A stretch of 63,601 bases of DNA from Alphaproteobacteria bacterium (GTDB lineage: Bacteria; Pseudomonadota; Alphaproteobacteria; Rhodobacterales; Rhodobacteraceae). Below are positions 1 to 63,601 of this stretch, in pieces. The notes under the pieces are model-generated. The model saw nothing but the letters and a program-made list of their open reading frames with translations. It searched no databases and was not told the origin of the DNA. Both the position numbers and the translations under genes were made by a program. Numbering within the stretch: the first letter of the stretch is position 1; every line of letters begins with the position of its first letter. The stretch spans positions 1-63,601 of the forward strand of contig JAUIHM010000006.1 of assembly GCA_030432315.1 (NCBI GenBank), written 5' to 3'.

Positions 1-124
1 CCTCCAGCATCTCGGATGCGAGGCCGACGAAGGCCCAGAGCGCGCCGGCGATGATCAGAATGACAACGAGGGTGGCGGTTTCGACCCGGCGGGTCAGTCC
101 GGTGAGGAGGCGGAGCAGGGGCAT
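1..124 (-). CDS. PAP2-family phosphatase-like protein, N-terminal fragment
   Basis: Only the first 41 codons are in the window; the gene runs off the left edge. ATG at 124 on the minus strand gives a short basic N-terminus (MPLLRLLTGLTRRVETATLV) followed by a hydrophobic segment and then LWAFVGLASEMLE. This start resembles PAP2-superfamily membrane phosphatases of Rhodobacteraceae, where a first membrane helix precedes an LADEV-like motif. No catalytic motif is visible, so the family call is tentative. It lies 80 nt downstream of the GMC oxidoreductase gene on the same strand. Confidence 0.45.
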   Translation of the reverse strand, partial: MPLLRLLTGLTRRVETATLVVILIIAGALWAFVGLASEMLE

Positions 125-204
125 GGGATGTGGTGCCGGGATCGGTGGGGGTGAGGGCGGGCCGGTGACTGTCCGTGACCGGCCAGGGATTGTCAACGTG
201 CGCC

Positions 205-1794
205 TCAGGTGTCGCCGAGCAGCAGGTCGAGGGCTTTGTGGGCGATGGCGAGGGTGGCGGCGTTGGTGTTGCCGCTGGGGATGGTCGGCATCACGGAACT
301 GTCGGCGATGCGCAGGCCGTCCACGCCGCGTACCCGAAGCCGCGCGTCGACCACGGAGCCGAGCGCGCAGGTGCCGACCGGGTGGTAGTTGGTTTTGACC
401 GTCGCGCGAATGTGCCGCATCAGGTCTTCGTCTTCGGTCGTCCCGGCAGTCGGCAGCAGTTCGCCGGTGACAATGTCATCGAGCGGTCCTGCCCGCAGCA
501 CCGCCCGGGCGGCGGCGATGGCGGCGATCATGGTTCGCATGTCCCCGGGGTCGCGCAGATAGGCCGGGTCGACGAGCGGCGGGCCGTCGGGCGCGGCGGG
601 GTCGAGACGGATGCTGCCGCGCGAGGCCGGCCGCAGCAGGCAGGGGGTGAGGGTCATGCCCCAGGTCGGGGCCACTCCGCTGACGGTGCGGTCGAGATAG
701 ACCGTCGGCACGCAGTAAAGCTGGATGTTCGGGCGCGGCGCGTCGTTTACGGTGATGAAGGCGCAGCTTTCGACTCCGGTGCTGGTGACCGGCCCGGTTC
801 GGGTGGCGAGGTAGCGCAGGCCGTGGCGGATCATCGCCGGTCCGCGGTCCTGGCCGTGATAGCCCAGACCCTTCCGCAGACTGGCGATCACCGGCACCTC
901 GCAGTGATCCTGCAGGTTCCGGCCGACGCCGGCGAGATCGGCATGGACGGCGATCCCCGCCGCGCGCAGGTCATCGGCGGGGCCGAGGCCGGAGCGCATC
1001 ATCAGCACCGGTGTTGCGAGTGCTCCGGCGGTGAGGATGACCTGGCTGTCGGCGCGGGCCTCCATAGTCCGTCCGCGCCGGGTGTAGCGCACGCCGACGA
1101 CGCAGTTTCCTTCGAGGGTGAGCGTCTGAACCCGCGCCCGGGTCACAACCCGCAGTCGTGGATTGCGCCGCTGGGGCGCGAGAAATGCCGAGGCGGCGGA
1201 ACTGCGGCGCCGCGCGCGTTCATCGATGGTGTGCTGCATTCGGCCGACGCCCGCCTGGTCGGCGCCGTTGAAGTCGTCGTTCAGCGGGATGCCGAGACCG
1301 ACGCAGGTGTCAATGAAAGCCTGGGTGACGCTGTTGGTGTGCCCGAGGTGCGAAACCCGGAGCGGACCGTCGGTTCCATGCCACGGCGCGCCGAGATCCG
1401 CGTTGCCCTCGATTGCCGTGAAATGGGTCAGCATGTCGGAGGCGCCCCAGCCGGCGCCGCCCGCAGCCTCTTCCCAGGAGGCAAAATCCTCGTGTTGGCC
1501 GCGCATGTAGACCATGGCATTGACTGCCGATCCGCCGCCGAGGATGCGGCCCTGGGGAATGATCAGCGAGCGGTTGTCCAGCTGTGGTTGCGGTACCGAA
1601 GGGTAATACTTCAGGTAACGCTCCGAATTGAGGAATTTCATGTATCCGGCGGGAAAATCCAGCAGCGGACTGCCGCGGCCCGGTCCTTCTTCGAGCAGCA
1701 GCACGCGGGCATTCGACCGCGCTGCCAGGCCGGCGGCAATCAGGCAGCCGGCGCTGCCGCCGCCGACAATTATGTGGTCCCAGGTTTCGGTCAT
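205..1794 (-). CDS. GMC-family FAD-dependent oxidoreductase (choline/alcohol dehydrogenase type)
   Basis: 529 residues, the usual length for GMC enzymes. The N-terminus carries the FAD Rossmann motif IIVGGGSAGCLIAAGLA, and the second GMC signature region is present (GGGSAVNAMVYMRG). The C-terminus has the expected active-site His (NYHPVGTCALGSVVD) and the DSSVMPTIPSGNTNAATLAI block. GMC members oxidise primary alcohols, choline or polyols with FAD; the exact substrate cannot be read. It is the last gene of an apparent SDR - zinc dehydrogenase - GMC operon, 15 nt after the dehydrogenase stop, which suggests sugar-alcohol or polyol oxidation. No signal peptide, so probably cytoplasmic. Confidence 0.9.
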   Translation of the reverse strand: MTETWDHIIVGGGSAGCLIAAGLAARSNARVLLLEEGPGRGSPLLDFPAGYMKFLNSERYLKYYPSVPQPQLDNRSLIIPQGRILGGGSAVNAMVYMRGQHEDFASWEEAAGGAGWGASDMLTHFTAIEGNADLGAPWHGTDGPLRVSHLGHTNSVTQAFIDTCVGLGIPLNDDFNGADQAGVGRMQHTIDERARRRSSAASAFLAPQRRNPRLRVVTRARVQTLTLEGNCVVGVRYTRRGRTMEARADSQVILTAGALATPVLMMRSGLGPADDLRAAGIAVHADLAGVGRNLQDHCEVPVIASLRKGLGYHGQDRGPAMIRHGLRYLATRTGPVTSTGVESCAFITVNDAPRPNIQLYCVPTVYLDRTVSGVAPTWGMTLTPCLLRPASRGSIRLDPAAPDGPPLVDPAYLRDPGDMRTMIAAIAAARAVLRAGPLDDIVTGELLPTAGTTEDEDLMRHIRATVKTNYHPVGTCALGSVVDARLRVRGVDGLRIADSSVMPTIPSGNTNAATLAIAHKALDLLLGDT

Positions 1795-1809
1795 TGGCTG
1801 CCGCGACGT

Positions 1810-2853
1810 TCAGCGAACGTCGGCGACACGGATCTGCAGTTTGACGTCGGAGGGGCGCTGCTCGACGGCGCGGTCGAAGGCGGCGATGCTTTCGGCAAAC
1901 GGCAGCGTGGCGGATATCAGCGGTTTCAGATCGACCTTGCCCGAGGCGATCAGATTGATCGCCCGGTCATAGACGTTGGCATAGCGAAAGACGGTTTCGA
2001 CCCGCAGTTCGCGTGCCTGCATTTCGACGATATCCATCGGTACCGGATCGACCGGCATCCCGACCATCACCAGGGTTCCGCCTGGGCAGGCGAGTTTTGG
2101 CGCGCCAAGAATTGCAGACGCGGCACCCGAGCATTCAAACACAACGTCGGCGCCCCAGCCGTCGGTTGCGGCGGAAACTGCGGTCTGCATGTCGGACTGT
2201 GCCAGGTTTACCGTCTGAATGCCGTCATACGCTCCGATAATGTCAAGTTTGGGCGCGGAGAAATCCGAAACGATTGCCCTGGCGCAGCCCCCTGCGAGGG
2301 CGGCCAGCGCCACCATCATGCCGATCGGGCCGGCACCGCAGACCACCGCCACGTCGCCGGGTTTTATTTTTGCCCGCAGCGCCGCCTGCATGCCGATGGC
2401 GAAGGGTTCAACCATTGCGCCTTCGGCGTAGCTGACCTGATCGGGAAGGCGGTAGGTGAAGCGGGCGGGGTGAATGACTTCCGGCGTGAGGCAGCCATGG
2501 ACCGGAGGTGTCGCCCAGAAGCGCACCGCCGGATCGACGTTGTAGATGCCGAGTTTGGAGGCGCGTGAAATCGGATCGGGGATTCCGGGCTCCATGCAGA
2601 CCCGGTCGCCGACGGCAAGGTGGGTGACGCTGCTGCCGGTTTCGATCACCTCACCGGCGGCTTCGTGACCCAGCACCATCGGTTCCCTGACCACAAACGG
2701 CCCGATCTTGCCGTGGGTATAGTAGTGGACGTCAGAGCCGCAGATGCCGACGGTGTGAATGCGGATGCGCACGTCGTCCGGACCGGGCCGGGCGGGCAGG
2801 TCGATGTCGCGAAGGCTCAGCCTGCCTTTTTCTTCCAGAACAAGTGCGCGCAT
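1810..2853 (-). CDS. Zinc-dependent xylitol/sorbitol-type dehydrogenase (MDR family)
   Basis: 347 residues. Medium-chain dehydrogenase with the catalytic zinc segment [18 protein letters not shown] and GHEAAGEV, and the nucleotide-binding [16 protein letters not shown] at about residue 170. The GSDVHYY..GRIG-type pattern is typical of xylitol dehydrogenase (D-xylulose reductase) and sorbitol dehydrogenase. The structural-zinc Cys cluster is not evident, as in some polyol dehydrogenases. Probably oxidises a polyol to a ketose with NAD. It lies between an SDR gene (20 nt upstream) and a GMC gene (15 nt downstream), all on the minus strand. Confidence 0.88.
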
Positions 2854-2873
2854 ATTTTGGACTCCCGAAGCGT

Positions 2874-3641
2874 TTACCAGCAGGTGTAGCCGCCATCGGC
2901 GACGACGACCGATCCGGTCATGTAGCTGGAGGCGGGAGAAGCGAGGAAGAGGGCGATTGCGGCGATTTCCCCGACCTGGCCGACCCGGCCCATCGGTGTG
3001 AGGTCAAGCCATTTGGCGGCCATGACCGGATCGTCCTTCATGCCGTAGGCGGTCATCGGAGTCTCGATGTAGCCGGGGGCGATGGCATTGATGCGCACGC
3101 CGCGCGCGGCCCATTCGGCACCCATGCTTTTGGTCATCTGATGCACTGCCGCCTTTGAGGCGTTGTAGTAGCTCTGATCCTGTGGGGTGTTGGAAATGAT
3201 CCCGGAGATCGAGCCGATTGTGACGATTGATCCGGATCCGCGTTCGAGCATGCCGCGGCCGAATTCGCGGCAGCACCAGAAGATGCCGTTGAAGTTGACG
3301 TTCATCACGTCGAGCACGACCTCGTCGGCAACGGTTTCGGCGGCGCCTCCCGACCTGGCAATTCCGGCATTTGCGATCAGAACGTCGATGGTGCCGGAAT
3401 TGGCCGCGGCATCGGCAACCGCTCCTGAATCGGTAACGTCGAGGAGACGGTATTCCGCGGAGAGCCCGTCGGCCTGCAGATCCCTTACGGCGTCGGTCAG
3501 CGGGCCTTCGGAGCGGGCGGTGAGGATGACATGCGCGCCGGCTTCGGCCAGTGCGCGGGCGCAGGCGAGGCCGATCCCCTGGGAGGCGCCGGTGATCAGG
3601 GCGCGTTTGCCGCCGAGGCTGAACCTGTCGAGTACTGTCAT
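2874..3641 (-). CDS. SDR-family oxidoreductase (polyol dehydrogenase-like)
   Basis: 255 residues from ATG at 3641, preceded by an AGGGGAT ribosome-binding sequence; a longer open frame upstream would run into the tRNA-Leu gene and is rejected. Classical short-chain dehydrogenase: cofactor motif [13 protein letters not shown] motif (LIANAGIA), catalytic Ser in IGSISG, and YYNASKAA (Tyr and Lys), ending in [11 protein letters not shown]. That C-terminus is common in galactitol and arabinitol-type SDRs, and the downstream xylitol-type dehydrogenase fits polyol or sugar catabolism. First gene of the operon. Confidence 0.88.
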
Positions 3642-3721
3642 GGCCGATCCCCTGTTGCGAACCTGTTCCGGTCCGTGCCGGCATAGAGTATCGGTGTTTG
3701 CCGGGCGGGTGCAACGGCGTC

Positions 3722-3807
3722 TGGTGCGGGCGGGGGGACTCGAACCCCCACGGCACAAGGGCCTCCGGATTTTAAGTCCGGTATGTCTACCATTCCATCA
3801 CGCCCGC
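3722..3807 (-). tRNA. tRNA-Leu (anticodon TAA)
   Basis: On the minus strand the acceptor stem GCGGGCG starts at 3807 and pairs with CGCCCGC. The anticodon loop reads CTTAAAA (anticodon TAA), a long variable arm is present (class II tRNA) and the T-loop is GTTCGAGTC. The CCA end is encoded at 3724-3722. It lies between the SDR gene and the CinA-like gene. Confidence 0.95.
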
Positions 3808-3855
3808 ACTGGCTGTCTGATTACGGCCTGCGCGGGGCATCGGCAAGGTTTCGCT

Positions 3856-4590
3856 TCAGGCGGGGGTGATGGTGGCCAGCAGCGCCTCCACGTCGCGGGT
3901 CGCCTGCTTCAGTTTTTCCGCATCCTGGCTGCGCAGGACGACGTTGGAGCCGTGCACGCCGTCGCGGCTGAACGGGTAGCTGCCGATGGAAACGTCCGGG
4001 TGGGCGGCGGCGACGGTGGCGAGCGGTCCGGCGATGTCGCCCTCGCGGACAAGGAAGCGCACGGTGGCGCTGAGCAGCGGCCGGCCGCCGGTGAGGGTCG
4101 GCAGCACGCTGGCCAGCATGGCGACGAACACCGAGGGAACCCCGGCCATGACATGGACGTTGCCGAGGGAGAACCCCGGCGCTTTTGAGATCGGATTTTC
4201 GATCAGGGTGGCGCCATCGGGAATCCGGGCCATGCGCAGCCGGGCCGGGTTCAGGTCGACTTCCGGATTGGTGTAGTTGGTGGCGAGAATGGCGCGCGCG
4301 TCCTCGCGGACGTCGATGCCGACGCCGAACGCCGCGGCGATGCAGTCGGCGGTGATGTCGTCATGGGTCGGGCCGATGCCGCCGGAGGTGAAGACGTGGT
4401 CGTAGCGGCTGCGCAGGGCGTTGACGGCAGCGATGATTTCGGCGGCGACGTCCGGCACCACCCGGGTTTCGCGCAGGTCGATGCCCAGTTCGGTCAGTGC
4501 CGCGGCGAGGTGGGGCATGTTGGTGTCGCGGGTACGCCCGGAGAGGATCTCGTCCCCGATGGTAATCATGGCGGCGGTTGGATTGGTCAT
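3856..4590 (-). CDS. CinA/MoaB-type molybdopterin-binding-domain protein
   Basis: 244 residues from ATG at 4590 (MTNPTAAMITIGDEILSGRT). The MoaB/Mog fold signature is clear: ITIGDEILSG near the N-terminus and FTSGGIGPTHDDIT at about residue 70. This is the CinA N-terminal (competence/damage-inducible, pyrophosphatase-like) domain without the C-terminal nicotinamide-nucleotide amidase domain, a common stand-alone form in alphaproteobacteria. The biochemical role of such short versions is uncertain. Divergent from sfsA, with 42 nt between the starts. Confidence 0.88.
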   Translation of the reverse strand: MTNPTAAMITIGDEILSGRTRDTNMPHLAAALTELGIDLRETRVVPDVAAEIIAAVNALRSRYDHVFTSGGIGPTHDDITADCIAAAFGVGIDVREDARAILATNYTNPEVDLNPARLRMARIPDGATLIENPISKAPGFSLGNVHVMAGVPSVFVAMLASVLPTLTGGRPLLSATVRFLVREGDIAGPLATVAAAHPDVSIGSYPFSRDGVHGSNVVLRSQDAEKLKQATRDVEALLATITPA

Positions 4591-4632
4591 CTGCTGCTTG
4601 TCCCTGGCGGCTGCTCTGTTATGGCTCGCGGC

Positions 4633-5346
4633 ATGAAATTCGATAACCCCCTGATCCGCGGCCGTCTGCTGCAACGGTATAAACGTTTTCTCGCCGACGT
4701 CATGCTCGATGATGGGCGGGAAGTGACGGCGCATTGCGCCAATCCCGGGGCAATGCTCGGGCTGAAGGCGCCGGGTGATGTGGTCTGGCTGGAGCCGTCG
4801 GACAATCCGAAACGGAAGCTGCGCTATTCCTGGCGGCTGGTCGAACTCGAGGGTGGGCATCTGGCCGGTATCGATACCTCGCTGCCGAACCGTCTGGTTG
4901 GCGAGGCGCTGGCGGAACGTCGGATCGGCGGCCTCGGGGAGTACGAAACGGTTCGGCCGGAAGTGAAGTATGGCACCGGCAGCCGGGTGGATTTTCTGCT
5001 TACCGGTGGCGGTGCGGATGTCTATGTTGAGGTGAAGAACGTTCACCTGCGCCGCGAGGGGGACTGGGCGGAATTTCCTGACTGTGTGACGCAGCGGGGG
5101 GCGAAGCATCTCAGGGAACTGGCGGAGATGGTGGCGCTGGGGCATCGGGCGGTGATGCTCTATGTGGTGCAGCGCAGTGACTGCGGGCGGTTTCGGCTCG
5201 CGTCCGATCTCGACCCGGCCTATGCGGCGGGGTTCGCGGCGGCGCGGGCGGCGGGTGTGGAGGCGATGGCCTATGGAACGACACTTGATCGTGAGGGAAT
5301 TTCGCTGGCCGGGCCGATCCCGCTTTTTGAATCTGACCAGGGGTGA
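4633..5346 (+). CDS. sfsA: SfsA family DNA/RNA nuclease-like protein
   Basis: 237 residues from ATG at 4633 (MKFDNPLIRGRLLQRYKRFL), which matches the usual family start and length; an in-frame ATG at 4621 is an alternative. Diagnostic SfsA segments are CANPGAMLG, the PEVKYGTGSRVDFLL block and YVEVKNVHL (a PD-(D/E)XK-like core), then DCVTQRGAKHL. First named in E. coli as a sugar fermentation stimulation protein; the fold suggests a nuclease. The next gene starts 3 nt after its stop. Confidence 0.93.
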   Translation: MKFDNPLIRGRLLQRYKRFLADVMLDDGREVTAHCANPGAMLGLKAPGDVVWLEPSDNPKRKLRYSWRLVELEGGHLAGIDTSLPNRLVGEALAERRIGGLGEYETVRPEVKYGTGSRVDFLLTGGGADVYVEVKNVHLRREGDWAEFPDCVTQRGAKHLRELAEMVALGHRAVMLYVVQRSDCGRFRLASDLDPAYAAGFAAARAAGVEAMAYGTTLDREGISLAGPIPLFESDQG

Positions 5347-5349
5347 GCC

Positions 5350-6777
5350 GTGAGCGGCGGTTTGGAAGGGTCGGCTTTCTGGAAATCGGCGCGGGCGGAC
5401 CGGTTTGCGCTGATCGTCGATGCGGAGGACTTCTTCCGCCATGCCAAATCGGCGATGTTGCAGGCAAAGCGGTCGGTTTACCTGATCGGCTGGGATTTCG
5501 ATGCACGTATCGAACTGCAGCCGGAGGGAGACGCGCTCGAGGGGCCGAACGAGATCGGGCCGTTCGTCAACTGGCTGAGCAGGACGCGGCCGGACGTGGA
5601 CGTGCATATCCTGAAATGGGGTCTGGGGCTGCTGCATTCGCTGGGACGGGGGGAGACGCCGGCGTTTCTGCTGTATTTCGGGCTTCGCAGCCGGATCAAC
5701 CTGCGGCTCGACAGGGCACATCCGCCAGGCGGCGCGCATCACATGAAGCTGCTGATCGTCGATGACCAGGTGGCGTTCTGTGGCGGAATCGACATGACCA
5801 TGGGGCGCTGGGATACGCGGGGACATGAGGAGAACCGCGCAGGTCGGTGCTCGCCGCGCGGTGCGCCGTTGCCGCCGTGGCATGACGTGACCAGCTGCAT
5901 ATCGGGGCCGCTGGCGCGGGTGCTGGGAGATCTGGCACGGGACCGCTGGCGTCGGGCAACCGGTGAAGCTCCGGAGCCGGACTCCGTGCAGAGCGATCCC
6001 TGGCCGGAGGGCCTGGTGCCGCAGATGAAAGACATCGACGTGGCGGTGGCGCGAACCTTGCCGGAGTATGACGGGTACGAGGAGGTTCGCGAAATCGAGG
6101 CGGCGACGCTGCATGTGCTGCGTTCGGCGAGAGACGTGCTCTATATCGAAAGCCAGTATCTGGCATCGCGCAGGATCGTCGATGTGCTTGAAGAGCGGCT
6201 GGCGGAGGAGGGCGGGCCGGAGATTGTGGTTCTGAATCCGGAAACCGCCGACGGATGGCTGGAATCAAAGGCGATGGATTCGGCGCGGGTTCGGATGATG
6301 CGGCGTCTCAAAGACGCGGATGTGCATGACCGGTTTCGCATCTATTACCCGGTCAACGGTGCCGGAACGCCGATCTACGTGCATTCGAAGGTCATGTTCG
6401 CAGATGACCGCTATATGAAAGTCGGTTCGGCCAATCTCAACAACCGGTCTATGGGATTCGACACGGAGTGCGATCTCGTGGTGGATGCGGGAGAGGACGA
6501 AGACGTTCGGGCGCAGATTGTGGCGATGCGCAACGACCTCCTGGCTGAACATCTCGACTGCACGGCGGATCGGGTCGCGGAGGCAATCGACGCTGCCGGA
6601 GGTCGGTTGGTCGGTGCCATCGAGGCGCTCAATTCAGCACAGGGTCGCAGACTTGTACCGCTCAAACCACATGACCTGTCACCTGAAGAGGAAATGCTGG
6701 CGGAATCCGATCTCGCCGATCCGCTGCGGACGGTAACTCTGGGGGAGGCTGTCGGGTCGCTCTTTCGGCGGGTTTGA
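5350..6777 (+). CDS. Phospholipase D-family protein (cardiolipin synthase-like)
   Basis: 475 residues from a GTG start 3 nt after the sfsA stop. Two HKD motifs are visible: HHMKLLIVDD (about residue 135) and VHSKVMFADDRYMKVGSANL (about residue 344), each with His, Lys and the downstream Asp that define phospholipase D/transphosphatidylase enzymes. N-terminal IGWDFDARIEL is typical of the VTT-less PLD proteins of alphaproteobacteria. Likely hydrolyses or transfers phosphatidyl groups at the membrane. No obvious transmembrane helices. Confidence 0.9.
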   Translation: MSGGLEGSAFWKSARADRFALIVDAEDFFRHAKSAMLQAKRSVYLIGWDFDARIELQPEGDALEGPNEIGPFVNWLSRTRPDVDVHILKWGLGLLHSLGRGETPAFLLYFGLRSRINLRLDRAHPPGGAHHMKLLIVDDQVAFCGGIDMTMGRWDTRGHEENRAGRCSPRGAPLPPWHDVTSCISGPLARVLGDLARDRWRRATGEAPEPDSVQSDPWPEGLVPQMKDIDVAVARTLPEYDGYEEVREIEAATLHVLRSARDVLYIESQYLASRRIVDVLEERLAEEGGPEIVVLNPETADGWLESKAMDSARVRMMRRLKDADVHDRFRIYYPVNGAGTPIYVHSKVMFADDRYMKVGSANLNNRSMGFDTECDLVVDAGEDEDVRAQIVAMRNDLLAEHLDCTADRVAEAIDAAGGRLVGAIEALNSAQGRRLVPLKPHDLSPEEEMLAESDLADPLRTVTLGEAVGSLFRRV

Positions 6778-6899
6778 CGATTCTGACGGTTTGATGCAGG
6801 TGCGGGTTAGTCCTGAATGCCCGTGGGGGTTGCAGCTGCCACAAAATCGTGGCGGAATATTTGCAATGAACGGGCCGAACGTCTACATCCGGGGAAGCC

Positions 6900-7742
6900 A
6901 TGACAGTTGGAGTATCAGACGTGGACGGTGTTTTGCCAGGACGCCTGAACAGGGACGGCATTCGAATCCATTCCCCGGAAGACTTCGAGGGAATGCGCGC
7001 GGCAGGCCGGCTTGCCGCGGAAATACTTGACCGCATCGCGGTCGAGGTGCAGCCGGGTGTTACCACGCTTGAGCTCAACGATGCCGTTCACACCATGATT
7101 GACGAGGCCGGGGCGACATCGGCGACGGTGGGCTACAAGGGCTATCAGCATGCCACCTGCATTTCGATCAATCACGTGGTCTGTCACGGCATTCCATCGG
7201 ACAAGAAGCTGCGCAGCGGCGATATTCTCAACATCGACGTGACGGTGATCGTTGACGGCTGGTTCGGCGATACCAGCCGCATGTACGTGGCGGGTCAGCC
7301 GAACCGGAAGGCGGAACTTCTGATCGACATCACGCACGACTCGCTGATGAAGGGGATCGAACAGGTCCGTCCAGGCAACACCTTTGGCGACATCGGCGCG
7401 GCCATACAGCGGTATGCAGAAGCGCACCGCTGCTCGGTGGTGCGGGATTTCTGCGGTCACGGCCTTGGACGGGTCTTTCATGCGGCACCCAACGTGCTGC
7501 ACTACGGGCGCTGGGGAGCGGGTGCGATCCTGGAACCGGGGATGTTTTTCACCATCGAGCCGATGATCAATCTCGGCCGGGCCGAAACCAAGGTGCTGGC
7601 GGACGACTGGACCGCGGTGACGCGGGACAAGTCGCTCTCGGCCCAGTTCGAACACTCGATCGGTGTGACGGAGGACGGCTGCGAAATCTTCACGCTGTCG
7701 CCGGGCAACCTGTTCCATCCGACCTGGAACCGGCAGGTCTGA
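6900..7742 (+). CDS. map: Methionine aminopeptidase, type I
   Basis: 280 residues, ATG at 6900 after GGGGAAG. Removes the N-terminal Met from nascent proteins. Metal ligands expected for the family are in place: NIDVTVIVDGWFGDTS (two Asp), GHGLGRVFH (His), FTIEPM (Glu) and FEHSIGV (Glu). The substrate-binding His lies in CHGIP. An N-terminal extension of roughly 25 residues precedes the catalytic domain. Confidence 0.95.
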   Translation: MTVGVSDVDGVLPGRLNRDGIRIHSPEDFEGMRAAGRLAAEILDRIAVEVQPGVTTLELNDAVHTMIDEAGATSATVGYKGYQHATCISINHVVCHGIPSDKKLRSGDILNIDVTVIVDGWFGDTSRMYVAGQPNRKAELLIDITHDSLMKGIEQVRPGNTFGDIGAAIQRYAEAHRCSVVRDFCGHGLGRVFHAAPNVLHYGRWGAGAILEPGMFFTIEPMINLGRAETKVLADDWTAVTRDKSLSAQFEHSIGVTEDGCEIFTLSPGNLFHPTWNRQV

Positions 7743-7745
7743 CCG

Positions 7746-8261
7746 GTGGCCGATCGGATCGATACCGCCGAGGTGCCGGTCTTGGTCAAACGCAGGCTGC
7801 AGGCAGAGGTGGTCGGGCCGCTGTTCCGGGAAATGGAGGCGGAGGTCGGGCGCGAAAGGGCCGAGGCGATCCTTGACGCCGCGGTGCGCCGGTCGGCGCG
7901 TGCCGAGGGGGAGCGGTTTCGGGCCGGCACTGAAGGCGGCACCGGCGTGATGGATGCGTTTGTCGACATCTTTGATCTGTGGACGCGCGGCGGGGCGTTG
8001 GAGATTGACGTTCTGGACAGGGGACCGGCGCATTACGATTTCAACGTGACGCGTTGCCGCTATGCGGAGATGTACCGGGAAATGGGTCTTGGGGATATCG
8101 GGCACCTTCTGTCGTGCAACCGGGACAGCACCTTTGTCGAGGGATTTGACCCGGGTTTGCGGCTGACCCGGGATAAGACCATCATGGGTGGCGCGTCCTG
8201 CTGCACGTTTCGGTACCGGTTGGAGGAAGACACAGACGGGGGTGACGGGTCTGGCCGGTAA
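7746..8261 (+). CDS. L-2-amino-thiazoline-4-carboxylate hydrolase-like protein
   Basis: 171 residues from GTG at 7746, three nt after the map stop, so probably co-transcribed. The C-terminal half has the arrangement of the ATC hydrolase family: YAEMYREMG, LLSCNRDSTFVEGFDPGL and TIMGGASCCTFRY, with the conserved Cys/Asp and Cys residues. In Pseudomonas, ATC hydrolase opens a thiazoline ring on the way to L-cysteine, but many family members have other unknown substrates. Family assigned from pattern recognition only. Confidence 0.75.
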   Translation: MADRIDTAEVPVLVKRRLQAEVVGPLFREMEAEVGRERAEAILDAAVRRSARAEGERFRAGTEGGTGVMDAFVDIFDLWTRGGALEIDVLDRGPAHYDFNVTRCRYAEMYREMGLGDIGHLLSCNRDSTFVEGFDPGLRLTRDKTIMGGASCCTFRYRLEEDTDGGDGSGR

Positions 8262-8275
8262 CCGCTTGCGCGGGT

Positions 8276-8926
8276 TCAGGTCCGTGAGTCGCCGATTTCG
8301 ATCACCGGCCCGCCGGTGGCGGCGGCATCCCCAGGATCATGGGTGACCAGCAGCGTTGGCAGGCGGTTGGCGCGGGCGTGATCGAACACGAAACCGCGGA
8401 TCTGGTCGCGCATTGTGGCATCCAGTTTCGAGAACGGTTCGTCCAGCAGCAGGGCGCCAGGTTCGGACAGCAGCACCCGCATCAGGGCGATCCGGGCGCG
8501 TTGACCGCCGGACAGAGTTGCCGGATCGCGGTCGCCGTAGCCTTCGAGGCCCGCGTCAATCAGCGCGGCATCGATTGCCGCCTGCCGGGCGGCGCGTCCG
8601 TGGACGTTCGGTCGCAGCCCGAAGGCGAGGTTGCCGGCAACCGAGAGGTGCGGGAAAAGGATGTCATCCTGAAACATCATGCCGACGTGCCGGTCCTGTG
8701 GCGGCAGGCCGGTCAGGTCGCGGCCGTTCAGCAGGATGCGACCGGTGACGGTGAAGCTTCGGTCAATCGTTCCGGTGACAAGCGCGAGAAGGGTGGATTT
8801 GCCGGAGCCGGACGGGCCCATGATGGTGCAGATTTCGCCAGGGGTAACCCGGGTGGACAGGGTCAGCAGCGTATTCCCGCCCTGACCGATGGTCACGTCG
8901 TCGAAAAACAGACCCTCGCCGGTCAC
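8276..8926 (-). CDS. ynjD: YnjD-like ABC transporter ATP-binding protein
   Basis: 216 residues from GTG at 8926, overlapping the permease stop by 4 nt (GTGA). Walker A GPSGSGKST, Q-loop MMFQDDILFPHLSV, signature LSGGQRARIALMR and Walker B ALLLDEPFSKLD are all present, and the His switch is LLVTHDP. The short length and the wording around the motifs match E. coli YnjD of the ynjBCD importer. Energises import through the fused permease next to it. Confidence 0.88.
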   Translation of the reverse strand: MTGEGLFFDDVTIGQGGNTLLTLSTRVTPGEICTIMGPSGSGKSTLLALVTGTIDRSFTVTGRILLNGRDLTGLPPQDRHVGMMFQDDILFPHLSVAGNLAFGLRPNVHGRAARQAAIDAALIDAGLEGYGDRDPATLSGGQRARIALMRVLLSEPGALLLDEPFSKLDATMRDQIRGFVFDHARANRLPTLLVTHDPGDAAATGGPVIEIGDSRT

Positions 8927-10623
8927 GGGTGCACCTGCATGCCGCGCCGGTTGCGCCAGGTCAGCGCCGGCAGTGCCAGCGCGAGGGCGAAACCGACGAA
9001 CGGTGCGAGCATCTGCAGCAGTCCCCAGGTGCCGATCAGCCGCCGGTCGCCGCCTGCCGCGAGGGCGACGGCTTCGGTGGTCAGGGTAGAGACGCGCCCG
9101 CCGCCAATCAGCAGGGTCGGCAAATAGAGGCCGATCGAGACCGCGAAACCGACCGCCGCCGCGGTCAGAACCGGCGTCAGCAAAAGCGGCAGTTTCACCG
9201 TCCAGAAGATCCGGTTGGTGGAAGCGCCGAGACTTGCCGCCGCAGTGGCATAGCGCGGATCGAGCGATGCCCAGGGGTCGACCAGCGAGAGGTAGATGTA
9301 GGGCAGAACGAAGATCAGATGGGCGGCGGTGACCCCGGCCAGAGTGCCTTCGAGCCGCAGCAGGATGCCGGCGATCTGCAGACCGAAAAGAAACGCGACC
9401 TGGGGGACGATCAGCGGCAGGTAGAGCAGGTGCATGGCGGCACCGGTGGCTCTCTCGCGGTTGCGGTCGCCGGACTCGAGGCTGGCGAGGACCAGGGCGA
9501 GGGCGAGCGCCACGCTTGCCGCGGCGATTTTCAGGCTTTCGGCGAAGGCGGCCGCGAGATCGGGGGCGGCCCGCATCCAGGTGTTCAGCGACCAGGCGGT
9601 GGGCAGTGCGTCCGGAAAGCGCCAGGTCCCGGCGAGGGACCATGCGGCGAGGCCGGCGAGGCCGGTGATGATCGGGACGGTCGCAAGGCCCGCGAGCCCG
9701 AACCCGATCAGCCGCAGGGGCAGATCGCTGCGGCCGCGTCCGCCGGCGAAGATCCAGGATCGGCCGAGACGGGCGGCGAGCTTTTCGCCGAGGCGCCAGA
9801 TGCCGATGGCCGAGAGCACCAGGGCCAGTTGCAGCGTCGCGCCGGCGGCGGCGCGGAACCAGTTGGTGAGATCGGGATCGCGCATCCACCCGGTCAGCCG
9901 CACTGCGAGGGTCGCCGGGGTGTTTGGTCCGAGGATCATCGCCACTTCGACGTTGGACATCGAAAATGCCAGCACTGCGTAGAGCGGCAGGCGGATCTGC
10001 GGATAGACCCGGGGCAGGATACATTTGATCCAGGCGGCGGTGCGGCCGTAACCGAGGGTCAGGGCGACGGTCCGGCTGCGGGCGGCATCGGCCTGGGGGA
10101 GGGCCGCGAGCGTCATCAGCAGCAGAAAGGGCACTTCCTTGAGGACCAGACCGGTGGTGAGGGCGAGGCCCCAGGGATCGTTGACGGTCAGCAGGTCCGG
10201 CGGGCGCTCCCAGCCGGTGGGCCAGGGCGAAATCAGCCGGGCGATCCATCCGGAGGGCGAGACCAGAAACGCGAGACCGAAGGCGGCGGCGGCATGGGGA
10301 ACGGCGAGCAGCGGTGAGAGCAGGCGCCGGACGAGGCCGAGCGCGCGTGTTCCGTCGCAGGCGCAGAGGATGGCGAGAACGGTTGCAAATGCCAGCAGCG
10401 TTGCGCCGCAACCGGTGGAGATGCTGAGCGCCGCGGAGCGCAGCAGGCCCGGCGTGGCGATGAGGTCACGCCAGGGTTCGAGGCTCAGCCGGTGGCCGCC
10501 GAGGGCGGGAAGCCAGCCGAGGCCTGGCAGCACGGTGCCCGCCACGCCGGCCAGCACCGGACCGGCCAGCAGGGCCAGGGTCAGGCGCGGTATCCAGCGG
10601 AGCCGGGAGGAGGTGGCGGACAT
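8923..10623 (-). CDS. ynjC: YnjC-like fused ABC transporter permease (two permease domains)
   Basis: 566 residues, strongly hydrophobic, with about twelve membrane segments in two tandem BPD_transp_1-type halves. EAA-loop-like sequences occur in each half (ALTLGYGRTAAWIKCILPRVYPQIR, split here as LGYGRTAAW and PRVYP; and ASLGASTNRIFWTVKLPLLL). Size and architecture match ThiP/YnjC permeases. ATG at 10623 lies 6 nt after the binding-protein stop. Substrate unknown: YnjBCD is thiamine-transporter-like, but no thiamine riboswitch was found upstream here. Confidence 0.87.
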   Translation of the reverse strand: MSATSSRLRWIPRLTLALLAGPVLAGVAGTVLPGLGWLPALGGHRLSLEPWRDLIATPGLLRSAALSISTGCGATLLAFATVLAILCACDGTRALGLVRRLLSPLLAVPHAAAAFGLAFLVSPSGWIARLISPWPTGWERPPDLLTVNDPWGLALTTGLVLKEVPFLLLMTLAALPQADAARSRTVALTLGYGRTAAWIKCILPRVYPQIRLPLYAVLAFSMSNVEVAMILGPNTPATLAVRLTGWMRDPDLTNWFRAAAGATLQLALVLSAIGIWRLGEKLAARLGRSWIFAGGRGRSDLPLRLIGFGLAGLATVPIITGLAGLAAWSLAGTWRFPDALPTAWSLNTWMRAAPDLAAAFAESLKIAAASVALALALVLASLESGDRNRERATGAAMHLLYLPLIVPQVAFLFGLQIAGILLRLEGTLAGVTAAHLIFVLPYIYLSLVDPWASLDPRYATAAASLGASTNRIFWTVKLPLLLTPVLTAAAVGFAVSIGLYLPTLLIGGGRVSTLTTEAVALAAGGDRRLIGTWGLLQMLAPFVGFALALALPALTWRNRRGMQVHP

Positions 10624-10629
10624 GCGGGC

Positions 10630-11847
10630 CTATTGCCCGACACCATAGCGGCGGGTCCAGTCGAGGCTGAGACGTTCCATCCACGACGGATGCGGCTCCG
10701 GCAGCGCATCCCCGAGTTGGTCGGGGGTGAGGGTGGCAGTGCCGAGATCGAGCGCGTCGAACAAAGCGCGGTCTTCGGGCGACAGGGCGGCCATGTCGAG
10801 CACGGTAAAGTTGCCGAGAACCGCCGGATCCTGGGCATGGGCCTGGGCCTCCGGCGACATCAGGAAGTTCGCGAACACCATCGCGCCGGCGGCCGCACTG
10901 GCGTTGTAGGGGATTGCGACAAAATTGGCGTTGCCGATGGTCCCTCCCTCCAGCACCCAGGAGCGTACGGTGTCGGGCAGTTCGCCATTGGCGATGGCGG
11001 CGCTGGCTTCGGACTGGTTGAAGGAAAAGGCGATTTCAATTTCACCGTCGGCGAGGAGCTGCCGGAGGTGGCTGGTGTTGGCCGGATAGGCCCGACCGCT
11101 GCGCCAGAGGTTCGGGGTCAGGGTGTCGAGCCAGGTCCAGAGAGGTTCCATCACGGCGTCGTAATCGGCATCGCTGACCGGATGCTGCAGGATGGACGGG
11201 TCGGGGATCAGGGCCGAGACGGCCTGTTTGAGAAAGGTGACACCGAGAAAGTCCGGCGGCTGGGGATAGCTGAAACGGCCAGGGTTCGCGGTCACCCATT
11301 CACCGAGAGCGGGGATGCTTGCGGGCGGGTCCGGCAGGCGCTCCGCATCGCTGTAGAACACAACCTGGGCCATGCCCCACGGGGCTTCGAGGCCGTCGGT
11401 CGGCACGGTGAAGTCGGTCTGAACCGTCGGCTTGCCGGTGACATCGACATACTGCCAGTTCGGTACCTGTTCAGCCCAGGGACCGAACAGCAGGTCCTGG
11501 GCCTTCATCGATGCGAAGTTGGCGCCGTTGATCCAGATCAGATCCACCGACCCGCCGCTGTCCCGTCCGGCGCCTTTTTCCGCAACCACCCGTGACACGG
11601 CTTCTGCGGTGTCGGAGAGTTTGACGTGGTTGACCGTAACCCCGTAGCGGTCCTGCACCTGTTCCGCGGCCCAGGCGATGTAATCGTTGCGGCGGGGATC
11701 GCCACCCCAGGCGTGAAAGAAGACCTGCTGTCCCCCGGCCTCCGCCAGAACTCCGTCCCAGTCGGTAGGGTCGGGAACCGGCTGGGCCATGGCTGCCGAG
11801 GCGGTGGTCAGGCAAATCAGGGCGGCAGATGTCAGAATGGTGTTCAT
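10630..11847 (-). CDS. ynjB: YnjB-like ABC transporter periplasmic substrate-binding protein
   Basis: 405 residues from ATG at 11847 (RBS CGGAGCAGCC). N-terminal signal peptide MNTILTSAALICLTTASAAMA. The mature part has binding-protein wording such as FHAWGGDPRRNDYIAWAAEQ, DLIWINGANFASMK and GAMVFANFLMSPEAQ. First gene of ynjB-ynjC-ynjD, transcribed leftward. The ligand is not known for this family; a cationic or phosphorylated small molecule is possible but unproven. An open frame continuing far upstream across the opposite-strand GS gene is a shadow. Confidence 0.88.
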   Translation of the reverse strand: MNTILTSAALICLTTASAAMAQPVPDPTDWDGVLAEAGGQQVFFHAWGGDPRRNDYIAWAAEQVQDRYGVTVNHVKLSDTAEAVSRVVAEKGAGRDSGGSVDLIWINGANFASMKAQDLLFGPWAEQVPNWQYVDVTGKPTVQTDFTVPTDGLEAPWGMAQVVFYSDAERLPDPPASIPALGEWVTANPGRFSYPQPPDFLGVTFLKQAVSALIPDPSILQHPVSDADYDAVMEPLWTWLDTLTPNLWRSGRAYPANTSHLRQLLADGEIEIAFSFNQSEASAAIANGELPDTVRSWVLEGGTIGNANFVAIPYNASAAAGAMVFANFLMSPEAQAHAQDPAVLGNFTVLDMAALSPEDRALFDALDLGTATLTPDQLGDALPEPHPSWMERLSLDWTRRYGVGQ

Positions 11848-12069
11848 GGCTGCTCCGGTCGTATTTGGGATACGGTTTGGGTGTGTCACGCCCTGCCCGT
11901 CATCAATGCCAATACGGATGCGGGAAAGCAAATATTTCACCCCGGTTCGTTTTTCGCCGGTTGCAGACGTCGGTTCGCGGCTCAGCGCCGGTTCGGCAAT
12001 GCGGTTTTGATGCTGGTTTTCCGGGTCGGGGCCTGACAGACTGGGCAGCCGGTGGGCTGGGAGACAGTG

Positions 12070-12189
12070 ATGATGAAACTTGTGATCGCGGGATTTTTGG
12101 TGGCGGGGCTGTTGGCGGGATGCTCGGGCGGGCGCAAATGTGACGATGGCGGTGATGGCGGCGTGATGATCGACGGTGTCTGCCTCTGA
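12070..12189 (+). CDS. Small lipoprotein (39 aa)
   Basis: Starts MMKLVIAGFLVAGLLAGCSG: a Lys, a hydrophobic stretch and a lipobox LLAGC, so Cys18 is the predicted lipidation site. The mature peptide is only about 22 residues (KCDDGGDGGVMIDGVCL at the end) with two further Cys and several Asp/Gly. Resembles the tiny alphaproteobacterial lipoproteins of unknown role. Frame GC bias and signal structure support it; no clear ribosome-binding site. Confidence 0.6.
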   Translation: MMKLVIAGFLVAGLLAGCSGGRKCDDGGDGGVMIDGVCL

Positions 12190-12285
12190 CGGCGGCGGTG
12201 ACCCGGTGCCACGGGGTCGGGAATCGCACTTGCCACAAAAAATCCAGATGTTTACCGTCCGGCTCCTGGGCAACAGGAGGTGGAG

Positions 12286-13653
12286 ATGTACGGCAAGCTG
12301 ACGATGGATGAACTGACCCAGGCGGTGGCCGAGGGGTCGATTGACACCGTTCTTGTCGCCCAGGTGGATATGCAGGGCCGTTTGATGGGCAAACGGTTTC
12401 AGGCCGAGTTCTTTTTGCAAAGTGCGTGGCGGGAAACGCACAGCTGCATGTACCTGCTGGCGACGGATTATGAGATGGAGACGGTCGCGGGATACCGTGC
12501 CACCAGCTGGAAGGCGGGTTACGGCGACTATACGATGAAACCCGATCTCTCGACGTTGCGGGTCGTGCCCTGGCTGGAGGGAACCGCGCTGGTTCTGGTC
12601 GATCTGCAGGATCACAGAACCCATTCGGATGTGCCGCACTCGCCCCGCGCGATCCTGCGCCGGCAGATCGCCCGGCTTGCCGATATGGGCTACCAGGCGA
12701 AAATGGCGTCGGAACTGGAATTCTTTCTGTTCAACAACAGTTTTGGCGAACTGGCCGAAGCGGGATACCGGGGGTTCAGGCCGGTCAGTGCCTATAACGA
12801 AGACTATCACATCTTTCAGACCTCGAAAGAGGAAGACGTGATGCGGGCGATCCGCACCGGTCTGAACGGCGCGGGCATTCCAGTGGAGTGCACCAAGGGG
12901 GAAGCCTGGGCGGGTCAGGAAGAGGTTAACGTGGCCTATACCGGGGCTTTGGAAGCGGCGGACAACCATGTGATCGTCAAGAACGGCTGCAAGGAAATTG
13001 CCCATGCCAAAGGCAAGGCGGTAACCTTCATGGCCAAATACACTTCCGAAGCTGCGGGTTCGTCGAGCCACGTGCACCAGTCGCTGTGGACGCTCGACGA
13101 CAAGCCGGCATTTCTCGACCCTGACCAGCCGCAGGGCATGTCGCAGCTGATGCGGCAGTATACCGCGGGTCTGCTCAGACATGCCGCGGAAATCACCTAT
13201 TTCCTCGCGCCCAACGTCAACAGCTACAAGCGGTTCGTGGCCGGAACCTTCGCGCCGACCAAGGCGGTCTGGTCCACCGACAACCGGACCGCCGGGTACC
13301 GGCTGGTGGGCGAGGGTGGCAGCGGCATTCGCATGGAATGCCGGGTCGGCGGCGCGGATCTCAATCCCTATCTTGCCTTTGCGGCGCTGATTGCGGCGGG
13401 CATCGACGGGATTGAGAACGGGATGGAACTGGAGCCGGAGTTTCGCGGCGATGCCTATGTATCCGACAGCGTGCCCGAAGTTCCTCGAACGCTTCGGGCG
13501 GCAACGGCGGCGCTCGACGGATCGGCGATGCTGCGATCTGCATTCGGCGATGACGTTGTGGACCATTACGTCCATGCGGCGGAATGGGAACAGGAACAGT
13601 ACGACAGCAGGGTGACGGACTGGGAAATCGCCCGCGGGTTTGAGCGGGCCTGA
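12286..13653 (+). CDS. Glutamine synthetase-family ligase (gamma-glutamyl-amine synthetase type)
   Basis: 455 residues from ATG at 12286, directly after a perfect AGGAGG at 12275-12280; a GTG at 12280 inside that site is rejected. The GS catalytic domain is recognisable: KMASELEFFLF, SSHVHQSLW, FVAGTFAPTKAVWS, and IRMECRVGGADLNPYLAFAA. It belongs to the GS-like group (PuuA/GlnA-like paralogues) that joins glutamate to amines rather than to ammonia only. It is followed at 20 nt by an aldehyde dehydrogenase and then an iron alcohol dehydrogenase, so the ligated amine probably carries or gains an alcohol group that is oxidised. Confidence 0.85.
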   Translation: MYGKLTMDELTQAVAEGSIDTVLVAQVDMQGRLMGKRFQAEFFLQSAWRETHSCMYLLATDYEMETVAGYRATSWKAGYGDYTMKPDLSTLRVVPWLEGTALVLVDLQDHRTHSDVPHSPRAILRRQIARLADMGYQAKMASELEFFLFNNSFGELAEAGYRGFRPVSAYNEDYHIFQTSKEEDVMRAIRTGLNGAGIPVECTKGEAWAGQEEVNVAYTGALEAADNHVIVKNGCKEIAHAKGKAVTFMAKYTSEAAGSSSHVHQSLWTLDDKPAFLDPDQPQGMSQLMRQYTAGLLRHAAEITYFLAPNVNSYKRFVAGTFAPTKAVWSTDNRTAGYRLVGEGGSGIRMECRVGGADLNPYLAFAALIAAGIDGIENGMELEPEFRGDAYVSDSVPEVPRTLRAATAALDGSAMLRSAFGDDVVDHYVHAAEWEQEQYDSRVTDWEIARGFERA

Positions 13654-13673
13654 GTGGAGAAGTAGGCGGGCGA

Positions 13674-15050
13674 ATGTCAAAGATAACCTGTATTTCCCCG
13701 ATTGACGGATCGGAGTTTGTCTGCCGCTCGACGCTGTCGGACGCAAAGATCGCGGACGTGCTCGCAGCGGCGGCGGCGGCGCAGCAGACCTGGGCACGGA
13801 AACCGCTCGATGAGCGCATTGCGATGGTTGAGAGCGCGATTTCGCGGCTGGAGTCGATGAACGCCGAAATCGTGCCGGAACTTGCCCGGCAGATGGGCCG
13901 CCCGGTGCGCTATGGCGGAGAGATGGGCGGGGTGCGGGAGCGTACTGCCTGGATGGCGGAAATTGCCGAAAAGGCGCTGGCGCCGGAAGTGGTGGAGGAC
14001 TCGGAGTCGTTCCACAGGTATCTCGCCCGCGAACCGGTTGGGCTGGTGTTTGTCATCGCCCCCTGGAACTATCCGTTTCTGACTGCGATCAATACCATTG
14101 TGCCGGCGCTGATTGCCGGAAATGCGGTGATCCTGAAACATGCGAGCCAGACGCCGCTGGCCGGAGAGCGGTTGGCCGAGGCGTTTTCAGATCTTCCCGA
14201 CGGGCTGTTTGCCAATGTGTATCTGAGCCACGGCCAGACGGCAGATCTGATCCGGGCGCGGTCGTTCGACTTCATCAACTTCACCGGGTCCGTGCGCGGC
14301 GGGGCTGAAATCGAGCGGGCGGCCGCGGGAACCTTCGTCGGCATCGGCCTGGAGCTGGGCGGAAAGGATCCGGGCTATGTCCGGGCTGACGCGGATCTGG
14401 ATGCGGCGGTGGAAACGCTGATGGACGGGGCAATGTTCAATTCCGGGCAGTGCTGCTGCGGGATCGAACGGATTTACGTGCATGAAAGCCTCTATGAGGC
14501 GTTCGTCGACAGGGCGGTGAAACTGGTTTCCGGGTATGTGCTCGGCGACCCGCTTGATGAACGGACCACCCTCGGGCCGATGGCGAGCCGGCGGTTTGCC
14601 GATACGGTCCGCAGTCACATTGCCGACGCCATTGCGGCGGGGGCGAAAGCGCGGGTCGATCCGGCACTGTTTCCGCGCGACACGGGCGAAGACGCCTATC
14701 TCGCGCCGCAGGTGCTGACCAATGTCGATCATTCGATGGCGGTGATGCGGGAGGAAAGTTTCGGCCCGGTTGTCGGAATCATGCCGGTCCGGGATGACGC
14801 CGAGGCGATCGCGCTGATGAATGACTGCCGCTATGGGCTGACGGCGTCGATCTGGACGCGGGACGCGGAGGCCGCGGCGCAGATCGGCCGGCAGATCGAG
14901 ACCGGGACCGTGTTCATGAACCGGTGCGACTATCTCGATCCGGCGCTGTGCTGGACCGGCTGCAAGGAGACCGGGCGCGGGGCATCACTGTCGTCGCTGG
15001 GGTATCTGAGTGTGACCCGGCCAAAATCCTATCATCTGAAGAAGGCATGA
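13674..15050 (+). CDS. NAD(P)-dependent aldehyde dehydrogenase
   Basis: 458 residues, ALDH superfamily. Visible: FVIAPWNYPFL (Asn of the oxyanion hole), NFTGSVRGG, catalytic Glu in GIGLELGGKDPGYV, nucleophile Cys in FNSGQCCCGIERIYV, and EESFGPVVGI. Slightly shorter than the usual 480-500 residues. Middle gene of the GS-ALDH-ADH operon, so it most likely oxidises an aldehyde produced by the next gene's alcohol dehydrogenase, perhaps a gamma-glutamylated one. Confidence 0.9.
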   Translation: MSKITCISPIDGSEFVCRSTLSDAKIADVLAAAAAAQQTWARKPLDERIAMVESAISRLESMNAEIVPELARQMGRPVRYGGEMGGVRERTAWMAEIAEKALAPEVVEDSESFHRYLAREPVGLVFVIAPWNYPFLTAINTIVPALIAGNAVILKHASQTPLAGERLAEAFSDLPDGLFANVYLSHGQTADLIRARSFDFINFTGSVRGGAEIERAAAGTFVGIGLELGGKDPGYVRADADLDAAVETLMDGAMFNSGQCCCGIERIYVHESLYEAFVDRAVKLVSGYVLGDPLDERTTLGPMASRRFADTVRSHIADAIAAGAKARVDPALFPRDTGEDAYLAPQVLTNVDHSMAVMREESFGPVVGIMPVRDDAEAIALMNDCRYGLTASIWTRDAEAAAQIGRQIETGTVFMNRCDYLDPALCWTGCKETGRGASLSSLGYLSVTRPKSYHLKKA

Positions 15051-15054
15051 GCGC

Positions 15055-16209
15055 ATGACCACAGCCAACTGGTCCTATCCGACCGCGATCCGTTTTGGGG
15101 CCGGCCGAATTTCCGAACTGGGGCAGGCCTGCATCGCGGCGGGAATCAGTCGGCCGCTTCTGGTGACGGACCCTGGCCTGGCGGGTCTGCCGATGACACA
15201 GAATGCGCTGGCAATCCTGCGTGCTTCCGGGCTGGAGCCGGCGGTTTTCAGCGAAGTGCAGGCCAATCCGACCGATGCCAACGTGACGGCGGGGCTCGCG
15301 GTAATGCGCGAGGGCGGTCACGACGGGGTGGTGGCATTTGGCGGCGGTTCGGGGCTCGACTGTGGCAAGGTGATCGCCTTCATGCGGGGCCAGTCGCGGC
15401 CGATGTGGGATTTCGAGGATATCGGCGACTGGTGGACCCGCGCCGATCCCGACGGCATTGCACCGGTTGTCGCGGTGCCGACCACGGCGGGCACCGGATC
15501 GGAAGTGGGTCGCGCAGGTGTCATTACCAATGTCGCCAGCCACACCAAGAAGGTGATTTTCCATCCGAAGATGATGCCGGCCCAGGTGATCTGCGATCCG
15601 GAACTGACGGTCGGCCTGCCGCCGGCGCTCACGGCGGGTACCGGGATGGATGCGCTGGCGCATTGTCTGGAAGCGTTCTGTGCACCGTCCTACCATCCGA
15701 TGGCCGAGGGTATCGCGCTCGAAGGGATGCGGCTGGTCAAGGAATACCTGCCGCGGGCGTATGCGGACGGGACGGATCTGGAGGCGCGGGGCCAGATGCT
15801 GTCGGCGGCGGCGATGGGCGCAACTGCGTTTCAGAAGGGGCTTGGGGCGATTCATGCGCTGTCGCATCCGGTCGGCGCGATCTACAACACCCACCACGGG
15901 CTGACCAATGCGGTGTTCATGCCCTATGTGCTCGAATTCAACCGGGCTGAGATCGCGGACAAGATGGTGCGATTGGCGGGGTTCCTCGGTCTTGAGGGAG
16001 GGTATGACGGGGTTCTGGGCTTCGTGCTCGACCTTCGCGCGCAGTTGGCGATACCGGACACGATTGCCGAATTGGGAGTTGACGCTTCCCGGTTCGACGA
16101 ACTGGCGGCGATGGCAATCGTCGATCCGACCGCCGGGGGAAATCCGCGGAAGCTGGGGCATGGGGATGCGCTTGCGCTTTATCAGGCTGCATTGAGCGGC
16201 AGGCACTGA
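15055..16209 (+). CDS. Iron-containing alcohol dehydrogenase
   Basis: 384 residues, starting 4 nt after the aldehyde dehydrogenase stop. Group III alcohol dehydrogenase: GGGSGLDCGKVIA and TTAGTGSEVGRA (nucleotide-binding side), GTGMDALAHCLEA (Asp and His metal ligands) and GAIHALSHPVGAIYNTHHG (two more His ligands). Oxidises or reduces primary alcohols/aldehydes with NAD(P). Last gene of the GS-ALDH-ADH operon. Confidence 0.92.
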   Translation: MTTANWSYPTAIRFGAGRISELGQACIAAGISRPLLVTDPGLAGLPMTQNALAILRASGLEPAVFSEVQANPTDANVTAGLAVMREGGHDGVVAFGGGSGLDCGKVIAFMRGQSRPMWDFEDIGDWWTRADPDGIAPVVAVPTTAGTGSEVGRAGVITNVASHTKKVIFHPKMMPAQVICDPELTVGLPPALTAGTGMDALAHCLEAFCAPSYHPMAEGIALEGMRLVKEYLPRAYADGTDLEARGQMLSAAAMGATAFQKGLGAIHALSHPVGAIYNTHHGLTNAVFMPYVLEFNRAEIADKMVRLAGFLGLEGGYDGVLGFVLDLRAQLAIPDTIAELGVDASRFDELAAMAIVDPTAGGNPRKLGHGDALALYQAALSGRH

Positions 16210-16334
16210 AACGCCTTCCGGTCATCCTGATATATTTGATGCGATTCAGGAAACAGTCATTCTACCTCGCGGATGTTTGTTTCTCGTTCTGGCAGGGGTA
16301 GGTTCCTTCTGAAACAATTCAGGAGGCGCATCCA

Positions 16335-16934
16335 ATGGCAAAGGTACTGGTTCTCTATTATTCAAGCTGGGGTCACATGGAAGCCATGGCCCGTTCGGCA
16401 GCAGAAGGAGCGCGGGAAACCGGGGCGGACGTCACGGTGAAGCGGGTGCCGGAACTGGTTCCGGAATCGGTGGCGAAAAATGCACATTACAAGCTCGACC
16501 AGGAGGCGGAGATCGCCGATCCGCTCGAGCTTGCAAATTACGACGCCATCATTCTCGGCGCATCAACACGTTTTGGGCTGATGGCGGCGCAGCTGAAGAA
16601 CTTCCTCGATCAGACCGGGCCGCTCTGGGCGGAAGGAAAGCTGGTCAACAAGGTCGCTTCGGTCATGTCGTCGACGGCGACCCAGCATGGTGGCGCCGAG
16701 CTTGCGATCATCACTGCTCAGGCGTCGTTGCAGCATCACGGGATGATTATCGTGCCACTGTCCTACGCCTATCAGGGTCAGTCGGGCAATGATGTGGTGC
16801 GGGGCGGGTCGCCCTACGGGATGACCACTACGTCCGAAACCGACGGGTCGCGCATGCCCAGCGACCAGGAACTGGAAGGCGCAAAATTCCAGGGCAGGCG
16901 GGTCGCCGAGATCGCCGCGAAACTGCACGGCTGA
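16335..16934 (+). CDS. wrbA: NAD(P)H:quinone oxidoreductase, flavodoxin-like WrbA
   Basis: 199 residues, the usual WrbA size, ATG after CAGGAGGCGC. FMN-binding flavodoxin motif [15 protein letters not shown], plus [36 protein letters not shown] and [17 protein letters not shown], all WrbA signatures. Two-electron reduction of quinones limits oxidative stress. Single gene, convergent with sitD. Confidence 0.95.
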
Positions 16935-16951
16935 AAATCGGCGGAAACCGG

Positions 16952-17800
16952 TCACATGCTGTCGGCTTTCGACCGTGTGGCCGGTTCCGCGGTTCGGTTT
17001 CGCGTGGTGCGAAACAGGCTTGCGACAAACAGCAGGGTCATGACCAGCACGATGGTCGGTGCCGGGGCGCTGTCGAGCCAGAAGCTTGCGTAGATTCCGG
17101 TAAAGCTCGCAATGGTGGCGACAGCCACCGACAGCGCCATCATCGGGCCGAACCGGCGCACCCACAGGAATGCGATCGCACCGGGGGTGATCAGGAATGC
17201 CATCGCGAGGATGATGCCAACTGCCTGCAGTGCGGCGACGACCGTCATCGCCACCATGGCCAGCAACCCGTAGTGCAGCACCCGAACAGGCAGCCCGATT
17301 GCGTGGGCATGCTGTTCGTCGAAGGCGTGCAGCAGCAGGCCGCGGCGCGCCAGAAGAATGGCAAGGGTCACCGGAACCGTGATCAGTGCGCTGGCGCCGA
17401 TGTCCTTCCAGCTGATTCCAAGTGGATCGCCAAAGAGGATGTGGTCGAGATGCACATCCGTTGGAGTCCAGACATAAAGAACTATGCCGAGCGCGAACAT
17501 GCCGGAAAACACGATCCCCATGGCCGTGTCTTCCTTGATTCGGCTGTTGTCTTTGAGAAAGCCCGTCGCCAGGGCGCAGATCATTCCGGCGATGAATGCA
17601 CCGACCGCCAGAGGAATTGCGAGCCAGTAGGCGACGACGATGCCCGGCAGTACCGCGTGGCTGATGGCGTCGCCCATCAGTGACCAGCCTCGCAGAACCA
17701 GAAAACACGAGAGCAGAGCCATCGGTACGGACACCAGAAAGGTGATCGTAAAGGCGCGGACCATGAAGTCGAAGTCGAATGGAAGAAGGATCTGGCTCAT
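16952..17800 (-). CDS. sitD: Manganese/iron ABC transporter permease SitD
   Basis: 282 residues, ABC-3 family permease with about eight membrane helices (FLVLRGWSLMGDAISHAVLPG near residue 35 is the family hallmark). Overlaps the sitC stop by 4 nt (ATGA). Last gene of sitABCD. Imports Mn(II), possibly Fe(II), through a heteromeric SitC/SitD channel. The C-terminal tail is hydrophilic and cytoplasmic. Confidence 0.92.
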   Translation of the reverse strand: MSQILLPFDFDFMVRAFTITFLVSVPMALLSCFLVLRGWSLMGDAISHAVLPGIVVAYWLAIPLAVGAFIAGMICALATGFLKDNSRIKEDTAMGIVFSGMFALGIVLYVWTPTDVHLDHILFGDPLGISWKDIGASALITVPVTLAILLARRGLLLHAFDEQHAHAIGLPVRVLHYGLLAMVAMTVVAALQAVGIILAMAFLITPGAIAFLWVRRFGPMMALSVAVATIASFTGIYASFWLDSAPAPTIVLVMTLLFVASLFRTTRNRTAEPATRSKADSM

Positions 17801-18648
17801 TGCCGGGCCGCCTGTCTGACCTTGCGGCGTGCTTTGAGCAGTCCGTGTTTGGGTGCAAGAACGAAGGCGGTGATGAACAACAGGGTTTGCAGGACGACGA
17901 CGATGCCACCGGTTGCGCCATCGAGAAAGTAGCTGACATAGGCACCGAAAGTCGCCGTTACCGCACCGATGGCGGCGCTGAGCAGGATCAGCCGGTCGAA
18001 CCGGTCGGTCAACAGGTAGGCCGTTGCTCCCGGCGTTACCACCATGGCAATCACCAGAAATGCGCCAACGGTTTGCAGGGCGGCGACGGTACAGGCCGCG
18101 AGCAGGGAAAAGAACAGGATTTTCAGGCCGTTTGCCCGCAGGCCGATGCTGCGGGCATGGGACTCGTCGAAGAACACCAGCATCAGGTCTTTCCACTTGG
18201 CAGACAGGATCAGCAGCGTCACCACGGAGATGATCGCGAGCTGCCAGGTGTCGGCGGGCGTAATGGCGAGCACGTTGCCCATAACGATCGTCTGGACGTT
18301 CACGGAGGTCGGCGAGAGGGAAACCATGAACAGGCCGAGGCCGAAGAACGAGGTGAATATGATGCCGATCACCGCATCCTGTTTCAGGCGGGTGAATGCG
18401 GAGAGCGACAGGATTGCCACGGCAGCGAGAGCGCCCGCGATGAAGGCTCCGGCGGCGAATGGCAGCCCCAGCATGTAGGCGCCGGCGACACCCGGCACGA
18501 TGGCATGGCTGAGCGCGTCGCCAATCAGCGACCAGCCCTTGAGCATGAGAAATGCCGAGAGGAAGCCGCAGACGCAGCCGACCAGGCCACTGACCCAGAT
18601 CGCATTGACCATGTAGCTGTAGTTTAGGGGTTCCAGCAGAACGCTCAT
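17797..18648 (-). CDS. sitC: Manganese/iron ABC transporter permease SitC
   Basis: 283 residues, second ABC-3 type permease with the motif [21 protein letters not shown] near residue 35 and about eight hydrophobic helices. Start overlaps the sitB stop by 4 nt and its own stop overlaps sitD, so all four proteins are translationally coupled. The paralogue SitD follows. Confidence 0.92.
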
Positions 18649-19532
18649 GATCTCCCGTCCTGCTCCGCGTCCGCCTCGGAATAGATCACGAACGGTCGTT
18701 CGTCGTCGGAAATGACGGTGACCTGTCTTGTGTCCGCATCGTCGTGATGCAGGTCGGCCCCGCCAAGGACGAAATGCCGCAGCTTGCCGCCGAAGGCCCG
18801 CTCGAGATTCGACTGGGTGAACACCTCCGCGGTTGGACCGCTGGCGAGGACGGTGCGGTCGATCAGCACCGCCCGGTCACAGAACTCAGGCACGGAACCG
18901 AGATTGTGGGTGGAGATCAGAATGATCCGCCCTTCATCGCGCAGTTCCGTCAGAAGCTGTACGATCTGGGTCTCGGTGGTGACATCGACGCCGGTGAACG
19001 GTTCGTCGAGCAGAATGACCATGCCTTCCTGTGCCAGGGCGCGGGCGAGAAAGACACGCTTCTTCTGTCCGCCGGAAAGTTCTCCGATCTGGCGGTCCTG
19101 AAACTCGGTCATTGCCACGCGGGCGAGGGAATCGGCAACCAGTTGCCGGTCCTTTTGCGACGGGCGGCGCAGCCAGTTCATGTGCCCGTACCGTCCCATC
19201 ATCACCACGTCGCGGACCAGCACCGGAAATGACCAGTCGACCTCCTCCGCCTGGGGAACATAGGCGACGCGGTTCTGCGCCAGGGCCTCACGGGCCGGCC
19301 GGTCGAAGATCCGGACCTCGCCGGAAACCACCGGAACGAAACCCATGATGGACTTGAACAGTGTCGACTTGCCCGAACCGTTGACGCCCACCAACGCCGT
19401 GATCGACCCGCGCGGGATGGTGAAGGTGGCCTGGCTCACGGCGGTCAGGCCGCTGCGGTAGGTCACGCTGACATTGTCCAGGCTCAGGCCCGAGCCTTCC
19501 GGTGCGGGTGCTGCTGTGCTGGTATCGTTCAA
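18645..19532 (-). CDS. sitB: Manganese/iron ABC transporter ATP-binding protein SitB
   Basis: 295 residues. Walker [13 protein letters not shown]-loop [20 protein letters not shown], signature [15 protein letters not shown], Walker [14 protein letters not shown], and His loop STHNLGS. The Q-loop wording with VDW.FP is typical of SitB/MntB metal importers. A His-rich stretch [13 protein letters not shown] near the C-terminus may contact metal but this is speculative. Confidence 0.93.
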
Positions 19533-20410
19533 TTTGTCAGTCCGGCGGCAATTGTGTCGGTGGTTACGCGCATCAGGTCGAGATAGGTGGGGACCGGACC
19601 GTCCGGGTCCGAAAGACTGTCGACGTAGAGGATGCCACCGTATGCGGCACCGGTTTCGCGGGCAATCTGCTGTGCGGCATCGGCGGGGACGGTGCTTTCG
19701 CTGAAAATTGCGGGAATGTCGTATTCCCTGACCGTATCGATGACCTTTCGAACCTGTTGCGGTGTACCGATCTGGTCCGAATTGATCGGCCAGATGTAGA
19801 GTTCGCGCAGACCGAAGTCGCGGGCCAGGTAACTGAAGGCACCCTCCGAGGTAACCAGCCAGCGTTTGTCTTCTGGAATCTCCGCCAGAGTGTCGCGGAT
19901 CGGTGCGGCGAGACCGCTGATCTCCCCGGAATAGGCCGCGGCGTTTTCGGCATATGTCGCGGCATTGTCGGGATCAGCTTCCGTCAGGGCGCGGCGGATG
20001 TTTTCCACGTAGACCAGCGCCGCATCCGGAGACATCCAGGCGTGGGGGTTGGGCTTGTCGGCATATGGTCCGTCGGAAATGCTCACAGGCTCGATTCCGT
20101 CGGTCAGGACGGCGGATGGAATGTCCCCCAGATTGACGAGAAACTTCTCAAACCATTGTTCCAGGTTGAAACCGTTCCAGAGAATCAGGTCGGCGTCCCT
20201 GGCGCGCCGAATGTCGCCGGGTGTCGGCTGGTAATAATGTATTTCCGCCCCGGGTTTTGTCAGCGCGCTGACGTCGGCGGCGTCGCCGGCGACATTCGCG
20301 GCCATGTCGGCAATGACCGTGAAGGTCGTCACCACCTTCAGGCGGTCGGCGGCGAGTGCGGTCTGGGCTGTGACAAGGCACACGGACAGTGCGAGTCCAA
20401 GGCGGACCAT
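19529..20410 (-). CDS. sitA: Manganese/iron ABC transporter substrate-binding protein SitA
   Basis: 293 residues with signal peptide [20 protein letters not shown]. Cluster A-I (ZnuA/MntC-like) metal-binding protein: [27 protein letters not shown] (ligand His), NPHAWMSP (His), [16 protein letters not shown] and [11 protein letters not shown] (Glu/Asp region). The moderate number of His and the absence of the His-rich loop argue for Mn/Fe rather than Zn. First gene of sitABCD, divergent from mur with a palindromic operator between. Confidence 0.94.
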
Positions 20411-20468
20411 TCGGATTCTCCGGTTTGCTGATTGATCTGGACCATAGTTGTCCCATGCCGGGTGTCAA

Positions 20469-20489
20469 TGTAAATGATAATCGTTTGCA
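20469..20489. promoter_or_regulatory. Mur/Fur-box palindrome between sitA and mur
   Basis: A 21-bp near-perfect inverted repeat with arms TGTAAATGAT and ATCGTTTGCA around a central A. It matches the TGCAAATGAT..ATCATTTGCA type of Fur-family operator used by Mur in alphaproteobacteria (family knowledge). It is 59 nt upstream of the sitA start and 45 nt upstream of the mur start, so it could control both divergent units. It overlaps an in-frame ATG at 20474, which argues against that longer mur start. Confidence 0.8.
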
Positions 20490-20533
20490 AAAAGACGTTG
20501 CATTGCATCGACGTGAGCTTATTCTGCTGCCGC

Positions 20534-20974
20534 ATGAACGCGGACTCGAATTTTGGCGAAAACGAAACGCTGCTGCGGCAGGCGGGACTGCGCATCACGC
20601 GGCAGAGACGGATCATCCTGGAGATTCTCAGCGAAACCGAAGGACATCCGGACGCATCGGAGATTTTCAGGCAGGCACAGATTGCCGACGGGCGCATCTC
20701 ACTTGCAACTGTCTATCGGACGATGAAGGCTCTGGAAGAAAACGGTGCCATTCAACGCCACGCATTCGGCGACGGCCCTGCCCGGTTCGAACACGCGCAC
20801 TGCGATCACCACGATCATCTGATCGACGTCGATTCGGGCGAAGTGATCGAGTTTTCGAGCGCGCGAATCGAGTTGCTGCAGGAAGAAATCGCCGCGCGTC
20901 TCGGTTATGAGATCGTCCACCACCGGCTCGAACTCTATTGTCGCAAGGTCACGGCGAAGAAGGCGCCGGTCTGA
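20534..20974 (+). CDS. mur: Fur-family manganese uptake regulator Mur
   Basis: 146 residues from ATG at 20534. Winged-helix N-terminus [21 protein letters not shown]-recognition [19 protein letters not shown], and the metal-site region [19 protein letters not shown]. The CXXC structural-zinc pair of classical Fur is absent, as in alphaproteobacterial Fur/Mur. Represses manganese import when Mn is sufficient; the divergent sitABCD and the palindrome at 20469-20489 fit this. The 3' end overlaps the convergent IalB-like gene by 26 nt. Confidence 0.9.
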
Positions 20975-21506
20975 CTGCGGCCAGTTCGGCTGTCGCATCA
21001 GTGTAGCCAACCAGCGAAAAGCGCAACCGAACCTGAACCCCGTCGACAAGGGAGAAGGTCAGCGAGCCGTCCTTCCCCGCCCGAAACGCCGAATCGGTGG
21101 CGGGATCAAGCGCGTGCCGCGCTTCGCACTCGCTGTCCACACAGGTGTACCAGGGAAGCGGCAGGCTCAGGTTGGGTTCGACGGTGATTCTCAGGCCGTC
21201 CGGCAGGTAAAGTGGCAGGGGCGTCGCAAAAACATATCGTGGCGGCGTCCCCGCCAGCACGGATACGCGAAACAAATCTTCACCCGTTTCAGAGTGCACA
21301 TACGTTGAGGCGCGGCACGGCGTCTCGTCACATTCAAGAGTCCAGTCTGAGAAGGTCCGGTCGGAAGTATTTCGATTTGTCAGAACGTTAGCATCTGCAC
21401 CGGTCCAGGTTCGGGTTCCTGGTGGATCGGCGGGTGCAGGTGCTGCCAAGGCAACGGTTAAGACCAGCGTCAAGGCCGTTAGGATGTTGTTATCCACGAT
21501 AGTCAT
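20949..21506 (-). CDS. Invasion-associated locus B (IalB)-family exported protein
   Basis: 185 residues with an N-terminal signal sequence ([19 protein letters not shown]). The mature domain shows the IalB pattern: [20 protein letters not shown], then [14 protein letters not shown], a second Cys pair in [16 protein letters not shown], and a [18 protein letters not shown] end. Four conserved Cys suggest two disulphides. IalB-type proteins are periplasmic, role outside Bartonella unknown. Convergent with and overlapping mur by 26 nt. Confidence 0.75.
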
Positions 21507-21694
21507 GCCGCATTAGGACTTGGTTCACTGCCTCCGGGCTATGTCCCTCCCGTGCGGCGAAACAGCCGGCGCGGTCAAGTTGAAAAGCAACCTCATGCCG
21601 CAGTGTCAGAATGGCGATCGGCGGTTCCGGATTTTCCGGGCCATTCACAAACCATGCGGTGTCGAACGCACCGCACGCCAAAAAGGATACTAAA

Positions 21695-22495
21695 ATGTCC
21701 AGCATTCTTACGAACCACAGCTCCATGGTTGCCCTTCAGACCCTGAAGCAGATAAACAACGACCTCGGCAAGGTTCAGTCCGAAGTTGCAACCGGTCTTC
21801 GTGTAAGCACCGCAGCGGATGACAGTTCCTCCTGGTCGATCGCCTCGACGATGAAGTCGGACGTCGCGACCTTCTCCAAGCTCTCGGAAGGTTTGACCTC
21901 CGCTTCGGCAATGGTCGGCGTTGCCCGTGCAGCCGCTGAACAGATTTCCGAGATTCTGGTTCAGATTCAGGAAAAGGTTGTTCAGGGCCAGGATCCGTCG
22001 GCCGACACCGGCAAACTCGACGCCGAAATCACCGAGATGATCAACACGATCGACTCCATCGCTGACGCTGCTCAGTTCAATGGTGTCAATCTGGTTGGTA
22101 CGGGTGCCGCCAACGTCAACGTAACGGTTGCGATCCAGCGCGATGCTGCCGGTGCTCTGACCGACGATACGTTTGCGGTCACCGCGACCGTCCTGAACGG
22201 CGTCGCTGCCGGCGTTTCGACCGCTTCGACCACCGACGCGATCGACACGCTGCTTGACACCGTCAACGCCGCAGCCGCGACCTTCGGTGCCGCCCAGGCG
22301 CGTATCGATGCGCAGAACTCGTTTCTGGGCAAACAGGTCGATGCTCTGACGACCGGCGTTGGCGCTCTCGTCGATGCAGACATGGAAGCCGCATCTGCCC
22401 GTCTGACTGCACTGCAGACCCAGCAGCAGCTCGGCACACAGGCTCTCGCGATTGCCAACCAGGCACCGCAGACCATCCTGTCGCTGTTCAAGTAA
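21695..22495 (+). CDS. Flagellin
   Basis: 266 residues from ATG at 21695 (RBS AAAGGAT). N-terminal D0/D1 domain (MSSILTNHSSMVALQTLKQI, then TGLRVSTAADDSSSWSIAST) and C-terminal D1/D0 (LQTQQQLGTQALAIANQAPQ). The middle is short, so the surface-exposed D2/D3 domains are almost missing, as in many Rhodobacteraceae. Filament subunit, secreted by the type III flagellar apparatus. Followed by a hairpin and then flaF and flbT, which control flagellin secretion and translation. Confidence 0.95.
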   Translation: MSSILTNHSSMVALQTLKQINNDLGKVQSEVATGLRVSTAADDSSSWSIASTMKSDVATFSKLSEGLTSASAMVGVARAAAEQISEILVQIQEKVVQGQDPSADTGKLDAEITEMINTIDSIADAAQFNGVNLVGTGAANVNVTVAIQRDAAGALTDDTFAVTATVLNGVAAGVSTASTTDAIDTLLDTVNAAAATFGAAQARIDAQNSFLGKQVDALTTGVGALVDADMEAASARLTALQTQQQLGTQALAIANQAPQTILSLFK

Positions 22496-22506
22496 TGAAT
22501 ACGGAG

Positions 22507-22530
22507 CGGGGCGGGCAGATGCCCGCCCCG
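22507..22530 (+). terminator. Hairpin terminator/attenuator after flagellin
   Basis: Ten-bp GC-rich stem CGGGGCGGGC / GCCCGCCCCG with loop AGAT, followed by TTTCTCT. Located 12 nt after the flagellin stop and 96 nt before flaF, so it probably ends or attenuates the abundant flagellin transcript. Confidence 0.8.
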
Positions 22531-22625
22531 TTTCTCTCCGCCCTGCCCATCAGAATGCCTGAACAAATCTGACCTCCCTCTCCCGTACGCCTGAAATCGG
22601 GTCAGACCCCAACAGAGGTTCCAGA

Positions 22626-23006
22626 ATGACTTTCTCCAGCAATGCCAAGTCCGGATACGCCGCAGCCGCGATACCTGTGCGCACGGACCGTGGCGTGGAA
22701 TACGCCGCCTTTGCCAACGCGACGCGCCAGCTGAAATCCGTCGAGACCGCCGACAGATCCCGCTTCGTCGAAGTCGCGCACGCAGTCAACGACAACTCCC
22801 GCCTTTGGGGCGTTCTCGCCGCCGATCTCATGAACGACGACAATGCCCTGCCCGTCCCGCTTCGCGCCCAGCTCCTTTCGCTCGCGCAGTTCGTCCGCAA
22901 ACATTCGCTGATCGTGCTCGCCGGCAAAGCCTCGGTTGAGCCTCTCATCGACATCAACACATCCATCATGCGCGGTCTGCGCGGTGAGATGGAGGAAGCA
23001 GCATGA
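22626..23006 (+). CDS. flaF: Flagellar biosynthesis regulator FlaF
   Basis: 126 residues with the family pattern: AYAAF-like N-terminus (EYAAFANATRQL), then DNSRLWGVLAADLMNDDNALP and LRAQLLSLAQFVRKHS. FlaF promotes flagellin synthesis/secretion in alphaproteobacteria, acting with FlbT. Its stop overlaps the flbT start by 4 nt. Confidence 0.9.
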   Translation: MTFSSNAKSGYAAAAIPVRTDRGVEYAAFANATRQLKSVETADRSRFVEVAHAVNDNSRLWGVLAADLMNDDNALPVPLRAQLLSLAQFVRKHSLIVLAGKASVEPLIDINTSIMRGLRGEMEEAA

Positions 23007-23416
23007 GTGGCCTGGTTCTCAAGCTCGGTCCGCGGGAGCGGATCATGATCAACGGTGTTGTCATGGAAAATGGCGACCGCCGCACACGGATCAACATTGT
23101 TACGCCGGATGCGAACGTGTTGCGTCTGCGCGATGCGATCCACCCGAATGACGCGAACACCCCGGTCAAGCGGGTGTGTTACATCGCGCAGATGGTGCTG
23201 GCCGGTGAAGCCGATCCGGCCGAGGCGCGCCCGCAGCTTCTGCGCGGCATCGAGCAGCTGAGCCATGTATTTTCGGATGCGGAAAGCCGCGAAAGCCTTG
23301 TCACTGCGACGCAGGCTGTCGATGCGGGACATCACTATCAGGCCCTCAAGGCTCTGCGTTCGCTTTTGCCCCGTGAAACCCGCCTGTTCGCCCTTGGCCG
23401 ACACAGCGCCGCCTGA
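23003..23416 (+). CDS. flbT: Flagellar biosynthesis repressor FlbT
   Basis: 137 residues: LVLKLGPRERIMINGVVMENGDRR, then VLRLRDAIHPNDANTPVKRVCYIAQ and YQALKALRSLLPRE, which match FlbT. FlbT binds flagellin mRNA and restrains its translation until the hook is complete. Coupled by ATGA overlap to flaF. Confidence 0.92.
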   Translation: MSGLVLKLGPRERIMINGVVMENGDRRTRINIVTPDANVLRLRDAIHPNDANTPVKRVCYIAQMVLAGEADPAEARPQLLRGIEQLSHVFSDAESRESLVTATQAVDAGHHYQALKALRSLLPRETRLFALGRHSAA

Positions 23417-23433
23417 CCGAGGAGTGAACCGAA

Positions 23434-24267
23434 ATGAGTTTCCAGCCGCAGATACCGATGTCGGGAATCGCCGGGTGGCGTTTTTTGCAGCGCACCCAGG
23501 AGACTCAGCAGGCCACGTTCGAGAAATCGGGCGTGTTGGCTCGGGACATAGAGTATTTTCAGGAGAACATCGGCAAGGTCGAAACTACCGCTGATCTGGT
23601 GTCCGACCGCCGGCTGCTGACGGTAGCTCTGGGTGCGTTCGGGCTTGGCGATGATATCGACAAGAAAGCCTTTATCCGCAAGGTGCTGGATGAAGGAACC
23701 GATGACGAAAAGTCATTTGCCAACCGGATGACCGCGCAGGCCTACAAGGATTTCGCGGAAACCTTCGGCTTTGGCAATGCCACCGGCGCCAGAACCGGAG
23801 ATGAGGGGTTCGCCGAAAAAATCCTCGATGCGTACAGGGTACGGGCATTCGAAGCCGCGGTCGGCGATGCGGACAACAACATGCGTCTGGCGATGAACAT
23901 GAACCGCGAGTTGCCGGATCTCGCGGCCGAGGAGGGGCGGACGTGGTATTCGGTGCTTGCCTCCGAACCGTTGAGCCAGGTGTTTCAGACCGCGTTTGGT
24001 CTACCGAAGGATTTTTACAATATCGATGTGGACCGCCAGGTAACGATTCTGGCGCAGAAGTCAAAGCAGTACTTCGGCAGCGGAGAGATCTCGGTTTACT
24101 CGGATCCTGAAGTCTTGGAGAAGTTGACGACGCGATTTCTTGCCATGGCGCAGATTGCCGACGGGGTGTCGAATGCGACCGGGCCGGCGGCAAGTGCGCT
24201 GATCCTGCTGCAGAGCAGGACGTCGAACGGCTCTTCCGGTCTGCTGAACCTGCTCTATGACTTCTGA
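23434..24267 (+). CDS. DUF1217 flagellar-cluster protein
   Basis: 277 residues. N-terminus MSFQPQIPMSGIAGWRFLQR and the AYKDFAETFGFGNATG / YRVRAFEAAVGDADNNMRLAMN segments match DUF1217 proteins, which occur in alphaproteobacterial flagellar clusters (hook/rod-region role suspected, not proven). Starts 17 nt after flbT; the 3' end overlaps convergent fliI by 13 nt. Confidence 0.85.
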   Translation: MSFQPQIPMSGIAGWRFLQRTQETQQATFEKSGVLARDIEYFQENIGKVETTADLVSDRRLLTVALGAFGLGDDIDKKAFIRKVLDEGTDDEKSFANRMTAQAYKDFAETFGFGNATGARTGDEGFAEKILDAYRVRAFEAAVGDADNNMRLAMNMNRELPDLAAEEGRTWYSVLASEPLSQVFQTAFGLPKDFYNIDVDRQVTILAQKSKQYFGSGEISVYSDPEVLEKLTTRFLAMAQIADGVSNATGPAASALILLQSRTSNGSSGLLNLLYDF

Positions 24268-25598
24268 AGCGCCGGCAGCGCGGAGTCGTTTTCGATGATC
24301 TCCGACAGCCTGGCGAAACTGGCGGCAACGCCGTCCGGTGCCTTTTCGGTAAAGAAAGCGTCTAGTCTCGGCCACAACCGGATTGCTTCGTCGATCGCCG
24401 GATCGCTGCCTTTGGAGTAGAGCCCGGTCTGGATCATCAGGGCGGCGTTCTCATACGCTGTCAGAACCTGTCTGACCCTGGCAATCTGTGCATTCTCCCC
24501 CTCCGTCGCCACGCCAGGCAGTGACCGAGAGACGCTGCGCCGCACGTCTATGGCCGGAAAGCGTCCCCGCTCCGCGATTCCCCGGTCGAGGACAATGTGT
24601 CCGTCAAGCACACCGCGGGTGATGTCGGCGATGGGTTCATCCATGTCCGAACCGGCGACAAGAACGCTGAAAATCGCTGTGATGTCGCCCTTGCCGAACA
24701 GGCCTGGACCCGCGCGTTCGCAGAGCGAGGCAATCAGGTTGGATGTCGATGGCGGAAATCCCCGGAGCGTTGGAGATTCGCCGGCCGTCAGGGCGATTTC
24801 ACGGTGGGCCTCGGCAAACCGGGTCAGCGAATCGGTCAGCAGCAGCACATGCTTGCCCTGGTCGCGAAACACTTCGGCGGTGGCCATCGCCATCCAGGCT
24901 GCCCGGCGTTTGATCAGCGGTGCCTGATCCGATGTGGCGGCAACGACGACGGCTCGTTCCATGCCTTCGGGCCCAAGCACGTTGTCGACGAAGTCCCGAA
25001 GTTCGCGTCCCCGTTCGCCGATGAGCGCGAGAACCACCACATCGGCTTCGATTCCCTTGGCGAGATCCGCCAGCAGCATCGATTTGCCGACGCCGGATCC
25101 GGCGAAAACACCTACTCGCTGACCCTTAGCCAGGGGCAGGACGGTATCGAATGGTGTGAGGCCGGTGGACAGCCGCGGTCCGAGCGGTTTGCGTTTCGCC
25201 GGGTCTGGTGGCGCGCGGCGCAGGCTGGCGCTGGCCGGCCCCTGTGTGAGCGGTCCGCCATCCATCGGTTGACCGAAGGCGTCGACGATACGGCCGACCC
25301 AGCTTTCGTCGGGATGAACGCCCGCTGGCCCCAGAAGTCGCACCGGATTTCCGACGGCTGCACCGTCCAGCGGGGCATAGGTCATTGCGCGGGCGCGGGA
25401 TTCCGATACTCCGACAATCTCTCCCGGCAGTTCGGACCCGCCACGCAGACTGATCGCGATCTGGTCGCCGATGCGTGCCTGATGGGTCAGACCGGCAATC
25501 TCCAGCGAAGCGGTGCTGACAGAGACCACGCGGCCGACCCGCACCGTGTTTGAAATGCGGGAAAGTTCGGACTGGAGCGCGGAAAAATCGGTCAGCAT
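24255..25598 (-). CDS. fliI: Flagellar export ATPase FliI
   Basis: 447 residues from ATG at 25598. F1-like ATPase: Walker A GVFAGSGVGKSMLL, catalytic region LIGERGRELRDFVDN, Walker B HVLLLTDSLTRFAEAHREI and the SPTLRGFPPSTSNLIASLCERAG block of T3SS ATPases. Supplies energy for substrate unfolding in flagellar export. Divergent from flgB; a longer reading frame upstream of 25598 overlaps flgB and is rejected. Confidence 0.94.
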   Translation of the reverse strand: MLTDFSALQSELSRISNTVRVGRVVSVSTASLEIAGLTHQARIGDQIAISLRGGSELPGEIVGVSESRARAMTYAPLDGAAVGNPVRLLGPAGVHPDESWVGRIVDAFGQPMDGGPLTQGPASASLRRAPPDPAKRKPLGPRLSTGLTPFDTVLPLAKGQRVGVFAGSGVGKSMLLADLAKGIEADVVVLALIGERGRELRDFVDNVLGPEGMERAVVVAATSDQAPLIKRRAAWMAMATAEVFRDQGKHVLLLTDSLTRFAEAHREIALTAGESPTLRGFPPSTSNLIASLCERAGPGLFGKGDITAIFSVLVAGSDMDEPIADITRGVLDGHIVLDRGIAERGRFPAIDVRRSVSRSLPGVATEGENAQIARVRQVLTAYENAALMIQTGLYSKGSDPAIDEAIRLWPRLDAFFTEKAPDGVAASFARLSEIIENDSALPALQKS

Positions 25599-25633
25599 GT
25601 GTGATCCCGGAGCGATGGTCAGGTTACACTTTG

Positions 25634-25651
25634 TAAACCATGAAGGGTTAA
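25634..25651. promoter_or_regulatory. Imperfect palindrome between fliI and flgB
   Basis: TAAACC, six nt, then GGTTAA, in the 93-nt divergent intergenic region. The TTAA core is reminiscent of CtrA half sites, which control flagellar genes in alphaproteobacteria, but the spacing does not match the TTAA-N7-TTAA consensus. Weak candidate. Confidence 0.25.
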
Positions 25652-25691
25652 GCGGGAGTTGCCGAAACGAAGCGACGGGAGAACCCGCTCC

Positions 25692-26081
25692 ATGGATCTG
25701 AAACTGAACATACTGAGTATGGCCAGCAGTCTGGCGGCGCATTCCGCGGCACGGCAGCAGGTCGTCGCGGAAAATGTCGCCCACGCCGATACCCCGGGAT
25801 ACCGCGCCCGCGACATTGCCGACTTTTCCGCCACGCTTCGCGACGCCGAAATGGCATTCGCCGCGAAACAGACCAGACCGGGGCATCTTCCGTTTGCGGA
25901 CGATACCGGTGGTTACAGAACACGGGAAATTACCGCGTTCGGCGCCGAGAGTCCCAATGGCAACACGGTGTCGCTTGAAGATCAGATGATGCGCTCCGCG
26001 CATGTGCGGCAGAATCACGACATGGCGCTGGGGGTTTACGGCAAGTCCCTGGAAATCATGCGAGCGTCGCTTGGCAAGTAA
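25692..26081 (+). CDS. flgB: Flagellar basal-body rod protein FlgB
   Basis: 129 residues from ATG at 25692 with GGGAGA upstream. Rod-protein N-terminus with RQQVVAENVAHADTPGYRARD, the flagellar rod motif, and a C-terminal LEIMRASLGK heptad region. First gene of flgB-flgC-fliE-fliQ. Proximal rod subunit in the periplasm, exported by the flagellar T3SS. Confidence 0.93.
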   Translation: MDLKLNILSMASSLAAHSAARQQVVAENVAHADTPGYRARDIADFSATLRDAEMAFAAKQTRPGHLPFADDTGGYRTREITAFGAESPNGNTVSLEDQMMRSAHVRQNHDMALGVYGKSLEIMRASLGK

Positions 26082-26098
26082 CAGTGAGGTAAGATCCC

Positions 26099-26491
26099 AT
26101 GGATGAAATCATGAAAACCATGGCGGCTTCCGCCAGCGGCATGCGGGCACAGACTTCGCGAATCCGTCTTGCCGCCGAAAACATCGCCAATGCGGATACA
26201 CCAGGATACCGGCGGAAGACCGTATCGTTTGAGGAAACGTTTCAGAGGACGAATGACGCCCGTGCGGTCACCACCGGTCCGGTCAGGCTGGATCAGTCCG
26301 AGTTGCCGCGCATTTTTCAACCCGAACACCCGATGGCCGGCGAAGACGGTTACTACGAAGGGTCCAATGTGAACCTGGTAATGGAAATCGCCGACAGCCG
26401 CGAAGCGAACCGATCCTATGAGGCGAACCTCAGGATGTTTGACCAGGCCCGCCAGATGTCGAGCTCCATACTCGGCCTGCTGCGCCGCTGA
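26099..26491 (+). CDS. flgC: Flagellar basal-body rod protein FlgC
   Basis: 130 residues: MAASASGMRAQTSRIRLAAENIANADTPGYRRK is the expected rod-protein N-terminus (split in the reader's mind at RLAAENIANADTPGY), and YYEGSNVNLVMEIADSREANRSYEANL the C-terminal zipper. Lies 17 nt after flgB and 16 nt before fliE. Proximal rod subunit. Confidence 0.94.
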   Translation: MDEIMKTMAASASGMRAQTSRIRLAAENIANADTPGYRRKTVSFEETFQRTNDARAVTTGPVRLDQSELPRIFQPEHPMAGEDGYYEGSNVNLVMEIADSREANRSYEANLRMFDQARQMSSSILGLLRR

Positions 26492-26507
26492 ACAGAAAGT
26501 TTAGATC

Positions 26508-26807
26508 ATGGATGTAAAAGCAACCCTCGCTTCCCAACTCTACAGCCAAGCGCAGGCCGCAGCGCGCCCCGATCCCCGTTCAACTCCGGCACCCGGGGTG
26601 AGCGAGGCTTTTCGCGCTGCGACCGACGATTTCATGCAGACGCTTCGGGCGAACGAAGCAACCGTGACCGCCGGTCTTGCCGGCCGCGCCGATCCACAGG
26701 CCGTGGTCGAGGCGCTTGCCGCGACCGAAATGGCCGTTCAGACAGCCGTTGCCGTTCGCGACAAGGTCGTGGAAGCCTATCAGGAAATCCTGCGCATGCC
26801 GGTCTGA
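26508..26807 (+). CDS. fliE: Flagellar hook-basal body complex protein FliE
   Basis: 99 residues. C-terminal pattern VEALAATEMAVQTAVAVRDKVVEAYQEILRMPV ends with the conserved V.A.EI..M.V of FliE (see AYQEILRMPV). Joins the MS ring to the proximal rod. Fits its place between flgC and fliQ. Confidence 0.92.
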   Translation: MDVKATLASQLYSQAQAAARPDPRSTPAPGVSEAFRAATDDFMQTLRANEATVTAGLAGRADPQAVVEALAATEMAVQTAVAVRDKVVEAYQEILRMPV

Positions 26808-26812
26808 CGCGC

Positions 26813-27079
26813 ATGACCGATGCCGATGTTCTGGATATTCTGCGTGAGGGCCTCTGGACGGCGTTGATCATTTCAACGCCGGTTCTTGCCGTTGCGCTGA
26901 TAGTGGGACTTGCCATCGGTCTGCTGCAGGCACTGACATCGGTTCAGGAAATGACGCTGACTTTTGTGCCGAAACTGGGCGCCATTCTCATTGTCTACTG
27001 GGTGACGATGAGTTTTTCCAGTCAGACACTGGTGCGTCTCTATCAGGATCAGATCATCCCAAGGATAATCGGAAACTGA
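26813..27079 (+). CDS. fliQ: Flagellar export gate protein FliQ
   Basis: 88 residues, two membrane helices. VLDILREGLWTALIISTPVL and VGLAIGLLQALTSVQEMTLTFVPK match FliQ, including the QALTSVQE(M/Q)TL motif. Inner-membrane export gate subunit. FliR would normally follow; here a chemoreceptor gene comes next. Confidence 0.94.
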   Translation: MTDADVLDILREGLWTALIISTPVLAVALIVGLAIGLLQALTSVQEMTLTFVPKLGAILIVYWVTMSFSSQTLVRLYQDQIIPRIIGN

Positions 27080-27285
27080 GGCCAGGAACCCGCTGCCGCG
27101 GTCCGGGTCGCGATCCGGCCCATCAGGATCCGCTCCATAAATGACCGGACGTGACGCGTTCATGGAATTTAAACCATGGCAGGTATTTCTGTATCTCTAC
27201 CGGTCGCAAAGCAGGCCCGGCGCGGCCCGCGCCTGACACCCCTCACTGGTTTCTGCCGGGATTGACGGGAAACGGGAGTCAGGTC

Positions 27286-30024
27286 TTGGCGATCCATCTG
27301 AACATTGGCGGCATATTCGGCCTCATGGCTTTTGGCGTGCTGGGCATTGCTTCGCTGGGGTCGTTTGCAGGTTACCTGTCACTTCACGATGTGAGCGGTG
27401 GAACACTTGATGCCGGAGACCGATACGAATGGCAGGTTCAGCGGCTCGACCAGCTTGCCTCCGCCATTTCCGGCATGTCAACGGAACTCGCGGGTCTGGA
27501 GCTTGCGCAGTCGGATACGGAAATTTCTGCGGCTTACGGCAGGCTTCGGTCAGCAGCCGGGAGCGCAGGTCAGAAACTGGCGGCACTCGGATCCGAGACC
27601 GAAAGGGATCTCGCACCGGTTTTCGGCAGGGTCACGGCCGGGGTCGACCGGCTGAGGGTCGCGTCCGATCACCGGGTCAGGGCCCGCGCGCGTATCCGTA
27701 CCGCGACGAAGAACCTCCAGGACCTGACGGCCAGGGTTGCGCAATTGCTTGCGGATCGCGAACAGACCCTTGGTGAGGCCGCTATCGCCGAGGCAGCGGC
27801 TGGCGCGAGCACAGCCGGAGCGGTGCTGGAAAGCCTGATAGACCGCAGGGCATCTGATCTTCAAACGATCTTGTCCACGCAGGCAGATGCGGGTCTGCTG
27901 ACGGGTATCGGCCTTGCGCAGAGTTACGCGGCGGGTGGGGAGGGCGGCACCTTCCTGGCTGACCCCGGTGCGGCGGCGGCGAACGGTTTGGAACGGCGGA
28001 TACAGCGGCTTTCGGGTCTCGGGGTTGCGCCGGGGACACTGGTCGCAGTGCAGTTACTTTTCGACAGGTATCACGGCGGCGGAACCTGGGTCGACGCTGA
28101 CACATCGCAGTTTCGGGAGGAACTTCTGTCGATCCATGCCGATGTTGACAGGGCGCTTTCGCGAGAGCTTGCCGACCGCGTGACCAAGCTGCAGGTCCGG
28201 GCCAACGTGGCAGCGGAAGATAACCGGGTCGCTGCTGAAGGTCTTGCGCATGGTTGGACGGCCAGGCTGCGAAACATCTCCCTGCTCCAGGCGGAGGTGT
28301 CACGGTATGCGGTTGCGGCAACACGGGTTGTGCTTGCACCGGATGAAGCGGCGCTCGCTGACGGTGACAAGGCGATGCGCGACTCTGCTGTCCGTCTTTC
28401 CGACCTGGCGAAGGCCGGAGAAGTCCCGGCAGGTCCGGAACTGTCGCGTCTCGTTGCAGGCGCCGATGGGCAGACCGGACTTGGGGCGCTTCGCCGGGAT
28501 GAACTGGCCGCGGAACGTGATGGCCGTCGGGCTGCGGCCGCCGCAACGGCAGGGTTGGCGGAAATTTCCGATGTGGTGGCAGGAAAGCGCAATGACGTAT
28601 CGTCTGCCGTCACGGATGCAGCAGCGGCGATTGAAGGCAAACTCGTGTGGGCCGGGATCGCGATTGTGGCAACTCCACTGGCTGCGGCCGGTCTGATATT
28701 GATGACGCTGTATCTGATCCGGTGCCGCGTTTTCGCTCCGCTGACGGCCCTGTCCACCGCGGCGGAGCGACTTGCAGGTGGCGACATGACACCGTTGCAG
28801 GATTTAAGGCAGAGGAGTGGCGAAATCGGGCGGATGGGACGCGCGCTCGATGCACTTCGTGATAATCTCGGGCGGGTTCATGAGCAGTTGCAGGCGGTTG
28901 CGACCGCGGAGGTGGTTGCACGAACGGAACAGGAGGCCACGCTCGACCAGCTTACAAGGGAAATCAGTGTGACCGTTTCCGACGCAGCGCGTGGCGATTT
29001 TTCCCGAAGGGTTGAGCGAACGTTCGACCAACCGGCAGTCCGGGAACTCGCCCTGCATGTGAACGGTTTGATGGATGTAACCGAACGGAGTCTGACAGGG
29101 ACCCGCGTCGCACTGCGCGCGCTCAGTGATGCGGATTTTGCTCACCGCGTGAATGGCGAGTTTCACGGCGAGTTTGCGGCGCTGCGTGATGCGGCGAACG
29201 GCACATTTGAGCGGCTTGCGGCCTTGGTGCGAAACATGGGCGAGGCGGCCGGTGCCGCTGGCGCGACCTCGGCTTGCCTGACGCAAAGTGCGCAGGAGCA
29301 GCTGACCAGAGCGCGGGACCAGGCTTCCGGGCTTGAGCAGAACACAGTGCTGATTTCGGAGGTCTCAGTTTCCCTCGCCGACGGAATGACGGCCATGGCA
29401 GGGGCGGAGGACCTGTCGCGGCAGGCTGCCGACAGGACATCGACGGGTCGTGAGGCGGCCGACCAGGCAATTGCAACTGTCACGCGGGTTCGGGAAAGTG
29501 CCGGCCGGGTGTCTGAAATCGTTGCCGCCATTGAGGCGATTGCATTTCAGACCGGCCTTCTGGCGCTGAATGCGGGGGTCGAGGCGGCACGGGCGGGTGA
29601 TTCGGGAAGAGGCTTTGCCGTCGTGGCTCAGGAAGTTGCTATTCTGGCGCAGCGGTCGCGGGATGCGTCAGGGGAAATTGCAAGACTGAACGCGGAAACC
29701 TCGCGTATGATTGCGGCTGGCGTGGAAAAGGTCACAGCGACCGGCACGGCGTTGCGCGACATTGACGCGACCGTCAAGGTGCTCCTCGAGGCGCTCGGCG
29801 AAATGTCCGACCGGGTAAAAACGCAGGTTGCGGATTTCAGGACTGTCGAAGCGGCGACAGCACATTTACGGCAGGCGGTCCGCGAGAACGCTGTTTTTGC
29901 CGAGCGGTTCGACTGCAGCGCTCAGGATCTTTGCTGTCGGATCGGTGCTCTGTCACGGATGACAACGGACTTGCATGGTGACGGCGTGTCGGAAAGGCGT
30001 TCCGCGCCTGTCGCTGCAGCCTGA
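27286..30024 (+). CDS. Large methyl-accepting chemotaxis protein
   Basis: 912 residues from TTG at 27286, chosen because GGGAG lies 7 nt upstream and the first membrane helix follows at once; a GTG at 27151 in the same frame is the longer alternative. Order: TM1 (about 7-30), a long periplasmic helical sensor region to about 450, TM2 (about 453-480), HAMP ([12 protein letters not shown]), a second HAMP-like segment ([17 protein letters not shown]), and the signalling hairpin with [20 protein letters not shown] and [11 protein letters not shown] at about 750-790. The hairpin tip has Gly where Asn/Ala are usual (QTN, NAAVE). Downstream of fliQ; transduces an unknown stimulus to CheA. Confidence 0.88.
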
Positions 30025-30189
30025 AGGGGTGTCGCGTGGCCCTGCCTGCGGTCTTACGGCCGTGGGCAGGTACGCGGACCGGCCTGCCCGCGCAGTTGTG
30101 CCGGGCCGTTCAGCTTGACCCCGCAACATCAACCCGATACCGCGAAGCGGATATTTGGCTGAAGCATCCGTGTTTGCGAGGACGATACC

Positions 30190-31296
30190 ATGACTGCTCC
30201 CACTCTTTTGATTCTGCCGGGCGACGGCATCGGCCCCGAGGTAATGGCCGAGGTCCGCAAGGTAATCTCCTGGTTTGGGAACCGGCGCGGACTCGCCATC
30301 AACGTCGAGGAGGATCTCGTTGGTGGCGCGGCGTATGACGTTCACGGGGTGCCGCTCTCCGACGCGACAATGGAGCGGGCGCAGAATGCGGATGCGGTCC
30401 TGCTCGGTGCGGTTGGAGGCCCGAAGTATGATGCCCTCGATTTCTCAGTGAAACCGGAACGGGGGTTGTTGCGGCTGCGCAAGGAAATGGATCTGTTCGC
30501 CAACCTGCGCCCCGCGCAGTGTTTCGATGCGTTGGCGGATTTTTCTTCCCTGAAGAAGGAAGTTGTTGCCGGGCTCGACATCGTGATCGTGCGTGAGCTT
30601 ACCTCCGGCATCTATTTCGGTGAGCCGCGCGGGATCATCACCGAGGGCAACGAGCGTGTGGGTATCAATACCCAGCGCTACACCGAGGGTGAGATTGCCC
30701 GCGTCGCACGCTCCGCTTTCGAACTTGCCCGCCGGCGTTCCAATCGGGTCTGCTCGATGGAGAAGGCGAACGTCATGGAATCCGGTGTTCTCTGGCGCCA
30801 GGTCGTCACTGAGGTACATGATGCGGAGTATCCGGACGTCGAACTGTCGCACATGTATGCCGACGCCGGTGCGATGCAGCTTTGCCGCTGGCCCAAACAG
30901 TTCGACGTGATCGTAACCGACAACCTGTTTGGCGACCTGCTGTCCGATGCTGCGGCAATGCTGACCGGGTCGCTCGGCATGCTGCCGTCTGCTTCACTCG
31001 GCGCACCGATGGCCAATGGCAGGCCAAAGGCGCTTTACGAGCCGGTGCATGGCTCGGCGCCCGACATCGCCGGTCAGGGCAAGGCAAATCCGATTGCCTG
31101 CGTGCTCTCTTTCGCCATGGCGCTGCGGTATTCCTTTGACGCGGGCGACGAGGCAACCCGGCTCGAACAGGCGATCGAGAAGGTTCTGGCCGACGGGGCC
31201 CGGACACCGGATCTGCTCGGGCCGGAAGGTGGGACACCGATCACAACCGTGCAGATGGGCGATGCGATCATTGCCGCGCTTGACGCCTCGCTTTGA
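30190..31296 (+). CDS. leuB: 3-isopropylmalate dehydrogenase
   Basis: 368 residues. Oxidative decarboxylation of 3-isopropylmalate in leucine synthesis. Motifs: [54 protein letters not shown] and the Mg/NAD signature [17 protein letters not shown] (two Asp), then [21 protein letters not shown] at 30190 after AGGACGATACC. Separated by about 19 kb from leuD in this window. Confidence 0.96.
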
Positions 31297-31299
31297 GGG

Positions 31300-31983
31300 G
31301 TGGGGTTTTCGCTGAGTCCCGACTGGTCCGGGGCGCTTGCCGGCAGGGAAGTCCTCGGCAGGATTGACCGGGTGGCAGCGCGGGTGTCCGATGCCCGTGC
31401 CGAGGGTCAGGTGATCGCTCCCGGCGATGCGGACGTGTTTCGCGCCCTGAACCTTACGCCTCCTGACCGGGTGCGGGTAGTGATCCTGGGTCAGGACCCC
31501 TACCCGACCGCCGGTCATGCCGACGGACTTTGCTTTTCCGTTCGTCCGGGCATCGCCGTGCCTAGGTCGCTCCGGAACATCTACCGGGAGATGTCCGATG
31601 ATCTAGGGCTGGTGGAAGCAGGACACGGGTCGCTGGTGTTCTGGGCCGAACAGGGGGTCCTGCTGCTCAACTCCGTTTTGACCGTACAGGTCGGCGAGGC
31701 CAATTCCCATGCCGGGTGGGGATGGCAGGAAATAACCGACGCAATGATTGCCGCGGTGTCAGATCAGCCCAAACCGGTAGTGTTCATGCTCTGGGGCCGT
31801 CACGCACAGCAAAAATCGCTGCTGATCGACAGGAAAAAGCATCTGATTCTGGAATCTGCCCATCCTTCTCCGCTGTCGGCCCGGCGCGGTTTCTTCGGCT
31901 CCAGACCGTTTTCCAAAGCAAATTCATGGCTTTCAGCCCAAGGCCGCGATCCGGTAGATTGGCGGCTGCCCACACAAGCGTGA
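31300..31983 (+). CDS. ung: Uracil-DNA glycosylase, family 1
   Basis: 227 residues from GTG at 31300, 3 nt after leuB. Removes uracil from DNA. Water-activating loop GQDPYPTAGHADGLCFS, Ser-Pro loop and leucine loop HPSPLSARRGFFGSRPFSKAN; LLLNSVLTVQVGEANSHAGWGW and the MLWGRHAQ block are family-typical. Slightly shorter start than E. coli. Confidence 0.95.
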   Translation: MGFSLSPDWSGALAGREVLGRIDRVAARVSDARAEGQVIAPGDADVFRALNLTPPDRVRVVILGQDPYPTAGHADGLCFSVRPGIAVPRSLRNIYREMSDDLGLVEAGHGSLVFWAEQGVLLLNSVLTVQVGEANSHAGWGWQEITDAMIAAVSDQPKPVVFMLWGRHAQQKSLLIDRKKHLILESAHPSPLSARRGFFGSRPFSKANSWLSAQGRDPVDWRLPTQA

Positions 31984-32254
31984 TGGCGTGTCACGCGATT
32001 GCGGGATTTAAACCCTTCGGTAACATCCCATATGAAGCGCGCAGGCAGGACCTGCCCATTGATCTCCATCCGGGGAAGCCAATCCCTCCCCCCGTGCCAG
32101 CCCTGGATGGAAGACGGGCTCCCGATCAAGGGGGTTGCCGGTTATCCGGTTCGCGCTGGCGCCACAACTTTGCCAACTGTCCTCCCCCGACCGGCAAACT
32201 TGTGGTCGCCGCGCCTTTCCCGGTTCACCTGGTATTTGGCGTTTGCTGACTGCA

Positions 32255-32608
32255 TTAGCGTGGCAGCTGATACCTGACAGCATCCCCCCAGCCGTGCACG
32301 GAATCGTGTGCCCGAACCAGCACCTCGGTCAGTCCATCCGGGATTTCGATTCCGGTCAGTGATCGGGTGAACGGCTGTTCGGTGTCGTGGGGATGCAGAA
32401 GGACCCGAGTCGCCAGCACCTTGCCGTCGGGTTCCGCCACTTCCCAGGTGTCCGCATAGTGATCCCATCCGGCGTCGGCGTGGCGTACGGTAACGTCAAA
32501 CCGCCAGTTCCCGGAATGATTCGCGGCGCGAATCGCCACCACTTCGGCGGTCTCCGCCAAAGAAAAACCCGCTACAAACATCATGGCAAGAACCAGGACA
32601 TGTTTCAT
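32255..32608 (-). CDS. Exported hypothetical protein
   Basis: 117 residues with a signal peptide MKHVLVLAMMFVAGFSLAET. The mature 95 residues contain HSGNWRFDVTVRHADAGWDHY, LLHPHDTEQPFTRSL and EVLVRAHDSVHGWGD, a compact His/Asp/Trp-rich beta-type sequence also known from other alphaproteobacterial hypothetical proteins. No function recognised; periplasmic location likely. Confidence 0.75.
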   Translation of the reverse strand: MKHVLVLAMMFVAGFSLAETAEVVAIRAANHSGNWRFDVTVRHADAGWDHYADTWEVAEPDGKVLATRVLLHPHDTEQPFTRSLTGIEIPDGLTEVLVRAHDSVHGWGDAVRYQLPR

Positions 32609-32717
32609 GCAGAGCAGTCTAGCGCGATTTCCGGCACCGGCCAGTCCGTTTCAGGCAGCGGCGGACAGTTATTCCTCGTTGCACTGTCCCGCGAAGGGCA
32701 TTAAACCGCCGCCAGGA

Positions 32718-32794
32718 CGGAGTGTAGCGCAGCCTGGTAGCGCACCTGCTTTGGGAGCAGGGGGTCGGAGGTTCGAATCCTCTCACTCCGACCA
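32718..32794 (+). tRNA. tRNA-Pro (anticodon TGG)
   Basis: 77 nt including encoded CCA. Acceptor stem CGGAGTG/CACTCCG, D-arm AGCGCAGCCTGGTAGCGC, anticodon loop TTTGGGA (TGG) and T-arm GAGGTTCGAATCCTC. Class I cloverleaf complete. Confidence 0.97.
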
Positions 32795-32868
32795 AGGTCG
32801 CCGGACATGACCCGGAGTGTGGTCAGCAACGGTTGCGGCAGCACCGGGACAGGGAGGCTGAACCGCAC

Positions 32869-33636
32869 ATGACGGATTTTCAGGACAGTATCGAGATCGC
32901 CGGCATCCCCTGGCTGTCCATGGTGATTCCGATGAAGAACGAGGAAGGCAACGTGCGCCTCGTCACCGAAGGGATCGCCGCAGCCTGTGCGCCTTTTGCG
33001 CCGTTCGAGGTGATCTATGTCGATGACGGGTCAACGGACGGAACCCGCGAAACCATCCGCGATGTTGCCCGGACGTATCCGTTTGTGCGTCTGATCGAGC
33101 ATCCACAGAGTGCCGGCCAGTCGGCGGCGGTGCATACGGGCGTCGCGTTCGCACGGGGAAACGTCATCTGCACGCTCGATGGGGACGGGCAGAACCCGCC
33201 GTCCGAAATCCCCAGGCTGATTGCCGCCCTGAACGGACGGGAATTCCCCGAAGGCGTTGCTCTCATTGCCGGTCAGCGGGTGGGCCGGCAGGACACCGCA
33301 TCCAAGCGCTGGGCGTCGAAGGCAGCCAACAGGATCCGTGCCGCGCTTCTGAAGGACGAAACGCGCGATACCGGTTGTGGGCTGAAGATGTTCCGCCGCG
33401 ACGTTTTTCAGCAACTGCCCTATTTCGATCACATGCACCGTTACCTTCCTGCGCTCGTCAACCGTGACGGCTGGAAAACCGTCCACGTGGATGTAGGTCA
33501 TGCTGAACGGCATGCGGGAAAGTCGAACTATGCCAATCTTGGCCGGGCCCTCGTTGGCGTATATGACCTGATCGGAATGATGTGGCTGATCAAGCGTCGC
33601 AAGAAGGCCAAAGGCACGGAAAGGTCCCTACCATGA
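32869..33636 (+). CDS. GT2 polyprenyl-phosphate glycosyltransferase (ArnC/GtrB/DPM1-like)
   Basis: 255 residues from ATG at 32869. Family-2 fold: SMVIPMKNEEGNV, VIYVDDGSTDGTRE (nucleotide-sugar Asp), TLDGDGQNPPSEIP (DXD-like), and RDTGCGLKMFRRDVF. Such enzymes load a sugar on undecaprenyl or dodecaprenyl phosphate. No C-terminal TM pair, so the partner membrane function may lie in the next small gene. Its stop overlaps the LAB_N gene start by 4 nt. Confidence 0.88.
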   Translation: MTDFQDSIEIAGIPWLSMVIPMKNEEGNVRLVTEGIAAACAPFAPFEVIYVDDGSTDGTRETIRDVARTYPFVRLIEHPQSAGQSAAVHTGVAFARGNVICTLDGDGQNPPSEIPRLIAALNGREFPEGVALIAGQRVGRQDTASKRWASKAANRIRAALLKDETRDTGCGLKMFRRDVFQQLPYFDHMHRYLPALVNRDGWKTVHVDVGHAERHAGKSNYANLGRALVGVYDLIGMMWLIKRRKKAKGTERSLP

Positions 33637-33941
33637 GCATCGACGCGCTTTTCGCCTTTTTTCGTGTCGATCACTGGGGCGAGTTCTGGTGGGTGATTGT
33701 CGGGCTGCTCGGGCAGCTGATGTTCTCAATGCGGTTCATTCTTCAGTGGCTTTCGTCGGAGCGGGCACGAAAATCGGTGATCCCGGAGGCGTTCTGGTGG
33801 TTTTCGCTCGCCGGAGGGGTCATTTTGTTCGCATACGCCGTCCATCGCCGTGACCCCGTCTTTATCCTTGGCCAATCCACCGGTCTGTTCATCTATTCCC
33901 GCAATCTCTGGCTGATATATGCCAACAAGCGCGCAGTCTGA
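33633..33941 (+). CDS. LAB_N domain small membrane protein
   Basis: 102 residues. Lipid-A-disaccharide-synthase N-terminal-type domain: WWVIVGLLGQLMFSMRFILQW, the SERARKSVIPEAFWWFSLAG block and FIYSRNLWLIYANKR, with three membrane helices. Found stand-alone next to ArnC-like and ArnT-like enzymes, where it is thought to take part in lipid-linked sugar handling (role not proven). Start overlaps the GT2 stop and its 3' end overlaps the GT39 gene by 23 nt. Confidence 0.85.
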   Translation: MSIDALFAFFRVDHWGEFWWVIVGLLGQLMFSMRFILQWLSSERARKSVIPEAFWWFSLAGGVILFAYAVHRRDPVFILGQSTGLFIYSRNLWLIYANKRAV

Positions 33942-35373
33942 AACCCGTGCGTTTCTTCTTGGGCTGGCCGGAATTTTTTTGGTCACTCTCTGGCGCGTCG
34001 CTCTTTTGCCATGGAACACGACGGACCTCTTCGTAGATGAGGCGCAGTACTGGTTCTGGGGTCAGGAACTGGCCTGGGGCTACTATTCCAAACCACCGCT
34101 GATCGGCTGGCTGCTGCGCGCGACAACCGATCTTGGCATGAGCACGCCGATCTGGATCCGCCTGCCGCTGCCGCTGATCCATGCAGGTACCGCCGTTACG
34201 ATGGCGTTTGTCGGGCGCGAGTTGTTTGGCGGCCGCATCGGAGGATTGACGGGGTTTGCTTTCGTCACGCTTCCGGCGGTCGCACTGGCATCGCTGCTCG
34301 TCTCGACCGACACGCTGATGCTGTTTTTCTTCGCGTTGGCGCTTCTTGCCCATGTGCAGCTTGCCCGGCAGAAGAGCAGCGCCTGGGCCGTTCTGCTGGG
34401 TGTCGCGGTCGGACTGGGACTGCTGTCGAAATATGCGATGATCTATTTCCCGCTGTCTGCCGCACTCGCCATGCTGCTGCTGCCGGAGATGCGCATCTCC
34501 AAAAGGGATGCGCTTGTGGCGGTGAGTGTCGGTATCGCGGTCTGTTCGCCAAATCTTCTCTGGAACGCGGCAAACGATTTTACCACGCTGCACCACACAG
34601 CCGACAATGCCGACTGGCAGGAAAGCAGCGTCAGTTTCGGCAAACTGGTGGAATTTCTCGCAGGGCAGTTTGCCGTAGCGGGGCCGGTGTTGTTCGCCAG
34701 TTATCTGGTTGGGCTTGTCAAGAGCTGGCGCTCGACCGGGTTGCGCTACCCGGTGCTGATGTCGCTGCCTGTGTTTCTCATTGTGTCGGTCCAGGCGCTG
34801 ATTTCCGGTGCAAATGCAAACTGGGCTGCGGCCGGGCATCTGGGGGCGCTGTTGATTGCGGTTTACGTCCTTGCGCCGCGTTCGCGTCTGGTGCTCCTCG
34901 CGCTGGCGATAAATCTGGCGGTAACCGCCGCGCTTCCCGTCATGGCGGTGTTCGCGGACTCCTGGCGCCTTGGTTCCAACAATCTCGTGCTCGCCCGGTA
35001 TGTCGGTCAGTCAGCGGTCAGCCGGAAATCGGCGGAGATTGCCAGGGCCGAAGGGCTCGATACGCTGGTTTCGGGGAGCCGTACGTTTCTGGCTGACTAT
35101 TTCTTCACGTTGCGCGATTCAGGCCTGACGATCGGCGCCGAACCGGTCGACGGATTCCCGCCGCATCACTATGCACAAAAACATCCTCTGACGCCGGGAG
35201 CCGGTGAGGTGCTCTACGTGACCCGGTCATCCGGCGTTCCGAACTGCCCTGGATCGGACGTGGCGCCGGTTCTTGTTGAAGAATGGACACCCGCGCAGGG
35301 ATTTTTTACCCGCACCATCAGTGCCTGGCGGATGCAGCGGTCCTGCTGGTTCCCGGACGATACCGGCGGCTAG
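33919..35373 (+). CDS. GT39/ArnT-like membrane glycosyltransferase
   Basis: 484 residues with about ten hydrophobic helices. FVDEAQYWFWGQELAWGYYSKPPL (pattern DEA.YW.W...L..GY..KPP) is the PMT/ArnT signature with the catalytic Asp in the first periplasmic loop; STDTLMLFFFALALL and SKYAMIYF also match. Transfers a lipid-phosphate sugar to lipid A or another periplasmic acceptor. Third gene of the GT2-LAB_N-GT39 cassette, reading frames overlapping. Confidence 0.88.
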   Translation: MPTSAQSETRAFLLGLAGIFLVTLWRVALLPWNTTDLFVDEAQYWFWGQELAWGYYSKPPLIGWLLRATTDLGMSTPIWIRLPLPLIHAGTAVTMAFVGRELFGGRIGGLTGFAFVTLPAVALASLLVSTDTLMLFFFALALLAHVQLARQKSSAWAVLLGVAVGLGLLSKYAMIYFPLSAALAMLLLPEMRISKRDALVAVSVGIAVCSPNLLWNAANDFTTLHHTADNADWQESSVSFGKLVEFLAGQFAVAGPVLFASYLVGLVKSWRSTGLRYPVLMSLPVFLIVSVQALISGANANWAAAGHLGALLIAVYVLAPRSRLVLLALAINLAVTAALPVMAVFADSWRLGSNNLVLARYVGQSAVSRKSAEIARAEGLDTLVSGSRTFLADYFFTLRDSGLTIGAEPVDGFPPHHYAQKHPLTPGAGEVLYVTRSSGVPNCPGSDVAPVLVEEWTPAQGFFTRTISAWRMQRSCWFPDDTGG

Positions 35374-35475
35374 AAGGCATCTGACGTTCACCCTGCCTTT
35401 CCCCGTTCAACAAGGCTTTGCTTCGCGCTGAAATCAGGCTAAGGCTGCGCCGCTCTTGAATTGGGAACAGTGGAT

Positions 35476-36498
35476 ATGGGTTACAGGGTTGCAGTCGTTG
35501 GTGCCACGGGCAATGTGGGCCGGGAAATGCTGAACATTCTGTCCGAACGGGAATTCCCCGTGGACGAAATCGTCGCACTTGCGTCGCGCAAGAGCCTCGG
35601 AACCGAGTGTTCGTTCGGTGACAGGACGCTGAAAACCCAGGATCTCGACGGATTCGACTTCACCGGTTGGGACATTGCCCTGTTTGCCATCGGTTCTGAC
35701 GCGACGAAGAAATACGCGCCGATTGCCGCCGCGGCGGGCTGCGTGGTGATCGACAATTCGTCGCTGTACCGGTACGATTCGGATATTCCGCTGATCGTAC
35801 CGGAGGTGAACCCGGATGCGATCAGTATGTACTCAAATAAAAACATCATCGCCAATCCGAACTGCTCCACTGCACAGATGGTGGTGGCGCTCAAGCCGCT
35901 TCATGACCGCGCAACCATCCGGCGTGTGGTGGTTTCCACCTACCAGTCGGTTTCCGGTGCCGGGAAGGAAGGCATGGACGAGCTTTGGAACCAGACAAAA
36001 GGCATGTACGTGCCGGGTCAGGAGGTCGAGCCGTCAAAGTTCACCAAACAGATCGCCTTCAACGTGATTCCGCACATCGACGTCTTCATGGACAGTGGCG
36101 AGACCAAGGAAGAATGGAAGATGGTCGCCGAAACCAAGAAGATCGTCGATCCAAAGATCAAGGTTACGGCGACCTGTGTCCGCGTTCCGGTGTTTGTCGG
36201 ACATTCCGAGGCAATCAACATTGAGTTCGAGGAACCGCTCGATGCGGAAGAAGCCCGCGAAATCCTTCGTGAAAGCCCGGGCATTCTCGTTGTCGACAAG
36301 CGCGAAGACGGCGGCTACGTAACTCCGGTCGAAAGCGCCGGCGATTTCGCCACGTTCGTCAGCCGTATCCGGGATGACAGCACGATCGAGAACGGCCTGA
36401 ACATCTGGGTGGTTTCGGACAATCTGCGGAAGGGTGCGGCACTCAATGCGGTGCAGATTGCCGAACTTCTGGGACGCCGGGTTCTGAAAAAGGGCTGA
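35476..36498 (+). CDS. asd: Aspartate-semialdehyde dehydrogenase
   Basis: 340 residues from ATG at 35476 (MGYRVAVVGATGNVGREML), the usual family start; in-frame TTG 35461 and GTG 35470 are rejected. NADP site GATGNVG, catalytic Cys in NIIANPNCSTAQMVVAL, STYQSVSGAGKEGMDEL, and the His in RVPVFVGHSEAINIEF. Makes the branch-point aldehyde for Lys, Thr, Met and diaminopimelate. Confidence 0.96.
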   Translation: MGYRVAVVGATGNVGREMLNILSEREFPVDEIVALASRKSLGTECSFGDRTLKTQDLDGFDFTGWDIALFAIGSDATKKYAPIAAAAGCVVIDNSSLYRYDSDIPLIVPEVNPDAISMYSNKNIIANPNCSTAQMVVALKPLHDRATIRRVVVSTYQSVSGAGKEGMDELWNQTKGMYVPGQEVEPSKFTKQIAFNVIPHIDVFMDSGETKEEWKMVAETKKIVDPKIKVTATCVRVPVFVGHSEAINIEFEEPLDAEEAREILRESPGILVVDKREDGGYVTPVESAGDFATFVSRIRDDSTIENGLNIWVVSDNLRKGAALNAVQIAELLGRRVLKKG

Positions 36499-36860
36499 AG
36501 CGCAGGGCCCGAACTCCGCGCCCGTGGGGAGCTGCGGGCGCAGGCGGTGTCCTTTGCGCGATCTCACTGCGTGCGGGACAGAGGGATGTTCGGCAGTCCT
36601 GCAGTTCCCACGTCCGGAGTACCGGATGCCCAACCTTACGACCCTGGGCAGCGAGATCGGGAAGAACTGAGGGACCATCAGGTGCAGGCGCTGCCGGGCC
36701 GCAGCGTTGCATTGGCAGGGCGCTTGCCGGTGCCGGGTGAAACCATGTCCCAAGGTGCTGGCGCGGCAGTGTCCGGGGGCCGAATTGGCAGGCCCGCAAT
36801 GCTTCGCGGCATCTATGGATTGCGCGTCCGCCTTTAGCGGTGGTCTCTGTTGCCGACGGG
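36499..36860. other. Intergenic region without a recognisable gene
   Basis: 362 nt between convergent asd and the diheme cytochrome c gene. It holds a 7-bp hairpin GCGCCCG/CGGGCGC at 36518-36541 (possible weak asd terminator, no T-run). Open frames here (for example 36547-36837) have no ribosome-binding site and no protein-like features. Confidence 0.6.
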
Positions 36861-37784
36861 TTACCGGGCCGGTGAATCGTGCGCGGGAATCGTCTTGAGA
36901 TAGGCGGCCACGGCCTCACGGTCGCCAGGTTCCAGCATCGCCATGTTTTCCTGCACTTCGACCATCGCTCCTCCCACGGAGTCAAAATCCGGCGTGAATC
37001 CGGATTCCAGGTAATAGGCAATGTCCGATTCCGACCAGTCGCCGATTCCGCCGCTGCCTCCGGTGATGTTGGGCACGATCCCGTCGCCTTCCGCTGCCGG
37101 AGCGCCGGCGAGCCACAGGCTGAAGTCGGTTGCCCCCGCCATGTTTCGCGGCGTGTGGCACTCACCGCAATGACCGGCACCTTCGACCAGGTACTGTCCG
37201 CGTTTTATGAGCGGGTCGTCCGTCGCAAGTTCCACAGCCGGGCCTTCCCGAAAGAATGCCGTCTGCCAAATGCCAACGCCACGGCGAACGGAAAACGGGA
37301 ACTTCAGGTCGTGATCGGCGGACTTTGCCGCGACTTCCGGCAGGGTCCGGAACCAGGCCCAGAGATCGGCAATGTCGGCAAGGTCCATCCGTGCGTAGGA
37401 CGTATAGGGGAAGGCGGGGTAGTAGGGCAGGCCTTCGGGCGATACGCCATGGGTCATGGCGTTGGCAAAATCGGTGAAATCCCAGGCTCCGATGCCGTCG
37501 ATTGCATGCATGGAAATGTTTGGCGTGACAAAATCGCCAAACTCCGTCTTCAGTACCCTGCCGCCACCGAGCCTGAGCCGGTCGTCTCCCTCCGCATCTT
37601 CCGCGGCATGGCATGAGGAGCAGCCTCCTGCCCAAAACCAGGTTTCACCGGCAACGGCATCACCCTCGCCGATGCTCTGCAGTTCCGACTGCGTGAGGCG
37701 GTCAGGTGTGATGGCGGCATAGAGAGCGGCGCCGCCACCGATCACCAGAACCAGCGCCAGAAAGATCCTCAGAATGCCGGCCAT
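36861..37784 (-). CDS. Diheme cytochrome c
   Basis: 307 residues. N-terminal hydrophobic anchor or signal (ILRIFLALVLVIGGGAALYAA), then two c-heme sites: CSSCH at about residue 55 and CGECH at about residue 204, with Met ligands likely in later loops. Segments FVTPNISMHAIDGIGAW and FTDFANAMTHGVSPEG are typical of the cytochrome c subunits that take electrons from periplasmic dehydrogenases. 11 nt downstream of a c556-type cytochrome gene, transcribed with it. Confidence 0.9.
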   Translation of the reverse strand: MAGILRIFLALVLVIGGGAALYAAITPDRLTQSELQSIGEGDAVAGETWFWAGGCSSCHAAEDAEGDDRLRLGGGRVLKTEFGDFVTPNISMHAIDGIGAWDFTDFANAMTHGVSPEGLPYYPAFPYTSYARMDLADIADLWAWFRTLPEVAAKSADHDLKFPFSVRRGVGIWQTAFFREGPAVELATDDPLIKRGQYLVEGAGHCGECHTPRNMAGATDFSLWLAGAPAAEGDGIVPNITGGSGGIGDWSESDIAYYLESGFTPDFDSVGGAMVEVQENMAMLEPGDREAVAAYLKTIPAHDSPAR

Positions 37785-37795
37785 GTACGTGCTGC

Positions 37796-38245
37796 CTACT
37801 TCTGAACCCGGTAGCCCTCGTGACAGGCCCTGCAGGTTCCCAGGATGGGCCCCATTGCTTCCTGAAATGCTGCGAGATCGGCCGGCCCGGCTTTACCGGA
37901 TACCTCAAGGGCTGCGGCGGTCGCAGCCTGAAGGCTGGCCACCTCTTCCTGAAACCCGGCCATGTCTTCCCAGATCTTTGGCGATGCCGTTGTTGACGGG
38001 TCGGTGTCGCTGCCGCCCGGGAAGTAGTCTCCCATGGTGACTGCGGTGGCGTTGATCGCCGCGATTGCGGCTTTGCCGGCTGCCGGTGAGTAGGCGATTT
38101 CACCTTTCATCATGCCGCCTGCCAGGGCAGCAGCGGCGCCGTTGTTCTGCATGAGTGCCTTTCGGGTCGCGACCGGATCTTCGGCGGAGAGCGCAGGCTG
38201 TGTCAGCATGGCAAAGGCGAAAGCGGTCATGAGCGGCTTCAGCAT
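37796..38245 (-). CDS. Class II c-type cytochrome (c556/c' type)
   Basis: 149 residues from ATG at 38245, after a strong GGAGGA. Signal peptide MLKPLMTAFAFAMLTQPALSA. Four-helix c'/c556 pattern with the heme site near the C-terminus, CRACHEGYRVQK, and an early Met (ALMQNNGA) as likely ligand. Periplasmic electron carrier. First gene of the two-cytochrome unit. Confidence 0.9.
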   Translation of the reverse strand: MLKPLMTAFAFAMLTQPALSAEDPVATRKALMQNNGAAAALAGGMMKGEIAYSPAAGKAAIAAINATAVTMGDYFPGGSDTDPSTTASPKIWEDMAGFQEEVASLQAATAAALEVSGKAGPADLAAFQEAMGPILGTCRACHEGYRVQK

Positions 38246-38616
38246 ATTTGTAAATCCTCCATTCGTGACTCTTGGTTCGGACAGGGACGGGAACCTGTTG
38301 CTGCGAAATGGCAAGTCCGGTGCCACTGAAAGACGTTAGCGCGAAAATTCACGACACGCCAAGCCCTTGCGGGATCGGCCGCATATGCACGATTTCGTGA
38401 TGTGCCCGACCTGCCGCCGTGGATTGAAAGAGATGGTGTAAGAAAAGCTCGCCAGACCTGATGTTGTCGAAGAGTCTGCTCGTTTGGTTCGTTGGACGCG
38501 TGTTTACTTAAACTTTCCGTCGTATTCCCCGAAAAAGAGCGTTGCGGTCAGGCCGTCTATTAGGACATTCTTCAGACAGTAGAGGCATGTAGGGGCTGGG
38601 TGAAACGGGGGTTTCC
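38246..38616. other. Divergent intergenic region, no gene seen
   Basis: 371 nt, AT-richer than its surroundings (for example around 38500-38560), between the cytochrome unit and the Hpt-like gene. Probably holds promoters for both directions. A 64-codon minus-strand open frame at 38504-38698 overlaps the Hpt-like gene and has no supporting feature. Confidence 0.5.
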
Positions 38617-39003
38617 ATGGCTGCAGAGCTGTTTGTAATTGACGCGCATGAAGATACTGCGCTTGACACGTCCAGGATTGTTTTGCTGCGTCAGTCACTT
38701 GGCGATCAACGGTGCCGGGAAGTTCTTGAGGAGGTCGTGTTCCACCTTTCCGACCGTTTGAGGCTGCTGGAGGATGCTCTGGTCTCCGGCGACAGTTCTA
38801 ACGTGTTCGCCCTGTCCGCGCGTCTCGCGGGCCTGTCGGAACAGGTGGGGCTGGCAGACTTCGCCCGCGTGTCCCGTGACCTTCGCAAATGCGTTGAGGC
38901 ACAGGATCAGGTGGCGACTGCGGCCGTCGGAGCGCGGCTGGTCCGCCTCGGTGAGGAATCCCTTTTCTCTGTGATGCTCTACGCCGATCAATCCGCCTTG
39001 TAG
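38617..39003 (+). CDS. Hpt-like four-helix protein lacking the phospho-His
   Basis: 128 residues, no signal peptide, mostly alpha-helical. Residues about 40-115 follow the histidine-phosphotransfer spacing: the place of AHxLKGxxxxxGA is taken by ALSARLAGLSEQVGL, then FARVSRDLRKCVEAQD. The His expected in that helix is Ser/Ala here. May be a non-phosphorylatable adaptor or a diverged relative; the assignment is an inference from spacing. 51 nt before the aminopeptidase gene. Confidence 0.5.
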   Translation: MAAELFVIDAHEDTALDTSRIVLLRQSLGDQRCREVLEEVVFHLSDRLRLLEDALVSGDSSNVFALSARLAGLSEQVGLADFARVSRDLRKCVEAQDQVATAAVGARLVRLGEESLFSVMLYADQSAL

Positions 39004-39054
39004 GCAGCGCCGGGCCAAAGCTAAGATCGAAGCGATCTTGGACAGGATGCCCCC

Positions 39055-40437
39055 ATGCCGCTTTTCAATACTTCGAACGATGATTCCATTCCGCTGCACA
39101 TACTCGACGCCGAAGGTGTGACGTCCTGGCTGGACGATGCATCCGCGTCGGACGCTTCATGGGTTACGGCAAATGGTTTCACGGCCGCACTGGGCCAGGT
39201 GGTTTGTCTGCCAGGTGCAGACGGTGGGATCGGGCGGGTGCTGGCGGGTTGGGGAACAGCTGCTGCGCGCAGCCGCGACCGTTTTCATCTCGCGGCGATC
39301 GCAGCGGCATTGCCGATGGCGCAATATGTCCTGCAACCCGGTCCGATCGGTGCGGATCTTGAGGTGGAATGCCTCGGCTGGCTGCTCGGTGGGTACCGGT
39401 TCAGCAGATACCGCGAGGATGCACGTCCGGTGCCGAACCTGGTTTGTCCGCAATGTGTTCGGACTGAGCGGCTGGGAAAGCTGGCCGAAGCGGCATTTCT
39501 GACCCAGGATCTTATCAACACCCCGGCACGGGACATGGGTCCGTCGGCATTGGAGCGGGCATTTCTTGCCCTGGCCGAAGAATTCTCCGCAACAGCAAAC
39601 GTCATTCGCGGAATCGATGCATTGGAAAGTGCGAACTTCCCCATGATCGCGGCTGTTGGCGCCGCTGCTGCCGATGCGCCCCGCCTGCTGGACATGACCT
39701 GGGGACGCGCGGACGCACCCAAAGTCACGATCGTTGGCAAGGGGGTTTGCTTCGACACCGGCGGTCTCAACATCAAGCCCGGAGCGTCGATGGGCTTGAT
39801 GAAGAAAGACATGGGCGGTGCCGCCAACGCCCTTGGGTTGGCGCGCATGGTCATGTCGCTCGGTCTCGATATCCGGCTGAGGGTGTTGGTGCCCGCCGTT
39901 GAGAACGCGATTTCCGGTCCTGCGATGCGTCCAGGCGACATTCTGACCAGCCGCAAGGGTTTGACGGTCGAGATCAACAACACCGACGCGGAAGGCCGGC
40001 TTGTCCTGGCGGATGCACTGGCGCTGGCGGATGAGGAAAGTCCTGAACTTCTGTTCAGTCTTGCTACCCTGACCGGCGCGGCGCGGGTGGCGCTCGGGCC
40101 CGATGTTCCGCCGTTCTTCACGGATGACGAATCCCTCGCGGCGGATCTTGGCACCTCGTCCGTAGCGGTGGCTGACCCGCTGTGGCGGTTGCCGTTCTGG
40201 ACTCCCTATGAACCGCTGATCGAACCGGGGATTGCGGATCTCGACAATGCGCCCTCCGGTGGCATGGCAGGGGCGGTTACCGCAGCCCTGTTCCTGCGAC
40301 GGTTCGTCGAAAACTGTCCGGCCTACTGTCACATCGACATGTACGGCTGGACCCCGACGGCGAAGCCCGGCCGACCGAAGGGCGGTGCCTGTCACGCCGT
40401 CCGGGCGATATTCGATGTCCTGGAGTCGCGTTATTGA
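39055..40437 (+). CDS. M17-family leucyl aminopeptidase
   Basis: 460 residues. Metal and active-site blocks: VGKGVCFDTGGLNIKPGASM (Lys, Asp), MKKDMGGAANALGLARM, and the signature NTDAEGRLVLADAL with Arg. N-terminal domain is of the shorter PepB type. Zn/Mn-dependent release of N-terminal residues from peptides, cytoplasmic. Its stop overlaps the start of the NlpC/P60 gene (TTGA), which suggests joint peptide/muropeptide turnover. Confidence 0.93.
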   Translation: MPLFNTSNDDSIPLHILDAEGVTSWLDDASASDASWVTANGFTAALGQVVCLPGADGGIGRVLAGWGTAAARSRDRFHLAAIAAALPMAQYVLQPGPIGADLEVECLGWLLGGYRFSRYREDARPVPNLVCPQCVRTERLGKLAEAAFLTQDLINTPARDMGPSALERAFLALAEEFSATANVIRGIDALESANFPMIAAVGAAAADAPRLLDMTWGRADAPKVTIVGKGVCFDTGGLNIKPGASMGLMKKDMGGAANALGLARMVMSLGLDIRLRVLVPAVENAISGPAMRPGDILTSRKGLTVEINNTDAEGRLVLADALALADEESPELLFSLATLTGAARVALGPDVPPFFTDDESLAADLGTSSVAVADPLWRLPFWTPYEPLIEPGIADLDNAPSGGMAGAVTAALFLRRFVENCPAYCHIDMYGWTPTAKPGRPKGGACHAVRAIFDVLESRY

Positions 40438-41282
40438 TCGCTGACCCGTTCGATTTTCAAAGCCGGCTGGTTCCGGCCCGTCGCGATCTGGCGGCGGCAT
40501 CGCTGAAAGGCCGTGTCGACGCGGAAGCATTCGTGGAGGGCACGGACCACAGCGTCGCGGTGCCAATTCTCAATCTCTGGACGCGACCCGAAACCCGCGC
40601 CGGGCTCGCCACCCAACTCCTCTTCGGCGAAGCGTTTACCGTGTTCGAGACCCGCCCCGACGGTTTCTGCTGGGGTCAGGCGCGCACCGACGGGTATGTC
40701 GGATATGTTTGCGTGGACGGTCTCGGTGCGCCGCGCGTCATGGGACAGGCGGTCACTGCGCCCCGAACGCATGTTTACTCGGCACCGGATATCAAGGCGC
40801 CGGTGATCAATTCCCTGCCCTGTCTCGCACTTGTGTCGGTCAGCGGCACGGAAGGCAGCTTTGCCGCCCTCGAAACCGGAGGATACGTGCCGGCGTGCCA
40901 TCTTGAGACGCCTGCGGGTGACTTTGTCGATCAGTCACTGCGCTTCCAGAGTGTGCCGTATCTGTGGGGCGGGCGGAGTTTTGAGGGGATCGACTGTTCC
41001 GGCCTTGTTCAGGTTGCTCTGCTTTCGAAAGGGCGATCGGCACCGCGTGATTCCGACATGCAGCAGGCCTGGCTGGGGCGGGAGCTCTGCGACGATGAAC
41101 CCTTGCGGCGTGGTGATCTGATTTTCTGGAAAGGGCATGTTGGCATCATGGTCGACGGCAGAACCCTGCTTCATGCAAACGCTTTCCACATGGCAGTTGC
41201 CCGTGAGGAGCTGGCAACTGCCGTCGCCCGCATCGCGGCCTCAGGCGGGGGTCAGGTCACCGCGCGGCGGCGGATGGACTGA
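40434..41282 (+). CDS. NlpC/P60 peptidase with SH3-like domains
   Basis: 282 residues from TTG at 40434. N-terminal half has bacterial SH3-like repeats (LLFGEAFTVFETRPDGFCWG and the following VSGTEGSFAALET region); C-terminal NlpC/P60 domain with Cys in GIDCSGLVQVALL (about 180), His in FWKGHVGIMVDG and a third polar residue in LLHANAFHM. Cleaves cell-wall peptide bonds, typically D-Glu-diaminopimelate in recycled muropeptides. No signal peptide, so a cytoplasmic muropeptide hydrolase is likely, in line with the coupled aminopeptidase. Confidence 0.9.
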   Translation: MIADPFDFQSRLVPARRDLAAASLKGRVDAEAFVEGTDHSVAVPILNLWTRPETRAGLATQLLFGEAFTVFETRPDGFCWGQARTDGYVGYVCVDGLGAPRVMGQAVTAPRTHVYSAPDIKAPVINSLPCLALVSVSGTEGSFAALETGGYVPACHLETPAGDFVDQSLRFQSVPYLWGGRSFEGIDCSGLVQVALLSKGRSAPRDSDMQQAWLGRELCDDEPLRRGDLIFWKGHVGIMVDGRTLLHANAFHMAVAREELATAVARIAASGGGQVTARRRMD

Positions 41283-41499
41283 TCGAAATACGATAGCGGA
41301 ACCGGAGTTCCGGGCAGTCGCCGTGACTGGGCTGTTGGGGCATGTCCCTGCGCAATTTTCCGCGTCAGTGCTGGAAAGCTGTTGAGATAAGTACCGGGAA
41401 GTGTATGCCCGTTGTATGCCGCACCGCATCATGAGTGATTCGATTGTGGATTCGACCGATGCGGCAGCAGGATTTTGACAGCCCAGAAGGATTCGAAAC

Positions 41500-42546
41500 A
41501 TGTCTGATGAACCGATCAAAAAGACAACGCGCACACGCAGAAGCCCGGCAACGCCACGGCCAGGTGCCGCGAAACCGACGACCCGCCGTCGGGCTTCAGC
41601 GGCCGCGGGTGCGTCTACAATCAAGACATCCGCACCGGCCGACGTTGTTGCAGCGCCGCAGGAGGCCGTGACCGAGATGACAACTCCTGACGTTTCAGCG
41701 GCCCCGGAAATCGCAAGCGTGCCGGAAACCGCGACAGAGGATCAACTCGAAAAGCTGCACGCGGAAGCTGAAAAGGCGGTTGAACATCTCAACAGCCTGC
41801 TTGCTGCTGCGATCAGGTCTGCCGAGGAAGTGCTGGCCATGGCCCAGGGCAGGCTGAGTGCGCAGGTCGCTGCAGCACAGTCTGCCGCCGAAGCATCGGC
41901 GTCGACTGTTCCCTCGTTCGTTGCCGAACAGCTTGGTATCTTTTCCGCCGAGGCGGAAAAGCTTACCCGCTCCGCCACCGAACAGGTTGCCACCCAGATC
42001 AGAATATCTGAGGACGCGTTCCGGAAGATGCATGCGGTAATCGCTGAACGCGTCAAGACCGCCGGCGAGGATCTGGCAGATCCTGCCTTTTCGATCGAGA
42101 ACCTGTTTACTGCGAACATTGAAGCAGCGGAACAGGTTGTCGCCACCGCAGGCAAGACAATTTCCGCGGTCATGGAAGACAGGATCATGGCTGGCGAGGC
42201 AGCAATGGCCGATCTGATTGCACGGCTGGAGAGCGCACCTGAGCCGGTCGAGACCGCTGCGCTGAAGTCTCCCCTCGAAGTGCTTGCAGGTGTCGAGAGG
42301 ACCGGTGCCGCCGTCCTCCGGGGAACGAGCCAAGGCCAGGCAAAATTTGCTGCGTTCGTTGCCCGCCGGATCGGCAGCGACCTGGACGCTACCAGCGCGC
42401 TTTTTGCCTGCAAGTCGCTTGCCGACCTTCGCGAGGTTCAGACCCAGTTTGTGAAAACCGCCGTCGACGAATACCTCACGGTCGCAGCAGGCATGCTGAG
42501 GATGTCGGACGAGATCGCGCGGGTCCCTCTGAAGGCGAAGCCCTGA
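41500..42546 (+). CDS. Phasin-family protein with basic N-terminal tail
   Basis: 348 residues. N-terminal 50 residues are rich in Lys, Arg, Pro, Thr and Ala (KKTTRTRRSPATPRPG, KPTTRRRASAAAG), then an acidic linker, a long Ala/Glu/Gln-rich helical part, and a C-terminal phasin domain (FAAFVARRIGSDLDATSALF and LADLREVQTQFVKTAVDEYL). Phasins coat polyhydroxyalkanoate granules. A basic tail of this sort is seen in nucleoid-binding phasins such as PhaF/PhaM, though at the other end. Followed by a strong hairpin. Confidence 0.82.
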   Translation: MSDEPIKKTTRTRRSPATPRPGAAKPTTRRRASAAAGASTIKTSAPADVVAAPQEAVTEMTTPDVSAAPEIASVPETATEDQLEKLHAEAEKAVEHLNSLLAAAIRSAEEVLAMAQGRLSAQVAAAQSAAEASASTVPSFVAEQLGIFSAEAEKLTRSATEQVATQIRISEDAFRKMHAVIAERVKTAGEDLADPAFSIENLFTANIEAAEQVVATAGKTISAVMEDRIMAGEAAMADLIARLESAPEPVETAALKSPLEVLAGVERTGAAVLRGTSQGQAKFAAFVARRIGSDLDATSALFACKSLADLREVQTQFVKTAVDEYLTVAAGMLRMSDEIARVPLKAKP

Positions 42547-42558
42547 ACCCGATGGCTT

Positions 42559-42585
42559 CACCCCACGGTCGATGACCGTGGGGTG
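42559..42585 (+). terminator. Strong hairpin after the phasin gene
   Basis: Twelve-bp perfect stem CACCCCACGGTC / GACCGTGGGGTG with loop GAT, 12 nt after the phasin stop. No T-run follows, so it may stabilise the mRNA end rather than terminate alone. Confidence 0.6.
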
Positions 42586-42692
42586 GGGGCGGTGCAGGTG
42601 CTGCACATGCACCTCAACAGAGTTGAATTCAGGCACCGGGCCTGCCAGTCTGATGATGCTGCGCAACACGGGATCTGGAGAGACCGCGAGCT

Positions 42693-43325
42693 ATGGGCAT
42701 ATCAGTTGAGTCGGCTGCGCTTGTCGTCATCGACGTTCAGAATGATTTTTGCGAGGGGGGGGCACTTGCCGTTGCCGATGGTGATGCAGTCGTCGCGCCC
42801 ATCAATGCCGTACTGCCCCGTTTTGGCGTGCGGGTCCTGACCCAGGACTGGCATCCCGGCGATCATCTGTCCTTTGCCGGCAATCATCCGGGTGCCGATC
42901 CGTTTTCACTGACCGAAATGCCGTATGGTCCCCAGGTGCTCTGGCCGACACACTGCGTTCAGGGCAGCGACGGGGCCGAATTCCATCCAAGGTTGGTAAC
43001 ACGCTCGGCCGATCTGGTGATCCGCAAGGGATTCCGCCGCGAGATCGACAGCTACTCGGCCTTCTACGAAAATGATCATGTTACGTGCACAGGTCTGGCC
43101 GGGTATCTGCGGGAGCGCGGGGTCAAATCGGTGTGTCTTGCCGGTCTCGCGACCGATTTCTGTGTAGCCTATTCTGCGGTGGATGCGGTATCCGCCGGCT
43201 TCGATGTAACTGTTCTGGAAGATGCCTGTCGGGGTATCGATCTGGACGGCTCGCTTGCCGTCGCAATGACAAACCTGCAGGATGCGGGTGTACGACTGGC
43301 GCGCACCTCTGATGTAACCGGCTGA
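42693..43325 (+). CDS. pncA: Nicotinamidase/pyrazinamidase
   Basis: 210 residues. Isochorismatase fold: VVIDVQNDFCEGGAL (catalytic Asp), TQDWHPGDHLSFAGNHPG (metal His), WPTHCVQGSDGAEFHP, RKGFRREIDSYSAFYEND (catalytic Lys) and GLATDFCVAYSAVDA (nucleophile Cys). Converts nicotinamide to nicotinate. Lies 10 nt before pncB, so the two steps of NAD salvage are coupled. Confidence 0.95.
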   Translation: MGISVESAALVVIDVQNDFCEGGALAVADGDAVVAPINAVLPRFGVRVLTQDWHPGDHLSFAGNHPGADPFSLTEMPYGPQVLWPTHCVQGSDGAEFHPRLVTRSADLVIRKGFRREIDSYSAFYENDHVTCTGLAGYLRERGVKSVCLAGLATDFCVAYSAVDAVSAGFDVTVLEDACRGIDLDGSLAVAMTNLQDAGVRLARTSDVTG

Positions 43326-43335
43326 GGCATTCTGA

Positions 43336-44628
43336 ATGACCGATATTGCAAAGCGCGTCTACGATCATGCGTGGCGTATCGACCCGATCGTGCGGTCGCT
43401 GCTTGATACGGATTTCTACAAGCTGATGATGCTGCAAAGCGTCTTCAAACGGAACCGCGACGTCGAAGTCGAATTCAGCCTCATCAACCGGAGCGCCGAT
43501 GTACCACTTGCCCGGCTGATCGATGAGGATCAGTTGCGTTCGCAACTCGATCACATCCGCACCCTCAGGCTGTCGAGGGGTGAAAATACCTGGCTGCGCG
43601 GCAATATGTTCTACGGCAAACGCCAGATGTTTAATCCGGACTTCATGGAGTGGTTCGAAAACTTCCGGATGCCGCCATACGAGTTGAGCCGCAATGGCGA
43701 CCAGTACGAACTGACATTCCGTGGGCCGTGGCCCGAAGTGATGATGTGGGAGATTCCGGCTCTCGCCGTTTTGATGGAACTGCGTAGCCGGTCGGTGCTC
43801 AACGGAATGGGCAAATTTGAGCTTCAGGTGCTCTATGCCCGTGCCATGACCCGTGTCTGGGAAAAAATCGAACGGCTGCGGGATCTGCCGGATCTGCGCA
43901 TATCCGATTTCGGGACCCGGCGCCGTCATGGCTTTCTCTGGCAGGACTGGTGCGTACAGGCGATGACGGAGGGACTTGGCGAGAAGTTCACCGGTTCGTC
44001 CAACTGCCTCATTGCCATGCACCGCGACATCGAGGCCATCGGCACCAATGCCCATGAACTGCCAATGATCTATTCCGCACTTGCGGACAGTGACGAGGAG
44101 TTGCGGGAGGCTCCCTACCGTGTGCTGAAAAACTGGCACAAGGATTACGAGGGAAATTTGCGGATCATTCTGCCCGACACTTACGGCACCAGGGGATTCC
44201 TTGACCGTGCTCCGGAATGGCTCTCCAGCTGGACCGGTATCCGGATCGATTCCGGCAGTCCCGAAGAGGGTGCCGAGATTGCCATCGACTGGTGGAAGCA
44301 TCACGGGCAGGACCCGCGCGAAAAGCTGATAATCTTTTCCGACGGTCTCGACGTCGACCGGATCATTGCCCTGCACGCAAGGTTTCACGGTCGGGTTAAG
44401 ATGGGATTTGGCTGGGGAACCCTGTTGACGAACGATTTTCGCGGCCTTGCACCGAATGACGCACTGGCGCCGTTTTCTCTGGTATGCAAGGCGGTCAGCG
44501 CCAATGGCCGGCCGACCGTCAAGCTGTCCGACAATCCTGTCAAGGCGATGGGCCCGCCGGACCAGATCGCCCGTTACAAACGGGTGTTCAATGTCGGAAC
44601 ACAGTCGGCGGAGCCGGTGCTGGTGTGA
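43336..44628 (+). CDS. pncB: Nicotinate phosphoribosyltransferase
   Basis: 430 residues, near the usual length. [19 protein letters not shown] is the family start; also [37 protein letters not shown] (active-site His), [14 protein letters not shown], and the phosphate-binding [15 protein letters not shown]. Makes nicotinate mononucleotide from nicotinate and PRPP. Second gene of pncAB. Confidence 0.95.
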
Positions 44629-44637
44629 CCGGACGGC

Positions 44638-45222
44638 TCAGCGCAGCTGCTTCGGGTCGATTCCGAAGGTTGCGGCGCCGATCACCTCTCCGGTCACCGG
44701 ATCGGTGATCGAAATGCTGACTGGCGCCAAATCCATCTGGGCGCTTTCATCGTAGCCCACACTTTCGACGTATACTGCATCCGGCCCCCGGCCGTAGCTT
44801 TGCTGAAACTTTGGCTCATCTCCCTGCCAATAGTCACTGGTGATCGCGTTCTGGGCAACGTTCAGCCCCCGGTTGTCCATGATGAACACCTCGACAACCA
44901 GCCCGTTGGTCAAATCCTGCAACTGCCGAAGCATGATCGACCAGTGACGTCCAAGCACTTCGGAAATAAAGGGTGCCGAGTCCATACCGGCTTCGGCGCG
45001 CCATTGCCTGTCCAGTGCGTCGATCTCCTCCTGACTCAGCGAGGCGTGGGCCCGGTTCCGTTCCCGGATTTCGGTTATCAGTTCCGGATCGGAAACCCAG
45101 GACGCGAGTTCACTTCGCGCCAGATCCTGCAGTCTGGATTCGAGGGAATCGTCGGCAAGACCTGCTTCCGCGACACCGATCCAGGAAACCGCTGCCAATC
45201 CCATACGCAACGATTGGCGCAT
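44638..45222 (-). CDS. Periplasmic single-Cache/PDC-like sensor protein
   Basis: 194 residues with a probable signal sequence ([19 protein letters not shown]). Mature part ends in a Cache-like fold: [36 protein letters not shown], and [20 protein letters not shown]. These are soluble ligand-binding modules normally attached to receptors; here there is no transmembrane or output domain. Convergent with pncB, 9 nt apart. Ligand and partner unknown. Confidence 0.7.
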
Positions 45223-45281
45223 TCAGAACTCCTGTAGACCCTTCCGGGTGTATAATCGCTTCCCGATCCGTGATGCAATCA

Positions 45282-45309
45282 GGAGACCGCAGACATTCTT
45301 TCGGTCTCC
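45282..45309. repeat. Inverted repeat upstream of the sugar-acid dehydratase
   Basis: GGAGACCG and CGGTCTCC, 8 bp each, 12 nt apart, in the divergent region between the Cache gene and the dehydratase. Could be an operator or RNA hairpin; no further evidence. Confidence 0.4.
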
Positions 45310-45443
45310 CGGAAAATCAGCGGCCACAGTTTCTAGATATGATGAAGTTTTTGCACTCCCGCCCGCCTTCCACACTCTGCAGACCTTGCAAAAGCGCATG
45401 TGCCGCCTCATACAATTTCGAACCGTGGAGGGAGAATATTCAA

Positions 45444-47240
45444 ATGAAAGATCAGCCGACCCGCAAACTGCGCTCGCGCGCCTGGTTCGACAATCCGGAA
45501 AACCCGGACATGACAGCGCTTTATCTGGAGCGCTATCTGAACTTTGGCATCAGTCGTGAAGAGCTGCAGTCGGGCAAGCCAATCATCGGCATTGCGCAGA
45601 CGGGTTCCGACCTGTCGCCATGCAACCGCCACCACATTGAACTGGCCAAACGGGTCCGTGACGGGATTCGCGAGGAGGGCGGCATCCCCATGGAATTTCC
45701 GGTGCACCCGATTCAGGAAACCGGCAAGCGGCCGACCGCCGGACTTGACCGCAACCTTGCCTATCTGTCGCTGGTTGAACTCCTATACGGCTATCCAATT
45801 GACGGTGTAGTGCTGACCATCGGCTGCGACAAGACCACGCCCGCCATGCTGATGGCCGCCGCGACCGTCGATATCCCGGCGATCGCCCTTTCCGTCGGAC
45901 CGATGCTCAACGGTTGGTTCCGGGGCGAACGGACCGGGTCCGGTACCATCGTCTGGAAGGCGCGCGAAATGATGGCGCGCGGCGAGATCGACTATGAAGG
46001 ATTCCTTGATCTGGTTGCCTCCTCCGCACCGTCGACCGGATACTGCAACACCATGGGAACTGCCACGACCATGAACAGCCTGGCCGAAGCGCTGGGCATG
46101 CAGCTTCCCGGATCTGCCGCAATTCCGGCACCCTACCGTGATCGCCAGGAAATGGCGTGGCGTACCGGCAAACGCGCCGTGCAGATCGTGCACGAAGATC
46201 TTAAGCCCTCCGACATCATGACCCGCGGCGCGTTTGAAAACGCCATCCGGGTAAACTCGGCGATCGGCGGATCGACCAATGCGCCGATACATCTCAATGC
46301 GATCGCCCGGCACCTCGGTGTCAATCTGAAGATCGATGACTGGCAGGCAGTCGGTGAAGACATTCCCCTGCTCGTCAATCTTCAGCCGGCAGGCGAATAC
46401 CTCGGGGAGGATTATTACCACGCCGGCGGAGTGCCGGCGGTATTCGGGCAGTTGATCGAACAGGGTCTGATTGATGAATCCGTACGGACCGTTTCCGGAA
46501 AAAGTGTCGGCGAAGCCTATCGCGGCGCGAAGATTACGGACGAAAACGTAATCCGTCCGTTCAGCAATCCGCTGAAGGAACGGGCCGGTTTCCGGGTTCT
46601 TTCGGGCAATCTCTTCAGCTCCGCCGTCATGAAAATGAGTGTGATCAGCCAGGAATTCCGCGACCGTTACCTGAACAACCCGGACAGCCCCAACCGCTTT
46701 GTCGGCAAGGCCGTGGTGTTTGACGGTCCGGAAGACTATCACCACAGGATCGACGATCCGGCATTGGAAATCGACGAGAAGACCATGCTGTTCATCCGTG
46801 GTGCGGGCCCGAAGGGGTATCCTGGCGCTGCCGAGGTGGTCAACATGCGGGCGCCGGACTATCTTCTGAAGAAGGGGATCAGTTCGCTGGTCTGTATCGG
46901 TGACGGCAGGCAGTCGGGCACTTCGGGTTCCCCGTCAATACTCAATGCAAGTCCCGAGGCCGCCTCGAACGGTCCGCTCGCGTTACTCGAAACCGGCGAT
47001 CAGGTTGAGTTTGACCTGAATGTCGGCAAGCTTAACGTGCTCGTCGATGATGACATTCTCGCCAAACGCCGGGCCGCGATGGAATCCGCAGGGGGTTACC
47101 AGTATCCCAAAAGTCAGACGCCCTGGCAGGAAATTCAGCGCGGCATGGTGGGCGAACTTGAAACCGGCGCGATTCTTGAGCCCGCTGCGAAGTACCAGCG
47201 TATTGCGACCAGCATGGGCGTGCCACGCGACAACCACTGA
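45444..47240 (+). CDS. IlvD/Edd-family sugar-acid dehydratase (arabinonate/xylonate type)
   Basis: 598 residues from ATG at 45444 (RBS GGAGGGAG). Iron-sulfur ligand Cys in [24 protein letters not shown] and [35 protein letters not shown], and C-terminal [20 protein letters not shown]. The [21 protein letters not shown]-terminus and length place it with L-arabinonate/D-xylonate dehydratases rather than with IlvD. Dehydrates an aldonic acid to a 2-keto-3-deoxy acid. Convergent with a LysR gene. Confidence 0.9.
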
Positions 47241-47257
47241 CGGATCGGGCGGGTCTG

Positions 47258-48172
47258 TCAGGACCCGCCAACTCCGCCCGCTCCGGCGACAAGCGCCGAT
47301 ATTTCCTGTGCCAGACGGTCAAACACAAACCGCTGCCGCGGCACTGAGCGCATGGCCTGGTGTGCCGTCAGCCAGACCGGCAACCGCGGCATTGGCAGGT
47401 TCTCCAGAATTCGTACGAGTTCCGGCACCCGTTCCGCAGCCCGTGCCTGAACTACCCCTATCCCGCATCCGGACCGTAGCAGACGCCAGTAAAGCGCCTG
47501 GTCATCGCATCTCACGCCGAAGAAGTGCCTGTCGACTGACAGTCCCATTTCCCGCATCGCCCGCAACATGACGTCGGAACGGTCATAACCGATTACCGTG
47601 TGGCCGGGACCGCCAAAACCCTCCGGCACTCCGAACCGGTCGATGTACTTCTGAGCGGCGAACACACCGGTCTCGAGATCTCCCAGGTAGCGGGTGACGA
47701 TCTCGAGCTGTTCCGGCCGATACATCCGCACCGCAATATCCGCCTCCCGGAACAGCAGGTTTTCGGAACTGTCCGAGGGGACCAGTTCCAGTTCGATCTC
47801 CGGGGCGTCCTGCCGGAGCCGGGCCAGGATGTCCGGCATCCAGGCATGGGCAAAAAACACGCTGGTGGTGATCCGCACGGTTCCTGCAAGACTCTCAGAC
47901 TGACCTTCCGCCACAAGGGCCAGCCTGGCCGCCGCCGTCTGCATGTCACGCGCCGCCGGAATCAGGTAAAGTGCGGCCTCGGTCGGGAACAGCCCCCGCG
48001 AATGCCGCGTAAAAAGCTCTACCCCCAACGCCTTTTCAAGCGCCTCGATGTGTCGCCCGAGCGTGGGTTGACTCTGTGCCGTTGCCACCGCCGCCGCCGT
48101 CAGGGACCCATGATCGACTACTGCCAGAAACGAGCGGATGAGCGACCAGTCCGAGAGCGATGTGTTATTCAT
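47258..48172 (-). CDS. LysR-family transcriptional regulator
   Basis: 304 residues from ATG at 48172. N-terminal winged helix-turn-helix: LIRSFLAVVDHGSLTAAAVA, QSQPTLGRHIEALEKALGVELF, TRHSRGLFPTEAA; C-terminal LysR effector domain with VRITTSVFFAHAWMP. Divergent from the epimerase gene with 91 nt between, so it probably controls that gene and itself. Effector unknown. Longer starts upstream (48184 and beyond) are possible. Confidence 0.93.
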   Translation of the reverse strand: MNNTSLSDWSLIRSFLAVVDHGSLTAAAVATAQSQPTLGRHIEALEKALGVELFTRHSRGLFPTEAALYLIPAARDMQTAAARLALVAEGQSESLAGTVRITTSVFFAHAWMPDILARLRQDAPEIELELVPSDSSENLLFREADIAVRMYRPEQLEIVTRYLGDLETGVFAAQKYIDRFGVPEGFGGPGHTVIGYDRSDVMLRAMREMGLSVDRHFFGVRCDDQALYWRLLRSGCGIGVVQARAAERVPELVRILENLPMPRLPVWLTAHQAMRSVPRQRFVFDRLAQEISALVAGAGGVGGS

Positions 48173-48263
48173 TATTGAATGGCCCATCAACAAAAATTGC
48201 GAATTTTCATGCGTTTCAGAATGGCAGATATATTGGCCTGTCACAAGAAAAGGGATTTCCACA

Positions 48264-49289
48264 ATGACGCAAAAGGTTTTGATTACCGGCGCCAACGGGC
48301 GGTTCGGCCAGGCAGCAACCCATGCTTTCCATGCTGCGGGTTGGCAGGTCCATGCTGCCACCCGTTCCGGCACGGCGCCCCACGTAGGCGGCGTGGTAAG
48401 CCATGCCGTTGACGTTACTGATCCGGTTGGGCTTGCACGCGCGTCGACTGGAATGGACGTGATTCTCCACGGCGCGAATCCTCCCTACACAGGCTGGAAG
48501 GACGCTCTTCCAAAATTCACCGACGCTCTCATCGCTGCCGCCCGTTCGAGCGGCGCGACCTTGCTGATCCCCGGCAATGTTTACAGTTATGGCAGGACCA
48601 TGCCGCCGGTCCTGACCTCCGACACTCCGCACCGCCCGGAAAGCCGGAAGGGCAAACTGCGCCGGGACATGGATGCAGCCCTGCGTGCCTCCGGGGTTCA
48701 GACGATAATTCTGCGTGCCGGCGATTTTCTTGAGCCGCGCGCCTCAAAGGTCTGGTTTGACATCGCCGTTGCCAGGGATCTCGGCGCCGGACGCATGACA
48801 TGGCCTGGTCCACCTGACCTGGCGCATGCCTGGGCGTGGCTTCCCGACATGGCCCGCGCGGCGGAGGGCTTGGCAGCGACTCGCGATACTCTTCCCGCGT
48901 ACATCGACGTGCCGTTTGCCGGCATGTCCGCGAGCGGGTCGCAGATGCGGGAAGGATTAGAACGCGCGCTTGGCCACGGTCTCAAGATCCGTCGGTTTCC
49001 GTGGCTGGCCCTGCGCCTCGGGGCGCCTCTTGTGCCGATGTGGCGTGAAATTCTGGAGATGAAATATCTCTGGGACGTACCCCATTCCCTTGATGGGGGG
49101 CTGCTGGCGGAACTGCTCCCGCAATTCACGCCGACACCGGAGGCGGAAATCTACCGCAGGCTGGCGGAGGTTTTTGCGCCCGGTATTTCAACATCGACCC
49201 AGACCAGCCTATGGGCGGACGCCGCCAGTGCCTCTGCGGCCAGGGTCTCGTCCGGCGCGGGCCAGAAAACCCCCGACCCGGTAACCTGA
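48264..49289 (+). CDS. NAD-dependent epimerase/dehydratase-like protein
   Basis: 341 residues from ATG at 48264 (RBS AGGGAT). Extended SDR with the Rossmann motif VLITGANGRFGQAATHAFHA, then DVILHGANPP, LLIPGNVYSYG (Tyr of YxxxK is atypical: YSYGRT) and a C-terminal domain like YwnB/sugar-epimerase relatives. The normal family end is near residue 290-300 (IYRRLAEVF); the last 40 or so codons run antisense into the next gene, a 139-nt convergent overlap. Likely target of the divergent LysR. Confidence 0.82.
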   Translation: MTQKVLITGANGRFGQAATHAFHAAGWQVHAATRSGTAPHVGGVVSHAVDVTDPVGLARASTGMDVILHGANPPYTGWKDALPKFTDALIAAARSSGATLLIPGNVYSYGRTMPPVLTSDTPHRPESRKGKLRRDMDAALRASGVQTIILRAGDFLEPRASKVWFDIAVARDLGAGRMTWPGPPDLAHAWAWLPDMARAAEGLAATRDTLPAYIDVPFAGMSASGSQMREGLERALGHGLKIRRFPWLALRLGAPLVPMWREILEMKYLWDVPHSLDGGLLAELLPQFTPTPEAEIYRRLAEVFAPGISTSTQTSLWADAASASAARVSSGAGQKTPDPVT

Positions 49290-50314
49290 AGTCCGGCGTC
49301 GGGGAGCACGTAGTCGACGCGCAGGTTGCCCGGGCCGTTCAGGTCCTTCCAATCGGCGGTGTCGAGTTCCGGCGGCGAGTCATGTTCCGGATTGGCCGCC
49401 AGCCTGCCGCCGGGACTTTGCGGCCTGACGTCCTGAAGCCGGTCATGCGACAGCAGCGCGAGTATCCCGTCAGCCAGACCAGCGCCGTCGACAGGGTCGA
49501 TGTTGAAATCGCCCATCAGGACGACGGGTGCGGCAGGTGCGGCGGCCTTTCTCCCCTGATCGTCCGTAAACGCGGTCCCGTCCAGATACTCCGCCCAAAA
49601 CAGCAACTCATCGTGGTTTCGCAACTGATTGAATCGCTCGGGTCCATCAAACAGCGGCGGGGTCGGATTTGCCGCCAACACATGAATCGTGATGCCTTCA
49701 CCGGTCTTCACCGGCACATCCCAATGGGATCGCGACGACAGGCGCAGGGCCACAGAAACTTCCGCACTAGGCCATGGAGTTCCCTCCGCAGTCGATGGCT
49801 GTTTGGCACCGGGCAGGTCGGACCAGAGGAGATGCTGAAACGTGCGCACCTGCTCCGCATCAATCGGATAGCGCGAAAGCAGTGCCATACCGCCGTGGCC
49901 GGGATACTTGCCCCAGCCCCAGGCGTCATTCCAGCCCATCAGCATTCCATCGTCATCGATATCCAGGCCCGACGGCTCTCCAGCGTTTACCGCTGCATTA
50001 AAGCTGTGTGGATAGTCCAGACCGTTTTCGCCGTTCCGAAGCAACGCGGCAAAGGCTGCGATCGCACGTCCGGTCAGATCATGATCGAACCGTGTCAGAA
50101 GCAGGACGTCCGGCCGGACTTCCTGAATTACGGCAATCGCACCTGCAAGCGCTGCGTCCGGTTCCCGTCCGAGATCACGCAACAGAACCCCGGCGCCGTC
50201 GCGGGACAAACCGGCATCATAGGTGGCAAAACGGATTTCTTCGGCCATGCCGGAAACGGCGGCAGCCATGACTGCCGCACCGAGAATCGCTGACAGGAAA
50301 CCGGAGCTTGCCAT
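49151..50314 (-). CDS. Endonuclease/exonuclease/phosphatase (EEP)-family exported protein
   Basis: 387 residues from ATG at 50314 with signal sequence MASSGFLSAILGAAVMAAAVSGMA; GTG 50320 is an alternative. EEP fold: VIQEVRPDVLLLTRFDHD, GGMALLSRYPID, VLMGDFNIDPVDG (Asp, Asn) and the end ASAHRLVWVDVEI (catalytic His). Probably a periplasmic phosphodiesterase or nuclease. Just downstream of leuD, an arrangement I also associate with Rhodobacterales leu loci. Its 3' end overlaps the epimerase by 139 nt. Confidence 0.87.
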   Translation of the reverse strand: MASSGFLSAILGAAVMAAAVSGMAEEIRFATYDAGLSRDGAGVLLRDLGREPDAALAGAIAVIQEVRPDVLLLTRFDHDLTGRAIAAFAALLRNGENGLDYPHSFNAAVNAGEPSGLDIDDDGMLMGWNDAWGWGKYPGHGGMALLSRYPIDAEQVRTFQHLLWSDLPGAKQPSTAEGTPWPSAEVSVALRLSSRSHWDVPVKTGEGITIHVLAANPTPPLFDGPERFNQLRNHDELLFWAEYLDGTAFTDDQGRKAAAPAAPVVLMGDFNIDPVDGAGLADGILALLSHDRLQDVRPQSPGGRLAANPEHDSPPELDTADWKDLNGPGNLRVDYVLPDAGLQVTGSGVFWPAPDETLAAEALAASAHRLVWVDVEIPGAKTSASLR

Positions 50315-50349
50315 GGGCACCAGGCTCTACGCCCATGGTTAATCTGAGG

Positions 50350-50964
50350 TTAAACCGCTTTCAGCCAGGGCGCTTCCGCCTCGTGCTTGGCTTCGAATGA
50401 ATCGATGGACGCGGCTTTTTCCATGGTCAGTCCGATATCGTCCAGACCGTTGAGCAGACAGTGTTTGCGGAAACTGTCGACCTCGAACTTTATCGAGCCG
50501 CCATCCGGTCCGGAAATGACCTGATTTTCCAGATCGACGGTAATCTTAGCGTTGGCTCCGCGCTCGGCATCGTCCATCAGCTTGTCGATGTCTTCCTGCG
50601 GCAAAACGATCGGAAGAATGCCGTTCTTGAAGCAGTTGTTGTAAAAAATGTCGGCGAAGGACGTCGAGATGACGCAGCGGATACCAAAGTCGAGCAGCGC
50701 CCAGGGCGCATGTTCCCGGCTCGAGCCACAGCCGAAATTGTCTCCGGCGATGATGATCTCCGCATTGCGGTAGGCCGGCTTGTTGAGCACGAAGCTCTCA
50801 ATTTCGTTGCCATTCTCGTCAAAACGCATTTCGTCGAACAGATTGGCACCCAGCCCGGAGCGCTTGATCGTCTTCAGAAACTGCTTCGGAATGATCATGT
50901 CGGTGTCGATGTTGATCAGCGGCATTGGAGCCGCCACGCCGGTCAGTTTGGTGAATTTTTCCAT
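50350..50964 (-). CDS. leuD: 3-isopropylmalate dehydratase small subunit
   Basis: 204 residues from ATG at 50964 (RBS GGAGAC). Aconitase swivelling domain: [20 protein letters not shown] and the [23 protein letters not shown] block, with Ser/Arg for substrate. Partner leuC is not within the window upstream of it; a CBS gene lies there instead. Isomerises 2- to 3-isopropylmalate with LeuC. Confidence 0.95.
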
Positions 50965-51099
50965 AATCCGTCTCCTTTGTCCACCGAACCATCCGGGTCA
51001 TTCGTTCCGGTGAACTGCCCGGCTGCTCACTGGGCAGGGACGTACAACATCTGTGCCCCAAGGGGAAGAGACCGGATGGCCCGGCAGGACGCCTGCGGA

Positions 51100-51630
51100 T
51101 CAGCCGACGATCATCTGCCGCATCCGAAGCTGTTCGTACTCCAGCTCCTGCAGCCGGAATTTCACCACGTCGCCGATGGTAATGACGCCTGCAAGCCTGC
51201 CGTCCTCGATCACCGGCAGGTGTCTAAACCTGCCCTCTGTCATTCTGTGCAGCATTTCCAAGAGCGTCTCATCCGGCGAACATGTGACCGGATCCGGTGT
51301 CATTACTTCCGAGACCGAAAGATCCAGTGCCGCTGCCCCCGTCTCGGCAAGGCGGCGCACCACGTCACGTTCCGAAAGAATACCGACGAGATCCCCTTCG
51401 GAGGCAATCACGACCACCGCGCCGATATGATGTTCCTTGAGCAGCGTCAGCGCTTCGGTCACGCTGGCGCCGGGCCCCACCGAGAACACCCTCCGGCCCT
51501 TTTCCGCGAGGACGGTCGCAACGTTTGCGGCGTCCTTCGGGTCCTTTAGGGAAGACTCGGCAGTTTGGGTATAGGTCATTTTCTTTTCATGGTCAGCCTT
51601 GAGGGGAGGACGGTACGAACTCGGTGCCAT
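51100..51630 (-). CDS. CBS-domain-pair protein
   Basis: 176 residues from ATG at 51630, preceded by AGGAGA at 6 nt; this start is favoured over ATG 51579. Two CBS domains: VFSVGPGASVTEALTLLKEH with VGILSERDVVRRLAE, and VMTPDPVTCSPDETLLEML with LAGVITIGDVVKFRLQE. Such stand-alone Bateman modules bind adenosyl ligands and sense cell energy. Target unknown. Divergent from gabD. Confidence 0.92.
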   Translation of the reverse strand: MAPSSYRPPLKADHEKKMTYTQTAESSLKDPKDAANVATVLAEKGRRVFSVGPGASVTEALTLLKEHHIGAVVVIASEGDLVGILSERDVVRRLAETGAAALDLSVSEVMTPDPVTCSPDETLLEMLHRMTEGRFRHLPVIEDGRLAGVITIGDVVKFRLQELEYEQLRMRQMIVG

Positions 51631-51847
51631 GCAAATTCTCCTGTGTTCGAGGTCATCGCGCGGGTGCGGCCTGTGCCATCTCCGGAGGCAGTCTAGCGCG
51701 GTTTGCCTTCGTTGCCAGAAAAATCAATCCCTCGCGAACCAGGGAATAATCCTGTTCCTCGCGAAGAGGTCAAAGACAACCGGACGCAATGCGATTAGGA
51801 TGCGCCCCGACGGGACAGTCACCGGACGTTCAGAGGAGGCACTAGAC

Positions 51848-53326
51848 ATGTTGGACCAAACCGACCTGAGATCGATGCTTAAAGATCCGGATCTTCTGCG
51901 GGCACAGGCGTTCGTCGCAGGGGAATGGACGGATGCGGACAGCGGTGCCGTGTTCGAAGTGACGAACCCCGCGAGGGGAGATGTGGTCGGTACCGTGCCT
52001 GACCTTGGAGAGGCCGAAATCAACCGCGCGATTGACGCGGCCTACACGGCGCAGAAGGCCTGGGCCGCCCGGACCGGCAAGGAGCGCGCCGCGGTCCTGC
52101 GCCGGTGGTTCGACCTCATGGTCGAGAATGCCGACGATCTTGCCGCTATTCTCACGGCCGAAATGGGCAAGCCGCTGGCCGAGGCCAAGGGCGAAATCAT
52201 GTATGGCGCCAGTTTTATCGAATGGTTTGGCGAGGAGGCGAAACGCGTTTACGGAGAAACCATTCCCGGTCACCAGCCGGACAAGCGTATCGTCGTCATC
52301 AAGCAGCCCATCGGCGTTGCTGCATCCATCACTCCGTGGAATTTTCCCAATGCGATGATTGCCCGCAAGGCAGGCCCTGCGTTGGCGGTGGGCTGTGCCT
52401 TCGTCGCCAAACCGGCCGGAGAAACGCCGCTTTCCGCACTGGCCATGGCGGTTCTGGCAGAACGCGCGGGTCTGCCCAAAGGGGTTTTGAGTGTCGTTAC
52501 CTCGAAATCGAGTTCAAAGGTCGGTAAGCTGTTCTGCTCCAGCCCCAAGGTGCGCAAACTGACCTTCACCGGCTCCACCGAAGTCGGACGTATCCTGCTG
52601 GCCCAGGCGTCAGAGCAGGTGCTGAAGTGCTCGATGGAACTTGGCGGCAATGCGCCGTTCATCGTGTTTGACGACGCTGACGTTGATGCGGCGGTTCAGG
52701 GGGCACTGATCGCCAAGTTTCGCAACAACGGTCAGACCTGCGTCTGCGCCAATCGCATTTACGTCCAGTCCGGTATCGCTGAAGAGTTTGCACGAAAACT
52801 CGCCGACGCCATCAGTTCGGACCTCCATGTCGGTGACGGTTTTGAAAGAGGTATCAATACTGGACCGCTGATTACCGAATCCGCGGTGGAAAAGGTCGAA
52901 CAGCACATTGCGGATGCGACCGGAAAGGGTGCGAAGGTGCTGCTCGGCGGCAACCGTCACAGTCTGGGAGGCACGTTTTTTGAGCCTACCGTGCTCACCG
53001 GCGTCACCAGGGACATGCTGGTCGCCACCGACGAAACCTTCGGACCACTGGCACCAATTTTCACGTTCGATGACGAGGATGATGTGGTCGAGCAGGCGAA
53101 TGACACCATCTTCGGTTTGGCCGCCTACTTCTATGCCCGGGATCTTGGTCGGGTCTGGCGCGTGGCCGAGGCGCTGGAATATGGCATGGTAGGCATCAAT
53201 ACCGGCCTCATGGCTACGGAGGTAGCCCCGTTCGGAGGCGTCAAGCAGTCGGGTTTGGGTCGCGAAGGCTCACATCATGGTACGGAGGATTACCTGGAAA
53301 TGAAGTACCTCTGCATGAACATATGA
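51848..53326 (+). CDS. gabD: Succinate-semialdehyde dehydrogenase (NADP+)
   Basis: 492 residues from ATG at 51848 with GAGGAGG upstream. ALDH with GVAASITPWNFPNAMIARKA, Glu in CSMELGGNAPFIVFDDAD, nucleophile Cys in NNGQTCVCANRIYVQSG, and MGKPLAEAKGEI and GYEGKINTG-like wording of GabD (GINTGLMATEVAPFGGVKQS). Oxidises succinate semialdehyde to succinate. Its last codons overlap a short open frame (53323-53430) by 4 nt. Confidence 0.93.
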   Translation: MLDQTDLRSMLKDPDLLRAQAFVAGEWTDADSGAVFEVTNPARGDVVGTVPDLGEAEINRAIDAAYTAQKAWAARTGKERAAVLRRWFDLMVENADDLAAILTAEMGKPLAEAKGEIMYGASFIEWFGEEAKRVYGETIPGHQPDKRIVVIKQPIGVAASITPWNFPNAMIARKAGPALAVGCAFVAKPAGETPLSALAMAVLAERAGLPKGVLSVVTSKSSSKVGKLFCSSPKVRKLTFTGSTEVGRILLAQASEQVLKCSMELGGNAPFIVFDDADVDAAVQGALIAKFRNNGQTCVCANRIYVQSGIAEEFARKLADAISSDLHVGDGFERGINTGPLITESAVEKVEQHIADATGKGAKVLLGGNRHSLGGTFFEPTVLTGVTRDMLVATDETFGPLAPIFTFDDEDDVVEQANDTIFGLAAYFYARDLGRVWRVAEALEYGMVGINTGLMATEVAPFGGVKQSGLGREGSHHGTEDYLEMKYLCMNI

Positions 53327-53430
53327 TCGCAGATCCACAGCAGGATTTTTCGAACCTGACGGGTGGCCATTCGGAAAAGGGTGGCCAGCCAGGATCGGTA
53401 TGCCGGATTTCGGGCACTTGCTCGGAATGA
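53323..53430 (+). CDS. Candidate 35-aa peptide upstream of the YcaO gene
   Basis: ATG at 53323 overlaps the gabD stop (ATGA). The peptide starts MIADPQQDFSNL, has two Gly-Gly pairs (LTGGHSEKGGQPG) and ends GSVCRISGTCSE with two Cys and several Ser/Thr, the residues that YcaO enzymes of the azoline type modify. No clear ribosome-binding site; translation would depend on coupling to gabD. Resemblance to a precursor peptide is suggestive only; it may be chance. Confidence 0.3.
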   Translation: MIADPQQDFSNLTGGHSEKGGQPGSVCRISGTCSE

Positions 53431-53496
53431 TAGTCCGGTTCATTGCCCAGCCCCAAAAACGGACAGACGGGTAGCGAATTGGACAGACGGGTGGCC
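53358..53496 (+). repeat. Repeated GACGGGTGGCC-type elements upstream of YcaO-SARP
   Basis: Four copies on the plus strand: GACGGGTGGCC 53358-53368, AAAGGGTGGCC 53376-53386, GACGGGTAGC 53466-53475 and GACGGGTGGCC 53486-53496. The two downstream copies extend to a perfect 12-bp direct repeat GGACAGACGGGT (53461-53472, 53481-53492) with a 20-bp period, ending 36 nt before the YcaO start. The first pair is 18 bp apart. SARP regulators bind direct repeats about two helical turns apart, so this is a candidate operator. Confidence 0.55.
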
Positions 53497-53531
53497 GGAG
53501 CAGGGTCGCAGGAGTTGCGACGGGAGGTGGA

Positions 53532-54659
53532 ATGACGGCGGCGCAGTATTCGAATCCGGACGGAGTGGAGCGGCTCTGCTTCCGGCTCGGATCTGACGCT
53601 GCACCCGGGACGCCGCTCCGTGCATTGCTGTTGCGGTTGGATTGGGTGGCACCCCTGCCAAACTCCGCCGCACCGGGATTTGTCTACCTCGCCGGGGCGC
53701 TGCTGGGCGAAGCGGTGGGCGGGGGTGGCGCCACCCTGCTGGAAGCTTCCTGGAAACTTGCCGGTGAAGCGGCCGAAACCATCGCCAAACATTCCGTCCA
53801 ACCGTCATCCGGCTTGCCAGGTCTCCCGGCCGTCGACCGGACCTGGCAGCGCAACATGTCCGGTCCCAGGCTCGCGGCCCGTCGTCTACCGGATGAGGTG
53901 CCGATCTCGGTTCCCGCCTGTGCGGTCGCGGCTTCTGCTGACATTGCAGATTTTCTTGACCCGTCCGCGCCTCAAAGAAGTCTCGGCATGGCCGCAGGTG
54001 TGACAGTTGACGAGGCGCGGTGCGCCGGCCTGCTGGAACTGGTTGAGCGGGACGCGGTCGCCCGGTGGTGGCTGCATCAGCAACCGCCGCATTCGGTCGA
54101 CCTTCGGCATGCCGCTCCCGTGGCTGACCTGGTTGCGGCGCTGCGCAATGGTGCCGACGCGCCGCAGCGTGCCACCGGCCTGCTGCTGCTGGGATCACCA
54201 ACCGGAGTTCCCGTAGTGTGTGCCTTTTCGCTGGAACCGGACGGTCGGGGCCTGGCAGTGGGATTCCGTGCCGCATTCGATGTGGAATCCGCTGCCCGCG
54301 GCGCGGTGCTGGAAATGATGCAGATGGAGATTGCCCTTTTCCTTGCGCGTCACCGTAGCGCGAGAGGCGGCCGGACAGAGGGGGATTCCGCGGCGCTTGA
54401 GCGGGCTGCCCTCCGTGTCAGCGATCTGCCGGAATTCCGACCGCAACCTGCAATTGCAGCATCGGTCACCGTTCGCAGCCTGAACGATCTTCTGGACTCA
54501 CTTGCTGCGCAGGAAATGACAATTCTGGCAGCCGATCTCGCGGTATCGGTTGACGGCATTGCAGTAAGCAAGGTCTTCTGTGACCGGCTGATCCCGTTTC
54601 CGGCCGGAAACGACAGTTCCAAAACGCGCACTCTCGGGTCAACGGTACGCCTGCTTTGA
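53532..54659 (+). CDS. YcaO-like protein (SagD/TOMM cyclodehydratase type)
   Basis: 375 residues, ATG at 53532 after GGGAGGTGG. YcaO enzymes use ATP to activate backbone amides, forming azolines or thioamides. Seen here: LEASWKLAGEAAETIA (the KxxGExxE helix, about 75), SLGMAAGVTVDEA then GLLELVERDAVARWW (about 149-180), the typical SagD-like ERDAVA.WW, VPVVCAFSLEPDG, and LEMMQMEIAL (ExxQ, about 258). C-terminus has only a short IPFPAG, not the extended Pro-rich tail of TOMM cyclodehydratases. No fused or adjacent ocin-ThiF/C domain and no TfuA. Coupled to the SARP gene by a TTGA overlap. Confidence 0.82.
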   Translation: MTAAQYSNPDGVERLCFRLGSDAAPGTPLRALLLRLDWVAPLPNSAAPGFVYLAGALLGEAVGGGGATLLEASWKLAGEAAETIAKHSVQPSSGLPGLPAVDRTWQRNMSGPRLAARRLPDEVPISVPACAVAASADIADFLDPSAPQRSLGMAAGVTVDEARCAGLLELVERDAVARWWLHQQPPHSVDLRHAAPVADLVAALRNGADAPQRATGLLLLGSPTGVPVVCAFSLEPDGRGLAVGFRAAFDVESAARGAVLEMMQMEIALFLARHRSARGGRTEGDSAALERAALRVSDLPEFRPQPAIAASVTVRSLNDLLDSLAAQEMTILAADLAVSVDGIAVSKVFCDRLIPFPAGNDSSKTRTLGSTVRLL

Positions 54660-56611
54660 ATGAAACGCTGGAAAAACTCCCCGTCCGTATCTGGGTAACG
54701 GGGAACATGCGGCTTGAAATCGGCGGCACGTCGGTCGGCCTGTCGAGCCGAAAGTCGCTTGCGCTGTTGACCTATCTCGCACTGCAGCCCAATCAGCGCG
54801 AAAGCCGTGAGCGGATCTCTACCGTTCTCTGGAGCGATTCCGGTCCCGATCAGGCGCGCGGCGCCCTTAGGACGACGCTGCGACGCCTCAAACAGGATCT
54901 CGGACCGGCGGGCGACCTGATCGCAGCGGACCGCACCGAACTGCACCTCGCCCATCCGGTCGATCTCGACATGCTTGAGGCAATTCGGCAGGCGGAACAG
55001 GGTCGGGCCCCGGCCTTCCTGTCATCAGCAACCGGCGACATGACACGCTGCCTGTCGGACATCGAAGGACTCGATCCGGATTTTGATCTATGGATCGCTG
55101 TTCAGCGGGAGCGCCTCGGCGCGCGGCTGGTCACGGCACTGGAAAAGGCGATGCTGATCGCGTCGAACCCCATGGCGAAGCTGGCGATTGCCGAAGCGCT
55201 CGAACGTGCGGAGCCCACCCATGAGGGTGCCTGTCGCGCGGCCATGGAAGCTTACATGGAGATCGGAGACACGGCCCAGGCCATGCGTGCCTACGAGCGC
55301 CTGTGGAAACGTCTTGACGAGGAGCTGGATGTCGAACCCTCGGCCGCCACCCAGGACCTCTATGTTGCGATCAAGACCGGTACGGCACGGCCGGCGCTTG
55401 GTGGCGGACCTGCCGGGGTCGACGATGTCCTTGCGCCCATTGCCATCGTCGTGGAACCGGTGGAAGGACAGAAACTGTCCGGAGACTTCGATTTCTTCGG
55501 GACGGTGTTTCGCGACGAGATGATCGCTGCCCTGTCCCGGTTTCGGGAATGGCTGGTGATTGACGGGGATCAGACCCAGGGTTCACCGCCGGGCGCCTAT
55601 CGGGTCTATTCGCTCCGTGTGATGCTGCATCCGGTACAGGACAGTGTGGCGGTCGCTCTGAAGCTTGTGGATAGCCGCGACAGTCACATTGTCTGGGCCG
55701 ACCGCTATGCCGTGACCCTCGACGGAATCGCTGCCTTGCACCGGACCGCGCTGCGCCAGCTCGCGGTTGCTCTCAATGTTCACCTGTCGATGCCGCGCCT
55801 TCTCTCGGCGCGCGATATCGACAGTCCGATGGGCCGGAAGTACGAAAAGTGGATGCAGGCGCAGGCCCTCGCCAGTGAATGGCGGCCGACGAGTGAGGAA
55901 CGCGCCAACCGGCTGCTGGAGGAACTGATCGGTTCAATTCCCAATTTCGCTCCGGCGATGGTGGCGCTGGCGCAAAGCATCAACGCCCGTCCGATCATTT
56001 TTCCCGGTCAGCGCCATACGGCGGAGCAAATCGCCGAATGTCTTGATCTGACTGCCCGTGCGGTGAGCATCGATCCCCTCGATTCCCGTACCCACCTCGC
56101 CAGAGCCTGGGCGCACTCGCTGTCAGGCTCGCATTCGGCGGCGCTCAGCCACTTTGATCTCGCGCTGGATCTGAATGAGAACGATCCGTGGACCATTATT
56201 TCCGCCGGACTTGGCTTCGCCTTTGCCGGGGAGTCGTCCCGGGCATCCGGTCTCGTTGCCCAGGCGACCGCATTCGGAATGCGGCATTCGCGTGCCGCCC
56301 AAGGCTACATTGCGACCGCCTCGTATCTGACGGGACGGTATGCGACGACCGTGTCCGCCGCGGAAATTGCCGGCGATGCGATCATCAATCTTCCTGCGTG
56401 GCACGCCGCAAGTCTGATGCATCTGGGTGACCCTGTCGGCGCCGCCGCGGCGATGCGCCGGTTTTTTGAACTCAGCCGGGAAAACTGGACAAGACCCGAT
56501 GTCCCCGATGACACGGAAATCATCGACTGGTTCATGGGGTGCTTTCCGATCAAATCCGACGCCGTGAAAAGCGAACTCCGCAACAGGTTGACCGAGATTG
56601 CGACTCTGTGA
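54656..56611 (+). CDS. SARP-like regulator (wHTH-BTAD-TPR)
   Basis: 651 residues from TTG at 54656, overlapping the YcaO stop (54657-54659). Order: OmpR-type winged helix (about 8-98; RKSLALLTYLALQPNQRESR, WSDSGPDQARGALRTTLRRL), BTAD helices (about 105-240; EPTHEGACRAAMEAYMEIGD, ELDVEPSAATQDLY), a FlgO/adenylate-cyclase-like alpha-beta domain (about 258-375) and a C-terminal TPR-like array (about 385-650). No NB-ARC domain. SARPs activate secondary-metabolite genes in actinomycetes; this architecture occurs in proteobacteria too. Probably regulates the YcaO unit and perhaps the facing peroxidase. Confidence 0.88.
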   Translation: MNETLEKLPVRIWVTGNMRLEIGGTSVGLSSRKSLALLTYLALQPNQRESRERISTVLWSDSGPDQARGALRTTLRRLKQDLGPAGDLIAADRTELHLAHPVDLDMLEAIRQAEQGRAPAFLSSATGDMTRCLSDIEGLDPDFDLWIAVQRERLGARLVTALEKAMLIASNPMAKLAIAEALERAEPTHEGACRAAMEAYMEIGDTAQAMRAYERLWKRLDEELDVEPSAATQDLYVAIKTGTARPALGGGPAGVDDVLAPIAIVVEPVEGQKLSGDFDFFGTVFRDEMIAALSRFREWLVIDGDQTQGSPPGAYRVYSLRVMLHPVQDSVAVALKLVDSRDSHIVWADRYAVTLDGIAALHRTALRQLAVALNVHLSMPRLLSARDIDSPMGRKYEKWMQAQALASEWRPTSEERANRLLEELIGSIPNFAPAMVALAQSINARPIIFPGQRHTAEQIAECLDLTARAVSIDPLDSRTHLARAWAHSLSGSHSAALSHFDLALDLNENDPWTIISAGLGFAFAGESSRASGLVAQATAFGMRHSRAAQGYIATASYLTGRYATTVSAAEIAGDAIINLPAWHAASLMHLGDPVGAAAAMRRFFELSRENWTRPDVPDDTEIIDWFMGCFPIKSDAVKSELRNRLTEIATL

Positions 56612-56692
56612 CGCGGCCAGAACCCTCAGTTCATTCTCGATTCTGGCCGAACCGGACCCTGCCGGTCTGGACGGGAGCCGCCGCTGCACGGT

Positions 56693-58528
56693 TCACTTGC
56701 ACTGGGCAATCGTGTAGTCACCTACTCTTGCCATCAGGAGATCAAAAGGTGTGAGAACCGGGCTGAATCCGGGGCGGTAAAAGTCTTCATAGAACTGCGG
56801 CAACGGATATGACCCTTCCATTTCCGGGTTCAGCATGGCGGCGACACTCTCATCGAGCATTTCCTTTGCCGGAAGCCGCATGACGAAGGTATCCAGAGAT
56901 GCCTGGCAGAAAACCACTTTCTCGATCCGGTCCGGGACCACTGCAATCCCGTGCAGTTGCCGTTTGAGGTCGGCAACGGTCTCCGGGCGGGACTTGGGAT
57001 CGGCGGTCCATTGGGCGACCAGTTTACCCATTTCAATGTAATCGGCGACTTCCACACGCGGGATCGGTTCCTTGGCGTCCGTCTTGGCATCCAACATCGG
57101 ATTTCCCCCTTTGGTCTCATACTGCAGTGCATGAGGTGATTCTTGTTTTGTTGTCCTGGCGACCAGTTCTGCGCCGTCGGAAAACTTGTAGTGGTTCTGC
57201 AGAAAGGTCAGAACCTCGGCCATCCGCCCGGGTGCGCCACCGGGAAACACTTCCGCGCGTGCAGTATCGACGGCCGTACCACTGTCAGAGACGGGCAGTG
57301 CGGATGCCAGATTCTCTCCCATGATGATTGACCCGAGGGCTCCGAGTGTCCGACCGCCGGTGTCTGCTTCCGCCTCCAGCATCAGATAGAGCGTCAGCGG
57401 CGGATCCGAGGCCAGACGTTTGCACATTTCCTGCTCCAAACCGGCGTTCCTGAGCCAGACCCGTATCGTCCGCTCCCAGTTTGCTGCGCCGAACCGTTTC
57501 GCCATCACTTCGGGATATCGTGACTGTGCATCGGACAGCAGCACCGACACCGGCCTCAAGCCGCCCGCGGTACAGGCGAGCAGGTCCTTCAGAACCATGC
57601 CATCCGTCTTCGTCTTCATCTGCTGCACATCCGTGAAGCCGAACGGTCGAGCGATGTGTGGTCCGAGCCGTCTTGCCATCTGTGGCGCGGAGGTCCCAAC
57701 CGGAAAGAATCGCGAAAACTCGACAAGCCAATCCTCCGTGAGCGGCATGTGGTGCGGTTGCCCCGTGCCGGTGTGCCGCACCAGACTGCGCAGACCGACC
57801 ACCGGCATTCGGTCGTTGAGAGCATAGATCTCCCGCACCAGATGGTGTCCCAGCCGCGCCACTCCGGCTTTGAATTCCACGCTCGTATCGACGGCCTTCG
57901 GCAGACTTGCGCTGCCGTCGAACAAGACCCGCGTTTCCGGCATCAGCCACGTATTCAGGACATCGGCGACGACAACATCCCGGTAAATCCCGAGGGTGAC
58001 GGCGCGTGCGAGATCAAACACTTCCGCGTTGCCGTGCGTCCGGGCCAGCGTCGACGCAACTGCATTGTGGAGCAGCGCCCAAATCGTCTGGACCTGACCC
58101 AGCAGCAGGTTGGAATCGGAAAAGGCGTTGGGCACCAGCACTTCGGTACGTGACTCCGAACCGTGCAGATCCAGATGCGGACAGGAGATCCGCGGCAGAT
58201 CCCGCGCCGCGCCCCACGCGGGTGAAGATGCGGTTGGACGCGTCCGTCCGATCCGCAACAGGTAGCGCCCGTCGCCCGGTCTCTCGGGTACCTGATAACA
58301 ACTCGCGTCGTTGGCGGGTCCGTCGCCATAGATGATTGCAAGATTGAGCTGACGCCTGTTTACCGCGTCGTGCCGGGAAGGCATGTCGAGGTCGTGGACG
58401 GCAAACTGCGCCAGGTAGGTGGAGCCGGCCGGAATGTCCGATGTTTTCTCCGGGCGCTCAGTGCTGCTTATTGCGCGCGCAACCGCTTCGAGAACGCCTT
58501 CGGGCAATGGATCGTCCACGCTGTTCAA
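56693..58528 (-). CDS. Animal-type heme peroxidase homologue with altered active site
   Basis: 611 residues from TTG at 58528 (AGGA 9 nt upstream). Superfamily blocks in order: IPAGSTYLAQFAVHDLD (distal His, about 50), LNLAIIYGDGPANDASCY, then VPNAFSDSNLLLGQVQTIWALLHNAVAS where the usual DPRNDEN is NAFSDSN (catalytic Arg and heme-ester Glu both missing), TSVEFKAGVARLGHHLVREI (proximal His) with ALND, WLVEFSRFFP, and PLTLYLMLEAEADTGG. No signal peptide, so cytoplasmic. Heme binding is likely, classic peroxidase chemistry doubtful. An extra C-terminal part of about 150 residues is not recognised. Convergent with the SARP gene, 81 nt apart. Confidence 0.8.
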   Translation of the reverse strand: MNSVDDPLPEGVLEAVARAISSTERPEKTSDIPAGSTYLAQFAVHDLDMPSRHDAVNRRQLNLAIIYGDGPANDASCYQVPERPGDGRYLLRIGRTRPTASSPAWGAARDLPRISCPHLDLHGSESRTEVLVPNAFSDSNLLLGQVQTIWALLHNAVASTLARTHGNAEVFDLARAVTLGIYRDVVVADVLNTWLMPETRVLFDGSASLPKAVDTSVEFKAGVARLGHHLVREIYALNDRMPVVGLRSLVRHTGTGQPHHMPLTEDWLVEFSRFFPVGTSAPQMARRLGPHIARPFGFTDVQQMKTKTDGMVLKDLLACTAGGLRPVSVLLSDAQSRYPEVMAKRFGAANWERTIRVWLRNAGLEQEMCKRLASDPPLTLYLMLEAEADTGGRTLGALGSIIMGENLASALPVSDSGTAVDTARAEVFPGGAPGRMAEVLTFLQNHYKFSDGAELVARTTKQESPHALQYETKGGNPMLDAKTDAKEPIPRVEVADYIEMGKLVAQWTADPKSRPETVADLKRQLHGIAVVPDRIEKVVFCQASLDTFVMRLPAKEMLDESVAAMLNPEMEGSYPLPQFYEDFYRPGFSPVLTPFDLLMARVGDYTIAQCK

Positions 58529-58998
58529 TGGACCCGTCCTGATCGCGCATGGCCACCTGTGTTTTCAGCGGTCCCGAATCCGGTCATTGCCTCCGCCCCA
58601 CTGATCCTTGATGAGAGCAAGCTCTAGCCAAGCCATCGTGACAGCAGCGTGACTCGACTCCCGGAGCGGACGAGTGGTGCGCGGTTCTGCATATGGCTGC
58701 GACATTTCCACAGATTTTTCGGATTTTTGCCAAAACAGATCCCCCAAACGTCAGCGTCTTCATCATACCTGATTCGCAACATTTCTTGCACGCTCATTGG
58801 CGACCCGGCAGGGAATGAATTGATCCAGCTCCCATGAAAATCGCTCTTGCCTTTCGGCGCGGCGATCAGCACATCTTTGAGTCGACTGTATCAAAGGTGC
58901 ATCAATTTGCGATTCCGCGCTTCCTTACCCACTCACTGCTTCGCCTCTGCCGATGGTTGTCCGTCTCTGGAGCGGAGCCGTACCCCAGGTCTCTGCTC
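58529..58998. other. Long divergent intergenic region, peroxidase / Gfo-Idh
   Basis: 470 nt, AT-richer than the neighbours around 58680-58900. Should hold the promoters of both genes. All three minus-strand frames are open over parts of it: 58624-58797 (57 codons, starts MSVQEMLRIRYDEDADVW) and 58584-58766 (60 codons, Cys-rich, MMKTLTFGGSVLAKIRKICG), but none has a convincing ribosome-binding site. On the minus strand AGGTGGCC and GGACGGGT sequences near 58535-58555 faintly recall the repeats upstream of YcaO. Confidence 0.5.
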
Positions 58999-60147
58999 AT
59001 GACGTCGGTGTTGCGCTACGGCATGATCGGCTGCGGGATGATGGGTATCGAGCATATCCGCAACATTGCGTTGCTGCCCGATACCGAAATCGCGGCAATT
59101 CATGAGCCCGACCCCGTCATGCGTCGGCAGGCCTCGCTGCTTGCTCCAGGCTGCGTCATGGCGGATTCTGTCGAGACCCTGCTCAGGGAGCCGTTGGATG
59201 CGATCGTCATCGCGAGCCCCAACCATTGCCACGCCGATCAGATTGCCCGCATCCTGGATCGTCAGCCGGTGCCGATGCTGGTGGAAAAGCCCGTCTGTAC
59301 GACGCTGGACCAGGTGACCGCGCTTTCAGGTCTGGCCCGGGAGGTCACGTCTCCGATCTGGGTCGGCATGGAATACCGCTACATGCCTCCGCTTGCCCGT
59401 CTGATAGCCCGCGCCCACTCGGCGACCGGCGGCGTTCGGATGCTCTCGATTCGCGAACACCGCTACCCCTTTCTGCAAAAAGTTGGCAATTGGAACAGGC
59501 TGAACCGGTACAGCGGCGGCACACTTGTCGAGAAATGCTGCCATTTTTTCGATCTGATGTGCGTCGTCACAGGTATGACGCCCGTGCGCGTTTACGCTTC
59601 CGCCGCTCAGGACGTGAACCATCTTGACGAGTCCATCAACGGGGAGCGTTCCGACATACTCGACAATGCCTATGTGACGGTGGACTTCGCCAGCGGCACG
59701 CGGGCGATGCTCGATCTCTGCATGTTCGCCGAAGGTGCGGCATACCAGGAAGAAATCGCCGTGACCGGTCCGAGTGGCCGGATCGAGGCGTTCATCCCGG
59801 GGCCGACCCGCTTTTGGGACGCTGCTGAACTGGGACCGCAACCGGTCCCGAAACTGGTGACAAGCCCACGCAGCCCCAAGGGCCCGGTGACCGAAGAGAT
59901 ACCCGTCGACCCCGAACTGCTCGCCGCGGGCGACCACAACGGATCGACCTTCTACCAGCACCGGCAGTTTCGCGCGGTATTGACCGGCAGTGGCTCGGTG
60001 GAAGTCAGCCTTGCCGACGGTCTGCGGGCGGTTGTCATGGGCCTCGCCGCCCAGCATTCCGCAGCAACGGGTGAAGCGGTTGACCTGACGACCGGTCCAT
60101 GGCGGCTTCCCCAGCGCCATACTGCGCCGGGTACACAGAACGGGTAG
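58999..60147 (+). CDS. Gfo/Idh/MocA-family oxidoreductase
   Basis: 382 residues from ATG at 58999 (MTSVLRYGMIGCGMMGIEHI); the open frame reaches back to 58834 but the extra 55 codons are unlike the family. NAD(P)-binding GMIGCGMMGIEHIRN, AIVIASPNHCHADQI, MLVEKPVCTTLDQV (the EKP motif), VGMEYRYMPPL, and catalytic-region GGTLVEKCCHFFDLM with His. Oxidises or reduces sugars or inositols. Divergent from the peroxidase gene; linkage to the YcaO unit is by position only. Confidence 0.9.
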   Translation: MTSVLRYGMIGCGMMGIEHIRNIALLPDTEIAAIHEPDPVMRRQASLLAPGCVMADSVETLLREPLDAIVIASPNHCHADQIARILDRQPVPMLVEKPVCTTLDQVTALSGLAREVTSPIWVGMEYRYMPPLARLIARAHSATGGVRMLSIREHRYPFLQKVGNWNRLNRYSGGTLVEKCCHFFDLMCVVTGMTPVRVYASAAQDVNHLDESINGERSDILDNAYVTVDFASGTRAMLDLCMFAEGAAYQEEIAVTGPSGRIEAFIPGPTRFWDAAELGPQPVPKLVTSPRSPKGPVTEEIPVDPELLAAGDHNGSTFYQHRQFRAVLTGSGSVEVSLADGLRAVVMGLAAQHSAATGEAVDLTTGPWRLPQRHTAPGTQNG

Positions 60148-60222
60148 TCCGCCCGACATATTCCACCGGGCGTGCTCTTCATGTCCGGGTGCGGGCTTTC
60201 CTCCCGGGCGTTACCGCCGGCT

Positions 60223-60813
60223 TCAGAAGTCCTTGAGCGCTCCGAAATCCATCGCCTCAAGATAGGCCTGCTTGTCCTCCAGGCTCGCGCTTCCATTGAC
60301 GCTGACGAGGATGCGGTTGTCTACCACGCCCTGAAGTTCGCCGTCATTGTTGCCGAACTGGGTTCGCTGGATCCTGATCGGCTTTCCACCGGTCAGAGCA
60401 GACATGCCAGACACCATCGCGCCGATGCTGCTGATCATGGGAGAATTCGCCACAAGGGTTATCGTCAGTTCGCTGTCATCACTGCGGTAACTTGCCGCGG
60501 CTGCCGTTCCACCGCCAAACATCGCCATTGCCATGCCTGTGCCGTCTGCCTGTGCTGCTTCCTTTTCCCAACCGGGCAGGGCGTCAGGAAGAAAGTTCGA
60601 TAGACTGTCAGACTTGATTTCGGCCAGCAGCTTGACCGCATAATCCAGTTCTTCGCGTGCCCCGGAAATGTCGCCCTCGTTGTAAAGCTCCATCGCACTG
60701 TTGACGACATCCGTAAATTCATCCGCGTCGACCGCGACGGAACTGACGATCAACACACACGCAGCGCCCAAAAGTCGTCTCACGATCTTTACCTCCACTT
60801 TGTTGATCGACAC
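60223..60813 (-). CDS. Exported conserved hypothetical protein
   Basis: 196 residues with signal sequence RRLLGAACVLIVSSVAVDA. Mature part: ELYNEGDISGAREELDYAVK (TPR-like), FLPDALPGWEKEAA, MFGGGTAAAASYRSDDSELT and ILVSVNGSASLEDKQAYLEA. This pattern recurs in periplasmic hypothetical proteins of many proteobacteria; function unknown. 45 nt downstream of the DUF2244 gene on the same strand. Confidence 0.75.
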   Translation of the reverse strand: MSINKVEVKIVRRLLGAACVLIVSSVAVDADEFTDVVNSAMELYNEGDISGAREELDYAVKLLAEIKSDSLSNFLPDALPGWEKEAAQADGTGMAMAMFGGGTAAAASYRSDDSELTITLVANSPMISSIGAMVSGMSALTGGKPIRIQRTQFGNNDGELQGVVDNRILVSVNGSASLEDKQAYLEAMDFGALKDF

Positions 60814-60858
60814 GGTTGAAGTCCGCCGCGTGAATTTATCAGAGAATTCCAGTGAGTT

Positions 60859-61434
60859 CTACCGCTGCACGTTCCGAAGCCGCGCCAGTGCGGTTTCGAG
60901 TTCGTCGTGCACCGCTTCCCGCTCCCAGGGCGACAGGAACGCGCCCAGTTCGATTTCCCGCCCGTTTCCCCGAAGGGTAAGGTACTTCTCGATCCTCGCG
61001 TTCTCGTGCAGCCTAACAGTGACCCAGTACGGGTTCGCGCTCCATTCCAGAATGCGGCCATCGGTTTCGTATCGCACGACCCGGATACAGTCGGGCCAGA
61101 GGCTGAGGGTTTCCCGCAGCCTTGCATCCGTGTAGTTTCGCTTCAGGGCAAAATAGAGCGCCAAAAGTGTCGCAAGCAGGAACGGCAGCATGCCCCAGGC
61201 GGCCTGTGTCCGGGCGAGGCCGATGAGCGGCAATGCCAGGCCGAAGCCCGCGATGCCAAGCACCACCGACAGGCCGCGCCAGCCGAATGACCGGTGTGGC
61301 TGCAGACTGACCTGATAGATGGGGGGATCCTGGCGTTCTGACGAAGTTGGGGCGGACACTGGTGTGCCCGCCCCTTCTGCAAGTCCGTCTGACTGTCTAT
61401 CCTTGTCGGTCAATGGCTTTTGGGATGATCCCAC
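60859..61434 (-). CDS. DUF2244 membrane protein
   Basis: 191 residues. Hydrophilic N-terminus, [20 protein letters not shown] start of domain, two membrane helices (about 52-100), then a cytosolic part with [33 protein letters not shown]. These match DUF2244, a family found beside cytochrome oxidase genes. ATG at 61434 lies within the last codons of ctaD (25-nt overlap), so it is translated with it. Confidence 0.85.
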
Positions 61435-63053
61435 ATGTCCTGAGTAGGCAGGATTTCAAACGTGTGTTCCGGCGGAGGATTGGACAGTGTCCATTCAAGC
61501 GTCGCATCCGGCTGCGGACCCCAATACTGGTTGTCGGTCACACGCTCGCCCTTGCGGAGCGTGTAAAAGACGATCCCGAAGAACAGCAGGAACGAAAGTC
61601 CGGAAATGAAGGCGCCGATGGATGAGACATAGTTCCACGTCGCGAACTGCTCCGGATAATCCATATACCGGCGCGGCATGCCCTGGCGTCCAAGGAAGTG
61701 CTGCGGGAAGAAGGTCAGGTTCGCGCCGATGAACATCATCCAGAAATGCAGCTTGCCTGCCCATTCCGGATACTGTCGACCGGTCATTTTCCCGATCCAG
61801 TAGTAGATGCCGGCGAAGATGCAGAACACTGCGCCGAGGCTCATCACGTAGTGGAAATGCGCCACGACATAGTAGGTGTCGTGATAGGCGCGGTCCACTG
61901 CCGCCTGGCTCAGAACCACACCCGTCACGCCACCGACGGTGAACAGGAAGAGGAAGCCGAGTGCCCAGAGCATGGGCGTCTTGAACTCTACCGATCCGCC
62001 CCACATCGTCGCAATCCAACTGAATATCTTGATGCCGGTCGGCACCGCAATGACCATCGTCGCCAGCATGAAGTAGGCCTGCTGGGTGGTGGACATGCCG
62101 ACCGTGTACATGTGATGCGCCCAGACTACGAACCCGAGAGCACCGATCGCGATCATCGCGTAGACCATCGGCAGATAGCCGAAAATCGGTTTGCGCGAGA
62201 ATGTCGAGATCACGTGACTGACGATGCCGAATCCGGGAACGATGATGATGTAGACCTCGGGATGTCCGAAGAACCAGAGGATATGCTGGTAAAGGATCGG
62301 ATCTCCGCCTCCGGCCGGATCAAAGAACGTGGTGCCGAAATTTCTGTCGGTCAACAGCATCGTGATCGCACCTGCCAGTACCGGAAGTGCCAGGAGGATC
62401 ATGAACGCTGTGACCATGATCGACCAAGGAAACAGCGGTACCTTGTGCAGCGTCATGCCCGGTGCGCGCATGTTCAGGAACGTGGTGATGATGTTGATCG
62501 CGCCGAGAATGGACGAAGCACCGGACAGGTGGACCGCAAAGATCGCGAGGTCCATCGACATCCCGGTTTCCGTCGTCGAGAGCGGCGCGTAAAGCACCCA
62601 GCCCACGCCGGAACCACTCAGACCGCTGCCGCCTGGTGCCACGACCGACAGCACGGCCAGCGACGCACCCGCCACGTAGAGCCAGTAGCTCAGATTGTTC
62701 ATGCGCGGGAATGCCATATCCGGCGCCCCGATCATCAACGGCATGAAGTAATTGCCAAATCCGCCAAACAGGGCGGGAATGACCACGAAGAACATCATCA
62801 GGATGCCATGCGCGGTAATCAGCACATTCCAGATGTGACCGTTTGCCTGACCGTCAATCAGCATGTACTGCACGCCGGGTTCCATCAGTTCCAGACGCAT
62901 GTACATGGTAAAGGCGACCGAGATGAATCCTACGATTGCCGATGTGATGAGGTACAGGATGCCGATATCCTTGTGGTTCGTCGACATGAACCACCTGGTA
63001 AAGAACCCCGGTTTTGGGTGCTCCGAGTGCGGATGTGCTGCGGCATCTGCCAT
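61410..63053 (-). CDS. ctaD: Cytochrome c oxidase subunit I (aa3 type)
   Basis: 547 residues, twelve membrane helices. Heme-copper ligands: [11 protein letters not shown] (low-spin heme His), [17 protein letters not shown] (CuB His and cross-linked Tyr, D/K-channel region), [11 protein letters not shown] (two CuB His) and [19 protein letters not shown] (heme a3 and heme a His). Terminal oxidase of aerobic respiration in the inner membrane. Followed by a DUF2244 gene. Confidence 0.97.
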
Positions 63054-63228
63054 GTAGACTCTCCTGAAACCACTTTTGTTCCGATTCCAAGATTTCGGAT
63101 CGGCCGTATTCTTTGTCTAACCTGCGCCGAATGGTACCTCAAGCCCTACACGGGATGTGCAGAAGCCGGAAATATTGCGGCGCCGCATTTAGTGTTGACT
63201 GAATTTTGCCGCAGGAGCAACAAAAGCC

Positions 63229-63601
63229 ATGGCATTGGCGGAAACAATCGGTTCGGGCCTGGCGCGGGGGGTCTGCCGGCACTTCCTTCAGCTCGGATTC
63301 ATGCCGGTCACCGAATTCGTCCCGGTATCGGGCCTTCGCGTGGACGTTATCGGGCTCGGGGCGAAGGGCGAGGTGTGGATCGTGGAATGCAAATCCGGCA
63401 GGGCGGATTTCATGACAGATCACAAATGGGAAAACTATCTGCCGTGGTGCGACCGTTACTTTTGGGCAGTCGGGTCGGATTTTCCTCTTGAGATACTGCC
63501 CGACGGACACGGAGTGATCATTGCGGACGGCTACGGCGCCGAGATAAGCCGCATGCCGGATGAGCAGCCCCTGAACGCCGCCCGCAGGAAAGCGCTCACG
63601 C
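63229..63601 (+). CDS. mmcB: MmcB-family DNA repair protein, partial
   Basis: Starts MALAETIGSGLARGVCRHFL at 63229 (AGGAG 11 nt upstream) and runs off the right edge after 124 codons. The core RVDVIGLGAKGEVWIVECKS and RADFMTDHKWENYLPWCDRY matches MmcB/DUF1052, a PD-(D/E)XK-like family with the ECK motif, linked to ImuA/ImuB mutagenic repair in Caulobacter. Divergent from ctaD, 175 nt. Confidence 0.85.
   Translation, partial: MALAETIGSGLARGVCRHFLQLGFMPVTEFVPVSGLRVDVIGLGAKGEVWIVECKSGRADFMTDHKWENYLPWCDRYFWAVGSDFPLEILPDGHGVIIADGYGAEISRMPDEQPLNAARRKALT

What the first reader, a model, noticed from the sequence alone, without database searches (positions are those of the whole stretch)
53323..60147. 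Candidate undescribed YcaO-SARP-heme peroxidase system
A SagD-like YcaO gene is coupled by a 4-nt overlap to a SARP-like regulator. A degenerate animal-type heme peroxidase faces them and a Gfo/Idh oxidoreductase follows. Known YcaO partners (C protein/ocin-ThiF, flavin dehydrogenase, TfuA) are absent, and the regulator class usually governs specialised metabolites. Together this could be a peptide- or small-molecule-modifying pathway with a non-classical oxidase. The YcaO and SARP calls rest on motifs seen; the joint function is inference.
Basis: partly seen in the sequence, partly recalled or inferred. Interest (0 to 1): 0.82.

Follow-up and report, generated by a model that had tools for sequence, protein, structure and literature searches.

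The report
YcaO–haem peroxidase tail-modifying gene cassette
Four genes that sit side by side in many alphaproteobacteria, Bradyrhizobium among them, encode a YcaO enzyme, a haem-peroxidase relative, a regulator and a small protein ending in a conserved Tyr…Cys tail that the two enzymes likely modify, a predicted new kind of ribosomal peptide pathway.

Summary
The last 134 residues of the 'peroxidase' ORF (56696-57097, -) are a separate protein family without a Pfam or NCBIfam match, ending in a conserved tail, R-x-G-D-Y-T-I-x-X-C-x. In cassettes outside this genus it is its own gene. Here it is fused in frame to the peroxidase but keeps its own ATG and Shine-Dalgarno-like site. A scan of named genomes with the Bradyrhizobium-type small protein gave 41 loci (25 titled Bradyrhizobium, the rest Acetobacteraceae and MAGs). 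41 of 41 have peroxidase, small protein and SARP; 38 of 41 also have YcaO, all in one convergent layout. YcaO ATP-site residues and the peroxidase histidines are kept. The residue before the Cys is hypervariable. In the window's genus the tail Tyr is present in 5 of 5 genomes with the cassette YcaO and 0 of 4 that have the small protein without it. I propose that the YcaO and then the peroxidase modify the tail; the chemistry is inferred. Gfo/Idh is not part of it (1 of 58 loci). Ten searches of an open-access library turned up no description.

The parts
53532..54659 (+). YcaO enzyme, stand-alone: no fused or adjacent C/ocin-ThiF protein seen
   Evidence: PF02624 108 bits; ExxER and ExxQ present; closest solved relatives LynD/TruD
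54656..56611 (+). SARP-like regulator (BTAD + TPR-like C-terminal part), 4-nt overlap with YcaO
   Evidence: BTAD 58.4 bits; relative directly beside YcaO in 38 of 38 named loci that have a YcaO, but on the far side of the cassette in G394 and G015
57098..58528 (-). animal-type haem peroxidase domain (gene of its own in the cassettes seen outside this genus)
   Evidence: PF03098 28.6 bits; profile matches myeloperoxidase; model matches cyanobacterial and mammalian peroxidases
56693..57097 (-). small protein 'MLD...GDYTIAQCK', 134 aa: proposed substrate; fused in frame to the peroxidase here, own gene elsewhere
   Evidence: coordinates; 9 of 11 genus genomes; own gene in cassettes elsewhere
57095..57110 (-). 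internal ATG with Shine-Dalgarno-like AGGGGGAA for a free small protein
   Evidence: sequence; anti-SD duplex -10.7 kcal/mol, stronger than any of 76 other in-frame ATGs in five fused ORFs
56696..56722 (-). C-terminal tail GDYTIAQCK, proposed modification site
58834..60147 (+). Gfo/Idh/MocA oxidoreductase: a neighbour, not part of the unit
   Evidence: relative in 1 of 58 loci

Best explanation
This is a conserved four-gene cassette in which a stand-alone YcaO enzyme is predicted to activate the backbone next to the Cys of the small protein's C-terminal GDYTI-x-X-Cys tail, probably closing X-Cys to a thiazoline, and the haem-peroxidase relative would then oxidise the tail. SHOWN: the four families are neighbours, in most genomes as peroxidase-small protein facing SARP-YcaO; the small protein is modelled as a folded body with a loose end and has a conserved tail; enzyme active-site residues are kept; the tail's Tyr is kept in genus genomes that have the YcaO and replaced in those that lack it. 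INFERRED: that the small protein is the YcaO substrate; that the chemistry is azoline formation rather than thioamidation or another YcaO reaction; that the peroxidase acts second (on the azoline or on the Tyr); that the SARP switches the cassette on; that the body acts as a folded leader or carrier. No protease or transporter family was seen to recur, so the product may stay attached to the protein or inside the cell.
For: Neighbourhood: peroxidase, small protein and SARP in 41 of 41 and YcaO in 38 of 41 loci of named genomes; all four also in 9 of 9 non-genus genomes that whole-genome searches with the small protein found (one YcaO broken; one of the nine is also among the 41). Across 16 representative loci no other family recurs widely. 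Tail: nine distant clusters all keep R-x-[GS]-D-Y-[TV]-I-x-x-C-x. In 102 of 115 listed Bradyrhizobium-type proteins (those of 136-137 aa, no tail pattern used) R, I, G, D, Y and C do not vary, T is 101 of 102, and X before Cys has 2.56 bits, second of 136 columns. On a 26-taxon tree X ties for the most changes (9) of 132 columns. Genus: Tyr in 5 of 5 genomes with the cassette YcaO, 0 of 4 without. Tyr and Cys co-vary in 76 genus-type tails: 32 of 33 Tyr tails have Cys, 12 of 43 others do. G006 keeps YcaO + small protein without peroxidase or adjacent SARP. YcaO profile is closest to LynD/TruD. Peroxidase distal His 50 of 51, proximal His 54 of 54.
Against: No product, expression or binding data. 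Four genus genomes keep the small protein without the YcaO, and three of those four keep the Cys, so the body has some other use or is decaying slowly. G1033 has a broken YcaO and L138 none adjacent, yet both keep an intact tail. G006 has no peroxidase, so that enzyme is not always needed. The genus association rests on 9 genomes and is not corrected for kinship. The tail, apart from X and the last residue, hardly varies, unlike most RiPP cores (recalled). X is not the only variable column (one more ties with it on the tree). The genus peroxidases lack the distal Arg (5 of 5), so classical peroxidase chemistry is doubtful there. The structure model puts GDYTI at the end of a helix. No protease, transporter or separate RRE was found, though RREs were not searched for as such.
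Confidence: 0.55

Rival explanations
1. The small protein is not the substrate but a partner of the YcaO (a new stand-in for the C/ocin-ThiF or TfuA protein), its tail docking in the YcaO while a distant peptide is modified.
For: It is larger than usual precursors (recalled) and modelled as folded; most of the tail hardly varies; the body persists in four genomes without the YcaO.
Against: No other candidate peptide gene family was seen to recur next to the cassette (ORFs of 100 aa or more only, so short peptides were not tested); X before Cys is hypervariable between invariant residues, which fits a reaction site better than a docking site.
Confidence: 0.18
2. Same substrate, different chemistry (overlaps with the best explanation up to the last step): the tail becomes a thioamide or another YcaO product, or the peroxidase cross-links Tyr to Cys.
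For: Stand-alone YcaOs without C protein are known for thioamide and amidine formation (recalled); Y-x4-C spacing is fixed wherever both residues are kept in the cassettes seen; Tyr and Cys co-vary.
Against: No TfuA among the window genes and none recurring; the profile scores higher with LynD/TruD (130/125 bits) than with 6pe3 (MJ1094) and 6ci7 (87/85 bits), which I recall as archaeal thioamide-type YcaOs.
Confidence: 0.25
3. The unit is a peroxidase maturation or redox-stress module: the small protein is a subunit or chaperone of the peroxidase, and YcaO modifies the peroxidase.
For: The small protein follows the peroxidase on its strand in every cassette that has both, and is fused to it in five genus genomes.
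Against: G006 keeps small protein and YcaO without a peroxidase match; G003, G004 and G009 keep the small protein without one. The internal start with a Shine-Dalgarno-like site argues for a free small protein.
Confidence: 0.1

Closest known systems
Proteusin azoline pathway SrpE/SrpC/SrpI (passages of PMC10858898 seen)
   Same: long, partly folded leader with a short C-terminal core; YcaO makes thiazolines; a second tailoring enzyme (a brominase) that needs no RRE
   Different: no NHLP, NCBIfam or Pfam model matches the small protein and no solved fold does; haem peroxidase instead of flavin brominase; SARP; a single Cys in an otherwise nearly fixed tail
LynD/TruD cyanobactin heterocyclases
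   Same: closest solved YcaO chains by sequence profile; they act on Cys (recalled)
   Different: no N-terminal E1-like/RRE part (recalled layout): the match covers LynD 398-749 only
Stand-alone YcaO pathways: bottromycin; YcaO-TfuA thioamides
   Same: YcaO without C protein; [quoted passage not shown]
   Different: no TfuA among the window genes and no TfuA, radical SAM or methyltransferase family seen to recur; precursor unlike
Animal-type haem peroxidases (myeloperoxidase, lactoperoxidase, Cyanobacterium TDX16 peroxidase 8s6c)
   Same: fold, distal Gln/His, proximal His (residue roles recalled)
   Different: no haem-ester Asp (0 of 51), distal Arg replaced in this genus (0 of 5); cassette context with YcaO and a tail protein

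Membership tests
YcaO enzymes (PF02624) | family profile above cut-off and ATP/Mg motifs ExxER and ExxQ (motifs recalled) | tested here: met
   108 bits; ExxER in 50 of 50; at ExxQ Glu in 49 and Gln in 49 of 50, the exceptions being L066 (Asp) and L067 (His) by the sequences
TOMM (azol(in)e RiPPs) | C protein/ocin-ThiF (E1-like) partner, fused or adjacent | tested here: not met
   none among 8 window genes at 51103-61434 by Pfam; no such family recurring among 16 loci
TOMM (azol(in)e RiPPs) | precursor with heterocyclisable Cys/Ser/Thr core next to the YcaO gene | tested here: inconclusive
   small protein with one conserved Cys and a Thr in the tail; not Cys/Ser/Thr-rich
TOMM (azol(in)e RiPPs) | azoline or azole in the product | not testable with these tools
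   needs mass spectrometry
Thioamide RiPPs (YcaO-TfuA) | adjacent TfuA | tested here: not met
   8 window genes; no recurring family of that kind
Proteusins (NHLP leader) | leader matches an NHLP family model | tested here: not met
   no NHLP hit at E up to 10 for six members in NCBIfam and Pfam and ten more in NCBIfam; HMMER's filters drop most matches above about 0.1
Animal haem peroxidases (PF03098) | fold, distal Gln/His, proximal His | tested here: met
   exception L047 (G005), distal His to Leu; L099 and L130 score just under Pfam's cut-off
Animal haem peroxidases (PF03098) | distal catalytic Arg | tested here: not met
   0 of 5 in this genus, 46 of 46 in the other proteins that reach that column
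SARP regulators | OmpR-type winged helix plus BTAD | tested here: inconclusive
   BTAD above cut-off; winged helix 23.3 bits against 26.2, 24.0 in L099

The most novel reading that the evidence does not exclude
A new class of ribosomal product: a folded carrier protein presents a single X-Cys tail that a partner-less YcaO converts to a thiazoline and a myeloperoxidase-like haem enzyme oxidises, with X varied between species like a code in a signal read by the neighbouring SARP.
Probability: 0.25. Interest if true: 0.92.

Novelty: new variant of a known kind. Interest (0 to 1): 0.78.

Why it matters
[quoted passage not shown] Here one such YcaO comes with a substrate candidate, an exact candidate site and an unusual oxidase, in genera with named strains such as Bradyrhizobium and Belnapia. 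The substrate hides in plain sight: it matches no family model tried, is called hypothetical protein where a source names it, and in this genus is swallowed by the peroxidase ORF. A single co-expression and intact-mass experiment would settle the main claim. If true, it would add animal-type haem peroxidases to the enzymes that tailor ribosomal peptides.
Full report
OBSERVATION.

THE MISSED GENE. Whole-genome searches with the peroxidase ORF hit its last 133-156 residues alone in G003, G004, G006 and G009. Aligned, these are a 132-135 aa protein that ends in RVGDYTIAQCK in the window. It is in 9 of 11 genomes of the genus (not in G001 and G007) and 93 protein clusters matched its profile. No Pfam or NCBIfam family matched six members at better than E 0.09, nor ten more in NCBIfam at better than 0.15. 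In five genomes (window, G008, G010, G002, G005) it is fused in frame behind the peroxidase. All five keep an ATG at the junction. The anti-SD duplex there is -10.7, -11.8, -6.6, -6.6 and -10.2 kcal/mol, against a mean of -2.5 for 76 other in-frame ATGs in those ORFs. None of the 76 is as strong for window, G008 and G005, and 3 of 76 are for G010 and G002, where 5.5% of all positions are as strong. So a free small protein is likely in the window, G008 and G005 and open in the other two.

CONSERVATION OUTSIDE THE GENUS. Searches with small-protein profiles hit 3 of 394 genomes drawn from the family (own, G008, and G394 of another genus), 4 of 385 drawn from the class (own, G494, G497, G631) and 6 of 398 drawn from the phylum (own plus five, all in the same class). 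So the system is sparse. A profile scan of the stretches shows peroxidase, small protein, SARP and YcaO together in all nine non-genus genomes. In G1033 the YcaO gives only fragments and is broken; in G494 it runs off the contig. A tenth, very divergent copy in G015 came in through its SARP; its candidate small protein ends GEYNMRQCL.

A scan of named genomes with the Bradyrhizobium-type small protein gave 41 loci: 25 with Bradyrhizobium in the title (among them B. australiense, murdochi, jicamae, retamae, hereditatis, lablabi, valentinum, archetypum, algeriense) and 16 others (Belnapia, a Craurococcus MAG, other Acetobacteraceae and assorted MAGs). Peroxidase, small protein and SARP are in 41 of 41 and YcaO in 38 of 41. 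Two of the three misses are contigs that end inside the SARP gene; in L138 the contig goes on and no YcaO was found. In these 41 the order is peroxidase, small protein, then SARP and YcaO on the other strand. The same holds for 8 of the 9 unnamed non-genus genomes and for the four full genus cassettes; in G394, and in G015, the YcaO lies upstream of the peroxidase on its strand instead and only the SARP faces them. Two biases: the 41 were found by the small protein, so they test 'small protein implies the rest', not the reverse; and one of the two scan patterns was HAER[IV]GDY, so they say little about how often the tail Tyr is lost.

WHAT ELSE BELONGS. Among ORFs of 100 aa or more in 16 representative loci, the widely shared groups are the four families and a group of frames on the opposite strand of the SARP gene. 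The other groups join 3 to 7 loci, and many are likewise frames on the opposite strand of the four genes; I did not inspect each. Gfo/Idh has a relative in 1 of 58 loci and the aldehyde dehydrogenase in 7 of 58.

THE TAIL. Nine distant clusters (P0154, P0156-P0160, P0162-P0164) all keep R-x-[GS]-D-Y-[TV]-I-x-x-C-x. Of 115 Bradyrhizobium-type proteins, the 102 of 136-137 aa were compared column by column from the C-terminus without a pattern: R, I, G, D, Y and C have zero entropy, T is 101 of 102, S 100 of 102, and the residue before Cys has 2.56 bits (L, F, A, V, N, Y, I), second highest of 136 columns. With a pattern that demands D, T and C, 112 of 115 match; the three that do not are one with Met for Thr, one cut off, and one with a different tail. 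On a tree of 26 of 27 Bradyrhizobium-type loci (one dropped by my extraction pattern) that column changes 9 times, tied with one other for the most of 132 columns. The extraction pattern demanded G, D, Y, T, S and C, but, which did not use it, shows them in all 27. The tail pattern occurs once each in 80 of 140 held loci, many of them overlapping fetches of one place, and 0 times in the same sequences reversed.

LINK TO YcaO. In the genus, tail Tyr is present in 5 of 5 genomes with the cassette YcaO and in 0 of 4 with the small protein but without that YcaO (G003 Gln, G004 Ser, G005 His, G009 Ser); one-sided Fisher 0.008, not corrected for kinship. The four do not form one clade in a weakly supported tree of the body. 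They do have other YcaOs, which score 20-59 bits on the cassette profile against 191 or more for full-length copies in the 41 loci. Cys itself is kept in three of the four. In 76 of 82 genus-type protein tails (6 fragments dropped), 32 of 33 Tyr tails carry Cys and 12 of 43 other tails do, again uncorrected. G005, which lacks the YcaO, also has its peroxidase distal His changed to Leu. Against: G1033 and L138 have intact tails without an intact adjacent YcaO.

ENZYMES. YcaO: ExxER in 50 of 50 cassette proteins; at ExxQ, Glu in 49 and Gln in 49 of 50. The profile matches LynD (130 bits), TruD (125), MusD (90), MJ1094 (88), 6ci7 (85) and weakly E. coli YcaO (27); the LynD match covers residues 398-749. 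Peroxidase: the profile aligns with myeloperoxidase through the DTRSSEM and FRYGH segments and, in a stretch with a negative score, QLLDHD. Distal Gln is kept in 51 of 51, distal His in 50 of 51, proximal His in 54 of 54. The Asp that carries the haem ester in mammals is absent (0 of 51). The distal Arg is kept in 46 of 46 non-genus proteins and 0 of 5 genus proteins (3 of 54 do not reach the distal columns). Myeloperoxidase residue roles are recalled. The model of the fused ORF matches animal-type peroxidases.

FOLD OF THE SMALL PROTEIN. AlphaFold2 with 88 sequences gives pLDDT 84.3 and pTM 0.76: five helices, the last (117-130) running into GDYTI, then a loose end. No PDB or viral match with E up to 0.001.

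MECHANISM. The most economical reading is a folded-leader precursor whose short tail is modified by the YcaO and then oxidised by the peroxidase, under SARP control. A long leader with a C-terminal core, a YcaO and an RRE-free tailoring enzyme has a precedent in SrpE/SrpC/SrpI (passages seen). The hypervariable X directly before a conserved Cys is where an azoline-forming YcaO would place the side chain (established azoline chemistry, recalled). All chemistry is inferred.

LITERATURE. Ten searches of the held open-access library. No paper held YcaO + 'heme peroxidase' + 'precursor peptide', or YcaO + 'animal heme peroxidase'; the spelling 'haem' was not tried. YcaO + SARP + precursor gave only a bottromycin regulation paper (PMC7113386, listing only). 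Passages were seen of PMC8776678, PMC8120280, PMC4603692, PMC7470986, PMC12710340 and PMC10858898; none of them describes this cassette. Papers outside that library were not searched.

VERDICT. A real, conserved, sparsely distributed and, as far as could be searched, undescribed cassette.

Noticed in passing
G000:C154:31867-32772 (L001, L046): A second, unrelated YcaO in the window's own genome.
   Followed up: partly
L093:9826-12750 (G005) and L094:5640-11538 (G009): Other-family YcaOs lie about 0.7 and 3.3 kb from SARP/CadC-like regulators, without peroxidase or small protein: perhaps a separate YcaO-regulator pairing.
   Followed up: partly
L080:14433-15728 (G1022): A second animal-type peroxidase with an FGQFVDHD motif sits beside the cassette.
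   Followed up: no
L079:12769-13129 (G1033): Cassette YcaO broken into fragments while the tail protein, peroxidase and SARP are open.
   Followed up: partly
L045:2770-3231 (G002:C86): A second cassette-type YcaO piece (about 150 aa) runs off a 3.2-kb contig in a genome that already has a full cassette; second copy or contamination.
   Followed up: no
L051:9567-12736 (G015): Very divergent cassette with a 209-aa frame ending GEYNMRQCL; possible deep branch of the tail-protein family.
   Followed up: partly
window 58834-60147: Gfo/Idh ORF start is probably near 58999, since the domain begins at residue 60 of the listed ORF.
   Followed up: no
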